DNA of 64,000 bases, taken from assembly GCA_027483645.1 (NCBI GenBank), contig JAIXUD010000020.1, forward strand, positions 62,001-126,000, given 5' to 3'. Positions within the stretch are counted from its first letter, which is position 1. Every line of letters begins with the position of its first letter. The notes below the pieces were generated by a model. The model saw nothing but the letters and a program-made list of their open reading frames with translations. It was not told the origin of the DNA and did no database searches. This document shows, piece after piece, positions 1 through 64,000 of the stretch. The stretch comes from Sphingobacteriales bacterium. Its GTDB lineage: Bacteria; Bacteroidota; Bacteroidia; Chitinophagales; CAIOSU01. The position numbers and the translations under genes were made by a program.

Positions 1-66
1 TCAAGGAATACCTGAACAAAAACAGAATTAGCACAGCTAAATAGTCACATCAAGACCTATTACGCC

Positions 67-702
67 CTACAACCTAACCTGGTGATTAATTACTGGCCTG
101 AAGGCCGTTGTATCAAATAGGTGGGTGTATTTCAGCAATTCGGTGGTAGGCAGTTTCAGGGTAATGGGGAAGATGTTTACCCCGTATGTTTCTTGGTAAA
201 TATGCTGCAATAGCTCGCTGCAATAGAATTTGCTGGGTTCGCCGGCATCAAAGCCCAAGTCGAAAGGGATGTTTTGTTTCATGTAATGGTGCATGCGCTC
301 CACCATCATCGGCGTTCTATCCTCACTGTTTTTATACCTTACTACTATTATGGAGCCTGGGCGGCTCTCGGCAACAAACTGCTCTAGCTCTTGGGCAAAG
401 ATGCCATCTAGGTCTCGCTGTTTATCTTGCAGGGTGTGTACTACATACAGCTTACCCTTTTCTTGCAGCACCAGCCCGCAATGCGTTACATCAAAGGGCT
501 CCTGCAGCATTTCGGCAATTTTATCGCTCACCATACCATCGCCGCGGCGCATGATGATATCGCCCGTAAACAAAAGACGCTTCTCATCACCGGTTAAGGT
601 GTAAGAAGCGTCTTTCTTATTATTGGGATACGCAGTGGGTTTAAGTAGAAAACTACCTACCAACAGCGTAATGATTGCAATTATCGGCCACGCCCGTTTC
701 AT
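67..702 (-). CDS. YiiX-like permuted NlpC/P60 (papain-fold) hydrolase
   Basis: A 211-residue protein starting at the ATG at 702; a TTG three codons upstream is less likely. Residues about 5-20 form one hydrophobic segment, a signal anchor or signal peptide. The rest has the order of circularly permuted papain-like enzymes of the YiiX/YebB group: a TGD-I motif near residues 46-49, a His in THCGLV (about H74) and, late in the protein, the Cys in FYCSEL (about C161). This family is thought to cleave amide or thioester bonds at the cell envelope; the substrate is unknown. It is monocistronic at the window edge. Fold assignment fairly sure, function not. Confidence 0.72.
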   Translation of the reverse strand: MKRAWPIIAIITLLVGSFLLKPTAYPNNKKDASYTLTGDEKRLLFTGDIIMRRGDGMVSDKIAEMLQEPFDVTHCGLVLQEKGKLYVVHTLQDKQRDLDGIFAQELEQFVAESRPGSIIVVRYKNSEDRTPMMVERMHHYMKQNIPFDLGFDAGEPSKFYCSELLQHIYQETYGVNIFPITLKLPTTELLKYTHLFDTTAFRPVINHQVRL

Positions 703-753
703 ATTCAACAATACAATTTAATCGGTGTATTGCCAAAGGCGAAGCCGCATTTA

Positions 754-1236
754 TTACATACCGCCTTCAGTGGCAGTAGTATCAACACCACCAGTGGTAT
801 CAATTTCTTCGATGATTGGCTCTTCTTCTTCAAGACCTTCAAGGCCTTCGCCGCCTTCGCCACCCATCAACGATTCTTTGCTCATGTCAGCTTTCCATTC
901 GCCGTTCACTTGCACTACCGCCAAAGTTGATTCAGCACCTTGCTCGTCGCAGCAGTAGCTGCAAGTACCTTTTTCGCCTTCAACTTTGCATTCTTTTACT
1001 TTTTTAGGCTCAGGCTTAGGGGCATCAGCAGGCATTTGGCTAGCAAAACCTTTGATAAGGTCAAGCATTTGGTGGGTACCTTCGGTGCTTAAGGTTTTAG
1101 CTTTGTCGTAGTCTTTAGCGTCAACAGCAGCCAAAAATTCTTCTGCAACAGCTTCAGGTGTTTTCTTTGTTTCACCACAGCCTACCGCGGCGAATACCAA
1201 TGCTACCAAGCAAAGGAACAATGCATTTTTTTTCAT
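754..1236 (-). CDS. DUF4878-like lipoprotein with acidic glycine-rich tail
   Basis: 160 residues. The N-terminus is a lipoprotein-type signal ending at C20 (AAVGC). Residues about 25-112 look like the small NTF2-like DUF4878 fold seen in many Bacteroidota lipoproteins: PEAVAEEFLAAVDAKDYDKAK, then a short strand-rich part ending VNGEWKADMS. A four-cysteine cluster (C-x8-C-x2-CC in the middle) and a tail of Gly, Glu and Thr (about residues 120-160) are not typical of the family. The tail looks disordered and strongly acidic. It has its own promoter at 1267-1295. Role unknown; probably envelope-associated. Confidence 0.6.
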   Translation of the reverse strand: MKKNALFLCLVALVFAAVGCGETKKTPEAVAEEFLAAVDAKDYDKAKTLSTEGTHQMLDLIKGFASQMPADAPKPEPKKVKECKVEGEKGTCSYCCDEQGAESTLAVVQVNGEWKADMSKESLMGGEGGEGLEGLEEEEPIIEEIDTTGGVDTTATEGGM

Positions 1237-1266
1237 AATGGAAGTTGGTTAAGAGGTTTGTGGAAG

Positions 1267-1295
1267 CAAAGGTACATTTTTATTCTTTAAACCAA
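1267..1295 (-). promoter_or_regulatory. Bacteroidota-type promoter of the DUF4878-like lipoprotein gene
   Basis: On the minus strand there is TTG (1295-1293), an 18-base spacer and TACCTTTG (1274-1267). This matches the TTG / TAnnTTTG promoter pattern of the phylum. It lies about 30 bases upstream of the ATG at 1236. Confidence 0.6.
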
Positions 1296-1378
1296 CAAAT
1301 AGCAATAAGGCAGAATTTATGAAATACCATGGAAATAATTAATTGACAGCCACAGCATGGTGGATAAATACCTATAAA

Positions 1379-1906
1379 CTATTGAAGCTTATCTAAAAAC
1401 AGACTTAGTTTTACCTCAAGGCTATCATTGGCGACCTTAGCATTTTCAAGCTTTAGCAGGGCTTGGGTAGTATATCCGCCCCTTATGTTGCCATCAGGCA
1501 ATTGCACCATCCAGTCAATAATGCGGCCGGTTGATAACTCCCGTTCCGGATTGCTGTTTTTTTCGGTGAGGTATTTAGGTTGAATCTGGATTTTCACAAA
1601 ACCAGGCCCAAGATCAATTACCTGAGCCCACACATCTTCTTGAAACCCACTGGCGCCTTCATTGCTAAACTTTACAAAAGCACCGGTAGGGTATTGCGGG
1701 TAAAGGCTGTACAGCGTGTCGATGCTAGTTTTTGACTGTTCTTTGGCGCGGTTCCAAAGGTCGTTGTTAGGATCTACGAATTGCAGGTGGGCAGTATCGC
1801 GTTCGTATTGCAGTGTGGCCATATACCAAGAGAAACCGCCGATAAGCACGATAAAAACCGTCATAATCAGCAGTACTCGGAAGGGGGCGGAGGAAAGGAG
1901 GCTCAT
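1379..1906 (-). CDS. Membrane-anchored DUF2314-domain protein
   Basis: 175 residues. One transmembrane segment at about residues 9-28, followed by a soluble part. The stretch from AFVKFSNEG to GGYTTQALL matches the DUF2314 pattern: a Trp-Ala-x-V strand, then the hallmark IIDWM followed by GGYTTQ. The function of DUF2314 is not known. It lies 68 bp downstream of the YgjP-like gene, and the gap is filled with an AGTATCAAG repeat, so co-transcription is uncertain. The family match is by motif only. Confidence 0.55.
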   Translation of the reverse strand: MSLLSSAPFRVLLIMTVFIVLIGGFSWYMATLQYERDTAHLQFVDPNNDLWNRAKEQSKTSIDTLYSLYPQYPTGAFVKFSNEGASGFQEDVWAQVIDLGPGFVKIQIQPKYLTEKNSNPERELSTGRIIDWMVQLPDGNIRGGYTTQALLKLENAKVANDSLEVKLSLFLDKLQ

Positions 1907-1911
1907 TTATC

Positions 1912-1950
1912 AGTATCAAGTAGTGAGTATCAAGTATCAAGACTTTATAG
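1912..1950. repeat. Intergenic word repeat, AGTATCAAG family
   Basis: AGTATCAAG occurs at 1912-1920 and 1926-1934, and TATCAAG follows at 1935-1941. The 14-base register between the first two copies is the same as in the copy at 25293-25315. The 20 bases from 1926 match those from 40041 exactly. It sits in the gap between the YgjP-like and DUF2314 genes. Confidence 0.6.
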
Positions 1951-1974
1951 TACAAGATAGAATATTGATTTTTA

Positions 1975-2709
1975 TCAAAAATCACATTCCCGTCCATGTT
2001 TTTTCAGCCAGCGCTCCTGCTCCATATAGTTGGGCAGGCATCGTTCCACCTCATTCCAAAAGGCATCGCTGTGGTTCGGGTGTACCAAGTGCGCCAGCTC
2101 GTGCACCATTACATAATCAATCACTTCCTCTGGCGCAAACAGCAACCGTGTAGATATATTGATATTACCCTGCCGCGAGCAACTGCCCCAAAGGGAGTTG
2201 GTGTACTTCAGCTTAAAATCATTAACAGTTTTGCCGAAATAGAGTTTATTAAGGTATAGCAATTTATGGTACAGCGGGGTATAATACTTCTTAGCCACCA
2301 CCCTGCTTATGAGCTGTGGTATGGCCTTATCGCGCTCGGCAGTATTGCTTTCTTTGGGCAGGCGCACTAGTACCACATTATTGTATAGCCGCGCAGTAAA
2401 GGTGTTAAGTGGTACCTCCTCCAAATTGAGCGTAAACACTTCGCCCATCAGCTTAAAGGTATGGCCATCAATATATTTCTTGGGCTTGCCGCGGTTTATC
2501 AGGTCAGGCTTGGCAACGTAGGTTTTATAGGCCCAATCTTTAAAAGCTGCAATCTGCTCCTGCCGCTGGTTGGGGGTCAGGAAAAAAGGCAACCTAATGG
2601 TGATGCCCTTCTTGCCTATTGATACCCGTGCATTGGTTCGGCGTTCGGTATGTATAAATACCGGCACCTCTTGCTCATTAACCTTTAGTACCGCCGTTGT
2701 CTGGCTCAT
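1975..2709 (-). CDS. YgjP-like zinc metallopeptidase (WLM/DUF45, M48-related)
   Basis: 244 residues, the usual length of the family. The active site is HELAH at about 203-207 with a third zinc ligand in NHSDAFW (about H213), the HExxH-x5-H pattern of YgjP and the WLM proteases. Upstream, LWGSCSRQGNINISTRLL is the family-typical strand before the helix that carries the zinc site. No signal peptide, so probably cytosolic. Its start overlaps the end of the YkvA-like gene by 32 bp, so the two are probably translated from one message. Physiological substrate unknown. Confidence 0.8.
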   Translation of the reverse strand: MSQTTAVLKVNEQEVPVFIHTERRTNARVSIGKKGITIRLPFFLTPNQRQEQIAAFKDWAYKTYVAKPDLINRGKPKKYIDGHTFKLMGEVFTLNLEEVPLNTFTARLYNNVVLVRLPKESNTAERDKAIPQLISRVVAKKYYTPLYHKLLYLNKLYFGKTVNDFKLKYTNSLWGSCSRQGNINISTRLLFAPEEVIDYVMVHELAHLVHPNHSDAFWNEVERCLPNYMEQERWLKKHGRECDF

Positions 2710-3112
2710 TAATCTGTATCATTTGGCTACCTTCCCAAGCGATGAACTTATCCAGGTCTTCGCGGATGGCGTTTACCACCCAACCGATTACCACAAAATC
2801 ATCCAATAAGCCAATTGCGGGGATAAAGTCGGGAATAATATCCACAAAACTAACAAAATACAAGATGCCCAGCACCGCTTTTACGATGGAGCCCCATGGC
2901 AATTCTTTGTACTTACCATCGTAATAAGCCTCCAGCAGGCGCTTAATATCACTGGCGTTTTCCTTCAAACTCGTAAAGAAAACAAAGATACCAGCCAGCC
3001 TGCGAACGCGGGTACCAGCCATTTTAATCAGGTTTTTTACTATCAAAGGCTTATTGGCCACATCGGCAGCATAGCCCAGTTGGCCACTTATAAAATCTTC
3101 TACTTTTGGCAT
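2678..3112 (-). CDS. YkvA family DUF1232 membrane protein
   Basis: About 144 residues from the ATG at 3112 (MPKVEDF); an in-frame ATG at 3145 would add 11 residues without resemblance to the family. The C-terminal half has the DUF1232 signature: a hydrophobic stretch with YFVSFVDIIPDFIPAIGLLDDF, i.e. the DxIPD...LDD pattern. The function of this family is unknown. It overlaps the YgjP-like metallopeptidase by 32 bp. On the other side it diverges from mscL across a gap holding a 16-bp palindrome. Confidence 0.78.
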   Translation of the reverse strand: MPKVEDFISGQLGYAADVANKPLIVKNLIKMAGTRVRRLAGIFVFFTSLKENASDIKRLLEAYYDGKYKELPWGSIVKAVLGILYFVSFVDIIPDFIPAIGLLDDFVVIGWVVNAIREDLDKFIAWEGSQMIQINEPDNGGTKG

Positions 3113-3172
3113 AACAATTAGGTTGGTTTCATAAAGGTATAGCAAAAATCTTGCCGATGCATTTTGGTATTA

Positions 3173-3188
3173 TAATCATTAATGATTA
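3173..3188. promoter_or_regulatory. 16-bp perfect palindrome between ykvA-like gene and mscL
   Basis: TAATCATTAATGATTA is its own reverse complement and lies in the 111-bp divergent gap, 36 bp before the mscL ATG. Perfect even-length palindromes in divergent promoters are often dimeric-regulator sites. AT-rich composition makes chance occurrence possible, so this is tentative. Confidence 0.3.
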
Positions 3189-3223
3189 CCATTGTTACAT
3201 CACACAACTAAAACCTTACCACC

Positions 3224-3646
3224 ATGGGAATATTAAAGGAATTTAAAGAGTTCGCCGTTAAAGGCAATGTAATTGATTTGGCCGTGGCCGTAGTTATTGG
3301 CGGTGCTTTCGGCAAAATCGTTACCTCATTGGTAAATGATATTATTATGCCACCAATTGGCTTAGCCATAGGCGGTATAAAATTTAGTGAGATAAAAATA
3401 CCCCTTAAAGACGCAACGGTAGACGAAGCTGGCAAAGTGGTAGAAGCAGTAACCATTAATATTGGTACGTTTACTGAGATCGCAATCCAATTTGTGATAG
3501 TGGCGTTTGCCATTTTTATGATTGTGAAGCTGTTGAACAGCGTAAAAAAGAAAGAAGAAGCCCTACCAGAAACCCCACCTGCACCTATAGTGAGCGAAGA
3601 CGTAAAACTGCTTACCGAAATACGCGACTTGCTAAGGAAGCCGTAA
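3224..3646 (+). CDS. mscL: Large-conductance mechanosensitive channel MscL
   Basis: 140 residues, the expected size. The N-terminal amphipathic helix ([20 protein letters not shown]) runs into TM1 with the small-residue packing motif [13 protein letters not shown], then a periplasmic loop and TM2 at about 83-104, then a basic stretch (KKKEE) and a C-terminal helix ([10 protein letters not shown]). MscL forms a homopentameric emergency release valve that opens under hypo-osmotic membrane tension. It is followed after 11 bp by the ceramidase-like gene on the same strand. Very confident. Confidence 0.97.
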
Positions 3647-3657
3647 TACAACATAGC

Positions 3658-4995
3658 ATGAAGAAAAAACTATTGTGGGCAGCCCTGATACTCATCGGGC
3701 TGCTCATTGTTTTTATGGCGAGCACTATTACCACCGTGTACGACGGGCCGCTGGAAGAAACCGCGCACTACCAAGCCACCATGCAGCGGCTGGATGCCTT
3801 TGCACCCAAACCCGATGGTGATACCGTAAAGGTAGGTTGGGCCAAAGTAAACCTAGAGCCACCCTACCCCACTCCTATAGCCATTGATGCCAAGCGCAAA
3901 AAGTCTTACGAGTATGTGCTGGATAGCATTTATGCGCGGGCGTTTGTGTTTGACAACGGGCTGGGCAAGGCCGCCTTTGTAACGGTGGATATGCTGATTT
4001 TCCCGCCATCGGTAACTGCGGTGCTAAATGATAGCCTGACTGGTACGGGTTTTAGCTTGGAGAACACCTTCCTTACTGCAACCCATACTCATAGCAGCAT
4101 TGGCGCTTGGGCACCAGGTACGGTGGGCGAGATTTTTGCGGGCGAATATGACCCGGCCATCGTGGCGCATATCGCCCACTGCGTAGCACAAGCGATACGC
4201 ACCGCCAACCAAGATGTGGTAAAAGCCCAAATCGGCTTCAATAAAATGGACTCCAAGGAATTGGTATATAACCGCCTGCTGAACGATAGTATAAATATTG
4301 ATCCGTGGTTCCGCTACTTACGCATAACCCGCGATGATGGTAAAAACGGCGTCATCTCTAGTTTTTCTGCACATGCCACCTTCTTGCACGATAGCGTAAT
4401 GAAGGTGCACCGCGACTATCCCGGCCTGCTGGTAAACAACCTGGAGGACATGCCGATTATTGATTTTGCGGCTTTCGCAGGCGGCGCTATGGGCAGCATG
4501 GGCCCTGCCCACCTAGAAAAAGGCCCTTGGCTGGGCATGGAACAATTGGCCAGCGACCTATTTTATAAAGTAATGCAGAGCTGGAACAATACCGAAATGC
4601 GCTACCTTACCCAGCTCAACTCCATATACCTACCTATTGATTTGGGTGAGCAGCAAGTGCGCCTCAGCAATACCTTCCGCATAAGGCCGTGGGTGGCACG
4701 GTGGCTCTTCGGCGATAACCCGCATTTTATATCAGGCCTGCGCTTGGGCGATATTATGCTGGTGGGTACGCCTTGCGATTTCTCCGGTGAGTTAATAGCT
4801 GAGCTAGATAGCTTTAGCACCGCCAATGGCACGCAGTTAATGGTGACAAGCTTTAATGGCGATTTTGTGGGCTATATTACCCACGACCGCCACTACGAAA
4901 TGGATGCTTACGAAACCCGCACCATGAACTGGTTTGGCCCGCACAACGGGCGCTATTTTCAAGAAGTGATTAAGAAAATTACCAAGCAGCTATAA
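3658..4995 (+). CDS. Neutral/alkaline ceramidase-like membrane-anchored protein
   Basis: 445 residues with an N-terminal membrane anchor (about 5-22). The following part resembles the N-terminal domain of neutral/alkaline non-lysosomal ceramidases: VGWAKVNLEPP near residue 59, ARAFVFDNG, FVTVDML and the metal-site motif THTHSS (about 142-147). Ceramidases release the fatty acid from ceramide; bacterial relatives also include uncharacterised esterases or amidases. It is shorter than the roughly 650-700 residues of full ceramidases because the C-terminal immunoglobulin-like domain is absent. Placed 11 bp after mscL. The fold is likely; ceramide as substrate is an inference. Confidence 0.65.
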   Translation: MKKKLLWAALILIGLLIVFMASTITTVYDGPLEETAHYQATMQRLDAFAPKPDGDTVKVGWAKVNLEPPYPTPIAIDAKRKKSYEYVLDSIYARAFVFDNGLGKAAFVTVDMLIFPPSVTAVLNDSLTGTGFSLENTFLTATHTHSSIGAWAPGTVGEIFAGEYDPAIVAHIAHCVAQAIRTANQDVVKAQIGFNKMDSKELVYNRLLNDSINIDPWFRYLRITRDDGKNGVISSFSAHATFLHDSVMKVHRDYPGLLVNNLEDMPIIDFAAFAGGAMGSMGPAHLEKGPWLGMEQLASDLFYKVMQSWNNTEMRYLTQLNSIYLPIDLGEQQVRLSNTFRIRPWVARWLFGDNPHFISGLRLGDIMLVGTPCDFSGELIAELDSFSTANGTQLMVTSFNGDFVGYITHDRHYEMDAYETRTMNWFGPHNGRYFQEVIKKITKQL

Positions 4996-5036
4996 CCGTC
5001 AAGGCGATTTCGCATCTTTGTTTTTTCATTAAAAAA

Positions 5037-5070
5037 ACCATGGTCTGTCGTCCATGGACTATGGACCAGT
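5037..5070. repeat. Intergenic word repeat, GTCCATGG family
   Basis: A short stretch made of CCATGG/GTCCATGG/ATGGACC words just before the thioesterase start. The same family occurs at 5468-5505, 34580-34612 and 41519-41552. It creates a spurious upstream ATG at 5040. Confidence 0.55.
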
Positions 5071-5072
5071 TT

Positions 5073-5468
5073 ATGCCACACATCACCGAAATTACCGTAA
5101 GGGGTTACCACCTTGATTTATATCGCCACGTAAACAATGCGCGGTACCTAGAGTTTCTAGAAGAAGCCCGCTGGCAAAGCTATGATAAGCAGTTTGAACG
5201 TGCCGGGCTTTTGCAAAAAGGGCTAGCGTTCGTAATTGTAAACATCAACATCGATTACAAGCGCCCTGCTGAGCTGGGTGATATACTGAACATTGTAAAC
5301 ACCACCGAACGCATCGGCGGCAAGAGCGTAACCATCCGCCAGCACATGTTTCTAAAAGATACCGAAACTACCGTAGTAAGTGCAGCGGTAACCGTAGTAC
5401 TTATGGACATCAAAACTGGTAAGGCCGTGCCGCTTGAAGGAGATTTGCTTACGTTGATGCAGGGGTAG
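5073..5468 (+). CDS. Hotdog-fold acyl-CoA thioesterase (4HBT, YbgC/FadM-like)
   Basis: 131 residues from the ATG at 5073 (MPHITEITVR). The in-frame ATG at 5040 lies inside an intergenic repeat and is unlikely to be used. The sequence has the 4HBT pattern: LDLYRHVNNARYLEFLEEARW, equivalent to the D-x2-GHVNN-x2-Y active-site segment, then strands around IVNINIDYKRPAELGD. The family hydrolyses acyl-CoA thioesters; chain-length preference cannot be told. It converges with the mazG-like gene across a second GTCCATGG-type repeat. Family certain, substrate open. Confidence 0.85.
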   Translation: MPHITEITVRGYHLDLYRHVNNARYLEFLEEARWQSYDKQFERAGLLQKGLAFVIVNINIDYKRPAELGDILNIVNTTERIGGKSVTIRQHMFLKDTETTVVSAAVTVVLMDIKTGKAVPLEGDLLTLMQG

Positions 5469-5505
5469 TCCACGGTCCACAGTCGATGGTCCACGGTTTA
5501 TGGTG
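5468..5505. repeat. Intergenic word repeat, GTCCACGG variant
   Basis: Tandem GTCCACGG / GTCCACAG / GGTCCACGG words immediately after the thioesterase stop, between convergent genes. It is a variant of the GTCCATGG family that flanks the same gene on its other side. Confidence 0.55.
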
Positions 5506-5519
5506 GGATGGATTGATGG

Positions 5520-5879
5520 TTACTTCAACTTCTCGTTATCCTTATGCCGGGTGGCATCGCGGGTAGTTTTCTTTTCTAGGTTGCGCTCAAGGGCTTCGGT
5601 AAGGTTTACGCCGGTTTGGTTGGCGAGGCATATCACCACAAACAGTACATCTGCCAGCTCATCGGCCAGCACCTTGTCCTTATCCGATTGTTTGAACGAT
5701 TGCTCGCCATATTGCCGGGCAATAATACGGGCCACTTCTCCTACCTCCTCGGTAAGCATGGCCATATTGGTGAGTTCGTTAAAGTAGCGCACCCCGGTGG
5801 TCTGTATCCAGCGGTCAACGGTGGCTTGGGCTTCTTCTATGGTCATTTTTGGCAGATTGCTTTTAAAAAGATTAGGCAT
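5520..5879 (-). CDS. MazG-like nucleotide pyrophosphohydrolase
   Basis: 119 residues; a start at the internal Met 12 is also possible. It has the helical MazG-superfamily metal-binding pattern: EEVGEVARII at about 44-53 and DELADVLFVV at about 73-82, which together give the EExxE and ExxD ligands. Such enzymes hydrolyse NTPs or dNTPs to NMP and pyrophosphate and clear damaged nucleotides. It is the last gene of a minus-strand operon (dtd, membrane protein, this gene) and overlaps the preceding gene by 8 bp. The tail after about residue 100 is basic and probably flexible. Confidence 0.85.
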   Translation of the reverse strand: MPNLFKSNLPKMTIEEAQATVDRWIQTTGVRYFNELTNMAMLTEEVGEVARIIARQYGEQSFKQSDKDKVLADELADVLFVVICLANQTGVNLTEALERNLEKKTTRDATRHKDNEKLK

Positions 5880-6369
5880 TTAGCCTGAAGTATAAGTATA
5901 CAAAAATGGGAAGCAAAAATATCCCAAGTCTTACTAGCATGCCTACATAACTCCAAATGGAAGTTTGTTTGTTTCGCCCGATGGCCCTTACCAAAAAAAA
6001 GATAAAAGAAAATAAGGACATTAATGCTATTACAGAAATAAAACCTATTTGTGCCACCCCATTATTCAGCCAATCGCTAAAATAAAGTACCGCTGCTATC
6101 GTAGAAAAGGCCAATACTGATATCAAGCCAAATACTTTATCAATACGGATAGGGAAGGCGTTGCTAAACAATACAAATATGGCAGCAAACAGGCTGTAAT
6201 ACCCTAAAAAAAATATTAGTGCTATTTCTTCATCAAAGCCAATTATGTCAGTCATTAAGAGCAATAACACCAATATCATTATTCCTTCGCCTATATAAAA
6301 TGCCTTGCCCAACCAGTTAAGGGGCTGGGGCTTGATGCGTGCTTCGAAGGATTGATCAAGTATTTCCAT
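5872..6369 (-). CDS. Uncharacterised polytopic membrane protein
   Basis: 165 residues with about five hydrophobic segments (near 25-42, 50-70, 80-97, 107-128 and 140-160). I do not recognise a family. The N-terminal cytoplasmic stretch (LDQSFEARIKPQPLNWLGKAFY) is amphipathic. It sits 6 bp downstream of dtd and overlaps the mazG-like gene by 8 bp, so the three are surely one transcription unit. No catalytic motif is visible. Confidence 0.75.
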   Translation of the reverse strand: MEILDQSFEARIKPQPLNWLGKAFYIGEGIMILVLLLLMTDIIGFDEEIALIFFLGYYSLFAAIFVLFSNAFPIRIDKVFGLISVLAFSTIAAVLYFSDWLNNGVAQIGFISVIALMSLFSFIFFLVRAIGRNKQTSIWSYVGMLVRLGIFLLPIFVYLYFRLNA

Positions 6370-6375
6370 TGCCCT

Positions 6376-6828
6376 TTACTCTTTGTTCCTACTATCGATG
6401 GTAATCGTTACGGGTCCATCGTTTATCAGTGCCACTTTCATGTCCGCACCAAATTCACCACTTCCGATAGGTTTGCCAAGTGTTCCTTCAAGCCTGGCCA
6501 AGAACGACTCATAAAGCGGTATGGCTACCTCTGGCCGCGCGGCTTGTATAAACGAAGGGCGGTTACCCTTCTTGGTACTAGCATGTAACGTAAATTGGCT
6601 GATGGCAAGTATCTCGCCACCCACATCTTGGACCGAGAGGTTCATCAGCCCCTGCTCATCGCCGAAGATGCGTAGCTGGGCTATTTTCTTCACCATCCAT
6701 TCTAAGTCTTCAGCGGTATCCACGGTTTCAAAGCCAACCAAAATAAGCATGCCTTTGCCAATAGCGGCTTTCGCCTTGCCATCAATGGTTACTGATGCTT
6801 CGGATACCCTTTGGATGACGGTGCGCAT
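6376..6828 (-). CDS. dtd: D-aminoacyl-tRNA deacylase
   Basis: 150 residues from the ATG at 6828 (MRTVIQRV), exactly the family length; the longer reading from 6891 would read through a hairpin repeat. Hallmarks are SQFTL at about 77-81 and NDGPVT with the Gly-cisPro pair at about 138-139. The enzyme hydrolyses D-aminoacyl-tRNA, and glycyl-tRNA-Ala, as a chirality proofreader and acts as a homodimer in the cytosol. It is the first gene of the three-gene operon ending in the mazG-like gene. Confidence 0.96.
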
Positions 6829-6847
6829 GACACTAGATATGAAATAA

Positions 6848-6893
6848 AAATGAGAAATATGAGATGCTAAAGCGCGTTTCATATTTCTCATTT
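6848..6893. repeat. 15-bp perfect inverted repeat upstream of dtd
   Basis: AAATGAGAAATATGA (6848-6862) pairs perfectly with 6879-6893 around a 16-base loop. It lies in the 81-bp gap between porP and dtd on the minus strand. It has no T-run on the minus strand, so it is a poor intrinsic terminator. The word content (TGAGAAATATGAGA) resembles the other intergenic word repeats. Confidence 0.6.
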
Positions 6894-6909
6894 CAACTTT
6901 GTTATTTGA

Positions 6910-7875
6910 TTATATCCGGCTATACTTCCGTTTCACTGGTTTGAAGAGGTAAGATATTACCAGCTCGTGCGTGCTGCCGGTAAAGGCGCGCACGTTGCTC
7001 AGTTGCTGATCGTAAGCGTAGCCTATTTGTATTTTATCAGCAATAGTAAAGCCTGCATCGGCAAGCAAGGTAAGAGAGCTACGGAAGCCCGTACCTACCC
7101 AGAAAACGTTTTTGTACCGCAAGCGCAGGTATCCATCTACTTGAAAAGGCGCTCCCTGCACCGCACGGAACCATGCCATCGGCTCTAATGTAAGCACAGG
7201 CTTATAGGCCTTGCCTAGTGGTATTTTACCGCCCACAACTACATAATGGTGCAGCTCGCGCTTCAGGTTGCTTATAGTGGCATCCTCGGTAAAGTTGATG
7301 TTGAGCGGGATAATGGTAGGGGCGGAATAACCTAGGTAAAACTTGTCGTAATAGTAGAAGATACCAGCGCCAGCATTCGGCAAGAAACGGGTATTGTTGT
7401 TGGAGTTAATCAACGCATCGTTGGGCTGGTCCAGCAGCAACTCACTGCTATTGAGCCTATACTGGTTCATGGAGAAACTCAAGCCCAAAGCAATGTGGCT
7501 CTTACGTAAAAACCTAGCCCAGCTAAACGGGTTAATCTTCCTAAACGAGATGTGGTAAGACACTGCGCCAGTAAGGCCCGTAAACGAAGTAGGCCCTGTT
7601 TTATCGTTCACAATGTGGGCACCCACACCTAGGTTGTACTTCGGCACCGGGGTCCTGTAGCTGCCGCTAAAGGTTTGCGGCGCGCCCTCAATCTTGGTCC
7701 ACTGGTAGCGGTACGATGCGTTCAAGCTCCCCCTATCTTCACTGCCAGCTATGGCCGGGTTAATGATAAAGTTGTGCTCTCTATACAAGGTGTATAGCGG
7801 CAATTGCTGGGCAAATGCAGGCACGGCTAAAATTATGGTAATCAGTATTAGAAAATTCCGTTTCATGGTAGCCAT
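6910..7875 (-). CDS. PorP/SprF family type IX secretion-associated outer membrane protein
   Basis: 321 residues. Signal peptide ends at PAFAQQ (about residue 23). The start of the mature protein, LPLYTLYREHNFIINPAIAGS, is the PorP/SprF signature (Q-P-x-Y-x2-Y-x5-NPA-x-AG). The rest is strand-rich with the beta-barrel features of the family. In Flavobacterium johnsoniae SprF is needed for secretion or surface display of SprB. Here the gene directly follows the giant SprB-like gene: the stop and start share one base (TAATG), so translation is coupled. It is therefore most likely the dedicated partner of that adhesin. Confidence 0.92.
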   Translation of the reverse strand: MATMKRNFLILITIILAVPAFAQQLPLYTLYREHNFIINPAIAGSEDRGSLNASYRYQWTKIEGAPQTFSGSYRTPVPKYNLGVGAHIVNDKTGPTSFTGLTGAVSYHISFRKINPFSWARFLRKSHIALGLSFSMNQYRLNSSELLLDQPNDALINSNNNTRFLPNAGAGIFYYYDKFYLGYSAPTIIPLNINFTEDATISNLKRELHHYVVVGGKIPLGKAYKPVLTLEPMAWFRAVQGAPFQVDGYLRLRYKNVFWVGTGFRSSLTLLADAGFTIADKIQIGYAYDQQLSNVRAFTGSTHELVISYLFKPVKRKYSRI

Positions 7876-10800
7876 TATTTAACAATTGTGATTGGTCCGG
7901 AAACACTCTCACTAATATTATCCAGTTTAATGATGTAGTAGTAGGTACCTGCAGGCAACTCCTTGCCATTGTAGGTGCCGTCAAAGTCGTTTTGGTAAGG
8001 GCTGGCGCTAAACACCACATCGCCCCATCGGTTCAAGATGATTACCTCATTGTCAGGGAAGGTAACCAATTCACGAATTACCCATTGGTCGTTCGAGCCA
8101 TCTCCATTAGGTGTAATAGCGGTCGGGATGAAGATGTTGGTTTCGTCCTTCACTACTACAGTTACATAAGCCGAATCGGTACAACCCGTAAACGCATCGG
8201 TCACCACTACCAAGTAGCTCGTTGAGCGGTCAGGCGTAGCAATCGGGTTGGCACAATCGTAGCAATCCAACCCTGGGAAATCGGCCCAAGTGTAGAAGAA
8301 GGTATCGATAGGGCTCACCAAGCTCACCGCAATCTCCACCGCTTGACCAGCATAGATAACCTGCGGTTGGGCAGGCGTTACCGCTAGTTCAGGTGCATCA
8401 ATTTCTACAATACTTGCTGTTAGTGAAGTATCGCAGCCATTGGCATCGGTTACGGTTACACTATAGGTGCCTTCCACCAAGTTGCTGGCAGTGTTGGTTA
8501 CTAGCGTAGTATCGTGGCTCCAAGTAAAGGTATAAGGCGGTACGCCGCTGCTTACCTGTACTGTGATAACCCCGTCCTCGTTGCTGCAATAGCTATCTTT
8601 CACAATCACGCTATCTACCACTGGTTTATCAACAGCATCTACAAATATGGTAAGCACCGTATCGCAAGTGGATGCATCGGTAATGGTAACGGTGTAGTTG
8701 CCAGTTATCAAGCCTGTTGCCGTTGCGATACTTAGGTTGGCATCGTGGCTCCAATCAAAGGCCAAGTTAGGGTCAGTGGTGGTTACCGTCAGCGTTATAG
8801 CGCCATTGGCTTCTGCGCACAACGTAGGCGTTACATCCACAGCAGTTACCCTTGGGCCGTTACGCTCCGGTACGGTGATGGTTGCGGTGGTATTGCAACC
8901 ATTGGCATCGGTTACGGTTACCGTGTATGGACCAGCATTTACATTGGTAATAGTGTTGCTAGTGGCAGGAGAGGCCAATGTTGGAGGGCCGACTGACCAC
9001 TCATAATCATACGGGCCAGTGCCACCAGTAAGGCTCACGGTTGCTTGACCGCGACCGTTGCCGTTACAATAGGCAGCACTGTCCACCGCCATTGTTAGCA
9101 GCAGTTCATCAGGCTCGTTTACGCTAGTAAGGTCAATGGCGCGGCAACCGTTGAAATCGGTTACGGTTACTACATAATTACCTGGGCAAAGGTTGCGCAC
9201 GGTATCGGTAGTAGCACCTCCATTAGCCCAAAGGTAAGTGTAGCCAGCAGTACCACCGCTTGCGGTTACCCATGCTTGGCCATCGCATACCCCAAAGCAG
9301 CTCGCATCAATGCTATCCATTACTATGGTAAGCGCCGTTGCTGGTTGGTTAATGGTAATGGTATCGCTAATGGTACAGCCATTGGCATCGGTTACGGTTA
9401 CGCTTACTGGGCCAGCCACAAGGTTAAGCGTGCTATCACCCGCACCAAACGGCACACCAGCCGACCAATCGTAAGTATATCCTGAAGTACCTATTGGCGT
9501 ACCACCGGTTGGTGTAGCCCACGCACGGCCGCTGTTACCACCAAAGCACAATACGCTATTGGTATCCAGTGTAAGTGCCAAAGGCGCCAACGGTTCGGTT
9601 ACAATCACCGAATCGGTGGCAATACAACCGTTGGCATCGGTTACGGTTACAAAATAGGTACCTGCTATCAAGTTGATGATGGTATCGCCAGCGCCAGTTG
9701 GCGTGCCGCCACCACCCCAAACATAGCTATACTGGGTTTGCCCGCCGGTAGCGGTTACCCAAGCTTTGCCGGTGCTTTCACCAAAGCAATTTACATCATC
9801 CTTATCTGTAGTAGTAAGTAGCTCGTTAGGTTGGGTAATGTTGAAAATAGCTATTGTTTCGCAACCATTATCGTCGGTTACAGTAACTTGAACTATGCCA
9901 AAAGATAATCCAGTAACGATGCTGCCATTACCCTGCACCGTGCCGCGAGACCAAGTGTAAGTGTAGCTGTTGCCCGGTGCCAAGGTGCCGCCAGACGCCA
10001 CAACCGATGCCTCGCCTGTGCTATCGCCGAAGCAAAGGATGTTGGTACTATCCTTCACTAAAGTAATTGGGGTAAGCGGTTGATTAATGATAATATCGTC
10101 GATAATAATACAACCAGTATCATCGGTCACCGTTACCGTATAAGTGCCGGCTGCTAGGTTTCTTACGGTATCACCGTCGCCTACTGGGGTACCACCGCTC
10201 CAAGCATAGTCGTAAACTGGCGTTCCGCCAGTAACCGTTACCCAAGCTTGACCAGTGCTCGCACCGAAGCAAAGCACATCAATGCTATCCAAAGTAATCT
10301 GCAGTTGTGCCGGTTCAGTAATGTCTATTGAATCAATAAACTCGCAGCCTTTTGAGTCAGTAATCGTTACGGTGTATCGTCCAGCAATTAAAGACCTCAC
10401 CGTATCGCCTGTAGCGTTGGTTGGTGTGCCGCCGCTCCAAGTGTAGGAGTAGCCGCCATTACCACCCACCGCAGTTACCCATGCACGGCCGCTGTTTTCA
10501 CCAAAGCAACGTACGTTTACCGAGCGTAAGCTACCCAGCAGCAAGTTTGGCTCTTGGATAGTTACGGCAGCTATCTGTGTACATTGGAAGAAGTCAGTTA
10601 CAGTTACTACATAAGTGTTCGGTGCTAGGTTTCCAATGGTATCGCCAGTAGCGTTGGTAGGCGTACCACTGCTCCAAACATAAGTATAAGGCCCAGTAGC
10701 ACCCGATGCGGTAACCCACGCCCTGCCGTCGCCAGCACCGTTGCAGGTTACGTTGGCGCTATCCATTACCAACACCAATGGTGTTGGCTGGTTTACCACA

Positions 10801-13800
10801 ATAGAGGCAGTAACAGTACAACCCATTACATCAGTAACGGTTATCGGATAGTTGCCCGCAGGCAAGTTGATGATGGTATCACCGACGCCTACAACAGTAC
10901 CGCTACCCCAAGTATAAGTATAGCCAGGTGTACCGCCCGCAACGGTAGCCCAAGCCCTTCCGGTGCTTTGTCCATTGCAGGTTACATCAAAGCTATCCAA
11001 GTTCACCGTCAATAGTGGTGGTTCCACAATAGTCACTGAATCGAACACTCGGCATCCTAGGATATCTGTAATAGTTACCCTGTAAACGCCCGCCAACAGG
11101 TTGATAATGGTATCGCCATTAACACCCGATGGCGTGCCACCGCTCCAAGTGTAGGTATAGGTGGCAGTGCCGCCAATTACGGTAGCCCAAGCCTTACCAG
11201 TAGCTTGGCCAAAGCAGGCAATGTTCATGCTGTCCACAGTTACCGCCAGTGGAGCCGCAGGCTGTGTAATGGTAATGCTATCAACTGAGGTACAGTTGTT
11301 GGCATCGGTTACAGTAACAGTGTAAGTACCAGCTATGAGGCCCGTAATGGTATCGCCCGCACCGGCAGGAGTACCCGCAGGGCTCCAAGCGTAAGTATAG
11401 GTAGGGTTAGCGCCCGGCGTACCGCCAGTAACTACTACCCAAGCTTTGCCGGTAGCATCGCCAAAGCAATTCACGTCGTCGCTAAACATGTTCAACACCA
11501 GCAAATTGGGCTGGGTAATGGTGAAGGTTGTGGTGGCCACACAGCCATTTGCATCGGTTACACTAGCGGTATAAGTACCTGCTATCAAGCCGTTTAAAGT
11601 GTCGTTGAGTGGGCCGCTGGTGGTGCCAGTGCCGCTCCAAACTACATTGTTGTAGTTAGTGGTACCGCCAGCTATGGTTACCCAAGCCTTGCCTGTTGCA
11701 TCGCCAAAGCAAAGTACATTAATGCTGTCTTTGGTTAAGGTAAGCAGGGTAGGCTGCTCAATTATTACGCTATCCACCGCAATACAGCCATTGGCATCCG
11801 TTACCGTTACGGTGTAAGTGTTGATGGCCAAATTGATAATAGTATCCTGCAGGCCGATAGGTGTACCACCGCTCCAGGTATAAGTATAGCCGCCTACGGT
11901 TGGCAGCGTACCACCCGTGGCCCTTACCCAAGCCTTACCGTTGCTCTGCCCGAAGCAACGCACATTAGTGCTGTCCATTACTATAGTAAGTGGTGCAAGC
12001 GGTTGGGTAATAATTACTGAATCAATGGTACTACAACCATTGTCATCAGTTACGGTTACGGTATAGGTACCGGCAGTTAAGCCTGAAATGGTATCGGTGC
12101 CAATAGAAGGTATGCTCCAAGTATATTGGTAATTAGGGCTGCCGCCAGTTGCGGTTACCCAAGCCTTGCCATCGTTACCACCAAAACAACTTACATTGTT
12201 GCTATCCATGGCCACTACCAGTTCTGTAGGTTGCGGCACAGTTATTGAGTTTACCGCAGTACAGTTGCTATCATCAGTAATGGTAATGTTGTAAATAAGG
12301 CTGGTAAGGTTGATGATTGTATCGCCATTAGGGCCAGTTGTGGTAAGCGGTTGTGGCGCCCAATCGAAGGTGTAGTTTCCACTGCCGCCCACGCCGGTTG
12401 CCCATGCAGTACCATCATTACCACCAAAGCACGATACACTATCCACTGCCAAGGTTACCCCCAACGCTGGTGGCTGCCTAATGATAAACGAATCAACGGC
12501 GATACAGCCGCGGCCATCAGTTACGGTTACCACGTAAGTTCCTGCACCAAGGGCTGTAAGGGTGTCGCCCGGGGCCACTACTACACCGCCACCACTCCAA
12601 GTGATGGTATAAGGGGTTACAGTACCAGGTGTGCCGCCACTTATGGTTACCCAAGCCCTACCACTTATCTCACCAAAGCAACGTACATTGAGGCTATCTT
12701 TTACTATCACGATAGCAGGTGGGTTGGTAAGGGTAAAGGTATTGGTAGCGGTACAACTGTTGGCATCTGTAATGGTTACTCCATAAACGCCAGCACCTTG
12801 GCCAGTTACGGTAGCGGTGGTAGCGCCCACTATTGGGTTGGTGTTCAATGTCCATGTATACGTATATCCACCTGGGGCTGGGGTTCCGCCTGTAGGGGTT
12901 ACTGTTACGCTAGAACCTGCAGTACCGCCATTACAAGCTGGGTCGGTACCGGTAATGGTGCTGGCAAGTGGTGCTGGTTGGGTTATGGTAATAGTATCAA
13001 AAGCCAAACAACCATTGATAGTAACGATAACCGTATAAGTTGCGGAATCGAGACCAGTAATAGTAGCGGTGGTTTGTGCAAACGGTAAACCATCGCGCTG
13101 CCAAGTGTAAGTAGGCACAAACGGCGTAGGACCGCCCGTATAGGTTACTGTTGCCGTACCATTGTTTCCTCCAAAGCACAATACATTTACCCCAGTAATG
13201 GTGGTAACAATCTCGGTTGGTTGGGTGATGTTAAAAGTAGCAGTATCGCGGCAAACACCGCTGATAACGATTACTTGATAGTTTCCTGCAGTGAGGCCAG
13301 TTACGGTTGCGCTGTTGGTACTACCTGGTACTGATGCGCCGCCAGCAGTTTGCCACTCATAATCGTAAGTAGGACTTGGTCCGCCGGTTACTGCAGCGGT
13401 TGCGCTACCATTGGTGCCACCAAAGCAGCTCACATTGGTAGGCGTTACCGTAATATTGATAGCTGGAGGCGAAATAATATCTACAGAATCAATAGCAATA
13501 CAACCCCTGACATCGGTAACCGTTACGGTGTAAGAATCTGGGCAAAGGCTGGTAATAGTCGCAGCTGTACCCGCGTTAGACCATAAATAAGTATAAGGGC
13601 CAGTTCCACCTGCTACCTGAACACCGGCTTCGCCATCGCATGCACCAAAGCAACTAGCATCGGTGCCGCTCATGGTTAAAACCAAAGCAGGAGGATCTAC
13701 AAGGGTAAAGGTGTCGTTAATAGCGCAGTTGTTGGCATCCCTAATGGTAACAATATATTCACCGGCGCCTTGGTTGGTTACGGTGTTGCTATTGGTACCT

Positions 13801-16800
13801 ACTGGCGTTCCATCAAGGGTCCAAGTATAGTTGTATACACCAGCAGCGGGGGTGCCACCACTCGCGGTTACCGTCACCGTTGAACCGGCCGTTCCGCCAT
13901 TACAGCTTGGGTCGGTACCGGTAATGGTGCTGGTAAGTGGTGTTGGTTGGGTTATGGTAATGGTATCAAAACCAAAGCAGCCATTAACGTTTACAATTAC
14001 GGTGTACACACCCGCTGGCAAATTGGTAATGCTCGCGGTGGTAGGTACCAGCAGCACGCCATTTCGTTGCCAACGGTACCTAGGGAAGGTAGGATCGGGC
14101 ACTGGGCCGCCTGTGTAGGCTACAGTTGCGGTGCCTGAACTATCGCCAGCGCATAATAAGTTGGTAGCGGTTATGGTTGCAATTATTTCGGTTGGTTCGG
14201 TAATGGTGAAGAACGCCGTATCGGCGCAAACCCCGCTCCTTACAATTACCTGATAATTAGCAGCAGATAAATTGCTGGCAGTAGCATTGTTTGTAGTGCC
14301 TGGCACAACATTACCATTAGAAACAAACTGCCACTGATAGCTGTAGGAAGTGGTCGGGCCACCAGTTGCAGCCACGGTAGCCTCGCCGTCGGTGCCGTCA
14401 AAGCACGTTACGTTGGTGGGGGTTACCGTAATGCCAATAGCAGCTGGAGAGAGGATAGTTACCGAAGCGCTCACGGTACAGCCGTTAGCATCTTCAGCAG
14501 TTACGCTATAAGTACCAGGGCAAAGGGCAAAGGCAGTATCGCCCACAGCACTATTGGACCATGTGTAAGTAAATGGGCCTGTACCGCCACTCAATGTTGC
14601 CCAAGCCTTACCATCGCAAGCGCCAGAGCACGACGAACTGTCAGCATCCATTACAATACCTAATTGGGCTGGGTTGCCCAGTATCACGGTATCATTTATA
14701 GTACAAAGGCTGTCGTCGGTTATTACTACTACATAAGTACCTGCGCATAGGTTGGTAATGCTGGCTGTGGTACCGGCTGGGGTTGAGGGCAGCAAAGTCC
14801 AAGCGTAAGTATATGTTGGGGTGCCACCTGCTGCGGTTACCGAAGCTTCGCCATCGCAACCATTAAAGCAAGTAATATTTATTTGGTTGGTGGTGCTGGT
14901 AAGTGCTGCGGGCTCGGTAATGGTAATGGTATCAAAAGCCAAACAGCCATTAATGGTAACTATTACCGAATAGATGCCTTCGGTAAGGCCAGTGATAGTA
15001 GCCGTAGTTGGGGCAAATGGTAAAAAATCTTTCTGCCAAGCATAGCTAGGCGAACCAGGGTTTGGTGTAGGGCCACCTGTGCTAGTTACTGTCACCCTCC
15101 CATTGTTTCCACCAAAACATGATACGTTCTGGCCGGTAATGGTGGTGATGATTTCGGTAGGTTGGGTAATCGTAAAGTTAGCCGTATCGCTACACACCCC
15201 TACTGATACTATAACAATGTAATTGCCCGCAGTTAGCCCTGAAATAGAAGAAGCCACACCTAGAGAAGTGCTATTACCAGCACGCTGCCAAATATAACCT
15301 GTAGCACCTGGGGCGCTAGCAGTTGCGCTACCATTGGTACCGCCAAAGCAGGTAACTGGTGTAGGGGTTGCAGTAATAACGATCGCCGCTGGTGATGTAA
15401 CAGTTACCGAACCGGTTACCGTACATCCATTTGCATCGCTACCCGTTACGGAGTAGGTACCAGGGCAAAGACCTGAGATAGAATCGGCAACCGCACCATT
15501 CGACCAAAGATAGCTATATGGGGTAGTACCGCCGCTTAATGTAGCCCTTGCCCTTCCATCGCATACACCGGCGCATGAAGCATCCACTTTGGTAAGTACC
15601 ACAGTAAGCTGAGTAGGGTTGGTAAGTATCACTTGGCTGGTTGCTGTACAGCCATTGCCATCAGTAGCCACTACGCGGTAAGTACCTGCACCAAGACCTG
15701 TTTTGGTAGCACCCGTGCCTAAGCCGGTTGCTGGTAATCTTGTCCAATCATAGGTGTAGCCACTGCCGACAGTGCCTCCAGCTGCCGCTGCTGTAACTTG
15801 TCCATTAGTACCATTGAAACAAGTAATAGGGGTTGGGGTGATGCTAACAGTTAACGGTGCCGTGGGCTGCGTAACCGTAGCTGTGGAAGTAACCGTACAA
15901 GCGCCCTTGGTAACCGTAACTATATATGCACCGGCTGGCTGGTTGGTAATAGTTGCGGCAGTATTGCCTGCAAATGAACCAGCGTTCCGTGACCAGTTGT
16001 AAGTAAAAGTAGGGGGGCTTACTGGGCCACCGCTTGCATTTACCGTAAGCGTTACGGTGCTATCGCCAAAGCAGAGTACGTTGCCGCTGGTTATAGGTGC
16101 AACTATGGCTGCCGGTTGGGTCAGAATAATTGAGTCGTTCCTAATACAACCGTTTGCGTCCCTCACTGAAAAGAACTGGATACCTGCCAATAAACCCGAC
16201 AAAGTATCGCCATTGGGGCCACTAACCGTACCTGGCGAAACCCAAGTATAGGTATATGTGGGGCCAGTACCGCCACTGCCACGTGCCCATATTTTGCCAG
16301 TAGGCACAGCGTTACAAGCTAGGTTGGTTTGCCCTTTTAATATAGTGATGGCTGTTGGTTGACCAACAACAATAGAGGCAGTTGCTGTACAGCCATTGCC
16401 ATCGGTTGCCGTTACTGAAACTGTTCCCGCTAATTGATTATACAAAGTGTCACCATTTGCACTGGTAGTGCCTGTTGGGCTCCATACAAAGGTTGGTGTA
16501 CCCGTGCCACCTACTACTCTGGCCCAAACTTTACCAGTAGCACCGCCATTACAAAGGGCATCTGTTTTTGCTAAGGTAAGACCGATACTTGCTGGGTTGG
16601 CAAGGGTAATTGAGGTAGATACGGTACAGCCGCTAGCGTCAGTAGCCACTACGTTGTAGGTAGCAGCCGATAAGCCCGTGCGACTGTTGGTATTAGGTGC
16701 ACCGCCGTTCCAAGTATAGGTATAGGTTTGGCCTGAACCAAATGGGGTACCACCAGTTACCGTTACGCTCGCCGTGCCGTTAGTGCCATTGTTGCACAAA

Positions 16801-19800
16801 GGGTCGGTTTTGGTGGATGTGATGGCAAGGGCTGGAGGTGCCGTTACCGTTGCCGTTACCGTGGTAGCGCAGCTGGCAGGGTCGTTTACTACGATGGTGT
16901 AGGTGCCGGGGCCTAAACCTGTCCTTACCGAATCGGGCGTATTAGTTTGTACACTTACTGGCGTAGCGCCCCAAGTATAAGTATAGCCTGCTGTAGCAGC
17001 AGGGGCTGTTACCCAAACCTTACCATTGGTTGAGTTATTACAGCTTAGGTTATTACTACTAGCTGATGCCGTCGGTGGGTTGGTTACCGTTATAAAGCAG
17101 GTAAATGTATCGCGTAAGGTACCGCCTGGGTAGGTAGCTTCCAAAACAACGGTTTTACAACCGGTAGTGGTATAGGTAATACCAGTAGGGTTAGTAGCGG
17201 TGGACGAATCAGTAGCTGCAGTAGCGCCTGGGAAAATCCAAAGATTGCTTGTTGGGGTAGGTACGTTTAAGTCGAAGAAGTTTACCGTAGTACCCAAACA
17301 GATGATAGTATCGCTGCTGCTTATGCGCAAATCGGGCAATTCAGGGTCTACAAGCGTAAACGGGGTAAACACGTTTTGGCTAGGTATGGTTACGGTATTG
17401 GCAGTGGTGTTGCGGGTACTGGTATTGTTGGGCAACTGCCAAGCAGAAGTGCCTGGCAACCAACGGTGCGCCTGCAAACGGGTTTCCACCAAACTGTTCT
17501 GTGGTAAGTTCCATTCTAAATCCCTATAGGTAAAGGTTAGCCTGCCAGTGGGGTTGGTAGTATAGCCAGATACTTCAGGAACCCAGTATCTATCGAGCTC
17601 ACGGGCATAGTTGTTGCCGCCCAATATGTTATTGATATTCGTAACTGTAGTAGGGAAAGGGGTGTTATTCGGCAACAGTGTCCAGTCGGTTGGGTAAGTA
17701 GCTAATGACAGTCTTCCACCAGCAGTACCAGCAGCCTGCACTTCAAATGAGAAAGGTATATAAGTACCTGCCACACTACCAAAAGGATAAATAAAGGTGG
17801 TACCTATTGCGGCATTGCCTATAGCCCACTCAAAGCGGCCATAGCCTAAAGCTGGTATGTTTTCACTTATTACGTAGCCGGTTGTAAGCACTAGGTTTGC
17901 AGGCACATTGGTATTCATGCTCACCCTAAAGGTATTCAACGTTATTCTGCCAGTTCCTAATACCAATCTTCCGTTTATACCAGTACTACCGGTAAGGTTA
18001 CGGTTTACCGCTCCTTCAATGGTCAGGTCATGAAATGATTGGGTACCGGTTACCGCTCCTTGCATATCCAAGTTATTGCCAGTATTATGCAAAAAAACGT
18101 TGGAGCCTAAATTGCCTATCACTACACCATCGGTAACTGTCCAGTTGAGCGCTATGGCATGGGTATCAATTATATTAAGGGTGCCGCTAGGCATGTTAAT
18201 CACTACATTGGGCAAAAAGCCATTGGTACCGTTAGGGCCTGTGAAGGTATCATAAGTACTAGAAAAACTGTGGGTTCCCACACCAACCATGTTTATGGTA
18301 CCGGTGCCCGTATTAACGGGTCCAGTATTTACATCTATTACCGTACCACTAACATTTGTAGTACCAAACAAACCAAGTCTTCCAGTACCATGTGTAAATA
18401 AAGTATCTCTTGCCGTAAGCGTTCCCGTAACTATAGTTTTATTCTGTTGGGTTATCGAGCCACTTAAATATGACACATTCGGCAAGGTATGGGTATTGTT
18501 AATTAGGTTGGCGGCGCCATTAAACGATACAATGCCATTGCCTGTTATATTGCCTGCCAGGTAGGTCCAGTTTCCTGCCACCCCTACATAGTTGAAGCGG
18601 TTAGGCTTGGTATAACATGGATCAATCAAAGAATAAGCATTGCGGGTTATACTAAGGTTTGCACAGTTAATTATTACATTCGGAAAGTTGCCCGCACCGA
18701 GTTGCGAGTTGCAATACAGCGTTTGCGGGCGGGTACCTATAATATTAATGGTGCCCGTACCACCGCCGATTAGTACACCTTGTGCCACCGTAACCAAATC
18801 GCCTAGCACATCTATCTGGCCCGTATTAAAGATAACCCCGGCCCCAACATAGGCAAGTAGGGTATCGCTGGTTATTCGAGTAGCTACGTTTATGTTTACG
18901 TTGTTTTTTGAAAGGCCTAAGCGGGATATGGTATGGGGTGCACCGGTAACGTTAATATCCCCTTCAAAAACTAAGGTGCCCAGCGTCCTTATTACACCAC
19001 TAACATAGTTATAAGTTCTAGTTACGGTGGCTATCCCAGTAATTATCAGTGTATCGGTTGCTGCCTTGGCAATATTTATGTTGGGCAGCTTGCCTCTTAA
19101 AAAAACACAAGTGCTACCTGCCCAGGTTTGAGTGCCCGTTCCATTAATGTTAAAAACAGTAGTACTAGGTGAGTAATTGCCACCTGTCTCGGTATTATTG
19201 GTTTCGATGTTACCCCTTACATTTATGGTACCGCCAATATAGTAAATGGCAGATCCTCCAGTATTGATAAATTTACACTGCACCTCTAAGGTGTTAACTA
19301 CATTGTAAGTAAATCCGCATGAGGGAAGGCCTATTGCCAAATATTCAAGCTCGCAAAAGGTTATGTTTCCTACTACTTGAAAGGTCAAACAGGTTGACGG
19401 CGGGGCAAGACTAACACGACCAGCGTTGGCATTAAACGTACCTCCTGATAGGGTCATCGGCCCAGCACCGATGCGCATGTTGGTGCTAGTACTATTAAAG
19501 GTACCCCCACTAACCAACCACGAATTGGTAATGATTATGGTTCCTGTGCCACCCGTAAAGGTACCCGCTGCCTGGCTAAACGAAGATGCGTTAATAGCAA
19601 AGTTTGTATTGGAAACGGTACCAGTGTAACCAGCATTTATGCTAAAGCTACCAACGGTAATTGGTACATCAATAATGCAGTTGGCAACGCTGGTGCCATT
19701 AAAAACAATATTGGTGCCTGCAGCAGGCACGCCTACAGGTAGCCAGTTTGCCGCATTGTTCCAGTTGCCACTTGCCCCAGGTGCATTCCAAGTTGATTGT

Positions 19801-19880
19801 GAATATGCCACAAAACTGATTGCGAGCAGCAAAAATAGCATGAAGGAGCTTCTTAAAACCTTCAAGTAGTAGTTAAACAT
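7875..19880 (-). CDS. Giant SprB-like surface adhesin, about 36 repeats, T9SS type B sorting domain
   Basis: 4001 residues. Signal peptide (about 1-28, ending AYSQ). Residues about 30-840 are a Gly/Thr/Asn-rich, strand-forming region of filament or beta-helix type. A PKD-like domain follows at about 845-935. Then about 36 SprB-type units of about 80 residues each occupy about 940-3828. Their consensus is CFGG-x-GKAWVT-x-GGTP-YTYTW...LxAGTYTVTVTDANGC...ITQP. A further Ig-like stretch leads to the gliding-associated C-terminal domain (about 3913-4001, IFIPTAITPNGDG ... GTYYYIIKL), the type B signal for T9SS export. Units 7-18 form three copies of a four-unit block. Every unit keeps a first Cys and the Cys of NGC; units 7, 10, 11, 15 and 33 have two more. 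Likely a cell-surface adhesin or gliding filament; whether this organism glides cannot be told. Confidence 0.93.
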   Translation of the reverse strand: MFNYYLKVLRSSFMLFLLLAISFVAYSQSTWNAPGASGNWNNAANWLPVGVPAAGTNIVFNGTSVANCIIDVPITVGSFSINAGYTGTVSNTNFAINASSFSQAAGTFTGGTGTIIITNSWLVSGGTFNSTSTNMRIGAGPMTLSGGTFNANAGRVSLAPPSTCLTFQVVGNITFCELEYLAIGLPSCGFTYNVVNTLEVQCKFINTGGSAIYYIGGTINVRGNIETNNTETGGNYSPSTTVFNINGTGTQTWAGSTCVFLRGKLPNINIAKAATDTLIITGIATVTRTYNYVSGVIRTLGTLVFEGDINVTGAPHTISRLGLSKNNVNINVATRITSDTLLAYVGAGVIFNTGQIDVLGDLVTVAQGVLIGGGTGTINIIGTRPQTLYCNSQLGAGNFPNVIINCANLSITRNAYSLIDPCYTKPNRFNYVGVAGNWTYLAGNITGNGIVSFNGAANLINNTHTLPNVSYLSGSITQQNKTIVTGTLTARDTLFTHGTGRLGLFGTTNVSGTVIDVNTGPVNTGTGTINMVGVGTHSFSSTYDTFTGPNGTNGFLPNVVINMPSGTLNIIDTHAIALNWTVTDGVVIGNLGSNVFLHNTGNNLDMQGAVTGTQSFHDLTIEGAVNRNLTGSTGINGRLVLGTGRITLNTFRVSMNTNVPANLVLTTGYVISENIPALGYGRFEWAIGNAAIGTTFIYPFGSVAGTYIPFSFEVQAAGTAGGRLSLATYPTDWTLLPNNTPFPTTVTNINNILGGNNYARELDRYWVPEVSGYTTNPTGRLTFTYRDLEWNLPQNSLVETRLQAHRWLPGTSAWQLPNNTSTRNTTANTVTIPSQNVFTPFTLVDPELPDLRISSSDTIICLGTTVNFFDLNVPTPTSNLWIFPGATAATDSSTATNPTGITYTTTGCKTVVLEATYPGGTLRDTFTCFITVTNPPTASASSNNLSCNNSTNGKVWVTAPAATAGYTYTWGATPVSVQTNTPDSVRTGLGPGTYTIVVNDPASCATTVTATVTAPPALAITSTKTDPLCNNGTNGTASVTVTGGTPFGSGQTYTYTWNGGAPNTNSRTGLSAATYNVVATDASGCTVSTSITLANPASIGLTLAKTDALCNGGATGKVWARVVGGTGTPTFVWSPTGTTSANGDTLYNQLAGTVSVTATDGNGCTATASIVVGQPTAITILKGQTNLACNAVPTGKIWARGSGGTGPTYTYTWVSPGTVSGPNGDTLSGLLAGIQFFSVRDANGCIRNDSIILTQPAAIVAPITSGNVLCFGDSTVTLTVNASGGPVSPPTFTYNWSRNAGSFAGNTAATITNQPAGAYIVTVTKGACTVTSTATVTQPTAPLTVSITPTPITCFNGTNGQVTAAAAGGTVGSGYTYDWTRLPATGLGTGATKTGLGAGTYRVVATDGNGCTATSQVILTNPTQLTVVLTKVDASCAGVCDGRARATLSGGTTPYSYLWSNGAVADSISGLCPGTYSVTGSDANGCTVTGSVTVTSPAAIVITATPTPVTCFGGTNGSATASAPGATGYIWQRAGNSTSLGVASSISGLTAGNYIVIVSVGVCSDTANFTITQPTEIITTITGQNVSCFGGNNGRVTVTSTGGPTPNPGSPSYAWQKDFLPFAPTTATITGLTEGIYSVIVTINGCLAFDTITITEPAALTSTTNQINITCFNGCDGEASVTAAGGTPTYTYAWTLLPSTPAGTTASITNLCAGTYVVVITDDSLCTINDTVILGNPAQLGIVMDADSSSCSGACDGKAWATLSGGTGPFTYTWSNSAVGDTAFALCPGTYSVTAEDANGCTVSASVTILSPAAIGITVTPTNVTCFDGTDGEATVAATGGPTTSYSYQWQFVSNGNVVPGTTNNATASNLSAANYQVIVRSGVCADTAFFTITEPTEIIATITATNLLCAGDSSGTATVAYTGGPVPDPTFPRYRWQRNGVLLVPTTASITNLPAGVYTVIVNVNGCFGFDTITITQPTPLTSTITGTDPSCNGGTAGSTVTVTASGGTPAAGVYNYTWTLDGTPVGTNSNTVTNQGAGEYIVTIRDANNCAINDTFTLVDPPALVLTMSGTDASCFGACDGEAGVQVAGGTGPYTYLWSNAGTAATITSLCPDSYTVTVTDVRGCIAIDSVDIISPPAINITVTPTNVSCFGGTNGSATAAVTGGPSPTYDYEWQTAGGASVPGSTNSATVTGLTAGNYQVIVISGVCRDTATFNITQPTEIVTTITGVNVLCFGGNNGTATVTYTGGPTPFVPTYTWQRDGLPFAQTTATITGLDSATYTVIVTINGCLAFDTITITQPAPLASTITGTDPACNGGTAGSSVTVTPTGGTPAPGGYTYTWTLNTNPIVGATTATVTGQGAGVYGVTITDANSCTATNTFTLTNPPAIVIVKDSLNVRCFGEISGRAWVTISGGTPGTVTPYTITWSGGGVVVAPGDTLTALGAGTYVVTVTDGRGCIAVDSFIIRQPPALGVTLAVDSVSCFGGNDGTAWATGVGGSGNYTFDWAPQPLTTTGPNGDTIINLTSLIYNITITDDSNCTAVNSITVPQPTELVVAMDSNNVSCFGGNDGKAWVTATGGSPNYQYTWSIPSIGTDTISGLTAGTYTVTVTDDNGCSTIDSVIITQPLAPLTIVMDSTNVRCFGQSNGKAWVRATGGTLPTVGGYTYTWSGGTPIGLQDTIINLAINTYTVTVTDANGCIAVDSVIIEQPTLLTLTKDSINVLCFGDATGKAWVTIAGGTTNYNNVVWSGTGTTSGPLNDTLNGLIAGTYTASVTDANGCVATTTFTITQPNLLVLNMFSDDVNCFGDATGKAWVVVTGGTPGANPTYTYAWSPAGTPAGAGDTITGLIAGTYTVTVTDANNCTSVDSITITQPAAPLAVTVDSMNIACFGQATGKAWATVIGGTATYTYTWSGGTPSGVNGDTIINLLAGVYRVTITDILGCRVFDSVTIVEPPLLTVNLDSFDVTCNGQSTGRAWATVAGGTPGYTYTWGSGTVVGVGDTIINLPAGNYPITVTDVMGCTVTASIVVNQPTPLVLVMDSANVTCNGAGDGRAWVTASGATGPYTYVWSSGTPTNATGDTIGNLAPNTYVVTVTDFFQCTQIAAVTIQEPNLLLGSLRSVNVRCFGENSGRAWVTAVGGNGGYSYTWSGGTPTNATGDTVRSLIAGRYTVTITDSKGCEFIDSIDITEPAQLQITLDSIDVLCFGASTGQAWVTVTGGTPVYDYAWSGGTPVGDGDTVRNLAAGTYTVTVTDDTGCIIIDDIIINQPLTPITLVKDSTNILCFGDSTGEASVVASGGTLAPGNSYTYTWSRGTVQGNGSIVTGLSFGIVQVTVTDDNGCETIAIFNITQPNELLTTTDKDDVNCFGESTGKAWVTATGGQTQYSYVWGGGGTPTGAGDTIINLIAGTYFVTVTDANGCIATDSVIVTEPLAPLALTLDTNSVLCFGGNSGRAWATPTGGTPIGTSGYTYDWSAGVPFGAGDSTLNLVAGPVSVTVTDANGCTISDTITINQPATALTIVMDSIDASCFGVCDGQAWVTASGGTAGYTYLWANGGATTDTVRNLCPGNYVVTVTDFNGCRAIDLTSVNEPDELLLTMAVDSAAYCNGNGRGQATVSLTGGTGPYDYEWSVGPPTLASPATSNTITNVNAGPYTVTVTDANGCNTTATITVPERNGPRVTAVDVTPTLCAEANGAITLTVTTTDPNLAFDWSHDANLSIATATGLITGNYTVTITDASTCDTVLTIFVDAVDKPVVDSVIVKDSYCSNEDGVITVQVSSGVPPYTFTWSHDTTLVTNTASNLVEGTYSVTVTDANGCDTSLTASIVEIDAPELAVTPAQPQVIYAGQAVEIAVSLVSPIDTFFYTWADFPGLDCYDCANPIATPDRSTSYLVVVTDAFTGCTDSAYVTVVVKDETNIFIPTAITPNGDGSNDQWVIRELVTFPDNEVIILNRWGDVVFSASPYQNDFDGTYNGKELPAGTYYYIIKLDNISESVSGPITIVK
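12715..15613 (-). repeat. Higher-order repeat in the adhesin gene: three copies of a four-unit block
   Basis: Units 7-10, 11-14 and 15-18 repeat as A-B-C-D. A has CxGxCDG and LCPGTY, B ends GVCxDTA...TEI, C has TINGC/NVNGCxxFDTITIT, and D starts TSTI-type and ends NP/DP. At DNA level the segment ATGGTAATRGTATCAAAA recurs at 12985, 13954 and 14920, spacings of 969 and 966 bases, both multiples of three. Between the first two, 88 aligned bases around it show about ten differences. This indicates segmental duplication of whole blocks. Confidence 0.8.
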
Positions 19881-19994
19881 GGTAGCTGGTTTTCCTTATT
19901 GGAGAGAAAAGTTACGTAATTAAACGTAATTATTGAAGTAATCGGCAGAATTGCGTAGTACTTCATATTTTGCTATTCCCCCGATTTTGTTAAC

Positions 19995-21986
19995 TTAAGG
20001 TTTTATTTTAATAAAACGAATACCGCTTTTAGCATCGGTTAGCTCGCTTTGTTTCATCCCCTCAATCCAATCGGGCAGCTTGGCGGAGGGAGTAACAAAC
20101 ACATATTGTATCTGATATTGCTTCACAAAATCGACTTGACTTTGTTCTACATCCTTAAAGATAGTGTTCTTTTTTTGAGCTTCAATAAAAATATTGAACA
20201 ATTGCCCTTTCAATGAATTTTCCTCCCGCGCCTTCGCAATAGCTTCTGTTGATACGGGCATATCAAATATCGACAAATGTATGGTACTGCTATATTGCGG
20301 CATCAATACTAATGGATCAATCAACCTAAATGCCTGCGATATGCGGTGCGCTGGCCAATACTCCTGATGGTGATATTCGGCATCACCCTTAAGAAACACC
20401 CCAACCAAATCTTTCTCCCCTTTAAATTCATCGGCCACTTTTAATACAAACTCATCGGAGTAAGCCGCCGCCATGTACATCTTCTGCTTAGGGTAGTGGC
20501 GTACTATGCCCACATCGGTAGTAAGGGTTAGCAATACTATTAGCAAAGCACCAGCATAAAAAGCAGGTTTATTGCTCAATTGCCCCACCCCTTGCCATAG
20601 CCAAACAAATATGGCCATCAATAGCACATTTACTATCGGCATGTTGTTGCCCATAAGCTGCATACCATCAATATTTTCGTAAGCTAGGGTCCAAGCACCA
20701 AGACCAACGGCAAAAGTAATGGCGGCAAGGCCAACCATTAGCAGCAATTGCTTGTGCCAAAACACCTTTTTACCAGCGCCAAAAGCCATTAACGCAAGGC
20801 CCAATATAATGGGGAAATACATTACCGCTGCTTGTATGGTGGATAAGCCAAAAATATTGATGCGGATGCGCAGGCTGGCGGCATCCATCAAATTAAGGCT
20901 AAACTCATCGCGGGTACCTGCTATCGATTGACCAAATATTTTGAAGAACAACGCCCAGCATAGCAAGGGTATTACTAAGTAAGCAGCTAGTTTAAGCGCC
21001 TCTTTTTTGGCTATCCATATCGGTTTTATGAGGTTGATAAAGATGAACGCCGCTGGCAAAGCAAACAGAATAATGGCACTAAAATACACCATGGACAAAC
21101 CAGCCAACACCAAAAAGGCAAGCACATAGTGCCGCTTACTGAGCAATGCCGCAAATGAGAAGGCAAAGGGCAAGTAGTAGGCTATCTTGGGCATATCCAG
21201 CAGGGTTTCGCCGAAGTGCACCAAGCGGTAGTTGGCCTTGCTAATGTATGCTATACTATTGTAAAACGCAAAGTGCAGCCCCCCAAAACCGATAAACACC
21301 AATGCGATGGCATAGGCCCAAATGCTAGGTTTGGCTTGGGTTTCCCAAAGAGCTAAAAAGCCTGATACGCCCAAAATCATAAACATGGGGTAAGTAACCA
21401 GTTCTAATACCAAATAGTGGTTGAGGCCACTTACCGTAGCGGCTAGTGCATTGAGCCACAAATCGAAATAGTGATAGGGCAGAATACCCCTAAACTGTTC
21501 GCTCAGTAGCGATTCTGGCGCAAATTTGTTCTCCACCCCGATGCTTGCCAACGCTTCCGAAATAAGGGAGTGCTGTGCATAATCGGCACCATTGCCCACC
21601 ACAAACGGGAAAGCACCGCCTTTGTAAACCAGGCTGGTTTTTAAAGCAAACAATAGCAGAGCTGCAAAGCCCACTATTACTGGCGGATGCCATGAGGGCG
21701 TATTATACTTTTGGCTTAGGCCTTCGGGCGCCAACCGCTTGCTTTCGAAATACAGCAAGCCCAAAATAGGTAGCAGCACCAAATTGACGGTTCTAAAACC
21801 CGACTTTATAGCAGCAAAACCGATGATGGAGATAACAACCCCTAAAAACAGGTTTAGAAAGAATGCTTGGAACGGCTGTAGGCTAAGGTGCTTAAGCAGG
21901 GTTTTTTGTATGGCAAACCCTATGCCGTACGCAATAGCCAATGCTGCAATGAGTGTGAGTAGGTAAGGCCCAACATCTGTAAACAT
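19995..21986 (-). CDS. Large polytopic membrane protein, possible GT-C type glycosyltransferase
   Basis: 663 residues, about 12-13 transmembrane segments over residues 1-510, then a soluble C-terminal part of about 150 residues with DLVGVFLKGDAEYHHQEYWPAHR. The first lumen-side loop, after the segment VYKGGAFPFVVGNGADYAQHS, carries acidic and His residues as in GT-C enzymes, but I cannot point to a decisive motif. The neighbours are a GT2 polyprenyl-phosphate-type glucosyltransferase and a methyltransferase on the same strand (39 bp from the GT2 stop to this start), and the giant adhesin follows after 114 bp. Transfer of lipid-linked sugar to an envelope acceptor is a reasonable inference, not shown. 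Confidence 0.6.
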   Translation of the reverse strand: MFTDVGPYLLTLIAALAIAYGIGFAIQKTLLKHLSLQPFQAFFLNLFLGVVISIIGFAAIKSGFRTVNLVLLPILGLLYFESKRLAPEGLSQKYNTPSWHPPVIVGFAALLLFALKTSLVYKGGAFPFVVGNGADYAQHSLISEALASIGVENKFAPESLLSEQFRGILPYHYFDLWLNALAATVSGLNHYLVLELVTYPMFMILGVSGFLALWETQAKPSIWAYAIALVFIGFGGLHFAFYNSIAYISKANYRLVHFGETLLDMPKIAYYLPFAFSFAALLSKRHYVLAFLVLAGLSMVYFSAIILFALPAAFIFINLIKPIWIAKKEALKLAAYLVIPLLCWALFFKIFGQSIAGTRDEFSLNLMDAASLRIRINIFGLSTIQAAVMYFPIILGLALMAFGAGKKVFWHKQLLLMVGLAAITFAVGLGAWTLAYENIDGMQLMGNNMPIVNVLLMAIFVWLWQGVGQLSNKPAFYAGALLIVLLTLTTDVGIVRHYPKQKMYMAAAYSDEFVLKVADEFKGEKDLVGVFLKGDAEYHHQEYWPAHRISQAFRLIDPLVLMPQYSSTIHLSIFDMPVSTEAIAKAREENSLKGQLFNIFIEAQKKNTIFKDVEQSQVDFVKQYQIQYVFVTPSAKLPDWIEGMKQSELTDAKSGIRFIKIKP

Positions 21987-22025
21987 AGGGGTGGCGGTTT
22001 TGTGCGAATGAGGACAGTAAGTGCG

Positions 22026-22751
22026 CTAGGCGGTTTTGTTGTGGTTATACTTTTGGTTCATTCTATAAAAATCGCGGAGTACTTTAAAAGCCACTCGCTG
22101 TACCTTAAGTTTGCTACCGGCCACATCTTGCCAATCGCTAAGTGGGTACTCTACCATTTTGTGATGCCTTATGCGGGTTAGCAACTCTACATCAAAGGCC
22201 CATTGCGAAATAAAGGGCTCGCCCACAAACTCTGGTACCAAAGCTTTTTTAAACAGCTTGGCCCCGCATTGGGTATCGTAGCAATTAAGGTGAAACAGCG
22301 AATCGGCAACGGTGGCAAACACCCTGCCCAACACGTGCCTACCGAAATTGCGCTTTACAGTGCTGCCCAGCCGGCGTATGCGGCTACCAATTATTACATC
22401 GGCCTGCGGGTAAAAATGCTGACGGAACAAAAAGAACTTCTCCAGTTCTTCCAGCGGGGTAGCCAAATCGGCATCCCAAAAACCCATCCACTCAATATGC
22501 TCCATAATGGGCAACGTGAGCCCGTGTATAAAGCCCTGCCTTACGGCTTCGCTTTTGCCACTGTTTTGGGGAAGGTTGTACAGGTAGATATGCTCATTGC
22601 AATAGGGCTCGATAATCTTGGCCGTATCGTCTGTACTGCCATCGTTGGCAAACAAAAATGCATACTCACCCGAAAAGCTTTTGAAAGCCTCCATGTTCAA
22701 ACGAGCTGCCTCATTATAACAGGGTACTATTATCAGGGCTTTTTGTGGCAT
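22026..22751 (-). CDS. GT2 glycosyltransferase, dolichyl/polyprenyl-phosphate glucosyltransferase type
   Basis: 241 residues from the ATG at 22751 (MPQKALIIVPCYNEA). The track-length alternative three codons upstream is a TTG. Motifs: VPCYNE near residues 8-13, NDGSTDDT, a DxD-like WDADLATP and GSRIRR followed by TQCGAKLF, the pattern of dolichyl-phosphate beta-glucosyltransferases of the GT2 fold. There is no clear transmembrane anchor. Such enzymes load a sugar from UDP-sugar onto a polyprenyl phosphate. The 5' end overlaps the methyltransferase gene by 19 bp. Its product could be used by the polytopic membrane protein encoded next. Confidence 0.82.
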   Translation of the reverse strand: MPQKALIIVPCYNEAARLNMEAFKSFSGEYAFLFANDGSTDDTAKIIEPYCNEHIYLYNLPQNSGKSEAVRQGFIHGLTLPIMEHIEWMGFWDADLATPLEELEKFFLFRQHFYPQADVIIGSRIRRLGSTVKRNFGRHVLGRVFATVADSLFHLNCYDTQCGAKLFKKALVPEFVGEPFISQWAFDVELLTRIRHHKMVEYPLSDWQDVAGSKLKVQRVAFKVLRDFYRMNQKYNHNKTA

Positions 22752-23461
22752 ACTGAGCAAAGGGTAAGGCCAGGCAAAGTGATGCCCGCTTTAGATAGCA
22801 AACTGTTTACCTTAAAGTCGGTATTTAGCACACCAGTAATTAGCTTAGTAAGTGCTTTGTCTTCGGCGTGCTTCCAGTTTCCGGCTCCATCTGCTTTGGG
22901 TGGGCCTTTCAACTTCTCCAGCGCCAATGCTGCTGTACGGGCAAAAAACAAAGAGGTAAAGAAGTAGAACATCCTATCTACCACCACCGGCTGCTTGGCC
23001 AAAGTAGCATGCAACAGCTTTTTATTGTAGCGGCGATAGTGCAATAGGAACACATCGTGTGCAGAAAATAACGACTGGTAAGCCGGTACCGTGATAAGTA
23101 TATTGCCACCAGGCTTTATTTTGGGCATTAACTCGTTCAAAAACGCATCAACATCCTCAATATGCTCAATTACATCCATCAGCAGTACTAGGTCTACCCC
23201 TTCGTGCGGCAAGTCGGAAATGTGATTATATTTCACCACTTTGCCTTCCCTTCCTACCGTATCGTAGCCAATATCAACAGCCAATACATCATGCCCAATT
23301 TGGTCGGCCAATAGGCCAGCAAAGTATATATCGCCAGCACCCACATCGGCCACAGTTCCGCGGGTATCCATCTGCGACAGAATGCTTAATACCGATTTTG
23401 CCCTTGCCAATTCCCAAGGATGACGGTGTGCGTTGCCCTCCTTTAATTCTACTAAATCCAT
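22733..23461 (-). CDS. Class I SAM-dependent methyltransferase
   Basis: 242 residues. Rossmann-fold motif I is VADVGAGDIYFAGLLAD (about 36-52), motif II includes DIGYDT, and LVLLMDVIEHIEDVDAFL carries the typical post-II acidic and hydrophobic residues; GGNILITVPAYQSLFSAHD follows. It belongs to the methyltransferase 11/23 group. A hydrophobic stretch late in the protein (FYFFTSLFFARTAALA) may touch the membrane. It is the first gene of the methyltransferase-GT2-membrane protein set, so sugar or lipid-sugar is a possible substrate. Specificity cannot be read. Confidence 0.82.
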   Translation of the reverse strand: MDLVELKEGNAHRHPWELARAKSVLSILSQMDTRGTVADVGAGDIYFAGLLADQIGHDVLAVDIGYDTVGREGKVVKYNHISDLPHEGVDLVLLMDVIEHIEDVDAFLNELMPKIKPGGNILITVPAYQSLFSAHDVFLLHYRRYNKKLLHATLAKQPVVVDRMFYFFTSLFFARTAALALEKLKGPPKADGAGNWKHAEDKALTKLITGVLNTDFKVNSLLSKAGITLPGLTLCSVCHKKP

Positions 23462-23808
23462 TGCAGCGTTATATGGTCAATGTAATAGCCCCTTTACTAA
23501 TCATGGACTAAGTTACAATTATTTTTTATTACCTTATTCTAGCGGCAAGTGTGGCATAGTGGAAGGTGTTGATAATGATAGCGGCAAGGAAAAGCCAAAA
23601 CCCAAAGATGGAGCTAAAACCATGCTTGGGTTAAGCTTTGAGTTCAGTTAATGTCTTGATACCGATACAGGGTATTTGTTCTGGGCTATGGGGCAAAGAA
23701 AATGCCACACTTAAAACCCCTATGATAGTTTGATTTTGGGATGTGGAGATTTCTTACAAATAATGATGAATACCCCAGCATTATAATATTCAATTATCTT
23801 CGCGTGAA
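23462..23808. other. 347-bp intergenic region with a distant inverted repeat
   Basis: Divergent gap between the methyltransferase and the HhH-protein gene. No convincing ORF and no tRNA are seen. AAGTGTGGCAT at 23547-23557 and its exact complement at 23702-23712 could pair around 144 bases. A TATCTTCG box just before 23809 differs from TAnnTTTG by one base. It could hold a structured RNA or a decayed gene. Confidence 0.4.
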
Positions 23809-24657
23809 ATGAACTCGTGGTTCGATAGCCTGCAACTGAGCCGCACCGAGCGGAACGGGATACTCGTGCTGGTATTTGGCATCGTGCTAATGTTAGGTGT
23901 TCGGTTATCCTTATTGTTCTGGGAGCCTGCCCTGCCCGTAGGCGACATGACCCTCTTCCAGCAAGAAATTGCCGTATTTGAAGCCGATACCCTCATTGAA
24001 TTGAACACCGCCAGCGCCGTAGCATTGGAACAATTGCCAGGCATAGGCCCTGCTATGGCCGAAAAAATAATAGCCTACCGAACCGAATTGGGAGGCTTTT
24101 CGTATGCCGAGCAACTGATGGATATACCCGGCTTTGGCGAAGCCAAACTTAATGGATTGATAACGCTAATAAGCATTGACACTTCCTTATCAAAAATAGT
24201 ATTGCCCAAGCAACCTAGCACGAAAAAAACACCGACCGAGGAGCAAGCGGATACTTTGATTTGGATTGAAAAACTGAAAGCTGGCGAACAAATAAACCTT
24301 AACCGAGCTACCATTGATCAACTACGGCAACTACCTGGCATTGGCCAATCGTTTGCCGAGCGCATAGCCCAATACCGGCAGCGGCTTGGCGGGTTTTATA
24401 CTTCGGAACAATTGAAGGAGATTGCTGGTATCGGCACAGCAAAGTATAATGCGCTGGCAGCCCACATTGCCATTGATGCAACCACCATAAAGCGCCTCAA
24501 TATAAACACTGCTAACGATATAGCGCTATTAAACCACCCATACGCTACTGCCAACTGGGTTACACTGGTGATAAAAAATAGACCGTACAAAAACCTGGAG
24601 CAATTGCCCCAAGAGGGATTTGACAAGCGGATACTACCCTATTTAACTGTTGAGTAG
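23809..24657 (+). CDS. ComEA-like protein with tandem helix-hairpin-helix domains
   Basis: 282 residues. A transmembrane segment (about 18-38) anchors the protein. Two clear ComEA-type HhH units follow: IELNTASAVALEQLPGIGPAMAEKII...GGF...LMDIPGFGEAKL, and INLNRATIDQLRQLPGIGQSFAERIA...GGF...LKEIAGIGTAKY. A third unit near the C-terminus (LNINTANDIALLNHPYATANW) has lost its GIG turn. HhH domains bind DNA backbone without sequence preference; ComEA proteins take part in DNA uptake, but in Bacteroidota such proteins are common without known competence genes nearby. Preceded by the 347-bp gap, followed by apt. Confidence 0.85.
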   Translation: MNSWFDSLQLSRTERNGILVLVFGIVLMLGVRLSLLFWEPALPVGDMTLFQQEIAVFEADTLIELNTASAVALEQLPGIGPAMAEKIIAYRTELGGFSYAEQLMDIPGFGEAKLNGLITLISIDTSLSKIVLPKQPSTKKTPTEEQADTLIWIEKLKAGEQINLNRATIDQLRQLPGIGQSFAERIAQYRQRLGGFYTSEQLKEIAGIGTAKYNALAAHIAIDATTIKRLNINTANDIALLNHPYATANWVTLVIKNRPYKNLEQLPQEGFDKRILPYLTVE

Positions 24658-24758
24658 AGCAGTATTTGCCATTCCACAATTACGGAAACAGCAAAGATTA
24701 CCTTGCTTTTTAGGCCAAAAATGTTGATATTTGCAATGCCTTGAAGCACATGTAGCTC

Positions 24759-25289
24759 ATGTATCTGTTAGAAGAACGCGTAAAAAATGCCATCCGCAAT
24801 GTGCCCGACTTCCCCAAGCCGGGTATTATGTTTAAGGATGTAACGCCCATACTAATGGATGTGCGCCTGTGCAAAGACATCGTACAGCATTTTGAAGATG
24901 ATATCAACTTTGAAGTGGATGCCATTGTAGCGGTAGAGAGCCGTGGGTTTTTCTTTGGTATGTTACTGGCCGACCGTTTAAATGTACCTTTTATCCCTAT
25001 TAGGAAAGCAGGAAAACTGCCCGGCGAGTGCATACAGTATACTTACAACTTAGAGTATGGCACGGCCACTATTGAGTTGCACAAGGGTTTTTTGAAGCCT
25101 GGCATGAAGGTGCTGATACATGACGACCTACTGGCAACAGGTGGTACAGTAAGCGCTGCTGCCGAATTGGTGAGGATGGAAGGTGCTGAGGTATCGGGTT
25201 TTTCGTTTTTGGTAAACCTTAGCTTCCTTAATGGTGTTACCATAATTGAAAAATACAGTACCAATATATTAAGTACAGTAACCTATTAA
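24759..25289 (+). CDS. apt: Adenine phosphoribosyltransferase
   Basis: 176 residues, normal length. Contains DFPKPGIMFKDVTPIL (about 17-32), VAVESRGFFFG, and the PRPP-binding loop VLIHDDLLATGGT (about 118-130). Salvages adenine to AMP using PRPP in the cytosol. Single gene; the downstream gap is filled with AGTATCAAG and GTACAATGTAC repeats. Confidence 0.97.
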   Translation: MYLLEERVKNAIRNVPDFPKPGIMFKDVTPILMDVRLCKDIVQHFEDDINFEVDAIVAVESRGFFFGMLLADRLNVPFIPIRKAGKLPGECIQYTYNLEYGTATIELHKGFLKPGMKVLIHDDLLATGGTVSAAAELVRMEGAEVSGFSFLVNLSFLNGVTIIEKYSTNILSTVTY

Positions 25290-25292
25290 TCT

Positions 25293-25315
25293 AGTATCAA
25301 GCAGTAAGTATCAAG
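25293..25315. repeat. Intergenic word repeat, AGTATCAAG family
   Basis: AGTATCAAG at 25293-25301 and 25307-25315, in the same 14-base register as at 1912-1934. It lies directly after apt. Confidence 0.6.
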
Positions 25316-25321
25316 TACGCA

Positions 25322-25402
25322 GATGTACAATGTACGATGTAAGGCAAAAGTTGGAAGTAAAATAGAATCAAATTGTACATCGTACTTTGTACATTGTACA
25401 TC
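25322..25402. repeat. Inverted GTACAATGTAC repeat upstream of acyl-CoA dehydrogenase
   Basis: GATGTACAATGTAC (25322-25335) is the exact complement of 25389-25402. The adjoining GTACGATGTA (25332-25341) is the exact complement of 25376-25385. The stem can therefore form in two registers around a 34-50-base centre. The element ends 21 bp before the ATG at 25424. Confidence 0.6.
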
Positions 25403-25423
25403 ACTTTATAAATCAAACATACA

Positions 25424-26593
25424 ATGGCTTTAGTAGCTGAAAGTACCGGCACCATGAACTTTGAGGTAAGCGAAAACCAAAAGATGGTAGCTCAAATGAC
25501 ACGTGACTTCGCCGAGCGCGAGATACGCCCGAACATTATGAAGTGGGATGAGAGCCAAGAGTTTCCCCGCGAGACCTTCCGCAAGATGGGCAAACTAGGC
25601 TTGTTGGGCGTACTAGTGCCTGAAGTATATGGCGGTGCTGGCTTTGGCTACATGGAGTACATTGCAGCCATTGTGGAATTGTCAAAGGTTTGCGGCTCAA
25701 TAGGCTTAAGCATGGCGGCACACAACTCGCTTTGTACCAACCACATTTTGGAGTTTGCCAACGAAGAGCAAAAACAGAAATATCTACCTAAACTAGCCAC
25801 CGGCGAGCATATTGGCGCTTGGGCATTGACCGAGCCTAACACTGGTAGCGATGCCATGCGCATGAAAGTAACCGCCAAGCAAGATGGCGACTATTGGGTG
25901 CTGAACGGTGCCAAACGCTTTATTACCCACGGGATAGCGGGCGACATTGTATTGGTTATTGCCCGTACTGGCGAGCTGCTAGATTCGCACGGTATGACGG
26001 CTTTTATTGTGGAGCGTGGCACCCCAGGCTTATCAGCAGGTAAAAAAGAAGATAAACTAGGCATGCGCGCTAGCGAAACCGCCGAGGTTATTTTTGATGA
26101 TTGCCGTGTGCACAGTAGCCAAGTTTGCGGAAAGGTAGGCGATGGCTTTATACAAGCCATGAAAATTTTGGATGGTGGCCGTATCTCTATCGCTGCCCTT
26201 TCTATCGGTATTGCCAAAGGTGCTTTTGAGGCATCGGTAAAGTATAGCAAAGAGCGCGAGCAGTTTGGCCAGCCTATCTCCAACTTCCAGGCCATTGCCT
26301 TTAAGTTGGCCGATATGGCAACCAAAATCGAGGCTTCGGAACTATTGACCTACCAAGCCGGCGACATGAAAAATCGCAAGCAAAAGATGACCATACAAGG
26401 CGCGATGGCCAAATACTACGCCAGCGAAACGGCTGTAGAAGTAAGCACCGATGCGGTACAGATTTTTGGTGGCTACGGCTACATTAAAGAGTACCCAGCT
26501 GAAAAGTACTACCGCGATAGCAAGCTTTGCACCATAGGTGAAGGCACCAGCGAAATACAGAAACTGGTTATCAGCCGCGAGTTGTTGAAGTAA
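25424..26593 (+). CDS. Acyl-CoA dehydrogenase
   Basis: 389 residues; the annotated start adds about 10 residues before the usual family start at MNFEVSENQ, either could be used. FAD and substrate-binding motifs are present: ALTEPNTGSDA, FITHG, and the C-terminal GEGTSEIQKLVISREL, whose first Glu (about E373) is the position of the catalytic base in short/branched-chain enzymes. Catalyses alpha,beta-dehydrogenation of acyl-CoA with electron transfer flavoprotein as acceptor. Exact chain length not determinable. Ends in a strong hairpin terminator. Confidence 0.93.
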   Translation: MALVAESTGTMNFEVSENQKMVAQMTRDFAEREIRPNIMKWDESQEFPRETFRKMGKLGLLGVLVPEVYGGAGFGYMEYIAAIVELSKVCGSIGLSMAAHNSLCTNHILEFANEEQKQKYLPKLATGEHIGAWALTEPNTGSDAMRMKVTAKQDGDYWVLNGAKRFITHGIAGDIVLVIARTGELLDSHGMTAFIVERGTPGLSAGKKEDKLGMRASETAEVIFDDCRVHSSQVCGKVGDGFIQAMKILDGGRISIAALSIGIAKGAFEASVKYSKEREQFGQPISNFQAIAFKLADMATKIEASELLTYQAGDMKNRKQKMTIQGAMAKYYASETAVEVSTDAVQIFGGYGYIKEYPAEKYYRDSKLCTIGEGTSEIQKLVISRELLK

Positions 26594-26623
26594 ATAGTAA
26601 CCTATATTCGATAAATCAGTACG

Positions 26624-26651
26624 AAAAAGCCCTGCCTGCAGGGCTTTTTTA
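26624..26651 (+). terminator. Intrinsic terminator after acyl-CoA dehydrogenase
   Basis: AAAAAGCCCTG / CAGGGCTTTTTT with a four-base loop, followed by T residues, 31 bp after the stop codon. Confidence 0.9.
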
Positions 26652-26689
26652 TTATGCCTCGAGTGTAACTTCTTGCTTAATTTTATCGT

Positions 26690-26697
26690 TATATTTG
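26690..26697 (+). promoter_or_regulatory. -7 box (TATATTTG) of the coiled-coil gene
   Basis: TATATTTG matches the Bacteroidota -7 consensus, 17 bp before the ATG at 26715. The -33 TTG is not at the usual distance. Confidence 0.4.
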
Positions 26698-26714
26698 TAA
26701 CAAGGGACGTTATT

Positions 26715-26981
26715 ATGAAAGACGAACAACGACTTATTGAAATAATGGCTGAGCTTTTGGCTGAAGTACATGATATGAATGCAGAGCTGAAAGAGCACGG
26801 CAAACTTTTACGTGAACACAGTGACGACCTTAAGGACTTAAAGACACACCAAGCCAAAACTAACGCAGCATTAGGAGAGTTGCGCTTAAGCATACTAAAG
26901 CTTGCCGAAAGGGATTCTAGAATTGAGGATCACGAAAACCGCCTTAAGTTTCTGGAAACGAAAATTTCCAAGGCATCATAA
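26715..26981 (+). CDS. Small coiled-coil protein, unrecognised
   Basis: 88 residues from the ATG at 26715. Almost entirely charged helix with heptad spacing of Leu, Ile and Met (IEIMAELLAEVHDMNAEL, then LREHSDDLKDLKTH, ending LEDHENRLKFLETKISK-like). No signal peptide or membrane segment. It has its own TATATTTG box. Proteins like this are often encoded beside mobile or regulatory genes in Bacteroidota, but nothing in the neighbourhood supports a role. Function unknown. Confidence 0.65.
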   Translation: MKDEQRLIEIMAELLAEVHDMNAELKEHGKLLREHSDDLKDLKTHQAKTNAALGELRLSILKLAERDSRIEDHENRLKFLETKISKAS

Positions 26982-26985
26982 CCAT

Positions 26986-27020
26986 CTTCAAATTTTCAAA
27001 TTATCTAATTTTCAAATTTA
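26986..27020. repeat. Intergenic word repeat, TTCAAATTT family
   Basis: Three copies of TTCAAATT / TTTTCAAATT within 35 bp, filling the convergent gap between the coiled-coil gene and the phosphodiesterase gene. Its right end overlaps the phosphodiesterase stop region. Confidence 0.55.
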
Positions 27021-27884
27021 CCTCCCCTCTTCCTCAATCAACTGCTTCAACCTTTCAGGGTAATTGGTAATAATGCCATCCACGCCTTTGCGCATTAGGT
27101 CTTGCATATCGGCAGTTTCGTTTACCGTCCACACAAAGCATACATAGCCAGCTTGGTGTAGCTTCTTTATGTACTTCGCCCTAGCGAATTTCTTATTGGG
27201 GTTAATGCCTGCTACGCGCCCATTATTGCCAATGCTGTTGCCCCACCGCACTTGGTCGTCATAAGATAGGCCGAACATAGCGCCAGCTATTAGTTGGTAT
27301 ACTGTTACTTGCGTATCAATGGCTATCCAATTCTCCACCACTTCTGGGTGAAAGCTCTGCATCTCGCACCAGCTATAGGCATTGTATTCCTTAATTAGGT
27401 CTAACGTTTTTTGCTCGATGCCCGCATACAAACCTTCAGTGGGGCTTTTTATCTCAATCAACACTTTGGTTTTGCCATTGGCTAGCTCCAGTACTTGTCG
27501 CAAGGTAGGTAGCGGTTCGTTCTTGAAAGCATCGCCATACCAGCTACCGGCATCTAGTTGCTGTAGTTCGGCTAGGGTTTTATCTTGCACGGGGCCTTTG
27601 CCTGTAGTAGTGCGGTCTAGCGTGGCATCATGTATTACTATCACTTCCCCATCTTTGCTGAGGTGTATGTCAAGTTCAATATAGTCCACCCCAATCTCCA
27701 TGGCTTTCTTAAATGCCGAAAGCGTGTTCTCGGGCGCGCTGCCCGATGCGCCCCGGTGGGCTATAATCAATGGTTTCGGGTTCATGGCATCATCGGGTAT
27801 AGGGTCATAAGCGTAAGCTCCCCAGCCAATCAATAGCAGGGCGAGGGGGATAAATAACAATAGCAGCCATTTACGTTTCAACAT
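27018..27884 (-). CDS. Glycerophosphodiester phosphodiesterase
   Basis: 288 residues. One N-terminal hydrophobic segment (about 6-24) anchors or exports it. The GDPD catalytic set is intact: IIAHRGASGSAPENT (H43, R44, E52), YIELDIHL (E70, D72) and VIHDATLDRTT (H85). The family hydrolyses glycerophosphodiesters to glycerol-3-phosphate and an alcohol, with a metal ion in a TIM barrel. The export signal suggests periplasmic scavenging of deacylated phospholipids. Confidence 0.93.
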   Translation of the reverse strand: MLKRKWLLLLFIPLALLLIGWGAYAYDPIPDDAMNPKPLIIAHRGASGSAPENTLSAFKKAMEIGVDYIELDIHLSKDGEVIVIHDATLDRTTTGKGPVQDKTLAELQQLDAGSWYGDAFKNEPLPTLRQVLELANGKTKVLIEIKSPTEGLYAGIEQKTLDLIKEYNAYSWCEMQSFHPEVVENWIAIDTQVTVYQLIAGAMFGLSYDDQVRWGNSIGNNGRVAGINPNKKFARAKYIKKLHQAGYVCFVWTVNETADMQDLMRKGVDGIITNYPERLKQLIEEEGR

Positions 27885-28199
27885 AACATCTAAATTAGCC
27901 TATTGGCAGGTCATGTTTTAGTTTTGCCCATATTAAGTTTAAATTAAGACCAAAATCCCCTTTTTATGCTCAGTAAGCATAAGGCTAAGCGATGCCACTT
28001 GGAGAATTTGCCCTTTTCTATTAAACAAGCAGGGCACAGCGAATGGCGTAGAGGACGGTTAATGCCATTCAACTCATTGATGGCCGGCTACACTTCACTA
28101 TTGTAATACGAGGTGTGGTGGGCATGTAGACACAAAAATCGACATCAACTCCCCAATTATCAGTATCTTTGCATAGTTAATAAACCAAATAATAACTCC
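27885..28199. other. 315-bp divergent intergenic region
   Basis: Lies between the GDPD gene and the coiled-coil secreted protein gene. I see only a short hairpin, TATGCTCAGTAAGCATA near 27966, and the -7 box at 28164. No ORF and no tRNA. Confidence 0.4.
28164..28171 (+). promoter_or_regulatory. -7 box (TATCTTTG) of the secreted coiled-coil gene
   Basis: TATCTTTG followed by CATAG, 29 bp before the ATG at 28200. It is a perfect TAnnTTTG match; no clear TTG at -33. Confidence 0.5.
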
Positions 28200-29087
28200 A
28201 TGAAAACACTATACATTGTAGCCCTATTGCTGCTCAACACAAGTTTCCTTTTCAGCCAAAATGCCATTAAAGTAGCCGGAGTAACCCGCAGCATGAGCCA
28301 AGGCGAGCAGCCGGGCTTTGCAGTTACGCTACCGAAAGCAGATGTAAAATTAGTGGAAACGGCTTGGGCAAGCGCAGTGCAGGGCAAGAGCAAAAGTAAA
28401 GCCGCTAAAGCGAACAACGAATGGGTGATAACCAAAACCCTGTTGCCACAAATAACCCAAGATACTTTGGATGTGTATGCCCGCACCATAGCCACTACCG
28501 AAGGCGTAGTGCTAGAAGTGTTCTTTAAAGATGCTACTGGTTTTATTAATGCAGAGCGCACCATGGCATACCCGCAAGCCGAAAAGTTTGTGTACGATTT
28601 TGCTTTGAAACAGCACAAAACCACTGTACAGAACCAAGTAAGGGCTGCCGAAGAGTTGTTGAAATCTTTTGAGAAAGAAAGCGCTTCCCTATCTAAAGAA
28701 TTGGAGAAACTAAACTCAGGTGTTACCAAAAATACGATGGGTGTAAATGACAACACCAATGCAATAGCCACCAACGACTCTGACCAAAATCGGGTGCGCC
28801 AACAGATACAGGCCCAAAAGCAAAAAGTATTGGATGCCGCCAAGCTATCGCCAGAAGCTAAAAAAGCAGAAGAGAAAAACCTGAAAACGCTTGAAAAAGA
28901 ACTGAAAAGCTTAATGAAAGCCAAAGAGAAGCTGCTGCAAAAGAACGTAAAGAGCAACTCAGGTATAAGGGATGCTAACCAAGAAATCAAGAATAAAGAA
29001 GTAGAGATTGAAAACAAGCAGAAGCAGATTGCTGCTCAGAAAGGCAAGATTAAAGAACTGCAAGATGAGCTGACTAGCTTGAAGTAA
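28200..29087 (+). CDS. Secreted coiled-coil protein, unrecognised
   Basis: 295 residues from the ATG at 28200 (MKTLYIVALLLLNTSFLFSQ), which gives a clean signal peptide; the longer reading from 28113 is spurious. Residues about 20-135 look like a small strand-rich domain (IKVAGVTRSMSQGEQPGFAVTL). Residues about 145-295 are a long charged coiled coil, rich in Lys, Glu and Gln, of the form found in periplasmic structural proteins. No known domain recognised. The downstream acetyltransferase ATG follows 6 bp later. Confidence 0.75.
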   Translation: MKTLYIVALLLLNTSFLFSQNAIKVAGVTRSMSQGEQPGFAVTLPKADVKLVETAWASAVQGKSKSKAAKANNEWVITKTLLPQITQDTLDVYARTIATTEGVVLEVFFKDATGFINAERTMAYPQAEKFVYDFALKQHKTTVQNQVRAAEELLKSFEKESASLSKELEKLNSGVTKNTMGVNDNTNAIATNDSDQNRVRQQIQAQKQKVLDAAKLSPEAKKAEEKNLKTLEKELKSLMKAKEKLLQKNVKSNSGIRDANQEIKNKEVEIENKQKQIAAQKGKIKELQDELTSLK

Positions 29088-29093
29088 TAATTG

Positions 29094-29630
29094 ATGCTGT
29101 CGCTAAACTTCCATCCATTCCCCGTACTGCGCACTGAGCGATTGGTGTTGAGGCAACTGGTAACGGCAGATGCAGCAGCCATGCAAACACTTAGGAGTGG
29201 GGAGGGGCTGAAATACCTCCCCCACTTAACTGAGAAAAGCCTAGCGGAGCACGCCGCTTGGATTGACATGGTGAACGGCCAAATTGCCCGAAATGAAACC
29301 TTGCAATGGGCCATTACCCTCAAAAATCAGCCAGAAGAACTAAAAGGCACCCTCTGCCTGTGGAATATTGATGCCGCTGCCAAGCGCGGCGAAATAGGCT
29401 ATCACTTGGCTATTGACCTCCATCGCCAAGGCATTATGCACGAGGCTTTAATAGCGGTAATGGACCTTAGCAAACAAATAGGCCTCAATTCCTTGGAGGC
29501 TTTTACCATGCCTTACAACGACCCCTCGCTGCTACTATTGAAGAAACTAGGCTTCGTGCATGACCCAGCTGCCGAAATTCGGGAAGCTAAAGTGCTGAAC
29601 GGAAATGTGGTTTATTCTCGCGCTATCTAA
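29094..29630 (+). CDS. GNAT N-acetyltransferase, RimJ/RimL type
   Basis: 178 residues from the ATG at 29094. Starts with the RimJ-like LRTERLVLRQLVTADAAAM. The acetyl-CoA region is GEIGYHLAIDLHRQGIMHEALIAVMDL, where the Q/R-x-x-G-x-A loop appears as RQGIMHEA, and the late AFTMPYNDPSLLLLKKLGF matches the N-x-x-S-x2-L-x-KLGF motif. Acceptor unknown: ribosomal protein N-terminus, amino acid or antibiotic are all possible in this family. Close behind the secreted coiled-coil gene. Confidence 0.87.
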   Translation: MLSLNFHPFPVLRTERLVLRQLVTADAAAMQTLRSGEGLKYLPHLTEKSLAEHAAWIDMVNGQIARNETLQWAITLKNQPEELKGTLCLWNIDAAAKRGEIGYHLAIDLHRQGIMHEALIAVMDLSKQIGLNSLEAFTMPYNDPSLLLLKKLGFVHDPAAEIREAKVLNGNVVYSRAI

Positions 29631-29670
29631 TTGCTTCCGTGCTTTAAAAGCAAAGCCGTAATTTCACCGA

Positions 29671-30843
29671 ATGGAGACCAACTATATAGCAAAAACCCTT
29701 TTCGGACTGGAGGAAGTGCTTGCAGTAGAGCTGCGCAACATAGGCGCTAGCAATGTGGAGCCGCATAACCGTGCCGTGGGCTTTAGTGGCGATAAGGCGA
29801 TGCTCTACAAAGCCAACCTATGGCTGCGCACCGCTACCCGCATATTGGCACCCATACACACCACCAGTGCCCGAAATGATGAGGGTTTGTACAAGGCTGC
29901 CTTGGAGGTGGATTGGGGCAAATACCTCAGCCTAGATCAAACTTTTGCCATACATAGCTCCATCAATTCCACGCTATTTAACCACACGCTGTTTGTAGCG
30001 CAGAAGGTGAAAGATGCCATTGCCGACCAGTTTCGCAAACGCCTCGGCCAGCGCCCGAGCGTGAACACCGATAACCCAGATGTGACCATACAGGTACACA
30101 TTTTTAATGATCAGGTAACCTTCTTTTTGGATAGCTCTGGCGAAAGCTTGCACAAGCGCGGGTATAAAGTAGCCATATTTAAAGCACCCCTGAGCGAATG
30201 CTTGGCAGCGGGCATGATATTGCTAAGCGGCTGGGACCAAAAACAACCCCTTTACGACCCCATGTGCGGCTCTGGCACCCTACTTACCGAAGCCGCATTG
30301 ATAGCCCGAAACATAGCACCGGGCCTATACCGTGATGACTTTGGCTTTACCCATTGGCCCGATTTCGATAAGGCCCTTTTTATACAGTTGCAAAAGGAAG
30401 CCCGTGCACAAGAGCGCGAGAATGACGTGGAAATTTTCGGCTCCGATGTATCGATGCAGGCACTTGATGAAACCCGCCAAAACCTAGAGAGTGCAGAGCT
30501 GGAAGATGCCGTAAGCCTGAAGCAAGTAGCCTTTGAGCAAAACCCCACTGCGCCAGCCCCAAGCGGTATGATGATTATCAACCCACCTTATGGCGACCGT
30601 ATCGAAAAAGAAGATATGGTAGGCTTCTACAAATCCATTGGCGATACCCTCAAGAAAAATTACAGCGGCTGGCAGGCATGGGTACTGAGCGCCAACCTAG
30701 ATGCCCTAAAACATGTTGGCTTGCGTCCATCGCGCAAAATACCGCTATTTAATGGTCCGCTTGAGTGCCGCTTTAATAGGTTTGACCTGTATTCTGGCAG
30801 TAAGAAAGATATGTATGCTAACAAAGAGCCAAATGCAGAATAA
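29671..30843 (+). CDS. RlmL-type 23S rRNA (guanine-N2) methyltransferase with THUMP domain
   Basis: 390 residues. The N-terminal part is a ferredoxin-like plus THUMP region (to about 155; starts NYIAKTLFGLEEVLAVEL). The catalytic part has DPMCGSGTLLTEAALIARNIAPG (about 196-218), GSDVSMQALDETRQN and the N-methyltransferase motif NPPYGDRIE (about 304-312). This is the RlmL-N/YpsC/YcbY-N family, which makes m2G in 23S rRNA; the RlmK half of E. coli RlmKL is absent, as in most Bacteroidota. Target guanine is inferred from the family. Confidence 0.9.
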   Translation: METNYIAKTLFGLEEVLAVELRNIGASNVEPHNRAVGFSGDKAMLYKANLWLRTATRILAPIHTTSARNDEGLYKAALEVDWGKYLSLDQTFAIHSSINSTLFNHTLFVAQKVKDAIADQFRKRLGQRPSVNTDNPDVTIQVHIFNDQVTFFLDSSGESLHKRGYKVAIFKAPLSECLAAGMILLSGWDQKQPLYDPMCGSGTLLTEAALIARNIAPGLYRDDFGFTHWPDFDKALFIQLQKEARAQERENDVEIFGSDVSMQALDETRQNLESAELEDAVSLKQVAFEQNPTAPAPSGMMIINPPYGDRIEKEDMVGFYKSIGDTLKKNYSGWQAWVLSANLDALKHVGLRPSRKIPLFNGPLECRFNRFDLYSGSKKDMYANKEPNAE

Positions 30844-30885
30844 AGGTTATGTCTTAACTTTCGGGTTAATGAGAACAATCAACCC

Positions 30886-31911
30886 ATGAAGAAAATAGTC
30901 ATCCATCGTGCGGGCAGTTTCGACCAACTGAAAGTGGAAGAGCACCCCGACTTAAAGCCCGCAACAGGCGAGATAAAAGTGACCATGCACGCCATCGGTA
31001 TCAACTATGCCGATGTGGTTATCCGCTGGGGATTGTATAAATCTGCCAAAGAGTTTGTGGGCTGGCCCATTACACCTGGCTTTGAGTTTTCGGGTATGGT
31101 GGCAGAGGTGGGTACTGGTACTACTGGCTTTGAAGTGGGGCAACAGGTGTTCGGTATTAGCCTTTTCAACAGCTATGCTACCGAGATTTGTGTAAAGCCC
31201 GATCAGCTCTATCACTTGCCCAGTAACATGACGCTGGAAGAAGCCGCGGGTTTCCCGGCCGTCTATATGACAGCGTATCACGCCCTGTTGCAGTTGGCCA
31301 TCATCCGCCCTACGGACAAAACCATCGTGCACTCCGCGGCAGGCGGCGTGGGCAGTGCGCTGTTGCAACTATGTAGAATTAAAGGCATCGAAACCATTGG
31401 CGTGGTGGGCAGCACCCACAAAATAGCCCGTGCCAAGGAAATGGGCGCCACGCATGTAATCGATAAAAGCACGCAAGACCTCTGGCCGACTATCAAGCAA
31501 ATCTACCCCACTGGCCCTGATGTAATCTTTGATGCCAACGGCGGGGAAAGCCTGCAAAAGGGTTGGGATATACTGAGCCGGGGCGGCAAGATGGTATCGT
31601 ACGGCACTCATACCATACTGCCCAAAGAAAGCGGGCACATCAATTACCTAAAGCTGGCGACGGCTTGGCTGAAGGCACCGCGGTTCAACTCCCTCAACAT
31701 GAACCAGCGCAGCATCATCACCTTCAATCTCAGCTTTATGTTCGATAGAAAAGACTTGCTGAAAGAAGCCATGGACGACCTTATTGGTTGGATTGATACC
31801 GGCGAAATACAACCGCTGGCAGTAACTACTTATGCTTTCGAGGATGTTGCCCAAGCGCATAGAGATTTACAATCGGGCAAGACGATGGGGAAGCTGGTGT
31901 TGGTGGTGTGA
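30886..31911 (+). CDS. Zinc-independent NADPH:quinone reductase-type MDR protein
   Basis: 341 residues of the medium-chain dehydrogenase/reductase fold without structural-zinc cysteines. GroES-like N-terminal half with GINYADVVIRWG and PGFEFSGMVAEVG. Rossmann half with VHSAAGGVGSALLQLCRIKG (AxxGxxG cofactor loop), DVIFDANGGESLQKG. This resembles VAT-1/quinone oxidoreductase branches that use NADPH. Substrate not determinable. Starts 42 bp after the RlmL-type gene; TAACTTTC in that gap is one mismatch from the -7 consensus. Confidence 0.86.
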   Translation: MKKIVIHRAGSFDQLKVEEHPDLKPATGEIKVTMHAIGINYADVVIRWGLYKSAKEFVGWPITPGFEFSGMVAEVGTGTTGFEVGQQVFGISLFNSYATEICVKPDQLYHLPSNMTLEEAAGFPAVYMTAYHALLQLAIIRPTDKTIVHSAAGGVGSALLQLCRIKGIETIGVVGSTHKIARAKEMGATHVIDKSTQDLWPTIKQIYPTGPDVIFDANGGESLQKGWDILSRGGKMVSYGTHTILPKESGHINYLKLATAWLKAPRFNSLNMNQRSIITFNLSFMFDRKDLLKEAMDDLIGWIDTGEIQPLAVTTYAFEDVAQAHRDLQSGKTMGKLVLVV

Positions 31912-32061
31912 GGTTCTTAGCTATTACTATACTATATACCTTTATTACGAGCAATTACCAGTTTCAAGTTCTCACCCCAAAAAGGAAGATTCCCAATCCG
32001 CACTTCCAACTTCACATTTTTTAATCTCATCCATTATTCCGCATTGTATCTTCATCCAAAA

Positions 32062-32520
32062 TCAACTAACCACAACACGTTTCAACATCCCCACATGCGG
32101 AATATCATCTTCCAAGTAGCGCTCGGTAACAATCTCAAAGCCTAGGTTTTTGTAGAACACCTCCAGATAGCATTGCGCCGAAATGCGAATGGGCACCTCG
32201 CCATAAATATCGTAAATACAGTCCATCGCCACCCGCATCAATTCCTTTCCTAAACCCGTGCGCCTTGCGCTTGATGCCGTTACCACCCTACCGATGGCCA
32301 CTTCGGGGTAACTTATGCCGGGTTTTACGATGCGGGCGTAGGCAAGTACTTCACCATTACCCTCTGCCCATACATGAAAACACTGCTGGTCTTTGCCATC
32401 GGCATCCAAATAGGCGCACGCTTGCTCCACCACAAAAACGGCTTGCCGCAGGGCGACAATATGGTATAATTGCGTAGCGCTCAATTGCTCAAAAGGTAGG
32501 CAATGCCAGTTTAGTTGCAT
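32062..32520 (-). CDS. elaA: ElaA family GNAT acetyltransferase
   Basis: 152 residues, the ElaA length. Diagnostic start: W-x-C-x2-FEQLSATQLYHIVALRQAVFVVEQACAYLDADG (family motif ALRxxVFVVEQxCxYxDxDG). Acetyl-CoA site at IGRVVTASSARRTGLGKELM with RTGLGKEL as the pyrophosphate-binding loop, and the C-terminal YKNLGFE segment. Substrate of ElaA unknown. Reads divergently from pckA across a repeat-filled gap. Confidence 0.93.
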   Translation of the reverse strand: MQLNWHCLPFEQLSATQLYHIVALRQAVFVVEQACAYLDADGKDQQCFHVWAEGNGEVLAYARIVKPGISYPEVAIGRVVTASSARRTGLGKELMRVAMDCIYDIYGEVPIRISAQCYLEVFYKNLGFEIVTERYLEDDIPHVGMLKRVVVS

Positions 32521-32548
32521 GGTTATTGGTTACTGGTTAATTGGTTGT
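32521..32548. repeat. Intergenic word repeat, GGTTATTGG family
   Basis: Tandem GGTTATTGGTTACTGGTTAATTGGTT words abutting the elaA start. The complementary arrangement occurs at 32723-32790, so the two could pair across the gap. Confidence 0.55.
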
Positions 32549-32570
32549 GTCACCATTCTTTTCCATCATT

Positions 32571-32598
32571 TTTTTAATCCAATGAATCCTTTAATCTG
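32571..32598. repeat. 28-bp intergenic repeat, copy 1
   Basis: The 28 bases from TTTTTAATCCAATGAATCC to TTAATCTG are identical to 56698-56725. Both copies lie in gaps upstream of plus-strand genes with TAACTTTG boxes. Confidence 0.75.
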
Positions 32599-32722
32599 GC
32601 TAATCCAAATTCAGACAACTGCTAAAATGCAGGCAATGCGATTGCATGGTGGTTGTTTACAGGATGAAAGATAAAGGATTTATACAGGGATATGCACCCT
32701 CACTATCATCCGCACTAGCAAA

Positions 32723-32790
32723 ATCCAATAACCAGTTACCAATAACTTAACACAAACTAATCAACCAATTATCAATTAACCAATCAACAA
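32723..32790. repeat. Intergenic word repeat, complement of the GGTTATTGG family
   Basis: Words such as CCAATAACCAGTTACCAATAAC and AACCAATTATCAATTAACCAATC. The first matches the complement of 32521-32543 with only small gaps. The stretch ends 7 bp before the pckA -7 box. Confidence 0.55.
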
Positions 32791-32797
32791 AAATACC

Positions 32798-32805
32798 TAA
32801 CTTTG
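32798..32805 (+). promoter_or_regulatory. -7 box (TAACTTTG) of pckA
   Basis: TAACTTTG followed by CG, 17 bp before the ATG at 32823. There is no TTG in the -33 position; repeat sequence occupies it. Confidence 0.5.
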
Positions 32806-32822
32806 CGCTCTTTATTGATAGT

Positions 32823-34454
32823 ATGAAACCCCTGTACCGTATGCAACATGTAGGTATTCAGAACGAAAAAGCCGGTTTGGCTTCTGTTGGATTGAAGAAT
32901 ATAAAAACGGCGTATTGGAACCTGAGCCCTGCTGAGCTTACCCAGCACAGCCTCGACCAGAACGAAGGTGTATTGGCCGATAGCGGTGCCTTGGTTATCG
33001 ACACCGGTAAATTTACCGGCCGATCGCCTAAGGACAAATACTGTGTAAAAGACAGCACTACCGAAAACAGCGTAAACTGGGGCGAGGTGAACATTCCCAT
33101 AGCACCGGAATACTTTGACGCCCTGCAAGCCAAAATTGCCGACTACCTGGATGGCAAGGATATATACGTGCGCGACGGCTATGTTTGCGCCCACCCAGAA
33201 TACCGCATGAACCTGCGCGTAATTTCTGAAAAACCTTGGCAAAGCTTGTTTGCCTACAACATGTTTCTACGCCCTGAAGGCGAGGAGCTGAAAACCATTG
33301 AGCCAGAATGGACCGTATTGTGCGCTAGCGGCTTTAAGGCTACCCCTATCGTGGATGGCGTAAAGGCGGAAAACTTCGCCATTGTTAACTTCACCAAGAA
33401 GATGATTATTATTGGTGGCACCGGCTACACCGGCGAAATCAAGAAAGGCATTTTTACCGTACTCAACTACGTATTGCCACACGATAAGGGCGTACTGAGC
33501 ATGCACTGCTCGGCAAACATTGGCAAAGACGGCGACACCGCCATCTTCTTTGGCCTAAGCGGCACCGGCAAAACCACCCTTAGTGCCGACCCTAACCGTG
33601 GCCTGATTGGCGATGACGAGCACGGTTGGAGCGAGGATAGCGTGTTCAACTTTGAAGGTGGTTGCTACGCTAAAGCCATCGACCTAAGTGCCGAGAAGGA
33701 GCCACAGATTTTTGCGGCCATCCGCCCAGGCGCCTTGGTGGAGAACACTACCTTCTTCCCTGGCACTAAAGAAATAAACTTTGCCGACGGCAGCCGCACC
33801 GAGAACACCCGCGTGAGCTACCCGCTTACCTTTATTGATAATGCCGTGGAGCCATCTTACGGCGGCATCCCGAAGAACATTTTCTTCCTTACTGCAGATG
33901 CGTTTGGCGTATTGCCCCCCATCAGCAAGCTTACCCCTGGCCAGGCCATGTTCCACTTTATTAGCGGCTATACCGCCAAAGTAGCCGGTACCGAAGCGGG
34001 CATCAACGAGCCGAAAACCACCTTTAGCGCTTGCTTTGGCGCGGTTTTCCTACCGTTGCACCCTACCAAATACGCCGAGATGCTAGGCGAGAAAATGCGC
34101 AAGCACGAAGTAACCGTTTGGTTGATAAACACCGGCTGGACCGGCGGCCCCTACGGAGTAGGCACCCGCATGAAGCTAAGCTACACCCGCGCCATGATTA
34201 CCGCTGCCCTTAACGGCGAGCTGGACGGTGTGGAGTTTGAGCAGCACAGCGTATTCGGTCTGGCCATGCCTAAAACCTGCCCCAATGTACCAAGCGAAGT
34301 ACTAAGCCCACGCGGTGCTTGGGCCAGCAAAGAAACCTACGACCAAAAAGCCAACGAACTGGCCGAAGAATTCAACAAGAACTTCGCCAAGTACGCCGAC
34401 AAAGCCAATGATGAGATTTTAGCGGGCGCGCCTAAGCCGGCGGTGATTAGCTAA
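32823..34454 (+). CDS. pckA: Phosphoenolpyruvate carboxykinase (ATP)
   Basis: 543 residues, the size of ATP-type PEPCK. The kinase P-loop is GLSGTGKTTLSADP (about 244-257), followed by LIGDDEHGW with the metal ligand Asp; FTGRSPKDKY lies near the N-terminus and IHDNAVEPSYGG-like substrate loop residues follow. Converts oxaloacetate and ATP to phosphoenolpyruvate, CO2 and ADP, the entry to gluconeogenesis in the cytosol. Followed by a strong intrinsic terminator. Confidence 0.98.
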   Translation: MKPLYRMQHVGIQNEKAGLASVGLKNIKTAYWNLSPAELTQHSLDQNEGVLADSGALVIDTGKFTGRSPKDKYCVKDSTTENSVNWGEVNIPIAPEYFDALQAKIADYLDGKDIYVRDGYVCAHPEYRMNLRVISEKPWQSLFAYNMFLRPEGEELKTIEPEWTVLCASGFKATPIVDGVKAENFAIVNFTKKMIIIGGTGYTGEIKKGIFTVLNYVLPHDKGVLSMHCSANIGKDGDTAIFFGLSGTGKTTLSADPNRGLIGDDEHGWSEDSVFNFEGGCYAKAIDLSAEKEPQIFAAIRPGALVENTTFFPGTKEINFADGSRTENTRVSYPLTFIDNAVEPSYGGIPKNIFFLTADAFGVLPPISKLTPGQAMFHFISGYTAKVAGTEAGINEPKTTFSACFGAVFLPLHPTKYAEMLGEKMRKHEVTVWLINTGWTGGPYGVGTRMKLSYTRAMITAALNGELDGVEFEQHSVFGLAMPKTCPNVPSEVLSPRGAWASKETYDQKANELAEEFNKNFAKYADKANDEILAGAPKPAVIS

Positions 34455-34477
34455 ACTTCGTTTAGGTTATTGATATA

Positions 34478-34515
34478 GAAAAGCCGCAATACCGAGAGGC
34501 GTTGCGGCTTTTTTC
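34478..34515 (+). terminator. Intrinsic terminator after pckA
   Basis: AAAAGCCGCAA (34479-34489) pairs with TTGCGGCTTTT (34502-34512) around a 12-base loop and is followed by further T residues. Confidence 0.9.
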
Positions 34516-34579
34516 GTGTGGAAAATTAGCTAAATCAAACCACTTAAAGTATACAACAAAACCCACCCAATTACAGCCA

Positions 34580-34612
34580 ACCATGGACCGCCGTCCATCG
34601 ACCATCGACCAA
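34580..34612. repeat. Intergenic word repeat, GTCCATGG family
   Basis: CCATGGACC / GTCCATCGACC / ATCGACC words, ending 6 bp before the -7 box at 34619. Confidence 0.55.
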
Positions 34613-34618
34613 ATTAAC

Positions 34619-34626
34619 TACCTTTG
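34619..34626 (+). promoter_or_regulatory. -7 box (TACCTTTG) of the amino-acid dehydrogenase gene
   Basis: TACCTTTG followed by CC, 21 bp before the ATG at 34648. It is directly preceded by a GTCCATGG-type repeat. Confidence 0.5.
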
Positions 34627-34647
34627 CCCCGAAACCAACCCGCAGCT

Positions 34648-35886
34648 ATGGACGCGCTACTGAACCAGTACAAGAGCAAGAAGCCCGAGATTGTATTCGA
34701 GTGGAAGGATCCGCTTACCGATGCCGAAGGTTGGGTAGTAATCAACTCGCTACGCGGCGGGGCGGCCGGTGGCGGCACACGCATGCGCAAAGGGCTTGAC
34801 CGTAACGAGGTGGAGAGCTTGGCGAAGGTGATGGAGATAAAATTCACGGTCTCTGGCCCAGCCATAGGCGGTGCTAAATCGGGTATTAACTTTGACCCTG
34901 CCGACCCTCGCAAAAACGAGGTGCTGAACCGCTGGTTCCAAGCAGTGATACCGATATTAAAAAGCTACTACGGCACTGGCGGCGACCTGAACGTGGACGA
35001 GATACACGACGTGATACCCATTACCGAAGACTATGGCTTGTGGCATCCGCAAGAGGGTATCGTAACCGGCCACTTCCAAGCCAGCCAAAAGGAGAAAATA
35101 CACATCATAGGCCAGTTGCGCCAAGGCGTTTCGAAGAAGATTGAGGACCCGCGCTTCTCGCCCGACCTTACCCAAAAGATACTAGTAGCCGATATGATTA
35201 CCGGCTACGGCGTTTGCGAATCGGTAAAGCACTATTACGAGCTATTCCATCAAACTGACCTGCAGGGCAAAACGGCCATTATACAAGGTTGGGGCAACGT
35301 AGCGGGTGCGGCGGCCTATTATCTGGCGCAGAACGGTGTGAAGATTGTGGGCATCATCGACCGCGATGGGGGCATTATTGATGCCGAAGGGCTGAGCTTT
35401 GAAGAAGTACGCGCACTCCTACTCAACCGCAAGCAGAACAAGTTGATAAGCGACCGCGTGATACCTTTCGAAGAGGTAAACCAACGCATTTGGGATGTAA
35501 AGGCAGATATCTTTATCCCCGCTGCGGCTAGCCGACTCATTACCAGGGAGCTTGTGGATAGGCTGGCTGCCGCTGGTTGCCAAGTAATAAGCAGTGGTGC
35601 CAACGTGCCGTTTAAGGAAAGCGACGTGTTCTTTGGTGATACCACCGAGTATGTGGACGGACAACTAAGCCTGATACCCGATTTTATTGCCAATTGCGGT
35701 ATGGCACGCGTGTTTGCCTACTTGATGCAAAAAACGGAGATAGAGGTAACGGACGAGGCCATCTTCCATGATGTATCAGCCACTATACGCAAGGGCTTGG
35801 AAGGCTTGAGCGAGCTGCCGGGCGGGCACTTACACCTTACCCGCAGGGCGCTTAATATTGCCTTGAATAAGCTGGTTATGAGTTAG
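34648..35886 (+). CDS. Glu/Leu/Phe/Val dehydrogenase family protein
   Basis: 412 residues from the ATG at 34648 (MDALLNQYKSKKPEIV); an upstream TTG at 34624 overlaps the promoter and is not credible. Features: GGAAGGGTRMRKG, the substrate Lys region MEIKFTVSGPAIGGAKSGINFDP, DLNVDEIHDV with the catalytic Asp, and the NAD-binding GWGNVAGAAAYYLAQNG. It oxidatively deaminates an amino acid. Most homologues with PxGGAKGG are glutamate dehydrogenases; here the loop reads IGGAKSG, so the specificity is uncertain. Confidence 0.88.
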   Translation: MDALLNQYKSKKPEIVFEWKDPLTDAEGWVVINSLRGGAAGGGTRMRKGLDRNEVESLAKVMEIKFTVSGPAIGGAKSGINFDPADPRKNEVLNRWFQAVIPILKSYYGTGGDLNVDEIHDVIPITEDYGLWHPQEGIVTGHFQASQKEKIHIIGQLRQGVSKKIEDPRFSPDLTQKILVADMITGYGVCESVKHYYELFHQTDLQGKTAIIQGWGNVAGAAAYYLAQNGVKIVGIIDRDGGIIDAEGLSFEEVRALLLNRKQNKLISDRVIPFEEVNQRIWDVKADIFIPAAASRLITRELVDRLAAAGCQVISSGANVPFKESDVFFGDTTEYVDGQLSLIPDFIANCGMARVFAYLMQKTEIEVTDEAIFHDVSATIRKGLEGLSELPGGHLHLTRRALNIALNKLVMS

Positions 35887-35921
35887 TTATTAGTTGATTG
35901 ATTAATTAGTTGATTAGTTAT
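35882..35921. repeat. Intergenic word repeat, TTAGTTGATTGATTA type
   Basis: TTAGTTATTAGTTGATTGATTAATTAGTTGATTAG fills the 24-bp gap and both flanks. It contains the only credible start codon (TTG at 35910) of the downstream antiporter. It resembles the repeat at 41434-41471. Confidence 0.55.
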
Positions 35922-37274
35922 GCTTTGCAAGTAGAAAACCTACATACTTTACCCGCCATTTGGTCGGTTATACCATTCTTGCTGCTGCTGGGTATGATTG
36001 CCACAGGGCCGTTGTTTTACGGTCGTTTTTGGCATAAATATTACCCCGTAATTGCTATTGGTTTAGGTGCAGTGGTGGTGGGCTACTACCTATTTGTGCT
36101 GCACGACCAGCACCACCCCGTACATAGCTTGGCCGAGTACGCCTCCTTTATAGCCCTGTTGGGTTCGTTATATGTGGTTTCGGGAGGTATATTAATCAAG
36201 GTGGATAGGCAAGGCACCCCAATGGTGAACGTTATGCTGTTGCTGTTTGGCGCCGTGCTGGCCAACTTTATCGGCACTACGGGGGCATCCATGTTGCTTA
36301 TACGGCCATATATGCGCCTCAACAGGCGCCGGTTGCTGCCTTACCACGTGGTGTTCTTCATCTTTATAGTTAGCAACGTAGGTGGCAGCCTTACCCCAAT
36401 GGGCGACCCACCGCTGTTCCTTGGTTTCTTGAAAGGCGTACCATTTGAGTGGACTTTGCTACACCTTTGGGGGCCGTGGTTATTTGCTATCGGCTTACTT
36501 GCTGTCATCTTCTATATATTGGATAAACGCAATAAAATAGTGGTAACCCACCAAAAGCCTCAGTCGGGCAACATCAGCATCATTGGTGCCCGCAACATTC
36601 TCTTTCTTGTAGCAGTAATTGGGGCCATTTTTATCGACCCAAATGTAATTGAGCTGCCTAGCTACCTATACATCAACTACCACGGCGATAAAATCTCATA
36701 CCTGCGGGAGCTGATTATGCTGATTACCGCGGTGGCTGCCTACAAAACATCAGACAGTGCGGCCCTCAAGGAAAACCATTTCAACTTCGACCCAATAAAA
36801 GAGGTAGCCTTCCTATTCGTGGGCATATTCGCCACCATGATGCCGGCGTTGCAGCTTATCGGGACTTTTGCCCAAGAGAATGCCCATCTAGTAACCACCA
36901 ACAGCCTATACTGGACAACAGGAGGCCTATCAGGCGTGCTGGATAATGCGCCCACCTATCTCAACTTTCTGGCCGCAGCCATGGGCAAAGTAGGGCTCGA
37001 CATTGGCAACCCCGAGCATGTAAGGCAATTTGCCGCTGGGGTAATGTACGAGGGGGTAAGCTCCATGGATTATTTGGCAGCCGTATCTTTGGCTTCGGTA
37101 TTTTTTGGGGCATTTACTTACATCGGCAACGCGCCCAACTTTATGGTAAAAGCCATAGCCGACGAGGAAGGTCTAGGTATGCCTAGCTTCTTGAACTATA
37201 TTATAAAGTTCGCCGTGCCCTTTTTGCTGCCGGTACTGTTTCTTACCTGGCTAGTGTTCTTTTGGCTACTATAA
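35910..37274 (+). CDS. nhaD: NhaD-type sodium:proton antiporter
   Basis: 454 residues, about 11-12 transmembrane segments. Ion-transporter superfamily features include NFIGTTGASMLLIRP, VSNVGGSLTPMGDPPLFLGFLKG and GVLDNAPTYLNFLA, matching NhaD. Exchanges Na+ or Li+ for H+ in the inner membrane. The start is a TTG at 35910: a stop codon lies immediately upstream in frame, and no ATG occurs until residue 29, inside the first membrane segment. The TTG sits in a word repeat. It is close behind the dehydrogenase gene and may share its message. Confidence 0.9.
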   Translation: MISYALQVENLHTLPAIWSVIPFLLLLGMIATGPLFYGRFWHKYYPVIAIGLGAVVVGYYLFVLHDQHHPVHSLAEYASFIALLGSLYVVSGGILIKVDRQGTPMVNVMLLLFGAVLANFIGTTGASMLLIRPYMRLNRRRLLPYHVVFFIFIVSNVGGSLTPMGDPPLFLGFLKGVPFEWTLLHLWGPWLFAIGLLAVIFYILDKRNKIVVTHQKPQSGNISIIGARNILFLVAVIGAIFIDPNVIELPSYLYINYHGDKISYLRELIMLITAVAAYKTSDSAALKENHFNFDPIKEVAFLFVGIFATMMPALQLIGTFAQENAHLVTTNSLYWTTGGLSGVLDNAPTYLNFLAAAMGKVGLDIGNPEHVRQFAAGVMYEGVSSMDYLAAVSLASVFFGAFTYIGNAPNFMVKAIADEEGLGMPSFLNYIIKFAVPFLLPVLFLTWLVFFWLL

Positions 37275-37412
37275 TCTAAACAACATAAATGTTGAATAGA
37301 TAGCCATACGGCGCATTTGGCGGTTTTATTTACAATTTATTTTTAAAAATACTAAACAAACCGTTGGATTGGCTGTTAAGTGTTTTCACCTACAACCAAA
37401 ACCCTTACACCC

Positions 37413-37955
37413 ATGAAGTATTTTTTTATCCTCTTTGGCGCGGTAACACTCATGTCGGCCACTTGTGGTAAGCCAACCTGCCTTCCAGTTACAGTAGATA
37501 CCGACGCCAACAAAGCCCAATTCTTAGGAAAATGGTATGAAATAGCCAGCATACCTCAGTTCTTCAATATTGGCTGCCAGTGCACTACTGCAGAGTATAT
37601 TGATAATGGCAACAACATTATTGTAAAAAATAATTGCCGATTAGGTGGTGCCTTAATCGGCATACCCAACAATATTCAAGGTACTGCCACGGTGCCCGAT
37701 CCTAGCGTATTTGCCAAGATAAAAGTACGTTTCCCGGTATCGCCAGTGGATGCCGATTACTGGATATTGGATTTCGGCCCTAATGGCGATTATATGTTAG
37801 TGGGCGACCCAGATAAAAACTCCTTGTTTATTTTAAGCCGCACTGGTACACTCAACCAAGGTACTTACAACAACCTTGTTAGCAAGGCCCAAGGCATGTG
37901 TTTTGACACCAGCAAACTCAAAAAGACAGAGCAAGGCACCTGTGCCGGACTATAA
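37413..37955 (+). CDS. Lipocalin family lipoprotein (Blc-like)
   Basis: 180 residues from the ATG at 37413. Lipoprotein signal with Cys at about residue 18 (SATCGK). The lipocalin signature is FLGKWYEIASIPQFF (GxWYE pattern); the later DYWILDFGPNGDYMLVGDPDKNSLFILSR matches the Blc core strands. Lipocalins bind small hydrophobic molecules; Blc-type bacterial ones are outer-membrane lipoproteins linked to envelope stress and lysolipid binding. Followed by a terminator. Confidence 0.93.
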   Translation: MKYFFILFGAVTLMSATCGKPTCLPVTVDTDANKAQFLGKWYEIASIPQFFNIGCQCTTAEYIDNGNNIIVKNNCRLGGALIGIPNNIQGTATVPDPSVFAKIKVRFPVSPVDADYWILDFGPNGDYMLVGDPDKNSLFILSRTGTLNQGTYNNLVSKAQGMCFDTSKLKKTEQGTCAGL

Positions 37956-37982
37956 TAAACCTTGTATACTACTTATATAATT

Positions 37983-38014
37983 TAGAGCCTTAAAGTATCT
38001 ACTTTAAGGCTCTA
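37983..38014 (+). terminator. Hairpin terminator after the lipocalin gene
   Basis: TAGAGCCTTAAAGTA (37983-37997) pairs perfectly with 38000-38014 around a tight turn and is followed by a T-containing tract (CTTATTTAT). Probably a terminator, though the T-run is short. Confidence 0.65.
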
Positions 38015-38132
38015 CTTATTTATAGCAACCTAATAAGCTATTAGGACAAGGAATGAACAAAGCACTCCTAGCTTCCAACATCACCAAACCATTAAAAAAC
38101 AATAATTAGTAGCGGGCTTGAAATATTAGAAG

Positions 38133-38140
38133 TATCTTTG
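38133..38140 (+). promoter_or_regulatory. -7 box (TATCTTTG) of typA
   Basis: TATCTTTG followed by CACAT gives a leader of about 80 bases to the typA ATG at 38228. It is a perfect consensus match. Confidence 0.5.
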
Positions 38141-38227
38141 CACATCTTTTCAATTTTAGATTGCAGGTGGACGGTGTCGGAATACCGATAAAATCGTAAG
38201 TCGTCAATCAACAAATCATCAAATAGA

Positions 38228-40042
38228 ATGTCTCAAATTCCAATTAGAAACATCGCCATCATTGCGCACGTAGATCACGGGAAAACTACCTTGGTTGATA
38301 AAGTGCTTCTTCAGTGCAAACTGTTCTCCGACCACGAAACCCCCGGCGAACTGATATTAGACAACAACGACCTAGAGCGCGAGCGTGGTATCACCATTTT
38401 GGCGAAAAACGTTGCCGTTCGTTACAAAGACGTTAAAATCAACATTATCGATACCCCTGGTCACGCCGACTTTGGCGGTGAGGTAGAGCGTGTATTGAAC
38501 ATGGCCGATGGCGTATTGTTGCTGGTAGATGCCTTTGAAGGCCCAATGCCACAAACACGCTTCGTACTACAGAAAGCTTTGGCCCTAGGCTTGAAGCCAA
38601 TTGTGGTTATCAATAAAGTAGATAAAGAAAACTGTCGCCCCGATGAGGTGCAGGAGTCGGTATTTGAGTTGATGTACAACTTGGATGCTAGCGAAGAGCA
38701 GTTGAACTTCCCTACCGTTTATGGTTCTGCCAAAAATGGTTGGATGAGCGATGACTGGAAGGTACCTACTACCAATGTAACTGCCCTTTTGGATGCAATC
38801 CTTGAGCACATTCCTGCACCGGTACCACACCCTGGCACCACGCAATTGATGATTACCTCACTTGATTATAGCAGCTATACAGGCCGTATTGCAGTAGGCC
38901 GTGTACACCGTGGCACTTTGAAAGAAGGCCAACCGGTGAGCTTGGTTAAGCGTGACGGCAGCATCTTGAAGTCGCGCGTAAAGGAGCTTTTCGTATTTGA
39001 AGGCTTCGGCAAGTTGCGCACTAAAGAGCCTATTGAGAATGGCGAGATTTGCGGCGTACTAGGTATTGAAGGTTTTGATATTGGCGATACCATTGCCGAT
39101 TTCGAAAAGCCTGAAGGCTTGGTGCCAATCGCTATCGATGAGCCAACCATGAGCATGACCTTTACCATCAACAACTCACCGTTCTTTGGTAAAGAAGGCA
39201 AGTTTGTAACCAGCCGACACATTAAAGACCGCTTGGAGAAAGAGTTGGAGAAAAACCTGGCCATGCGCTTGGAAATGACTGACAGTGCCGATACCTTCTT
39301 GGTGTTTGGCCGTGGTGTACTCCACCTTTCGGTATTAATTGAGACCATGCGCCGTGAGGGCTACGAATTGCAGGTAGGACAGCCGCAGGTATTGTTCAAA
39401 GAAATCGATGGCCGCAAATGTGAGCCAGTTGAGGATTTGACCGTCGATTTGCCAGAGAACGTAAGTGGTAAGGTTATCGAAGCCGTTACCAAACGTAAAG
39501 GCGAAATGGTGAGCATGTTGCCTAAAGGCGACCGAGTATCATTGGAGTTTGTTATTCCTTCCCGTGGTATCATCGGTTTGCGTAACCGTATATTGACCCT
39601 TACAGCGGGCGAGGCCATCATGGCTCACCGTTTGAAAGGCTACGAGCCCTACAAAGGCGAGATTGAAGGCCGTATCAACGGTTCATTGATTTCTATGGAG
39701 TTGGGTACTGCCATCGCTTATGGTTTGGACAAGCTACAAGACCGTGGTAAGTTCTTCATCGGCCCTGGCGACGAAATCTATACTGGCCAAGTAATCGGCG
39801 AGCACAGCCGTGGCGACGATTTGGTTATCAACGTTACCAAAAAGAAACAGTTGACCAACATGCGCGCATCGGGCACGGATGATAAAATGAAACTGATGCC
39901 GCCAATCCGCCACAGCTTAGAGGAAGCATTGGAGTACATCCAAGCCGACGAGTACGTGGAAGTAACGCCAAAATCCATCCGCCTGCGTAAGGTATACTTG
40001 GATGAGGCCGATCGCAAGCGTTATGGTAACAAATCGAACTAG
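38228..40042 (+). CDS. typA: Ribosome-associated translational GTPase TypA/BipA
   Basis: 604 residues, normal length. GTPase motifs G1 AHVDHGKTT (13-21), the EF-G-like RERGITI switch (51-57), G3 DTPGHADFG (75-83), G4 NKVDKENCRP and G5 GSAKNGW. The C-terminal domains carry the TypA-specific GRGVLHLSVLIETMRREGYE and SRGIIGLRNRILTLTAGEA. BipA binds the ribosome at the EF-G site and supports assembly and growth at low temperature. A clear terminator follows. Confidence 0.98.
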   Translation: MSQIPIRNIAIIAHVDHGKTTLVDKVLLQCKLFSDHETPGELILDNNDLERERGITILAKNVAVRYKDVKINIIDTPGHADFGGEVERVLNMADGVLLLVDAFEGPMPQTRFVLQKALALGLKPIVVINKVDKENCRPDEVQESVFELMYNLDASEEQLNFPTVYGSAKNGWMSDDWKVPTTNVTALLDAILEHIPAPVPHPGTTQLMITSLDYSSYTGRIAVGRVHRGTLKEGQPVSLVKRDGSILKSRVKELFVFEGFGKLRTKEPIENGEICGVLGIEGFDIGDTIADFEKPEGLVPIAIDEPTMSMTFTINNSPFFGKEGKFVTSRHIKDRLEKELEKNLAMRLEMTDSADTFLVFGRGVLHLSVLIETMRREGYELQVGQPQVLFKEIDGRKCEPVEDLTVDLPENVSGKVIEAVTKRKGEMVSMLPKGDRVSLEFVIPSRGIIGLRNRILTLTAGEAIMAHRLKGYEPYKGEIEGRINGSLISMELGTAIAYGLDKLQDRGKFFIGPGDEIYTGQVIGEHSRGDDLVINVTKKKQLTNMRASGTDDKMKLMPPIRHSLEEALEYIQADEYVEVTPKSIRLRKVYLDEADRKRYGNKSN

Positions 40043-40060
40043 TATCAAGTATCAAGACTT
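40041..40060. repeat. Intergenic word repeat, AGTATCAAG family
   Basis: AGTATCAAGTATCAAGACTT, identical over 20 bases to 1926-1945. Lies between the typA stop and its terminator. Confidence 0.6.
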
Positions 40061-40076
40061 GACTTGATCTCAAGAT

Positions 40077-40114
40077 AAAAAAAGCCCGACGCAGTGATGT
40101 GTCGGGCTTTTTAG
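40077..40114 (+). terminator. Intrinsic terminator after typA
   Basis: AAAAAGCCCGAC (40079-40090) pairs with GTCGGGCTTTTT (40101-40112) around a 10-base loop. Confidence 0.9.
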
Positions 40115-40122
40115 TGTCTATG

Positions 40123-40165
40123 TATTCCGTGTTTTTCCGTGCCTTTTTCCGTGTTCTCCGTGGTT
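40123..40165. repeat. Intergenic word repeat, TTCCGTG family
   Basis: Four copies of (T)TCCGTG: ATTCCGTGTTTTTCCGTGCC, TTTTTCCGTG, TTCTCCGTGGTT. Spacing is about 10-12 bases. It lies between the typA terminator and the bshA stop. Confidence 0.6.
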
Positions 40166-40205
40166 TAGTAGCTAGTACGGGCTACAACTCGGTGCAATCC
40201 GTCGC

Positions 40206-41360
40206 TCACTGCAACTTAACCGCCGCTTCGGCCTTCACCTGCTCCACAATCCGCTCGTAGAAGCTCTCGTACATAGGTAGGATGTTGGCTAGGGAGAATT
40301 TCTGGGCTTGGGCATAGGCATTCTTGCGGAACTGCTCCAACATTTCGGGGTTGCTTAGCAAGGCTATGGTATGCTTGGCCATATCGTCCACATCGCCCAC
40401 GTCGCTTAGGAAGCCCGTTTCGCCATGTATGTTGATTTCGGGCAGGCCGCCCACGTTGCTGCTTATTACGGGTACTTCGCAGGCCATCGCTTCCAATGCT
40501 GCCAAGCCAAAGCTCTCGCTGCCGGAAGGTATCATAAACACATCGCTAACAGCCAGTAGCTCCTCGATGGCCTCTTGCTTGCCGAGAAACCTCACGCCGT
40601 CGCACACATCCAACTCGCGGCACAGCTGCTCTACCGAGCTTCGGTCGGGGCCATCGCCTACTAGCAAAAGCTTGGCAGGTATTTTTTCCGATACTTGTTT
40701 GTAAACCTTCACCACATCCCTCACACGCTTCACTTTGCGGAAGTTGGATACGTGTATCATTATTTTCTCGCCATCGGGGGCAATGGCCTTGCGGAAATGC
40801 TCTTTGTTGGTCTTGCTGAAGCGCTCGAAATCGATAAAGTTAGGTATCACCTCAATATCGCGGCGAATCTTAAAGTACTGGTAGGTCTCGTCTTTCAGGT
40901 TTTGGCTCACGGCCGTAACCCCGTCGGATTGGTTGATGGAGAAGGTAACCACCGGCTCGTACGTTGCATCTTTGCCCACCAAGGTAATATCAGTACCGTG
41001 TAAGGTGGTTATTATTGGTATATTGATGCCTTGCTCACGCAATATCAGTTTGGCTAGGTACGCCGCCGAAGCATGTGGTATGGCATAGTGCACGTGTATA
41101 AGGTCTAAGCCCTGGTACTTGGTTACATCCACCAATTTACTAGTAAGCACGGTCTCGTATGGGGCATAATCAAATAGTGGATAATCGGCAATATTTACCT
41201 CATGGTAAAAGAGGTTATTGCTAAAATGATCGAGCCGGAAAGGTTGCTTGTAGGTAATGAAATGCACTTGATGACCCTTGTCGGCCAATGCTTTGCCAAG
41301 CTCCGTGGCTACAACGCCACTACCGCCATAGGTGGGGTAACATACAATACCTATTTTCAT
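40206..41360 (-). CDS. bshA: N-acetyl-alpha-D-glucosaminyl L-malate synthase BshA
   Basis: 384 residues, GT4/GT-B fold. The N-terminal MKIGIVCYPTYGGSGVVATELG is diagnostic of BshA, with HVHYAIPHASAAYLAK and TTLHGTDITLVG. The C-terminal domain has SNFRKVKR, LLVGDGPDRS and the EX7E region SGSESFGLAALEAMACEVPV. It transfers GlcNAc from UDP-GlcNAc to L-malate, the first step of bacillithiol biosynthesis, a thiol found in Firmicutes and many Bacteroidota. No other bsh gene lies in the window. Confidence 0.96.
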   Translation of the reverse strand: MKIGIVCYPTYGGSGVVATELGKALADKGHQVHFITYKQPFRLDHFSNNLFYHEVNIADYPLFDYAPYETVLTSKLVDVTKYQGLDLIHVHYAIPHASAAYLAKLILREQGINIPIITTLHGTDITLVGKDATYEPVVTFSINQSDGVTAVSQNLKDETYQYFKIRRDIEVIPNFIDFERFSKTNKEHFRKAIAPDGEKIMIHVSNFRKVKRVRDVVKVYKQVSEKIPAKLLLVGDGPDRSSVEQLCRELDVCDGVRFLGKQEAIEELLAVSDVFMIPSGSESFGLAALEAMACEVPVISSNVGGLPEINIHGETGFLSDVGDVDDMAKHTIALLSNPEMLEQFRKNAYAQAQKFSLANILPMYESFYERIVEQVKAEAAVKLQ

Positions 41361-41433
41361 AGTTCAGTTTAGTGTTGCTAAGGTAACTGTTTGTGGGGTA
41401 CAAAAGTTCTACGGTGGGGCATCAATTTGGGGT

Positions 41434-41471
41434 TGTTTATTGGTTGATTAGTTAATTGGTTAACTAGTAAC
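41434..41471. repeat. Intergenic word repeat, TTGGTTGATTAG type
   Basis: TTATTGGTTGATTAGTTAATTGGTTAACTAG words upstream of rho. Same families as 32521-32548 and 35882-35921. Confidence 0.55.
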
Positions 41472-41518
41472 CCCATTAACAAACAATTTAGTGATAGTCG
41501 TAATCCAATTTTGCAGCA

Positions 41519-41552
41519 ACCATTGTCCATGGTCTATTGTCCATCGTCCAAT
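41519..41552. repeat. Intergenic word repeat, GTCCATGG family
   Basis: CATTGTCCATGGTC / TATTGTCCATCGTCC words, about 20 bp before the TATCTTTA box of the rho gene. Confidence 0.55.
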
Positions 41553-41752
41553 TATTTTCTTTATCTTTAAACCATATTAACCCATATGCCGTTAAAGGGA
41601 ATAAATAATGGGCTGTGGCATGAAAATTGCAACTTCCAAAAAGATTCTGTAAAATTGCATCATCAATCCTACTACCTCCCTATTACCACCAATACCCAAT
41701 TATAAACAAACCCAAGCTTTTTGATTAACGGATAATTGCGTTTTCCAACCGC

Positions 41753-41786
41753 GGCAGCCCAATCGGGCCAGTTGCCGATTGTTTTT
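41753..41786 (+). promoter_or_regulatory. Possible attenuator in the rho leader
   Basis: CAATCGG (41760-41766) pairs with CCGATTG (41775-41781) and is followed by TTTTT, an intrinsic-terminator form 55 bp before the rho ATG. An alternative hairpin, GGCAGCCC with GGGC...TGCC (41753-41776), uses the same bases and would exclude it. Confidence 0.4.
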
Positions 41787-41835
41787 CCACTTATGAAGTT
41801 CTCAACAAACCACTTTATTCAATAAACATCACCGT

Positions 41836-43752
41836 ATGTACGACATCCTGCAATTAAATGAAATGTTGGTTCCTGAGTTAAAGGAAATTGCAGAAAAACT
41901 CAACATTAAAGATTACCGCAAACTTGATAAGCAGGATTTGGTTTACAAAATCTTAGACGAGCAAGCAGTGAACCCCAGCAAGGTAAAAAGCCTGAAAAGC
42001 AGCGATTCGCCACTTTCCATGGCCAAGCCTGATAAATCGGGCGAGCGCCGCCCAGCAGGCCGCCGTGCCCGCATACAGATGGAGGACCCTAAAAAGGAAG
42101 TAGCCGTAGAAGCCCCGAAAGCCGAAACAGCACCAGCGCCTACACCAGCACCGGTAGCGGAAACCAAACCTGAGCCAGAAGCAGAAGCCAAGCAAGAACC
42201 AAGGGAACCTAGGCAGCCAAGGAACGAACAGCCAGTCGAAGGCAAGACCAAAGAAGCCAAAGCTGACGACGGCCCAGCCCGCCGTGGCCGCAAGCCAAAG
42301 GAGACCCGCCCGCCGCACACCCCAAGCAAAAAAGAACTCTTCCATAGCGATGATAGCGAGGAAGATTTGCGCATAGAAATACCAAAGGACGAGCAGCCTA
42401 CCAGCAGCCAAGCCCCACAAGAGCAGCCTGCAGCCCCGCAAGAGCAAGTGCAGCAAGGCGAGCAAAACCAAGGCGACCAGACCCCTGCCAACGAAAACAA
42501 CAATACCAACAACCAAAACGCCGATGGCACCCCGCGCAACCCGCAACAACAGCAGGAGCGCAAGCCATATGGCCAACAGGTAATGGAGAAGCGCCAGCAG
42601 CACCGCCAGCACCGCGAGCAGGTGTTTAATATTGAGTTTGATGGCGTGATAGAGAGCGAAGGCGTATTGGAAATGATGCCCGATGGCTACGGTTTCCTTC
42701 GCAGTAGCGATTACAACTACCTTTCGAGCCCCGATGATATCTATGTTTCGCCTAGCCAAATCAAACTGTTTGGTTTGAAGACCGGCGATACCGTGAACGG
42801 GGCCGTACGCCCACCAAAAGAAGGCGAGAAATACTTTGCCCTGTTGAAAGTGGACCAGCTGAACGGCCGCGACCCGCGCGAAGTGCGCGATAGGGTGCCG
42901 TTTGACTACCTTACCCCCCTTTTCCCGCAGGAGAAATTCCGCTTGTTTAGCGGCGGCGATGACTACAGCACCCGCTTGATGGACCTGTTTACCCCTATCG
43001 GTAAAGGCCAGCGTGGCTTGATTGTGGCCCAGCCGAAAACCGGTAAAACCATGTTGCTAAAGGCCGTGGCCAACGCCATAGCCAAAAACCACCCTGAGGC
43101 TTACCTCATCATTCTATTGATTGATGAGCGCCCAGAGGAAGTAACCGACATGAAGCGCAGCGTGAACGCGGAGGTAATTGCCTCTACCTTTGATGAGCCT
43201 GCCGAGAAGCACGTAAAAGTAGCCAGCGTAGTGTTGCAAAAGGCTAAGCGCCTGGTAGAGTGCGGCCACGATGTGGTGATATTGCTTGACTCTATCACCC
43301 GCCTTGCCCGTGCTTACAACACGGTAGCCCCTGCCAGCGGCAAGGTACTATCGGGTGGTGTGGAGCCCAACGCCTTGCACAAGCCTAAGCAGTTCTTTGG
43401 TGCGGCCCGTAAAATTGAGAACGGTGGCTCATTGACCATCTTAGCGACTGCCTTGATTGACACCGGTTCTAAAATGGACGAGGTGATTTTTGAAGAGTTT
43501 AAAGGTACTGGTAACATGGAGCTTCAGTTGGATCGTAAACTATCCAACCGCCGCATCTACCCAGCTATCGACCTTACCAGCTCAAGCACGCGCCGCGAGG
43601 ACTTGCTGTTGGACCGCGAGACGCTACAGCGCATGTGGATACTCCGCAAGCACTTGGCCGACATGAATCCGGAAGAGGCTATGAACTTCTTGCTACAGAA
43701 CATGAAAGGCACCCGCACCAACGAGGAGTTTATCATCAGCATGAACGGCTAG
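41836..43752 (+). CDS. rho: Transcription termination factor Rho, with long disordered insert
   Basis: 638 residues against about 420 for E. coli Rho. The N-terminal Rho_N helix bundle ([18 protein letters not shown]) occupies 1-50. Residues about 55-260 are an insert rich in Pro, Glu, Gln, Asn and Lys with no predicted fold. Then the cold-shock-like RNA-binding domain (about 266-345, [17 protein letters not shown]) and the hexameric helicase with P-loop AQPKTGKTM (about 400-408), [12 protein letters not shown] and [13 protein letters not shown]. Rho ends untranslated transcripts. A strong hairpin terminator follows. Confidence 0.97.
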
Positions 43753-43776
43753 GCAACTGCCTTGCCTTGAATATAG

Positions 43777-43812
43777 AAACGCCGCCGCAGTATCCTGCGG
43801 CGGCGTTTTATT
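43777..43812 (+). terminator. Intrinsic terminator after rho
   Basis: AAACGCCGCCGCAG (43777-43790) pairs perfectly with 43795-43808 around TATC and is followed by TATTT. Confidence 0.9.
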
Positions 43813-43878
43813 TGGTTAGAGAACTAAAAGCAATCCGTTAGGTTAAGTAGCTATAATTCGTAAGATTTTTTGCAGAGT

Positions 43879-44024
43879 GTCATGGTGAGCGGAGCCGAAC
43901 CATCCATAACGTAGGTGGCAAAACACCGTTTTTCTATGAAAGGTAATATATCACCGTGTTTCGTGACCGTATTGCGGATGGTTCAGCGGAGTTTATCCTG
44001 AGCTTGTGCTGAAGGGTTCACCAT
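43879..44024. repeat. MITE-like inverted-repeat element
   Basis: Left end CATGGTGAGCGGAGCCGAACCATCC, right part GGATGGTTCAGCGGAG ... TTCACCATG. The inner arms GAACCATCC / GGATGGTTC match exactly; the outer ends CATGGTGA / TTCACCATG match with one mismatch. GAGCGGAG and TCAGCGGAG words recur inside. Related 'gtgagcggag-tcgaacc' repeats are common between genes in many bacteria. It carries no ORF. Confidence 0.55.
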
Positions 44025-44154
44025 GAAACATTGGGAGGACCGAGCATAGTTTGCTCTAAGAGGCTTTTATGGAAGTCGGACGGCTTTGAGCCGTCTGACC
44101 GCAGAACTCCGCTCACCCCTAAGAAGATTGTATTGTTATCACTATATTTAAGCT

Positions 44155-44505
44155 ATGGAAAGCATAAAGGATGTAATTACCGTCGATAGTGAAACTCTAG
44201 GTGGGCAGCCTGTCTTTAAAGGTACTAGGGTTCCCGTGGAGAGCTTGTTTGACCATTTAAAGATGGGCGTATCGCTCAATGAGTTCTTGGATGATTTCCC
44301 TACGGTGAGCAGAGAGCAAGCAGTTAAAGTATTGGAGATTGCAGGAAGGTTAGTTTCCAAACCCTTGCGAAACCCTGCCTACGTGTCATCAAAAGAAGAA
44401 CTTAAGGAACGAATTGAGGTTGGTTTACGGCAAATTGAGCAAGGCAATACGGTTGCTCACGAAGACGTGATAGCATACATCAGTAAACTTAAGCAAGGGA
44501 GGTAA
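44155..44505 (+). CDS. DUF433-domain protein with antitoxin-like C-terminus
   Basis: 116 residues. The N-terminal half is DUF433: ITVDSETLGGQPVFKGTRVPVESLFDHLKMGVSLNEFLDDFPTVS, a helix-turn-helix-like fold common in antitoxin genes. The C-terminal part, ELKERIEVGLRQIEQGNTVAHEDVIAYI, resembles the toxin-binding tail of RelB/ParD-type antitoxins (GLxQxExGxxVxHEEVxxxI). The expected DUF5615/PIN-like or RelE/ParE toxin is not next to it. The stop shares one base with the start of the following lipoprotein gene (TAATG). Regulator of transcription by likelihood; partner unknown. Confidence 0.75.
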   Translation: MESIKDVITVDSETLGGQPVFKGTRVPVESLFDHLKMGVSLNEFLDDFPTVSREQAVKVLEIAGRLVSKPLRNPAYVSSKEELKERIEVGLRQIEQGNTVAHEDVIAYISKLKQGR

Positions 44506-45293
44506 TGGCAAAACATTTTATCGGCCTTATTTTCCTAGCCCTACTCGGCTGCTCACAGCCGCCTAAGCCCATATTACAGCTATCCGACCTCAAAGTGCCC
44601 AACCCTGAAGCAGATGCGCTGCATCGGCAAGGTATTCGGCATGTAATTGCGATGCAAGATTCTAAAAGCGTAGATGGCTTATCCAATGCTAAATTTCGCC
44701 CTTACTACCATTTAATGTACGATTCGCTAGGCCGGATGGTTTTGGATTGGGATAGACAAAGCAGTTGGTCTTTGGGCAACTCTACCAGATATGTGTACAA
44801 ATCTAACGGATGGGCTGATAGCATTATTTATCATTCAGATTTTTCACAGCGTGAAAAACTAAGTTATTTGTACATGCCTAGTTGGCGCATTCTTATGCAA
44901 AGTAGCTGTTGTGTTTATTCCAGCCCTCATTCATTCTGGACATTCGACCGAAAGGGTTATGCTACTTCTTATAAAAATGCAAACGCTACTGTTTATTATG
45001 ATTATGATACTTTGCAGCGGCTAGCTAGCGAAGTCACTGTTGCAAATAATGAATCTCCAGGCTACCTAAGAGATGCCGCAGCAGCGGCAAAGACTTACTT
45101 CTATGTCAATAACGATACCGCCTCACCCCTTAAGCTGATTACGGAAATCCATTTCGACAGGGATACAAACCGATTGAAAAAAAGCTCTGTAAAATATTTC
45201 GATAACAAAGGCCTACCCACCGAGCAGCTCTTTGATGATGGAACCCGGCTTTATTTTTTGTGCTCCGATTCGCTTTATAATAATCAAGATTAA
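44505..45293 (+). CDS. Lipoprotein of unknown function with YD-like motifs
   Basis: 262 residues. Lipoprotein signal LIFLALLGC with Cys near 16. The body contains motifs reminiscent of Rhs/YD repeats (YHLMYDSLGRMVLDWDRQ, YYDYDTLQRLASEV and IHFDRDTNRLKKSSVKYFDNKG), so a strand-rich fold is likely. The ATG overlaps the stop codon of the antitoxin-like gene by one base, so it is translationally coupled to it. No known family recognised. Ends before a bidirectional-looking hairpin at 45329-45356. Confidence 0.7.
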   Translation: MAKHFIGLIFLALLGCSQPPKPILQLSDLKVPNPEADALHRQGIRHVIAMQDSKSVDGLSNAKFRPYYHLMYDSLGRMVLDWDRQSSWSLGNSTRYVYKSNGWADSIIYHSDFSQREKLSYLYMPSWRILMQSSCCVYSSPHSFWTFDRKGYATSYKNANATVYYDYDTLQRLASEVTVANNESPGYLRDAAAAAKTYFYVNNDTASPLKLITEIHFDRDTNRLKKSSVKYFDNKGLPTEQLFDDGTRLYFLCSDSLYNNQD

Positions 45294-45328
45294 AGCTATG
45301 CGCGAAATGGCATTGTTTAAAATACAAG

Positions 45329-45356
45329 CGCCCAGGCAGCTTGTGCTACTTGGGCG
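45329..45356. terminator. Hairpin between convergent genes
   Basis: CGCCCAGGCAGC (45329-45340) pairs with 45345-45356 with one mismatch and one G-T pair around TTGT. It lies between convergent genes and could serve both. Flanking T and A runs are weak. Confidence 0.5.
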
Positions 45357-45386
45357 ATTGTCAGTTGGTTGGTTTTGTGTATTTTA

Positions 45387-45866
45387 TTAGTAGTTTGATA
45401 AAGTAAGTTCTATTGCCTCGCCGGTGCAGGCATCTTTAAGGTTGCCATTTAGTATATAGTATCCGTTCTTTTCTTCATCGGTATACATAGTAAGCGTACC
45501 GCTTGCCTCGCACCATTGCAGGCCATAGGGCAATACATCGGCACCATCATTTATGGCAGCGTAAAAGTACACCTCGTGAACATCTTCGTACACTTTTCCT
45601 GAAACTGTAGAATAGCAAACATATTTTGAGCCATCAATAGTTACCGTCGCTTTCATGGTACCGCTTATGTTATTAAAACTGTTCACACTAAAAGTTACCG
45701 TTTGATAGATAAAACCTTTGCCGCTTGTAGTGTAGCTAGCCTCAAACTCAGTGTAGCCGTTCCAAGTGTCTTTAAGAATATCTGCTACTGTTTGGGCTTT
45801 GGCATCCGTGGAGGGTAGGGTAATAAACAGTGTTGCAAACATCAAAGAAAACAGTAGTGCACGCAT
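45387..45866 (-). CDS. Secreted protein of unknown function
   Basis: 159 residues with signal peptide MRALLFSLMFATLFITLPSTDAKA. The mature part is strand-rich (FEASYTTSGKGFIYQTVTFSVNSFNNISGTMKATVTIDGS), consistent with a small beta-barrel or lipocalin-like fold. No family recognised. Single gene, convergent with the lipoprotein gene. Confidence 0.7.
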   Translation of the reverse strand: MRALLFSLMFATLFITLPSTDAKAQTVADILKDTWNGYTEFEASYTTSGKGFIYQTVTFSVNSFNNISGTMKATVTIDGSKYVCYSTVSGKVYEDVHEVYFYAAINDGADVLPYGLQWCEASGTLTMYTDEEKNGYYILNGNLKDACTGEAIELTLSNY

Positions 45867-46038
45867 AGGTTGATTTTATTGTAAAGCAATTAATATTGGC
45901 TTGCATTGTCACTCCGTTTAGCTAGGTATTTTCAATCAGTGGGGCTACTTATATCGCCCTAATACAAGGAAAACCTGAATATGGAGATAAGGTTATCTCG
46001 CTTACTGCAAAGTCTTTTGCACACAGTGTGTAAAAAAG

Positions 46039-46069
46039 TTGTTTTCCTGTAAATTAAGCCCTACCTTTG
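46039..46069 (+). promoter_or_regulatory. Bacteroidota-type promoter of rpmH
   Basis: TTG (46039-46041), 20-base spacer, TACCTTTG (46062-46069), 35 bp before the rpmH ATG. This is the best-matching promoter in the window. Confidence 0.75.
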
Positions 46070-46104
46070 TAGCCCTTTTGAAATAATACCGAACACTATA
46101 TACC

Positions 46105-46266
46105 ATGAAAAGGACATACCAGCCCTCGAATAGGAAAAGAAAGAATAAGCACGGTTTCCGTGAAAGAATGGCTACCAAAGGTGGACGTGCCGTTATTGCC
46201 GCACGCCGCGCCAAAGGCCGTAAGAAACTAACCGTTTCTGACGAGGTGAAGGGCCTGAAAGGGTAA
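46105..46266 (+). CDS. rpmH: 50S ribosomal protein L34
   Basis: 53 residues, starting [18 protein letters not shown] and continuing [29 protein letters not shown], the invariant L34 sequence. Small basic protein of the large ribosomal subunit. It lies in the classic order rpmH-rnpA-yidD, with its own promoter at 46039-46069. Confidence 0.97.
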
Positions 46267-46311
46267 GCACACTGCAACGCCCATTTTTCTAGGTAAACAA
46301 ACCTGCTGAAT

Positions 46312-46719
46312 ATGCCAGCACAACTGCCATATAAGCAAAGTTTCAAGAAAAGCGAGCGGCTGAAAAGCAGCAAAGCCATCGAACAACTGTTTGAGAAGGG
46401 TACTTCCGTTTCGGAGTACCCTTTCAAGTTTCTGTGGCTCCCATCTACCAATCAAGCGGCACCAGTGCAAACCTGCATAGCAGTGCCCAAGCGCAAAATA
46501 CGGGAGGCCAATGGCCGTAACCTAATGAAGCGTCGCATAAAGGAATCTTTCCGCCGCTGCAAGGGTTTGCTATACGAGCACCTAGATGCCAAGAGCCACC
46601 ACCTTTCCTTGGTAATACTCTATACCGGCCCGCCAGATATGGCATATGCCAAGGTGGACGAGGCCCTACAGCGTGGGTTGCTAAAACTAGCCAAACAGCA
46701 CCATGAAGCGACTCCTTAG
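46312..46719 (+). CDS. rnpA: Ribonuclease P protein component
   Basis: 135 residues. Starts with the family's [23 protein letters not shown]. The RNA-binding signature is [23 protein letters not shown] (RNR motif). It activates the catalytic RNA that trims the 5' ends of tRNA precursors. It lies 45 bp after rpmH and overlaps yidD by 17 bp. Confidence 0.96.
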
Positions 46720-46924
46720 TTGGCCGTTTATCATCCTCATCAAAGCATACAAGCTTATTATCTCGCCGTGGGTGCCTAGCAGTTGCCGCTACACGCCTAC
46801 GTGCAGCCAATATGGTATTGAGGCGTTTCAGAAACATGGCCCTATAAAGGGTTTTTGGCTTACGGCTAAGCGCATAGGTAGCTGCCACCCTTGGGGCGGC
46901 CACGGGCACGACCCGGTACCATAG
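46703..46924 (+). CDS. yidD: Membrane protein insertion efficiency factor YidD
   Basis: 73 residues, the usual length. Contains the family pattern [31 protein letters not shown] with three conserved cysteines and [17 protein letters not shown] at the end. Assists YidC-mediated membrane insertion. It overlaps the 3' end of rnpA. The yidC gene, often next, is not in this window. Confidence 0.96.
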
Positions 46925-46931
46925 CGGTAAC

Positions 46932-47067
46932 GTCCCTCACCCCAACCCTCTCCCTGAGGGAGAGGGAGCTTTTTACTTTGTAAAAACAAACAGTATTTAT
47001 TATAAAGCGAGCCGAATGCGAGGCGTACAAGTTTCCCTCTCCCCTGGGGAGAGGCTAGGTGAGGGAC
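46932..47067. repeat. MITE-like element with CCCTCACCCC / GGTGAGGG ends
   Basis: A 136-bp element with exact 10-bp terminal inverted repeats GTCCCTCACC (46932-46941) and GGTGAGGGAC (47058-47067). Inside, CCCTCTCCCTGAGGGAGAGGG and CCTCTCCCCTGGGGAGAGG form two further hairpins. This is a widely seen intergenic repeat type. It occupies the convergent gap between yidD and the TPR gene and may act as a terminator for both. Confidence 0.75.
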
Positions 47068-47081
47068 CGATAACATGTGCT

Positions 47082-49193
47082 TTACTTCACCGCCTTCAAC
47101 TGCTCAGCCCTTTGTAGATATTCCTGGCCTTTGGCTGCATCTCCCAATTGGTTGTATGATGCGGCAAGGTTGGCATAGAAAGCCGCATACTTAGGGTCTA
47201 TTTTTATGCCCGCTTCGCTGGCTTTAATGCTGTTTTGGAAATCGCCCATCATGCCATAAGCTACCCCTAAGTCCTCATAATAGTAGGTTACCTTAGGGTT
47301 CATGGAAATGGCTTTATTTATTTTTTCCACCGCCAGACCTAGGTTGTTTTGCTTTTGGCCGGCATACTTGCCCCAGCGGTAATATACTTCTGCCTTGTTT
47401 TGCTCAATAGCCAAGCCTTGCTTTTGTTGGTCTTCAGGGTTTTTGCCTGCCAGTTTGCTTTTGGAAATATCCAAGTACCGCAAGGCATCCTCAAACTTAT
47501 TCAAGTCCCTTGATACGATGGCTAGGTTGAAGTATGCATCAAAAGAGTTTTCGTTAAATTCCGCTGCTTTGGAATAGCATTCTGCCGCTCCTGCTAGGTC
47601 TTCGTTCTTTTTGTACTTTACGTTACCCAACAACAGCCACGCGTTGGCATATATAGGGTGTATTTCGATGGCTTTCTTTAACGATACTTCAGCCTCGGTA
47701 AGGTACTGATTTTTGCGCTCGGGCGTACCTGCGGTATCGCTGGCGGTATATAGCTCGCCTCCCCAAGCATTACTTACCTTGGCACTGTTGGGCGAGTTTT
47801 TTACATCAGTACCGAAAAGCACAAAGTCGTTTTTCCAAACTGGATTGCGCGTAATGGTTTTAACTGAGTATCCAAGTAATATGACCCCCAATATTATCAG
47901 CAGCGGCTGGGCGTTTAGTACGCGGGCATAGCTCCAGTCTTTGGTTTTGAGGTAGTTGGTGGCCTTCACCAACAATACAGCAGCCACGATGGCAAACCCT
48001 AATGATGGCATAAACACAAAGCGCTCGTTCATGGCGATACCCACACTGAACAATACGTTGGATACAATGGAAATAGTGATAAGGAAGTAGAAGATGCCGA
48101 AAGCGATTGGGCTCTTTTTGATCATGCCATATACGGCATAGGCCAAAATGCCCAGCCACATTACAAAAGGCAAGGTGGCCTGCCAGTCTTTCCAAGTATA
48201 GATGGGTACCTGCCAAGGGTAGTAATCGTGCGTAAGTGGGTGCGGGAACAGCAGTAGCTGCAAATATTTGCCGAAGGTAAAGGCCACGGTTGCTAGGCGG
48301 TCGCTAGCTGTGCTGAATGCAAACGGGTCGTTCAGTATTTCATAGGTTTTGCTATTGGTATCAATGGCTGGCAAAAAGTTGTTTCGAATCAAGAAGTAAA
48401 CGCCGACAGCCGCACCCAGCGAAATAACCAGCGAAACGGCCTTAAATGGCTTTAAATCCCTAAAGAAGAAGTAGTACACTAGCGGGATAACGGCTAGGTA
48501 GGTAATAGCGTTTTCTTTGCTCAATATGGCTATTAAAAAAACCGGAATGGCTGCCAGCAGGTATGCTATCTTACTGGTTTCCATATACCGTATGCACAGG
48601 TATAGCGCCCCAATGGCGCCGAGCATGCCCATTATCTCATCCCGCCCCTTAATGTTGGCCACCGCCTCGGTATGTATGGGGTGCGCGGTGAAGATGAGGG
48701 TGGCTATAAACGGCACGGTAAGCCAAGCATACTGCCCCTCAAACTTCGACCTAAAGAGCCGCTGCAAGGTGAGCAATATCAACACACAAGTAATGCCGTA
48801 AAGGATGACGTTGTTGAGGTGGTATATCCACGGACTTTCAAGCCCGAACAACTGGTGCTCAATAGCAAACGTAACCATGCTGATGGGCCTATACCGGCCA
48901 CCGATAACAAAGGCATAGTTGGGGCCAAAGAAACCATGAAATGCATCGGTGGTCATTATCTCATCAATACCCGCCACACCTTGTTTGGTAAAGGTGTTTT
49001 TGGTGAGCACTATCATATCATCAAGTGCGTACTGGTTGCCTAGCGTGTTGGCATACAATACAAATGCCGTAAGGAAAATGGCCAAGCACTGCCACTTCAA
49101 CCAAGGCTTGCCAACTTGGTTATGCAATGGCTGTACAACGGGCCTTTCAGGCTCTATATCAAACTGTTTCTTTTGCGAACTCTTCTTTCCCAT
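47082..49193 (-). CDS. TMTC-like membrane protein with C-terminal TPR repeats
   Basis: 703 residues. N-terminal membrane region of about 11 segments (35-450) with an early periplasmic loop LDDMIVLTKNTFTKQG carrying an acidic pair as in GT-C enzymes, and the later DYYPWQVPIYTWKDW region like DUF1736 of TMTC proteins. The last about 230 residues are six or so TPR repeats (AIEIHPIYANAWLLLGNVKY...; AGIKIDPKYAAFYANLAASYNQLGD). Relatives are O-mannosyltransferase-like, but the acceptor here is unknown. Preceded by the PhoD terminator. Confidence 0.82.
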   Translation of the reverse strand: MGKKSSQKKQFDIEPERPVVQPLHNQVGKPWLKWQCLAIFLTAFVLYANTLGNQYALDDMIVLTKNTFTKQGVAGIDEIMTTDAFHGFFGPNYAFVIGGRYRPISMVTFAIEHQLFGLESPWIYHLNNVILYGITCVLILLTLQRLFRSKFEGQYAWLTVPFIATLIFTAHPIHTEAVANIKGRDEIMGMLGAIGALYLCIRYMETSKIAYLLAAIPVFLIAILSKENAITYLAVIPLVYYFFFRDLKPFKAVSLVISLGAAVGVYFLIRNNFLPAIDTNSKTYEILNDPFAFSTASDRLATVAFTFGKYLQLLLFPHPLTHDYYPWQVPIYTWKDWQATLPFVMWLGILAYAVYGMIKKSPIAFGIFYFLITISIVSNVLFSVGIAMNERFVFMPSLGFAIVAAVLLVKATNYLKTKDWSYARVLNAQPLLIILGVILLGYSVKTITRNPVWKNDFVLFGTDVKNSPNSAKVSNAWGGELYTASDTAGTPERKNQYLTEAEVSLKKAIEIHPIYANAWLLLGNVKYKKNEDLAGAAECYSKAAEFNENSFDAYFNLAIVSRDLNKFEDALRYLDISKSKLAGKNPEDQQKQGLAIEQNKAEVYYRWGKYAGQKQNNLGLAVEKINKAISMNPKVTYYYEDLGVAYGMMGDFQNSIKASEAGIKIDPKYAAFYANLAASYNQLGDAAKGQEYLQRAEQLKAVK

Positions 49194-49281
49194 AACAGTG
49201 GTTGCTGCGTTTCTATGTAGAACACATACAAATTAAGCCTGTATTTGGCAGACGGGCAACTTTAGGACACAATTAGAAACA

Positions 49282-49315
49282 CAAATGGCTAAACGGATGC
49301 CCATTTAGCCATTTG
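49282..49315 (-). terminator. Hairpin between phoD and the TPR gene
   Basis: CAAATGGCTAAA (49282-49293) pairs perfectly with 49304-49315 around a 10-base loop. Read on the minus strand, it follows the phoD stop by 25 bp and is trailed by TGTTTCT. Probably the phoD terminator. Confidence 0.65.
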
Positions 49316-49340
49316 GAAGTATTTTATCTCAACGTATTGC

Positions 49341-51206
49341 TTACTCTACTTTCACAATTTGCTTGCGGTAGGTGTGGGTACCGTTGTCCATTACCAATAT
49401 ATAGTTTCCAGCGGGTAGTTTGCTACCATCCACATTGGCAAGGTTTACGCCTTCGGTGCGGGTACCAAGGTCTTGTACCGATACTTGCTTGCCTGCCAAA
49501 TCATAAATGATGGCATTAACGCTAGCGGCGTTCTCCAAATAAAACTGCACTACAAACTTATCATGGAACGGGTTAGGGAACGCGCCCAGCAACACCAACT
49601 CGGTGCTTTGCGGCTGTTGTATGCCCACAGGGCCAGTTGGCATTTTAGGGGCCAGTGGTGGGTAGGTATTGGCAGCTGTGGTTGGTGTGCCCTGCGTAAG
49701 GGTGTTGTCTCCATCATTGGTGTACCATCCCTCTTGGAAGCTGGTAGTGGTATCAATAGTGGCAATGGTATTTACTGCATAAAAGTCACCTTGCGCTTTG
49801 GTAGCATTTACATCAAGTATTAGATAACCCCTTTTCGTAAGGTCTACATACTGAACGTGAGGAAGTAGGTTAGAAATCACTGCACCCGATACCGGAAAGT
49901 TACCGGAACTTGAAGTAATACTGGTAGTTACAAACTCCACGCCTACAGCAGTGGCGCCGCTTAACAGGTTATTGGCCCAAGCAGTATGTATGTCGCCAGT
50001 AAGCACCACCATATTGTCAATGTCATTATCAATAATATTATTGTATATACGGTCACGTTCTGCCCTGTAGCCATCCCACTGATCGGGGTTAAGTACGGTA
50101 CCTGCAAGTGATAATGGTGCCATCATCACTTGGTTGGCAATAATCTTCCATTGGATGGTAGTATCTTGCAGTTGCAGCTCCAGCCAGTCGGCTTGGTCAG
50201 CACCCAGCATCGTGCGGTTAGGGTCGGCCATTACAGCATTATCGCTGCTTTCCTCTTCACGGCCTTCAATACGGGTATCAATTACTATAATGTTGGCTAA
50301 GTTGCCGTAGCGTATGGTGCGGTATCCGCGAAACTGGTTCGGCGCCGCTTGGTCTCGTATAGGCATCCACTCAAAGTAAGCGGTTTTAGAGTTGTCCAAC
50401 CTATCTTCCCAAAGGCCTTCGCCAGCATCATGGTTTTCAGCACCGCCGCTCCAACTGTTGTTGGCACTTTCGTGGTCATCCCAAATGGTTATAAAAGGGT
50501 AGTTCTGGTGTAGGCCACGTAATTGCTCGTCCAGGTGATAGTGGCTAAAACGGCCGCGGTAGTCGCTCAAGGTAGTAATCTCATTCACAGGCTCATGCTC
50601 GCGGCCTGGTACTGCACCGCCAACGGCATATTCGTATATATAATCACCCAGGTGTATCACCGCATCAATATCGTTGCGGTACATGAGGTGCGCATAGGCA
50701 TTGTAGTAGCCGTTTTCATAATCGGAGCATGATACTACACCAAAGCGCAGGTTGTTCACGTTGCCGGTTGGGGCGGTTTTGGTACGGCCAGTAAGGGAGT
50801 AGCGGCCATTGTATTGAAAGCGGTAATAGTAAAATGTGTTTTGCTGTAGGCCTTGCACGTCAATCTTTACCGTAAAGTCCTTGTCGCCGTCGGTGGAGAA
50901 GGGGCCACTATCAATAGTGTTTTGAAAATTGGTATCCGTAGCCACATACCATACACCGCTAATTACGCCAGTATCGGGCGTAGTAATACGGGTCCAGATA
51001 ATTACGGCATCAGCCAGCGGGTCGCCAGAGGCCACACCGTGGTAGAAGGGGGCCAAAGCCGTATCAAGGCTCAATCGTTTAAGGCTTGCATAATCTTGGG
51101 CTTGGGAAAAGAAGGGCACAAGAGCCATGGCCAACAATAGGCCAGTAAGGTAGAGGTTGCGCAACATGTATAAGCAGGTTTTTTTAAGTTGCTTAAAGTT
51201 AGGCAT
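49341..51206 (-). CDS. PhoD-family alkaline phosphatase with T9SS type A C-terminal domain
   Basis: 621 residues; a start at the internal Met 14 (51167) would also keep the signal peptide LYLTGLLLAMALVPFFSQAQ. The PhoD N-terminal Ig-like domain begins FYHGVASGDPLADAVIIWTRI. Catalytic domain: VSCSDYENGYYNAY, VIHLGDYIYEY (metal site), IWDDHESANNSWSGG, VVLTGDIHTAW. The C-terminus (about 545-621, LGAFPNPFHDKFVVQFYLE ... LPAGNYILVMDNG ... KQIVKVE) is the type A sorting signal. Extracellular phosphodiester/phosphomonoester hydrolysis is the family role, so this likely serves phosphate scavenging on the cell surface. Confidence 0.93.
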   Translation of the reverse strand: MPNFKQLKKTCLYMLRNLYLTGLLLAMALVPFFSQAQDYASLKRLSLDTALAPFYHGVASGDPLADAVIIWTRITTPDTGVISGVWYVATDTNFQNTIDSGPFSTDGDKDFTVKIDVQGLQQNTFYYYRFQYNGRYSLTGRTKTAPTGNVNNLRFGVVSCSDYENGYYNAYAHLMYRNDIDAVIHLGDYIYEYAVGGAVPGREHEPVNEITTLSDYRGRFSHYHLDEQLRGLHQNYPFITIWDDHESANNSWSGGAENHDAGEGLWEDRLDNSKTAYFEWMPIRDQAAPNQFRGYRTIRYGNLANIIVIDTRIEGREEESSDNAVMADPNRTMLGADQADWLELQLQDTTIQWKIIANQVMMAPLSLAGTVLNPDQWDGYRAERDRIYNNIIDNDIDNMVVLTGDIHTAWANNLLSGATAVGVEFVTTSITSSSGNFPVSGAVISNLLPHVQYVDLTKRGYLILDVNATKAQGDFYAVNTIATIDTTTSFQEGWYTNDGDNTLTQGTPTTAANTYPPLAPKMPTGPVGIQQPQSTELVLLGAFPNPFHDKFVVQFYLENAASVNAIIYDLAGKQVSVQDLGTRTEGVNLANVDGSKLPAGNYILVMDNGTHTYRKQIVKVE

Positions 51207-51336
51207 TTATCCCACGGCTGCAAAAGCAGGTAAGTTAATTTTATGCAATGGTTTCAGATGGCATCAACATTATTGAGCTATTTATAATATACGAGCTATT
51301 GGGGCGTTTTGTATCTTGAAGAAACAAAGCGCGCGC

Positions 51337-51780
51337 ATGAAGAACTTTGATACCTTTCTAAAGGCTGGTACCTTAGCCGTATTTATACTGCTGATAGGTG
51401 CATTTGTGGTTTTGAAGGCCGGTTTAGGGCAAGATAAAGTTGACGAGGTGAGCGTAATCGAAGTTCCCCTTTCCAGCAGCAAATCCGCCATAATGATGAA
51501 TGATAACAACTTGGCATTGTTGGCCGAAGTTGATAGTGAAAAGGTGAAAGCCGATACAGTGGCTTTGCCCCAAACTATTAAAACCGATATACCCCGGCCA
51601 AAGTTTAGTGCTCAAAATTATGCAGCAAGCTCAAAATCGATGATGGTTTTGCAACCAGGCGATTTGTTTTATGTAAAGCAGCTTACCTTATTTGAAAAGT
51701 TTGGCCTCCCTGAGCCTTTCAGCCCCCACAAGCCATTTATTATCGATTCGGTTAACCTTTTAAATCCAATCAGAGAATAG
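51337..51780 (+). CDS. Single-pass membrane protein, unrecognised
   Basis: 147 residues from the ATG at 51337 (MKNFDTFLKAG); the reading from 51316 would need a TTG. One transmembrane segment at about 9-28. The soluble rest is low in recognisable motifs: SVIEVPLSSSKSAIMMNDNN, then a Pro/Lys-rich stretch and KFGLPEPFSPHKPF. It abuts the sterol-desaturase-like gene with no gap, so the two are co-translated. Confidence 0.6.
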   Translation: MKNFDTFLKAGTLAVFILLIGAFVVLKAGLGQDKVDEVSVIEVPLSSSKSAIMMNDNNLALLAEVDSEKVKADTVALPQTIKTDIPRPKFSAQNYAASSKSMMVLQPGDLFYVKQLTLFEKFGLPEPFSPHKPFIIDSVNLLNPIRE

Positions 51781-52659
51781 ATGGAGGATTTGATGCCACA
51801 GGTTCAAGCGGTTGGGTTAAGCTTTGCTTTTCTGGTGCTGGTATTCCTACCCATGGAAAAGGTATTCCCTGCCAAGAAAGGCCAACCCTTCTTCCGCCCG
51901 CATTGGGTGCTCGATTTGTGCTTTTTCTTAGGCCAATACCTGCTGTGGAGCGGGTTGGTTACTTGGGTGCTGTTCCAGTTCAATACGCAGCTTTTTGGCA
52001 GTGTACCACACGGCTTTAGGGCGATGGTGGCCTCACAGCCTTTTTGGTTGCAGGTAGTTGAGGTGGTGGTGCTTAGCGACTTCCTCATATATTGGGGCCA
52101 TCGTTTGCAGCACAATGTAGACTTCCTATGGCGTTTCCACAAAGTACACCACAGTGCCGAGCACCTAGATTGGTTGGCCGCCCACCGCGAGCACCCGTTA
52201 GATTCTATTTATACCATCGGGCTTATCAATCTTCCTGCTATGCTGCTGGGCTTTCCACTGGTTGCCATTGCTGGCTTTATCGCTTTCAGGGGTATTTGGG
52301 CGGTGTACATCCACTCCAATGTGCGGCTGCCCATCGGGCCGTTCCGTATGCTAATAGGGGCGCCCGAGCTGCACCATTGGCACCATGACCTCGACCGAAA
52401 GGCAGGCAACTATGCCAACATCTCCCCACTGATGGATGTCATCTTCGGTACCTATGTATGCCCCAACCACGAGCCGGAGAAGTTCGGTATCCATGAGGAA
52501 TTTCCTAAAAGCTACCTTGGCCAAATGGTGCACCCGCTACTGCCCGAAAAGGTAGCCCAGCGTTTTCGCTGGAAGTTGCGTGAAGACCGCCAACCTTTAG
52601 AAACCATTACCAGCCCATCGGTTAGCACCCCCTTATCACCAGAGTTAACCAGTCCATAA
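51781..52659 (+). CDS. Fatty acid hydroxylase / sterol desaturase superfamily protein
   Basis: 292 residues with about five transmembrane segments. The di-iron histidine boxes are HRLQH (about 107-111), HKVHHS (about 120-125) and, after a later HSN, APELHHWHHDLDR (about 192-204), with a fourth His in HPLLP beyond it. The family hydroxylates or desaturates membrane lipids, sterols or carotenoids. In a phylum that makes sphingolipids and hydroxy fatty acids this could act on lipid tails, but that is only inferred. It starts directly at the stop of the preceding gene. Confidence 0.88.
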   Translation: MEDLMPQVQAVGLSFAFLVLVFLPMEKVFPAKKGQPFFRPHWVLDLCFFLGQYLLWSGLVTWVLFQFNTQLFGSVPHGFRAMVASQPFWLQVVEVVVLSDFLIYWGHRLQHNVDFLWRFHKVHHSAEHLDWLAAHREHPLDSIYTIGLINLPAMLLGFPLVAIAGFIAFRGIWAVYIHSNVRLPIGPFRMLIGAPELHHWHHDLDRKAGNYANISPLMDVIFGTYVCPNHEPEKFGIHEEFPKSYLGQMVHPLLPEKVAQRFRWKLREDRQPLETITSPSVSTPLSPELTSP

Positions 52660-52727
52660 TCCATCTTAAAAATTCTTCCAAAACCGCATTTTTTTAAAAG
52701 AACTAAAAAACACTATCTTTAAAATCT

Positions 52728-53081
52728 ATGAAAACATCCGAAGTACTACAGCATTACAAAGACGGTGTAAGAAACTTTACCGGTATACACATCGTAGGAT
52801 CGTTGGCTGGCGAAAACCTGGAAGACGTTGAGTTTGTAGAGTGTTCCCTTTTGGTAAACTTTAAAGGGGCCAACCTAGCAAACTCCAAGTTTGTGAAAGG
52901 CAACATCAAAAACGCCAATTTTATAGAGGCCAACCTCAGCAACGCCAAGTTTGAAAACATGGTAATTGATGCGGCCAATTTCAGAGACTCCAAAACCGAG
53001 GGCTTGTCTTTTAGGCACAACCGCTACGCTGGAAGCTACGCCACTCAAGAGGATTTTGATGATAGGATAAAGTATAATTGA
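52728..53081 (+). CDS. Pentapeptide-repeat protein
   Basis: 117 residues. After EVLQHYKDGVRNF, a row of A(D/N)Lxx-type repeats: LVNFKGANLANSKFVKGNIKNANFIEANLSNAKFENMVIDAANFRD. These build a right-handed quadrilateral beta-helix. The TAxxTTT box (TATCTTTA at 52714) is one mismatch from consensus. It is clearly paralogous to the gene at 54457-54831, which shares the YKDG/YQNGER start and the NSKFxxGNIK..DF core. No known target. Confidence 0.85.
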   Translation: MKTSEVLQHYKDGVRNFTGIHIVGSLAGENLEDVEFVECSLLVNFKGANLANSKFVKGNIKNANFIEANLSNAKFENMVIDAANFRDSKTEGLSFRHNRYAGSYATQEDFDDRIKYN

Positions 53082-53219
53082 GCACGGGTGCTAGGTGTCT
53101 TTGAGTGTAGGGTTTTATGAAAATCTGGCATTAGAAAACATCATTGGTATAAGTTCCCTTTATTCTATCATTGCCATTTCAATAGTATAAGGCATAGATT
53201 GATTCACTAGTTATTTTCT

Positions 53220-54431
53220 ATGACCGCCAAATCACCTGCTGAATACCAATCGTTCCTCGAAAACCTGAAGCGGCACATCCAAAGCCGCCAGGTGCAGGCT
53301 ATGCTCACCGCCAATAGCCAATTACTATATCTGTACTGGGAGTTGGGGCATTTCATTTTGCAACAGCAAAGCGAGCAAAGTTGGGGCACAAAGGTAATTG
53401 ACCAATTGGCAGCGGACCTTAAAATTGAGTTTCCTAATTTAACAGGGCTTTCCGCGCGCAACTTGAAGTATATGCGCAAGTTTGCCAAAGAGTACAATGC
53501 TGTTTTAATTGTGCAACAGGTTGTTGCACAAATGGAATACAGCTGTTTTGATGTGGATAAAAAGTCCGAAAACCTAATTGTGCAACAGGTTGTTGCACAA
53601 TTAGGAAATGATGTTTCAGCAGAGCAAAATGAACCTAAAAATGCAATTACGCAGCAACCTGCTGCACAATTGCGGGAAAGTTTTTATACCGAAAACAGCA
53701 TCATCCCATTTAGCATTTTCATCAGGCACATCATTTCAAAATTACCTTGGGGACATCTGGTAACATTGATGGACAAAACCCCAGAAATGGGGGAACGTCA
53801 ATTTTATGCAAATAAGGCTTTTGAAGAAAGCTGGTCTCGAAATGTGCTAATCAATAAAATAGAAACGAAGCTCTTCCAGCGCAAGGGAGCCCTGAGTAAT
53901 AACTTCGCTGCTACACTATCGCTACCACAGAATGATTTGGCCAGGGAGATTTTCCACGACCCGTATTTGTTCCAATTTCTAAAAATTGATGACACTCGGC
54001 TGGAGAACGAGTTGGAGGATGGTTTGATATCTAACCTGCAAAAATTCTTACTAGAGTTGGGTAAGGGCTTTGCGTTTTTGGGCAAGCAGTTTCATCTACC
54101 AGTGGAGGGCGAGGATTTTTATGTTGACCTACTATTCTTCCATACGCACCTCAATTGCCATGTGGTAATTGAGTTAAAGATTGGCGCATTTAAACCAGAT
54201 TATGTGGGTCAGCTTAATTTTTATGTGAACGCCGTCAACGGCCTTTTGAAACGCAATCACCATAACCCCACTATTGGTTTGTTACTGGTTAAAGAGAACA
54301 ATAAGGTGATCGCGAAATACTCATTAGAAGGGGTCAATAATCCTATAGGCATAGCACAATATCAGCTCTCCGAAGATTTACCAACGGAAAAGCAATTGCA
54401 GGAACTGTTGCAGCGGCCGATAGAACATTAG
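53220..54431 (+). CDS. DUF1016/YhcG-type PD-(D/E)XK nuclease with triplicated motif
   Basis: 403 residues. The N-terminal helical DUF1016_N domain has LYLYWELGHFILQQQ and GLSARNLKYMRKFAKEY. The C-terminal nuclease domain shows FAFLGKQFHLPVEGEDFYVDLLFFHTHLNCHVVIELKIGAFKPDYVGQLNFYV, which holds the D...ExK catalytic set. Between them the usual single VQQxxAQ motif before PWGHLVTLMDK is present three times (VQQVVAQ, VQQVVAQ, TQQPAAQ), each copy encoded by a DNA palindrome. YhcG proteins are DNA nucleases of unclear role, some near restriction or mobile genes. It lies between two paralogous pentapeptide genes. Confidence 0.88.
   Translation: MTAKSPAEYQSFLENLKRHIQSRQVQAMLTANSQLLYLYWELGHFILQQQSEQSWGTKVIDQLAADLKIEFPNLTGLSARNLKYMRKFAKEYNAVLIVQQVVAQMEYSCFDVDKKSENLIVQQVVAQLGNDVSAEQNEPKNAITQQPAAQLRESFYTENSIIPFSIFIRHIISKLPWGHLVTLMDKTPEMGERQFYANKAFEESWSRNVLINKIETKLFQRKGALSNNFAATLSLPQNDLAREIFHDPYLFQFLKIDDTRLENELEDGLISNLQKFLLELGKGFAFLGKQFHLPVEGEDFYVDLLFFHTHLNCHVVIELKIGAFKPDYVGQLNFYVNAVNGLLKRNHHNPTIGLLLVKENNKVIAKYSLEGVNNPIGIAQYQLSEDLPTEKQLQELLQRPIEH
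53509..53672. repeat. Three palindromic repeats within the DUF1016 gene
   Basis: Copy 1: TTGTGCAAC / GTTGCACAA (53509-53531). Copy 2: CCTAATTGTGCAAC / its exact complement, 14-bp arms (53573-53605). Copy 3: 13-bp arms with two mismatches (53644-53672). Copies are about 70 bases apart and all encode xQQxxAQ. Confidence 0.8.
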
Positions 54432-54456
54432 TATATCCCAACAAGGACACGTCTCT

Positions 54457-54831
54457 ATGGAAGAATATAATTCGGCGGCGGAAATATTAAAGCGCTACCA
54501 AAACGGCGAACGTTACTTCTGTGACATTGATATGGAAAATGAATCCTTTGAAGGGGCAACATTGCAAGGAGTTACTTTTGAAAGAAGCTTTCTTTATGCT
54601 GATTTTCGGGGAGCCAACCTCAAAAATTCTAAATTCATCAATGGCAATATTAAATGCTGTGATTTTAGAGATGCCGACCTAACCAACGCACATTTTGAAA
54701 ATGTGGCAATCGAGTCGTCAGCATTCAAGGGAGCTGTTGTTGAGGGCATTTATTTCGACCGTAATTGGTGTTTCGGTCAAGAAGTTAGCCAAAAGGATTT
54801 TGAAGAATCGATACGGTTTACTGATTATTGA
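54457..54831 (+). CDS. Pentapeptide-repeat protein, paralogue of the one at 52728
   Basis: 124 residues. EILKRYQNGERYF, then repeats FEGATLQGVTFERSFLYADFRGANLKNSKFINGNIKCCDFRDADLTNAHFENVAIESSAFKG. It matches the upstream paralogue over most of its length, including the KNSKFxxGNIK core, and ends QKDFEESIRFTDY against QEDFDDRIKYN. The DUF1016 gene separates the two. No function can be assigned. Confidence 0.85.
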   Translation: MEEYNSAAEILKRYQNGERYFCDIDMENESFEGATLQGVTFERSFLYADFRGANLKNSKFINGNIKCCDFRDADLTNAHFENVAIESSAFKGAVVEGIYFDRNWCFGQEVSQKDFEESIRFTDY

Positions 54832-54848
54832 ACTACCATCCCTCCCCC

Positions 54849-54880
54849 AACTCGCAACTCGTAACCCGCAACCCGCAACA
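54849..54880. repeat. Intergenic word repeat, CTCGCAA/CCCGCAA family
   Basis: CAACTCGCAACTCGTAACCCGCAACCCGCAAC, i.e. four 7-base words with drifting bases, ending 19 bp before the ATG at 54899. Confidence 0.6.
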
Positions 54881-54898
54881 AATCCTTATTTTTACCCC

Positions 54899-55249
54899 AT
54901 GACTATACCTATCAAGCCCCTAGCCATATACGTAGATGTGGATGATACCATCTGCAAAACCAACGGCATGGACTACCCCAATAGTGTGCCGATGATGGAG
55001 AACATACATCGCGTGAACGAGCTGTACGATGCCGGCCACCACATTGTTTACTGGACGGCCCGCGGCCAAAAGAGCGGCATCAACTGGACGGAGCTTACCG
55101 CGCAGCAATTAAAAACATGGGGAGCCCGTTATCATGAACTGAAACTGACCAAGCCGCCTTACGATGTATTTATTGATGATAAGGTTATCAACTCCCGCGA
55201 TTGGGAACAAGGACGTTGGCTAGAAGTATGGGAAGACAAATGGAAATAA
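54899..55249 (+). CDS. Small HAD-like phosphatase-type protein
   Basis: 116 residues from the ATG at 54899; the longer reading starts inside the pentapeptide gene. The N-terminus YVDVDDTICKTNG is the HAD motif I (DxDxT). VYWTARG carries motif II Thr-like residue, and PYDVFIDDKVINSRDWEQ near the end carries the acidic motif IV. It is small for a HAD enzyme (no large cap). It is first in the operon with an arabinose-5-phosphate isomerase and kdsA, so a role in Kdo phosphate handling is plausible; the usual KdsC phosphatase is about 170-180 residues, so this is not a clear match. Confidence 0.7.
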   Translation: MTIPIKPLAIYVDVDDTICKTNGMDYPNSVPMMENIHRVNELYDAGHHIVYWTARGQKSGINWTELTAQQLKTWGARYHELKLTKPPYDVFIDDKVINSRDWEQGRWLEVWEDKWK

Positions 55250-55857
55250 ACCCCACCGATATGCTGGCCCGCGCCCGCCAAGTGCTGGAGATTGAGGCAC
55301 AGGCCGTGCGCAACATCCCACTTGATGAGGGGCTGGTAACGGCCGTGAACCTGATACTGCAATGCAAAGGCAAAGTAGTAACCAGCGGCATGGGCAAAGC
55401 CGGCATCATTGCCCAAAAAATAGCCAGCACCATGAGCAGCACCGGCACGCCGGCCGTGTTTCTGCACCCCGGTGAGGCGCAACACGGCGACCTCGGCATG
55501 CTGGGCAAAGACGATGTGTTGCTAGTGTTGACGAATAGCGGCCGCACCCGCGAGATTGTGGAGCTGGTGCACCTGGCAGAGCGTATGCTGAGCCATAAGC
55601 TGCCGATTATCGCCATTACCTCCCATCCCGAATCGGAACTGCAACATACAGTGGATGTGCTGTTGTATATGGGTAAGTTTGAAGAGGCTTGCCCTCTGCA
55701 CATGGCGCCTACCACCAGCACTACCGTAATGCTCGCCCTGGGCGATGTGTTGAGCGTGCTGGTAATGGAGGCCAAAGGATTTACCAAAGACGATTTTGCC
55801 AAGCGCCATCACGGCGGCTACCTAGGCCAACAAACCCGCAACGAAAATGAAAAGTAA
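55240..55857 (+). CDS. D-arabinose-5-phosphate isomerase, SIS domain only (KpsF/GutQ family)
   Basis: 205 residues from the ATG at 55240 (MEINPTDML); an ATG at 55228 is equally open. A single sugar-isomerase domain: VVTSGMGKAGIIAQKIASTMSSTGTPAVFLHPGEAQHGDLGM, with LTNSGRTREI as the phosphate loop, and the catalytic His set including HxGDLGM and a late HHGGYLG. The two CBS domains of E. coli KdsD (328 residues) are missing. It interconverts ribulose-5-phosphate and arabinose-5-phosphate, the Kdo precursor. Overlaps kdsA by 11 bp and the HAD gene by 10 bp. Confidence 0.9.
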   Translation: MEINPTDMLARARQVLEIEAQAVRNIPLDEGLVTAVNLILQCKGKVVTSGMGKAGIIAQKIASTMSSTGTPAVFLHPGEAQHGDLGMLGKDDVLLVLTNSGRTREIVELVHLAERMLSHKLPIIAITSHPESELQHTVDVLLYMGKFEEACPLHMAPTTSTTVMLALGDVLSVLVMEAKGFTKDDFAKRHHGGYLGQQTRNENEK

Positions 55858-56620
55858 ACTGCTGCTGATAGCCGGCCCGTGCGCCATCGAGAATGCCGAA
55901 ACTCCTTACGAGGTGGCGGAGAAAGTATCGGCCATCTGCAAGCGGTTGGATATTGACCTCGTTTTTAAAAGCTCCTATAAAAAAGCCAACCGCACCCGCT
56001 TGGATAGCTTTACTGGCATCGGTAAAGACCAGGCATACGATATATTGCAAGACATCCGCAAGCAATACAACGTGCCAGTGCTTACCGACATACACGAAAG
56101 CTACGAGGCCGACGAACTGAAGGACGTGGTGGACTACCTACAAATACCGGCCTTCCTGTGCCGCCAAACCGACTTGTTGCTGGCCGCAGGCAAAACGGGC
56201 CTTTGGGTAAACATTAAGAAGGGCCAATTTGCCGCCCCCGAAAGCATGCAGTTTGCCGCCGAAAAGGTGCGCAGCACGGGCAACCAAAAAGTACTGCTCA
56301 CTGAGCGCGGCACTACGTTTGGCTACCAAGATTTGGTGGTCGATTTCCGCTCCATACCCATTATGAAGCAGTTTGCCCCCGTAATAATGGACTGCACCCA
56401 CAGCCTGCAGCAGCCCAACCAAACCAGTGGCGTAACGGGCGGACAGCCAGCCCTCATCAGCACTATTGCCAAAGCCGCCATCGCCGTAGGTGCCGACGGC
56501 CTCTTTATCGAAACCCACCCCAACCCCGCCCAAGCCCTAAGCGACGGGCAAAATATGTTGCAGTTGGATCGATTAGAGGAGTTGCTGGAGGTATGTGTGC
56601 GTTTGAGAGCGGTGGTTTGA
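55847..56620 (+). CDS. kdsA: 3-deoxy-8-phosphooctulonate synthase
   Basis: 257 residues, the expected size. N-terminal LLIAGPCAIENAE, substrate-binding FKSSYKKANRTRLDSFTG, metal and PEP motifs in VLLTERGTTFGYQDLVVDFRS, and MDCTHSLQQPN; the Asn of the metal-free type region IETHPNPAQA is present. Condenses PEP and arabinose-5-phosphate to Kdo-8-phosphate, for LPS inner core. It overlaps the isomerase gene that makes its substrate by 11 bp. Confidence 0.97.
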   Translation: MKSKLLLIAGPCAIENAETPYEVAEKVSAICKRLDIDLVFKSSYKKANRTRLDSFTGIGKDQAYDILQDIRKQYNVPVLTDIHESYEADELKDVVDYLQIPAFLCRQTDLLLAAGKTGLWVNIKKGQFAAPESMQFAAEKVRSTGNQKVLLTERGTTFGYQDLVVDFRSIPIMKQFAPVIMDCTHSLQQPNQTSGVTGGQPALISTIAKAAIAVGADGLFIETHPNPAQALSDGQNMLQLDRLEELLEVCVRLRAVV

Positions 56621-56641
56621 AATTTTAGGTTGAAAATTTTA

Positions 56642-56705
56642 ATTAAAAAAGAAAAGTAAACTCCTTAAAGAGATTTGGAATATTATCTCCTCTTTTCTTT
56701 TTAAT
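56642..56705. terminator. A/T-rich hairpin after kdsA
   Basis: ATTAAAAAAGAAAAG (56642-56656) pairs with CTTTTCTTTTTAAT (56692-56705) with a single-base bulge around about 35 bases, and is T-rich at its right edge. Weak terminator candidate; its right arm runs into the 28-bp repeat. Confidence 0.4.
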
Positions 56706-56725
56706 CCAATGAATCCTTTAATCTG
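56698..56725. repeat. 28-bp intergenic repeat, copy 2
   Basis: Identical over 28 bases to 32571-32598. It is 36 bp before the TAACTTTG box at 56761. Confidence 0.75.
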
Positions 56726-56760
56726 ACGAACAATTTCACACGAAAGTGTAATCCAAATCC

Positions 56761-56768
56761 TAACTTTG
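56761..56768 (+). promoter_or_regulatory. -7 box (TAACTTTG) of the four-helix membrane gene
   Basis: TAACTTTG followed by CC, 18 bp before the ATG at 56787. The pattern is the same as at pckA. Confidence 0.5.
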
Positions 56769-56786
56769 CCACTCAAACCCATAGTT

Positions 56787-57251
56787 ATGAATATTTACAT
56801 CATGTTGCAGCACCTTCACTCCACCTTGCGGTATGCGTTGTTGCTGTTGTTGGTTATTGCTATTATTAAAGCCCTTATAGGCTGGCTGGGCAAAAAGGAA
56901 TATACCAAAGGCGATAAAACCGTGGGCACGGTTCTGATAGCAGTAACCCACGTGCAGGCTTTGATTGGTATTATTTTGTACGTCATTAGCCCGTTTATCG
57001 ATTTAATTTTGGCAAACGGTTTTGGCGCAGCCATGAAAAGTGCCGATACCCGTTTTTGGGCAGTGGAGCACTTTGTAGGGATGATTATAGCCGTATTTTT
57101 AATCACCATTGGCCGCGCCCGTGCTAAAAGGATTACCGATTCAGTAACTAAGCACCGCACCTTGGCTATCTTCTTCATCATAGCCCTAGCGTTGATCATG
57201 TACATGATTCCTTGGAGTCAGCGTGGTTTCTTTGTGGGTGATGCACAATAG
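56787..57251 (+). CDS. Four-helix membrane protein, unrecognised
   Basis: 154 residues from the ATG at 56787; the reading from 56766 begins inside the promoter. About four transmembrane segments, with His residues inside or near helices: QHLHSTLRY (about 5-13), THVQAL, EHFVGMII and KHRTLAIF. This is the type of spacing seen in small b-type cytochromes. I cannot tell whether haem is bound. Conserved proteins of this kind are common in Bacteroidota. No operon partner. Confidence 0.7.
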   Translation: MNIYIMLQHLHSTLRYALLLLLVIAIIKALIGWLGKKEYTKGDKTVGTVLIAVTHVQALIGIILYVISPFIDLILANGFGAAMKSADTRFWAVEHFVGMIIAVFLITIGRARAKRITDSVTKHRTLAIFFIIALALIMYMIPWSQRGFFVGDAQ

Positions 57252-57467
57252 TTTGGTGGCCTTGGCCATTTACGCTTAAGAGCCTTACCTATAACATGTA
57301 GTTGGCATCCACTATCGATGGCTGTAATGCTGTTGCTTTCGCAATTGGCGGGCCAACTTCATTTAAGGCTGGCATACCATACAACCCCGATAATGCGTTT
57401 GAATGGAAAGCCTAGCAACAATTACCAAATGTTTGCTTAGCTTTAGTATACCACCAAAAAGCAGTTA

Positions 57468-58880
57468 TTGGATTTCCGGGCAAGCCAGCATTTTTATCAG
57501 CAATACTTTAGCCTATGGGTTAAAGTAGCTTGTGTGGTGTTGCTACTGTTTGCGACCACAACCTTACAAGCCCAGCAAGAGAAGTTTCAACCCAAAACCC
57601 AGCGCATCCTCTTCATTCTCGATGCCTCCGGCAGTATGTATGAGGGTTTTGATGGTACCAATCGGTGGGAGGCATCCAAAAAATTATTGAGTCATTTGGT
57701 GGATAGCATCAACCAAGCCAACCCGCGAGTGGAGCTAGGGTTGCGGGTGTATGGCCACCAATACAGTAAAGACCTTAAAAACTGCCAGGATAGCCGCCTA
57801 GAGGTGCCTTTTGGGGTAAAAAATGCCGGGCAGATAAAAACGTTGCTTACCAAAATCACCCCACAGGGGTGGACACCCATAGCCTACTCGCTCCGCCAAT
57901 CGGTGGGCGATTTTCCGGTAATGGCAGGCTCGGTGAACTCCATTATCTTAATTACCGATGGCCTAGAAACCTGTGGTGCCAACCTGTGCGACCTGGCAGC
58001 CTTCCTAGAGGCGCAACGCATTACCGTAAAGCCTTTTATCATTGGTTTAGGCATGAAACCCGGCGACAACAAGTACTTTGATTGCTTAGGTACTTACTTT
58101 GATGCCTCTAGTACCGATAAGTTTAAAAATATCCTCGATACGGTTATCAGCCGCTCGCTGACCCTTACCACGGCACAGATCAGCTTGTTAAACGGCCAAA
58201 ATCTACCTAAAGAAACCAACGTGGAGATTAGCCTGTACGATCACCACAATGGTGCTTTGCTGTACAACTTCATCCATAGCCTGGATGCGAAGGGTCTGCC
58301 CGATACCCTAAAGCTTGACCCTATGGGCAGCTACGATATGCACGTGCACACCATACCGCCAATCATTAAAAAGAACATCCAGCTCGACCCGGGGGTACAC
58401 AACGTCATCAGCCAGCCATGCGCTCAGGGCAACATCAAGTTTAAAGACAACATGAGCGGCCAGTTTCCACTGGGGGTGCCCATTTTGGTGATGAATGATG
58501 CTGGCACGGTATATCAGCAGTTGATTAATACCGAATCGCGGTATTTGGTGGGCAAGTACAGGGTGGAGATACTTACGCTACCGCGGATAAGTATGGTGGT
58601 TGAGGTGAAGGCCGATGCAACCAAGGAAATAACGGTAGATAAGCCTGGTACCCTGCAAACCATTACCGATAAAAAGGGCGTGGCGGCCATCTTCCGGATG
58701 GTGGATGGGCAACTGGAACTGGTGAAGGAATTCAAGCAAATAAGCGCCAAAGAAAGTACCGATTTGCAACCAGGCGAATACGTGATAATTTGCCGCTGGG
58801 ACCACAAGAAATTCAGCATACATACCGATCAAACCAAGTTTAAGATACAATCAGGCTCCAACACCATACTACCGCTTTGA
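57468..58880 (+). CDS. Secreted VWA-domain protein 1
   Basis: 470 residues with a TTG start at 57468; a stop is just upstream in frame and there is no ATG before the signal peptide. Signal peptide VKVACVVLLLFATTTLQAQ (about 18-36). VWA domain about 45-230: MIDAS DASGSM at 52-57, the Thr of GWTPIAYSL and ILITDGLETCG. C-terminal 240 residues are strand-rich (VEISLYDHHNGALLYNFIHSL; DPGVHNVISQ; LQPGEYVIICRWDH), partly like transthyretin folds. Its stop overlaps the TTG start of the next gene (TTGA). Function unknown; metal-dependent binding to a protein is the VWA role. Confidence 0.85.
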   Translation: MDFRASQHFYQQYFSLWVKVACVVLLLFATTTLQAQQEKFQPKTQRILFILDASGSMYEGFDGTNRWEASKKLLSHLVDSINQANPRVELGLRVYGHQYSKDLKNCQDSRLEVPFGVKNAGQIKTLLTKITPQGWTPIAYSLRQSVGDFPVMAGSVNSIILITDGLETCGANLCDLAAFLEAQRITVKPFIIGLGMKPGDNKYFDCLGTYFDASSTDKFKNILDTVISRSLTLTTAQISLLNGQNLPKETNVEISLYDHHNGALLYNFIHSLDAKGLPDTLKLDPMGSYDMHVHTIPPIIKKNIQLDPGVHNVISQPCAQGNIKFKDNMSGQFPLGVPILVMNDAGTVYQQLINTESRYLVGKYRVEILTLPRISMVVEVKADATKEITVDKPGTLQTITDKKGVAAIFRMVDGQLELVKEFKQISAKESTDLQPGEYVIICRWDHKKFSIHTDQTKFKIQSGSNTILPL

Positions 58881-60298
58881 GAAACAACCTACATATCCAA
58901 CATCAAGGGCCATGGAAGCAATTCGCTAGGGCGGTGGCTTTGTTGTGCCTGTTGCTATTGCCGCTGTTTAGCCAAGCCCAAGAAGAGGAGCGCACGCGTA
59001 TTTTGTTTCTGTTGGATGCCTCGGGCAGTATGACCAATACTTGGGGAGATGGCTCGGAAAACCGCTGGCAATCGGCTAAAAAAGTGCTTACAGAGATCGT
59101 GGATAGCTTTGCCGGCAACCCCAATGTGGAGCTGGCACTGCGCGTATATGGGCACCTATACCAACCCACCCAGCGCAATTGCAACGATACCCGGCTGGAA
59201 GTGGGATTTAGCCGCAGCAGTGGCAGCTACATTAAAACCAAGCTGCAACAGATAAAACCTAAGGGCATTACCCCGATAAGCAACAGCTTGCTGAAGGCTG
59301 CCGAAGATTTCCCGAAACTACCCGGCAGGCACATTATTATTTTGATGACTGATGGCATAGAATCGTGCGAGGGCGACCCTTGCGCAATTGCCCACATGCT
59401 AGAAACCAAGGGCATAGTGCTGAAGCATTTCGTTATCGGGTTTGGTATTGAGGACTTTGAAAGTGATGTGTTCGATTGTGTGGGTACCAACTTCAATGTG
59501 CAAGATGAGTCGTCGTTTAAGAATGTGATGACGCTGATTATGAATCGCATCCTTAACGAAACCAGTCTGCAAGTGGAGCTGCTTGATGGGCAGAAGAAAC
59601 CGTTGGAAACGGATGTAAACATGTCGTTTTACAGCGCCCAGCACCACGTGCTGCAATACAACCTATACCACACCCTCAACACCAGCAACCGGCCCGATAC
59701 CCTGCATCTTGACCCGGTTACCGATTATGATATTGTGGTGCATACCATACCGCAGGTTCGGCTCGATAATATTATATTGAAACCCAATGAGCACAACATT
59801 ATTAAGATAAATGCCGCACAAGGGTTGCTGAACTACAAGGTACAGGGCAAGGTGACCGACTCGGGCCTAGCCAACAAGCTGAAGTGCATAGTAAGAGATA
59901 GCAAAACCAAGCAGATAGTGCACGTACAGCAACTGGGCACCAACGAAAAATACTTGGAAGGCACCTACGATTTGGAGGTGCTTACCCTACCCAGGATATA
60001 CTACAATGGCGTAAAAATAAGCCAAGCAAAGCCAATGGATATTGCCATCATTGCCCCAGGTTTGTTGAGCGTGCTCAAACGGGCAGAGATAGTAGGTGGT
60101 ATATTTATAACAGATAAAGCGGGCAAACTGGAAAAGATATTGGAGTTGGCTTCTGATACTAAAACGGAAACCATAGCTTTGCAACCGGGTAGTTATACCT
60201 TGGTATATAGGCTGAAAAACAACATCAGCATGCATACCACCAAAACCGTGCAAATAGAGATACGTACGGGCGAATCGCAAAGCTTAAACCTGTTTTAA
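58877..60298 (+). CDS. Secreted VWA-domain protein 2
   Basis: 473 residues, paralogous to the gene before it. The TTG start at 58877 overlaps the TGA stop of the previous gene (TTGA), and no in-frame ATG precedes the signal peptide. Signal peptide ends at FSQAQ (about 35). MIDAS DASGSM at 47-52, [10 protein letters not shown] and [12 protein letters not shown]. The C-terminal half mirrors the first protein ([44 protein letters not shown]). Fourteen bases later the transketolase gene begins. Confidence 0.86.
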
Positions 60299-60312
60299 AC
60301 ATCACTCCACCC

Positions 60313-61272
60313 ATGGCCCTTAAGGATATTGTAGTTACCGGAAACAATGATACCCGCTCAGGTTTCGGAGCCGGTTTGCTTGAGCTTGGCGATACCAACC
60401 CCAACGTAGTGGGCCTTTGCGCTGACCTTACCGGTTCCTTGAAAATGGATGCCTTCCAAAAGAAATATCCGGAGCGCTTTTTTCAAGTAGGTATTGCCGA
60501 AGCCAATATGATTGGTATGGCAGCAGGGTTGACGATTGGGGGTAAAATACCGTTTGCCGCTACGTTTGCCAACTTTGCCACGGGCCGCGTGTACGATCAA
60601 ATCCGCCAATCGGTAGCCTACTCGGGCAAGAATGTGAAAATTTGCGCCAGCCATGCCGGCCTTACCTTGGGCGAAGATGGTGCTACCCATCAAATATTGG
60701 AAGACCTCGGCCTGATGAAGATGCTGCCGGGGATGACCGTGATAAACCCTTGCGACTACAATCAAACCAAAGCGGCTACCTTGGCTATTGCTGAGTATGA
60801 AGGCCCGGTTTACCTACGCTTTGGTCGCCCGAAAGTGCCCATCTTCACCCCTGCCGACCAGAAATTCCAAATCGGTAAGGCTTGGACGATTAACGAAGGC
60901 AAAGATGTAACCATATTCGCTACCGGCCACTTGGTTTGGAAAGCGGTAGAAGCTGCCCAACAACTAGAAGCCGAAGGCCTAAGCGTAGAGCTGATAAACA
61001 TACACACCATTAAGCCACTGGACGAGGAAGCCATCCTTACCTCTATTGCCAAAACCCGTTGCGCCGTATCTGCTGAAGAGCATAACTACCTAGGTGGCTT
61101 GGGCGAAAGCATTGCAGGCCTATTGGCGCGCACCCACCAAGTACCCATGGAAATGGTGGCGGTGCAAGATACCTTTGGCGAAAGCGGCAAGCCCGAAGAC
61201 CTCATGGCCAAATACGGTATCGATACCATCGATATTGTAAAGGCGGTGAAACGGGTGATTGCCCGCAAATAA
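60313..61272 (+). CDS. Transketolase, C-terminal half (split enzyme, subunit B)
   Basis: 319 residues. Only the pyrimidine-binding and C-terminal domains: the glutamate region [31 protein letters not shown], the LRFGRPKVP hinge and [18 protein letters not shown]. The N-terminal TPP-diphosphate domain is missing; in many bacteria transketolase is split into two genes, and its partner is not in this window. Moves two-carbon units between sugar phosphates in the pentose pathway. Lies 14 bp behind the VWA pair. Confidence 0.93.
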
Positions 61273-61341
61273 AATCGGTTTTAGTGGTCGATACGCATTT
61301 TTGGCATAGTTTTAAGTAAGCTATTGCCACCATCGGCCCCC

Positions 61342-61878
61342 ATGCAGGAAAACGACAAAGCCATACTGGATGCTTTTAAAGACCCTTCGCGGCGCGAGGC
61401 GGCCTTCCGTATGTTGGCTAACCAGTACAGCAAACCCCTCTACAGGCAGATATACCGCTACACCGGCACCCATGAGGATACTGATGATGTGCTGCAACTG
61501 GTACTGATAAAAGCTTGGCGATACCTAGATAATTTCCGTGGCGAAAGTGGATTGTACACTTGGCTGTTTAGGATAGCATACAATGAGTGCCATACCTTCC
61601 TGAAACAAAAGCAACGCAAACAACTGCATTCGCTGCCGGAACATTACGATGCCGTGGATACCAACGCAGGCCCCAGCGGCGAAGAAATACAGCGCAAACT
61701 GCAAGCCGCCATCGAGACCTTGCCCGATAAGCAAAAGGAGGTTTTTCTACTGCGCTACTACGAAGAGATGCCCTACGAGGAAATGAGCAGACAACTGGGC
61801 ACTAGCGAAGGCGCCCTGAAAGCCAGCTACCACCACGCGGTTAAAAAGATTGAGGTCTTTTTGGCGGTGAGGGAGTGA
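61342..61878 (+). CDS. ECF-type RNA polymerase sigma factor
   Basis: 178 residues from the ATG at 61342. Sigma region 2: YTGTHEDTDDVLQLVLIKAWRYLDNFRGESGLYTWLFRIAYNEC. Region 4: ETLPDKQKEVFLLRYYEEMPYEEMSRQLGTSEGALKASYHHAVKKIE, which has the helix-turn-helix. No anti-sigma gene is adjacent, although a cofactor or FecR-like gene is often expected. The next gene is on the other strand. Confidence 0.93.
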   Translation: MQENDKAILDAFKDPSRREAAFRMLANQYSKPLYRQIYRYTGTHEDTDDVLQLVLIKAWRYLDNFRGESGLYTWLFRIAYNECHTFLKQKQRKQLHSLPEHYDAVDTNAGPSGEEIQRKLQAAIETLPDKQKEVFLLRYYEEMPYEEMSRQLGTSEGALKASYHHAVKKIEVFLAVRE

Positions 61879-61999
61879 GAGGCTTTTAAAGATGCGGTTT
61901 GGTGATTGCCGTATTACCTAGTGCTTGCAGTAAGCACTTCTAATAGCCAATTGCATTTCGCTACCTAGCGTACTAAACGAGAGCTAATAAGCGCGCCTC

Positions 62000-63226
62000 T
62001 CAAATCCCCAGCTCCACCTGAAATAGCGCACCCCAAGAGTTCTTGTTGTTCTGCAGGCTGTAGTTGTGGTCTCGCGCATCGTAAAACATGCTTACCTGTA
62101 CTTTCACACGGTGCCTTTGTATGTATTTGGTGGCCCCTATCTCCAGTATTTCGCGGGTGTCTTCATCTCTAGCTATATCAGCCGTGGGTTCTAAGTAAGA
62201 GTACCGGAAAGCAATCTCGTACATCTTAGGGAACACATACGAAACTTGATGGTTGGTACCCTGGCCTTCAAAAGCATAGCGTATGTCGCCTTCGTCGTTT
62301 ACGGTATATGGGTCGCCAGCCGTGCGGCGGAGGTATTCGGCATTGTATGCCCAGCCATTCCATTTAAAACATAGGTCAGTAATCAGCGTGCCGAGGTTCT
62401 TTTCGCCATACAGTTCCCTTCCTAACTGACCACCGGTGCGGGTGGTTTTATGGTTGAAGCTATACCCACCGGCAATGGAGAGTTTGGGGGTTGGCTCGCG
62501 CACTAGGTCACCTTCGCTGTAGTCGCCATCGCCCAAAAACTCGCCAAAAGGCAGCAGCTCTAGCCTGCCTGTATAAGCCAAGCCATCGCTGGTAAAGATG
62601 GGGCTGCGGCCTTCGCCTGTACTTATCGCGCCTTTTAAGTGATAGTGGAAAGTACTGCCGATATTACCGTAATAATATATTTTGATACCAAAATCCCTAT
62701 CGAGCGTGAGCGCACTGTTTACTATGGAGCGCTCGGCAAACTGCAATTGCCCAGATGAGTTTACCCGCTGGCGGTTGCCCGGCAGCTTGTTCAGCCCGAA
62801 GCCAATATGGAACTTGCTGGTAGGCTTATAATAGATTATCGCATCGCGCACAATGTTGGCCACACCTGTATTCTCGGCATCTTGGTCGCCGCGCGAAAAG
62901 GATAGCTGTATACTATAGTCCAACTTGGGGGTAAGCAAAAAACCATCGAAGCGTAACCTCAGGCGGCGTACTCGGGCTTCAAATCGGTCTACACTTAAAT
63001 CGGTTGCCGACTTGCTATAATACCCCAGCCGGTTCTGCATCCGAAAACGGAAGTTGATATAAAAAGTACTGTCTTTCGACATTACCTGTAATCCCTTGAA
63101 GTTATTAATCATCGCCCTCTCGTCACTTTCTAGTTGGGCAAAGAGGGTTAATGGGCAAACCAGTAAGACCAGCAAGCACCACATTCCGAGCAAACCATGC
63201 TTTGCACTCTTAACCTTAGCTTTCAA
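62000..63226 (-). CDS. Phosphate-selective porin (OprO/OprP-like)
   Basis: 408 residues. The TTG at 63226 gives a basic n-region before the signal peptide MWCLLVLLVCPLTLFAQ; the ATG at 63184 would start directly in the hydrophobic part. Mature region begins FKGLQVMSKDSTFYINFRFRMQNR, followed by DRFEARVRRLRLRFDGFLLTPKLDYSIQLSFS, as in OprO/OprP 16-strand barrels; the C-terminal strand ends with a hydrophobic Ile. Anion or phosphate uptake across the outer membrane is the family role. Preceded by a TAACTTTG box at 63264-63271. Confidence 0.85.
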   Translation of the reverse strand: MKAKVKSAKHGLLGMWCLLVLLVCPLTLFAQLESDERAMINNFKGLQVMSKDSTFYINFRFRMQNRLGYYSKSATDLSVDRFEARVRRLRLRFDGFLLTPKLDYSIQLSFSRGDQDAENTGVANIVRDAIIYYKPTSKFHIGFGLNKLPGNRQRVNSSGQLQFAERSIVNSALTLDRDFGIKIYYYGNIGSTFHYHLKGAISTGEGRSPIFTSDGLAYTGRLELLPFGEFLGDGDYSEGDLVREPTPKLSIAGGYSFNHKTTRTGGQLGRELYGEKNLGTLITDLCFKWNGWAYNAEYLRRTAGDPYTVNDEGDIRYAFEGQGTNHQVSYVFPKMYEIAFRYSYLEPTADIARDEDTREILEIGATKYIQRHRVKVQVSMFYDARDHNYSLQNNKNSWGALFQVELGI

Positions 63227-63263
63227 TTGGGATAATTTGCAGTTGTTTGTAAATACAGGTCAG

Positions 63264-63271
63264 CAAAGTTA
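63264..63271 (-). promoter_or_regulatory. -7 box (TAACTTTG) of the porin gene
   Basis: On the minus strand TAACTTTG, 37 bp upstream of the TTG start. This supports that start. Confidence 0.45.
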
Positions 63272-63330
63272 TCATTCAAAGTTGAAAGATTTTGGAATTT
63301 AGAAACTGACAAGGTGGTCGAGCCGAGATA

Positions 63331-64000
63331 CTACCCTTTTGGTATCATCCTATCTAGCATTTTCTTTACTTCTTCAGGGCTGCTCGATTGAATCATCTGG
63401 TTGATGAGCATGGTAATGTCCATTACCTTGTAGCCGGGCGGGATGATGAATAACTTGGCATCAACCGGCGCTTTGGTAGGTTCTACTTTAAAAGAGAAAG
63501 TGCCGTCGCCTTTTATCTTCTTGCCTTTGCCTTCCAGTATCATGCCTTTGGGCAGGTTATTTTGTGGGGTAAGCGTGCCCAATAACGCTGGCAGGCTCAT
63601 ACCCAGCTCCTCGGTAACCCAAAACTCGCTATTGTATTCATCGTCTTTCACCAAGTACTTCTTACAGGTATAGCCTGCTATCTTCTTAGTTTCGGTGGTC
63701 TCGGTTACCGTACCTTTCGCTTTGCCGTCCACATCCAGCCCATAGGTGTTGAGTATAGCGCCAATGCCACCCACGGGCGCTAGCGAGCTGGAGTTTAACC
63801 GCACCGCTATCTTCTGGCTATCTTTTTCGGAGAGAATGTGGATGTCGCCAGTACTGCTATTCATTAACAGAATAGGGGCATCTTTCGAGCTGGCCTTTGC
63901 ATCAATCAATACATTATCGCCCTTTACGGTAAGCTTAATTTTGCTCGGCGCTCCATTGCTGCCGGTGGAGGTAAGCACCAAGTTGCCCTCAAATACTTTA
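63331..64000 (-). CDS. DUF4412-domain protein, 5' end outside the window
   Basis: At least 222 residues; the frame stays open to the window edge (KVFEGNLVLTSTGSNG upstream of the TTG at 63981), so the true start lies beyond base 64000. The sequence FEGNLVLTSTGSNGAPSKIKLTVKGDNVLIDA, IAGYTCKKYLVKDDEYNSEFWVTEELG and FIIPPGYKVMDI fits DUF4412, a periplasmic or outer-membrane-associated fold in Bacteroidota resembling LolA-type barrels. Ends MLDRMIPKG. Function unknown. Confidence 0.78.
   Translation of the reverse strand, partial: KVFEGNLVLTSTGSNGAPSKIKLTVKGDNVLIDAKASSKDAPILLMNSSTGDIHILSEKDSQKIAVRLNSSSLAPVGGIGAILNTYGLDVDGKAKGTVTETTETKKIAGYTCKKYLVKDDEYNSEFWVTEELGMSLPALLGTLTPQNNLPKGMILEGKGKKIKGDGTFSFKVEPTKAPVDAKLFIIPPGYKVMDITMLINQMIQSSSPEEVKKMLDRMIPKG

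What the first reader, a model, noticed from the sequence alone, without database searches (positions are those of the whole stretch)
53509..53672. Palindrome triplicated within the DUF1016 nuclease gene
Three hairpin-forming segments, one with perfect 14-bp arms and a 5-base loop, sit about 70 bases apart. Each encodes the family's xQQxxAQ motif, normally present once before PWGH. DNA-level palindromy that keeps the reading frame suggests spread of a palindromic element, or cruciform- or hairpin-based duplication of a protein motif.
Basis: seen in the sequence. Interest (0 to 1): 0.58.

Follow-up and report, generated by a model that had tools for sequence, protein, structure and literature searches.

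The report
Nuclease gene carries its own binding-site
The three palindromes in this YhcG-type nuclease gene look like copies of the DNA site that the nuclease itself recognises, and most genes of the family seem to carry their own, differently spelled site inside their coding sequence.

Summary
Three in-frame palindromes lie 69 bp apart in a DUF1016_N/YhcG_C nuclease gene. The cruciform or hairpin reading is not what the evidence favours.

Across 214 family genes, 188 carry an in-frame palindrome with at least 9 of 11 paired positions; synonymous shuffles give about 11%. The arms differ widely between genes, pair with all four base-pair types, and show no G-U excess. That points to DNA rather than mRNA structure.

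The arm bases covary with residues far outside the palindrome: positions 78, 81, 82 of one predicted helix, and residue 106. In phylogenetically independent pairs, Arg78 goes with G7 in 24 pairs and against in 0; Glu81-C8 8 to 0; Arg82-C/T5 12 to 0; Ser106-A3 19 to 0. Each ranks first of 289 columns. The rule held in 33 genes outside the training set and for palindromes elsewhere in the gene. The window protein fits its own three sites.

Best reading: the N-terminal domain, resembling the ParB/Noc DNA-binding domain, binds as a dimer to a palindrome written inside its own gene. Autoregulation is the likeliest use and is untested. I found no report of this in the library searched.

The parts
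53220..54431 (+). yhcG-type gene, 403 aa: DUF1016_N (PF17761) + YhcG_C PD-(D/E)XK nuclease (PF06250)
   Evidence: PADLOC PDC-S02
53507..53533 (.). palindromic site 1 (axis 53520; 10 of 11 pairs), encodes IVQQVVAQM
53576..53602 (.). palindromic site 2 (axis 53589; 11 of 11 pairs), encodes IVQQVVAQL
53645..53671 (.). palindromic site 3 (axis 53658; 9 of 11 pairs; opposite centre; decayed left half), encodes ITQQPAAQL
53454..53492 (+). predicted recognition helix (model residues 79-91); R80, K83, Y84 = family positions 78, 81, 82
   Evidence: model helix H79-91; covariation; residues read; window numbering counted by me
53751..53753 (+). codon of Gly178 (family position 106, after W of PWGH), predicted to read the inner bases C3/A2
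   Evidence: numbering counted by me
53717..53743 (.). position of the usual family site just before PWGH; not palindromic in this gene (3 of 13 pairs)
53511..53705 (+). linker (residues 98-162), mostly predicted disordered, holding the three sites
   Evidence: pLDDT below 50 at 98-102, 107-117, 128-162
54126..54179 (+). nuclease core motif D303...E318-x-K320
   Evidence: D303 and K320 invariant in A3 (listed as invariant columns); the E-D-E..K motif of the family is described in PMC1189080

Best explanation
The palindromes are cognate binding sites of the protein that the gene encodes. The DUF1016_N domain, probably a dimer with a ParB/Noc-like helix-turn-helix, reads a ~27-bp palindrome of the form AATT-N7-CA.TG-N7-AATT. 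One helix reads arm bases 5-9, and residue 106 reads bases 2-3. The site lies inside the gene, in frame, either at the fixed position before the conserved W or, as here, in extra copies in a disordered linker, so protein and site travel and change specificity together. SHOWN: family-wide palindromy beyond codon and amino-acid constraint; arm bases covarying with helix residues; out-of-sample prediction. INFERRED: physical binding and dimerisation. GUESSED (about 45%): the use is local autoregulation, the bound dimer on the intragenic operator blocking transcription so that a dangerous nuclease stays scarce, with extra copies adding avidity.
For: Palindromes: 155 of 178 genes with >=9/11 pairs against 16.0 expected from synonymous shuffles, 115 against 1.6 at >=10, 58 against 0 at 11; the other two codon phases give 20 and 14 at >=9. 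With one gene per 70%-identity cluster: 124 of 139 against 11%. All four pair types at offsets 3-9. Covariation with palindrome-encoded residues masked: block 76-90 has mean corrected MI 0.17, other blocks between -0.08 and 0.05; this is helix 76-88 of the model. Contingency, weighted: R78-G7 47.6 of 52; K78-C7 8.5 of 9; E81-C8 11.2 of 13.4; Q82-A5 7.9 of 7.9; R82-C5 21.2 of 28.2. Independent pairs: R78-G7 24/0 of 31, E81-C8 8/0 of 12, R82-C/T5 12/0 of 15, S106-A3 19/0 of 27, each first of 289 columns. Out of sample: own site at mean percentile 0.052 among 27 barcodes, best outright in 18 of 33; random columns mean 0.36, minimum 0.25 of 40 sets. The same code holds at 76 sites elsewhere in the gene: R78-G7 35/4 against 5/32. 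E. coli alleles differ in one patch that spans helix and palindromes. N-domain resembles Noc/ParB/Spo0J DNA-binding domains.
Against: No binding, cleavage or expression data. 26 of 214 genes lack a site of >=9/11. In leave-cluster-out tests (17 clusters) the helix columns beat all 25 random sets, but their mean over offsets 3-9 (0.476) is no better than always guessing the commonest base (0.486); offsets 7 (0.71 against 0.49) and 8 (0.65 against 0.55) exceed it, offsets 3-6 and 9 do not; with 3 clusters the helix falls to 0.342. Residue 134 is not the top column in the pair test. E. coli K-12 sites differ from each other at offsets 7-9. Paralogues in one genome do not have more distinct sites than genes of different genomes (mean 2.41 against 2.38 of 7 matching). 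For autoregulation: few genes have a further copy in flanking DNA (3 convincing cases), so a promoter operator is not the rule. ParB likeness is Z about 8, which the tool warns may be only a common arrangement.
Confidence: 0.85

Rival explanations
1. The nuclease acts on the embedded site: it nicks or cuts its own palindrome (or that of a rival copy), driving gene conversion, exclusion of incoming copies, or exchange of the specificity cassette.
For: The protein is a PD-(D/E)XK nuclease with motif residues kept and an EndoMS-like C-domain (Z 12.1). E. coli alleles are identical at 52-60 of 60 bases per block outside, and at 26-40 of 60 inside, a patch at about nt 228-408 that holds helix plus palindromes. 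IS copies or a deletion lie next to the palindromes in some strains.
Against: A nuclease cutting its own intact gene would be suicidal without control; no methylase gene adjoins it in most loci whose annotation I saw (one case, L290, does have one); the patch may be plain recombination under diversifying selection. No cleavage data.
Confidence: 0.25
2. mRNA hairpin: the palindrome works as an RNA stem in the transcript (translation pausing, RNase site, or RNA-based autoregulation).
For: Sequence varies while pairing is kept, as in structured RNA.
Against: Mismatches GT/TG 37, AC/CA 59 of 225: no G-U excess, although an RNA stem tolerates G-U and not A-C. Arm bases follow helix residues. No Rfam family at its gathering score; the sub-threshold matches are mostly miRNA models.
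Confidence: 0.04
3. Intramolecular protein coevolution: residues encoded by the palindrome touch the helix, and the palindrome only mirrors this.
For: The usual site lies next to the helix in the gene; right-arm base 7 is a second codon position and so sets an amino acid (codon positions listed).
Against: The same residue-base rules hold for 76 palindromes at other gene positions, including linkers and an early helix. Synonymous shuffles destroy the palindromy. One palindrome sits in another codon phase (L126), and copies occur in non-coding DNA.
Confidence: 0.03
4. Mobile palindromic element or hairpin-templated mutation (RPE-, REP- or PARCEL-like) that copies itself inside the gene without a role for the protein.
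For: Copies multiply within genes and keep the frame; both orientations of the centre occur.
Against: Not dispersed in the genome. In a pattern census of 99 genomes the true palindromes were mostly in yhcG genes or fragments (my reading of the rows; G090 and G014 are exceptions). Spacers are unrelated. Does not explain residue-base covariation.
Confidence: 0.05

Closest known systems
ParB-parS and Noc-NBS (DNA-binding domain family)
   Same: Dimeric HTH domain reading a palindrome, with a few specificity residues (173, 179, 184 and 201 in ParB) at the recognition helix and beyond (PMC7383237, passages read). Fold match of residues 29-150 to Noc and Spo0J-parS structures, Z 7.6-8.4. That a parS site lies inside spo0J itself is recalled, not confirmed here (listing; the passages did not state it).
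   Different: parS is nearly one sequence across bacteria (recalled); here nearly every gene has its own. No CTPase domain was seen; a PD-(D/E)XK nuclease follows instead.
YhcG / DUF1016 family, PADLOC PDC-S02 phage-defence candidate
   Same: The window protein is a member by both Pfam domains and by PDC-S02 models. Kosinski 2005 predicted a nuclease with an unknown ~200-aa helical N-terminal domain (PMC1189080, passages read).
   Different: No own-gene palindrome is mentioned in the titles and abstract starts listed for DUF1016 (10 papers) or YhcG with nuclease (8 papers), nor in the passages I read of PMC4316617, PMC1189080, PMC11341870, PMC7967276 and PMC11148124.
[quoted passage not shown]
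   Same: Coding palindromes repeated in frame in bacterial genes (PMC2996958, abstract read).
   Different: PARCELs are 25-residue tandem repeats, often in membrane-targeted proteins; the abstract gives no link between arm sequence and a DNA-reading helix of the same protein.
Rickettsia palindromic elements
   Same: Palindromes that sit inside genes without breaking the frame (PMC4316617, passage read).
   Different: About 100-150 nt selfish elements spread over intergenic regions, RNAs and genes; here 27 bp, tied to one gene family.
Coding palindromes of Nematomorpha mitochondria
   Same: Perfect inverted repeats kept inside coding sequence (PMC6649704, abstract read).
   Different: Mitochondrial protein genes, up to 284 bp, no cognate DNA-binding protein described in the abstract.

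Membership tests
DUF1016/YhcG nuclease family | DUF1016_N and YhcG_C domains over the curated cut-off | tested here: met
   125.2 bits (cut-off 32.8) and 190.2 bits (cut-off 32.5)
DUF1016/YhcG nuclease family | PD-(D/E)XK motif residues present | tested here: met
   D303 and K320 invariant in A3, which includes the window protein; activity not tested
ParB/Noc DNA-binding domain | HTH fold of the ParB/Noc DNA-binding domain | tested here: inconclusive
   Z 7.6-8.4 over 96-103 residues to Noc/ParB/Spo0J chains; the tool warns that middling Z may be a common arrangement for helical folds
ParB/Noc DNA-binding domain | N-terminal CTPase domain | not tested
   only the two DUF1016/YhcG Pfam domains listed at E <= 0.001; no dedicated search
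Dispersed palindromic repeat (REP, RPE) | many copies over the genome, outside one gene | tested here: not met
   own genome: besides this gene only three 3-mismatch matches to the 20-mer
Structured RNA element | pairing kept with G-U tolerated more than A-C | tested here: not met
   GT/TG 37, AC/CA 59
Structured RNA element | match to a known RNA family | tested here: not met
   no Rfam match at gathering score in 53000-54600
Homing endonuclease | own insertion destroys the target site | tested here: not met
   the candidate site is intact inside the gene
Anti-phage defence system PDC-S02 | matches the PADLOC models | tested here: met
   best E 4.1e-129
Anti-phage defence system PDC-S02 | protects against phage | not testable with these tools
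   no assay; four papers name PDC-S02 (listing only)
Autoregulator with intragenic operator | protein binds the site and lowers its own expression | not testable with these tools
   binding inferred from covariation

The most novel reading that the evidence does not exclude
A very widespread family of site-specific nucleases is self-addressed: each gene writes, inside its own coding sequence, the palindrome that its protein recognises, and the protein acts on that address (nicking or cutting it) to police or convert copies of itself. Thousands of natural enzyme-site pairs would then give a readable recognition code for a new class of DNA-binding or DNA-cutting proteins.
Probability: 0.25. Interest if true: 0.95.

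Novelty: new variant of a known kind. Interest (0 to 1): 0.86.

Why it matters
YhcG/DUF1016 proteins are common on chromosomes, plasmids and prophages, are listed as a phage-defence candidate, and have no known function. If they recognise a palindrome in their own gene, the target of almost any member can be read from its DNA sequence, which makes the family's function directly testable at once, starting with E. coli K-12 YhcG. It also shows one stretch of DNA serving as protein code and as binding site across a whole family, with protein motifs (QQxVAQ, QTxSA, RDAVRHE) that are partly by-products of an operator. The residue-base rules are simple enough to be tested as a natural DNA-recognition code.

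Tried and rejected
Single-protein scans found little: genome contigs gave 1 relative, viral contigs none; the alignment query gave 66 loci. The solved-structure sequence search gave only a chance match.

mRNA hairpin, mobile element, hairpin-templated mutation and intramolecular contact were considered and rejected for the reasons under rivals. Residue 134 looked strong by mutual information but was not top in the independent-pair test, so I do not claim it. The idea that paralogues in a genome avoid sharing a site was tested and not supported. The idea that the three window copies are a 69-nt tandem repeat was tested and rejected. A close relative that would show how the triplication arose was sought among 60 relatives; the best other match was 45% identical. 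Helical phasing of the copies was not tested.

Data caveats: the gene set is drawn mainly from Bacteroidota genomes (samples of 148 and 247 genomes; 80 regions fetched), viral contigs and 20 plasmid loci chosen by me for diversity from 471 and 458 records with a match. ORFs under 250 aa or with ambiguous bases were dropped before the counts; 1 of 20 plasmid loci gave no ORF of 250 aa or more. A few near-duplicates remain (for example L024 and L133 are the same gene); one search gives cluster-level counts. The contacts tested were picked from 155 of the same 173 genes; the 18 plasmid genes entered, so only the 15 genes of L308-L325 are fully untouched. There, by my count of the printed rows, R78 goes with G7 in 8 of 8 and other residues with G7 in 1 of 7.

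Full report
OBSERVATION. The window gene 53220-54431 (+) is a DUF1016_N + YhcG_C nuclease gene. Three 26-nt palindromes lie at 53506, 53575 and 53644, exactly 69 nt apart; the first two are identical and the best hairpin has 15-bp perfect arms. All three are in frame. In 3000 synonymous shuffles of this gene, three sites of at least 9 of 11 pairs appeared in 0.03%. The spacers between copies are unrelated. In the own genome the element is confined to this gene apart from three 3-mismatch matches. The place before PWGH where relatives carry their palindrome has none here, so the window gene has three copies in a linker instead of one at the usual place.

FAMILY FEATURE. E. coli K-12 yhcG carries three palindromes of quite different sequence; the first has one mismatch in K-12 and is perfect in five of the seven other loci aligned, with different perfect arms in a sixth. 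I collected family genes from Bacteroidota genomes, viral contigs, plasmids of several phyla and relatives of the window genome. In the first 178 genes, 155 have an in-frame palindrome with at least 9 of 11 pairs where synonymous shuffling gives 16.0; 58 are perfect where shuffling gives 0; the other two codon phases give 20 and 14. In the full 214, 188 have one; taking one gene per 70% cluster, 124 of 139 against 11%. The usual place is six codons before a conserved W; the axis falls on codon position 1 in 82 of 89 scored palindromes. The architecture is AATT, seven variable bases, CA.TG, seven variable bases, AATT. The variable bases pair with all four base-pair types, and 66 distinct 7-mers occur in 103 genes.

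DNA, NOT RNA. Among 204 distinct palindromes, mismatched positions are GT/TG 37, AC/CA 59 and other 129. An RNA stem should favour G-U. Rfam gives nothing at its gathering score.

THE PROTEIN READS THE PALINDROME. With the residues encoded by the palindrome masked, mutual information between arm bases and protein columns peaks at residues 81, 78, 134 and 82 (L175 numbering); the block 76-90 stands out and is helix 76-88 of the AlphaFold2 model. The preferred pairs are Arg78 with G7, Lys78 with C7, Glu81 with C8, Gln82 and Asn82 with A5, and Arg82 with C5, that is G on the other strand; as I recall, most of these match general residue-base preferences of DNA-binding proteins. On a tree built without the tested columns, phylogenetically independent pairs that differ in the residue switch the base as predicted 24 times and never the other way for R78-G7 (31 pairs), 8/0 of 12 for E81-C8, 12/0 of 15 for R82-C/T5 and 19/0 of 27 for S106-A3; each is first among 289 columns, and for R78 the next column reaches 8. 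Weaker contacts: K81/W81-G9 3/1 of 6, R134-A2 4/0 of 6 and not top, T/A134-G3 7/2 of 15. Leave-cluster-out prediction by the helix beats all 25 random column sets, but over all offsets it does not beat the commonest-base guess, so the code is partial.

OUT OF SAMPLE. With the model trained on 155 genes, 33 of 36 further genes had a site; the own site ranked at mean percentile 0.052 among 27 distinct barcodes and was best outright in 18 of 33, against a mean of 0.36 for random columns; R78 went with G7 in 19 of 19 and other residues in 1 of 14. The rule also holds for 76 palindromes away from the usual place, which argues against a contact inside the protein as the cause. Extra palindromes in a gene resemble that gene's best one (60% identity at offsets 5-9 against 38% between genes; 55 in-gene matches against 3 for the reversed control, which covered gene plus flanks). 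A few copies are non-coding: 27 bp after the E. coli yhcG stop (found in six of the eight E. coli loci checked, by exact half-site match), 23 bp upstream in L064, and just before the gene in L107.

THE WINDOW GENE obeys the rule: R, K, Y and G at positions 78, 81, 82 and 106 go with G7, T8, A5/C6 and C3/A2 in its sites. The linker that holds them is mostly predicted disordered.

A NATURAL EXPERIMENT. Two E. coli alleles are nearly identical over yhcG except for a patch of about nt 228-408 (40, 39 and 26 of 60 bases identical in three blocks, against 52-60 elsewhere in the gene) that holds the recognition helix and the palindromes. Site and reader were exchanged together.

FOLD. Residues 29-150 resemble Noc, ParB and Spo0J DNA-binding domains (Z 7.6-8.4), the C-domain EndoMS (Z 12.1). 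The ParB likeness is suggestive only. In ParB four residues, at 173, 179, 184 and 201, set specificity (PMC7383237, passages); here the strong positions are 78, 81, 82 and 106.

MECHANISM. Sequence-specific recognition of a palindrome in the own gene is strongly supported (about 0.9). What it is for is open. Autoregulation by an intragenic operator is my first choice (about 0.45): an operator inside the gene stays with a mobile nuclease wherever it lands. Action of the nuclease on its own site (about 0.25) is the bolder alternative. Parking or loading of the protein on its locus, as ParB does on parS, is a third.

NOVELTY. Searches of the held library for DUF1016 with palindrom, DUF1016, YhcG with nuclease, YhcG with palindrom (passages of two of its papers read), coding palindromes and intragenic operators showed no report of this. 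The library lacks most subscription journals and bioRxiv as such, so absence there is weak evidence. The parts (HTH-palindrome recognition, operators, coding palindromes) are known; their union in one nuclease family with a gene-specific embedded site appears new.

Noticed in passing
L043, L045, L046, L048, L049 (viral contigs): A phage DNA polymerase-like gene carries an in-frame palindrome ATTGTGCAACAAGTTGCTGCACAAT encoding IVQQVAAQ, which is the site type expected for a YhcG like the window's; chance, or a phage target.
   Followed up: no
L047:6556-6580 and L272/L273 (G090 contig 5): Palindromes of the same architecture lie in non-coding DNA near genes that look like KfrA-type DNA-binding genes (recalled resemblance, no family search); in G090 three identical copies occur and at least two precede CRISPR-like repeats.
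   Followed up: partly
L032, L062, L084, L110, L113, L119: A subclade repeats the motif KLSxLLRE in the middle domain; in L032 a second palindrome with the same arms lies there, so a DNA site seems to have imposed a second copy of a protein motif.
   Followed up: partly
L071, L141, L147, L201, L228: A second palindrome of cognate type sits at codons 66-94, in or near the stretch encoding YGKxIVxTLSxxL, a predicted helix.
   Followed up: partly
L160, L161, L164 (E. coli strains): Insertion sequences or a deletion break yhcG at or next to its palindromes in some strains.
   Followed up: partly
window 52728-53081 and 54457-54831: The yhcG gene sits between two pentapeptide-repeat genes.
   Followed up: no
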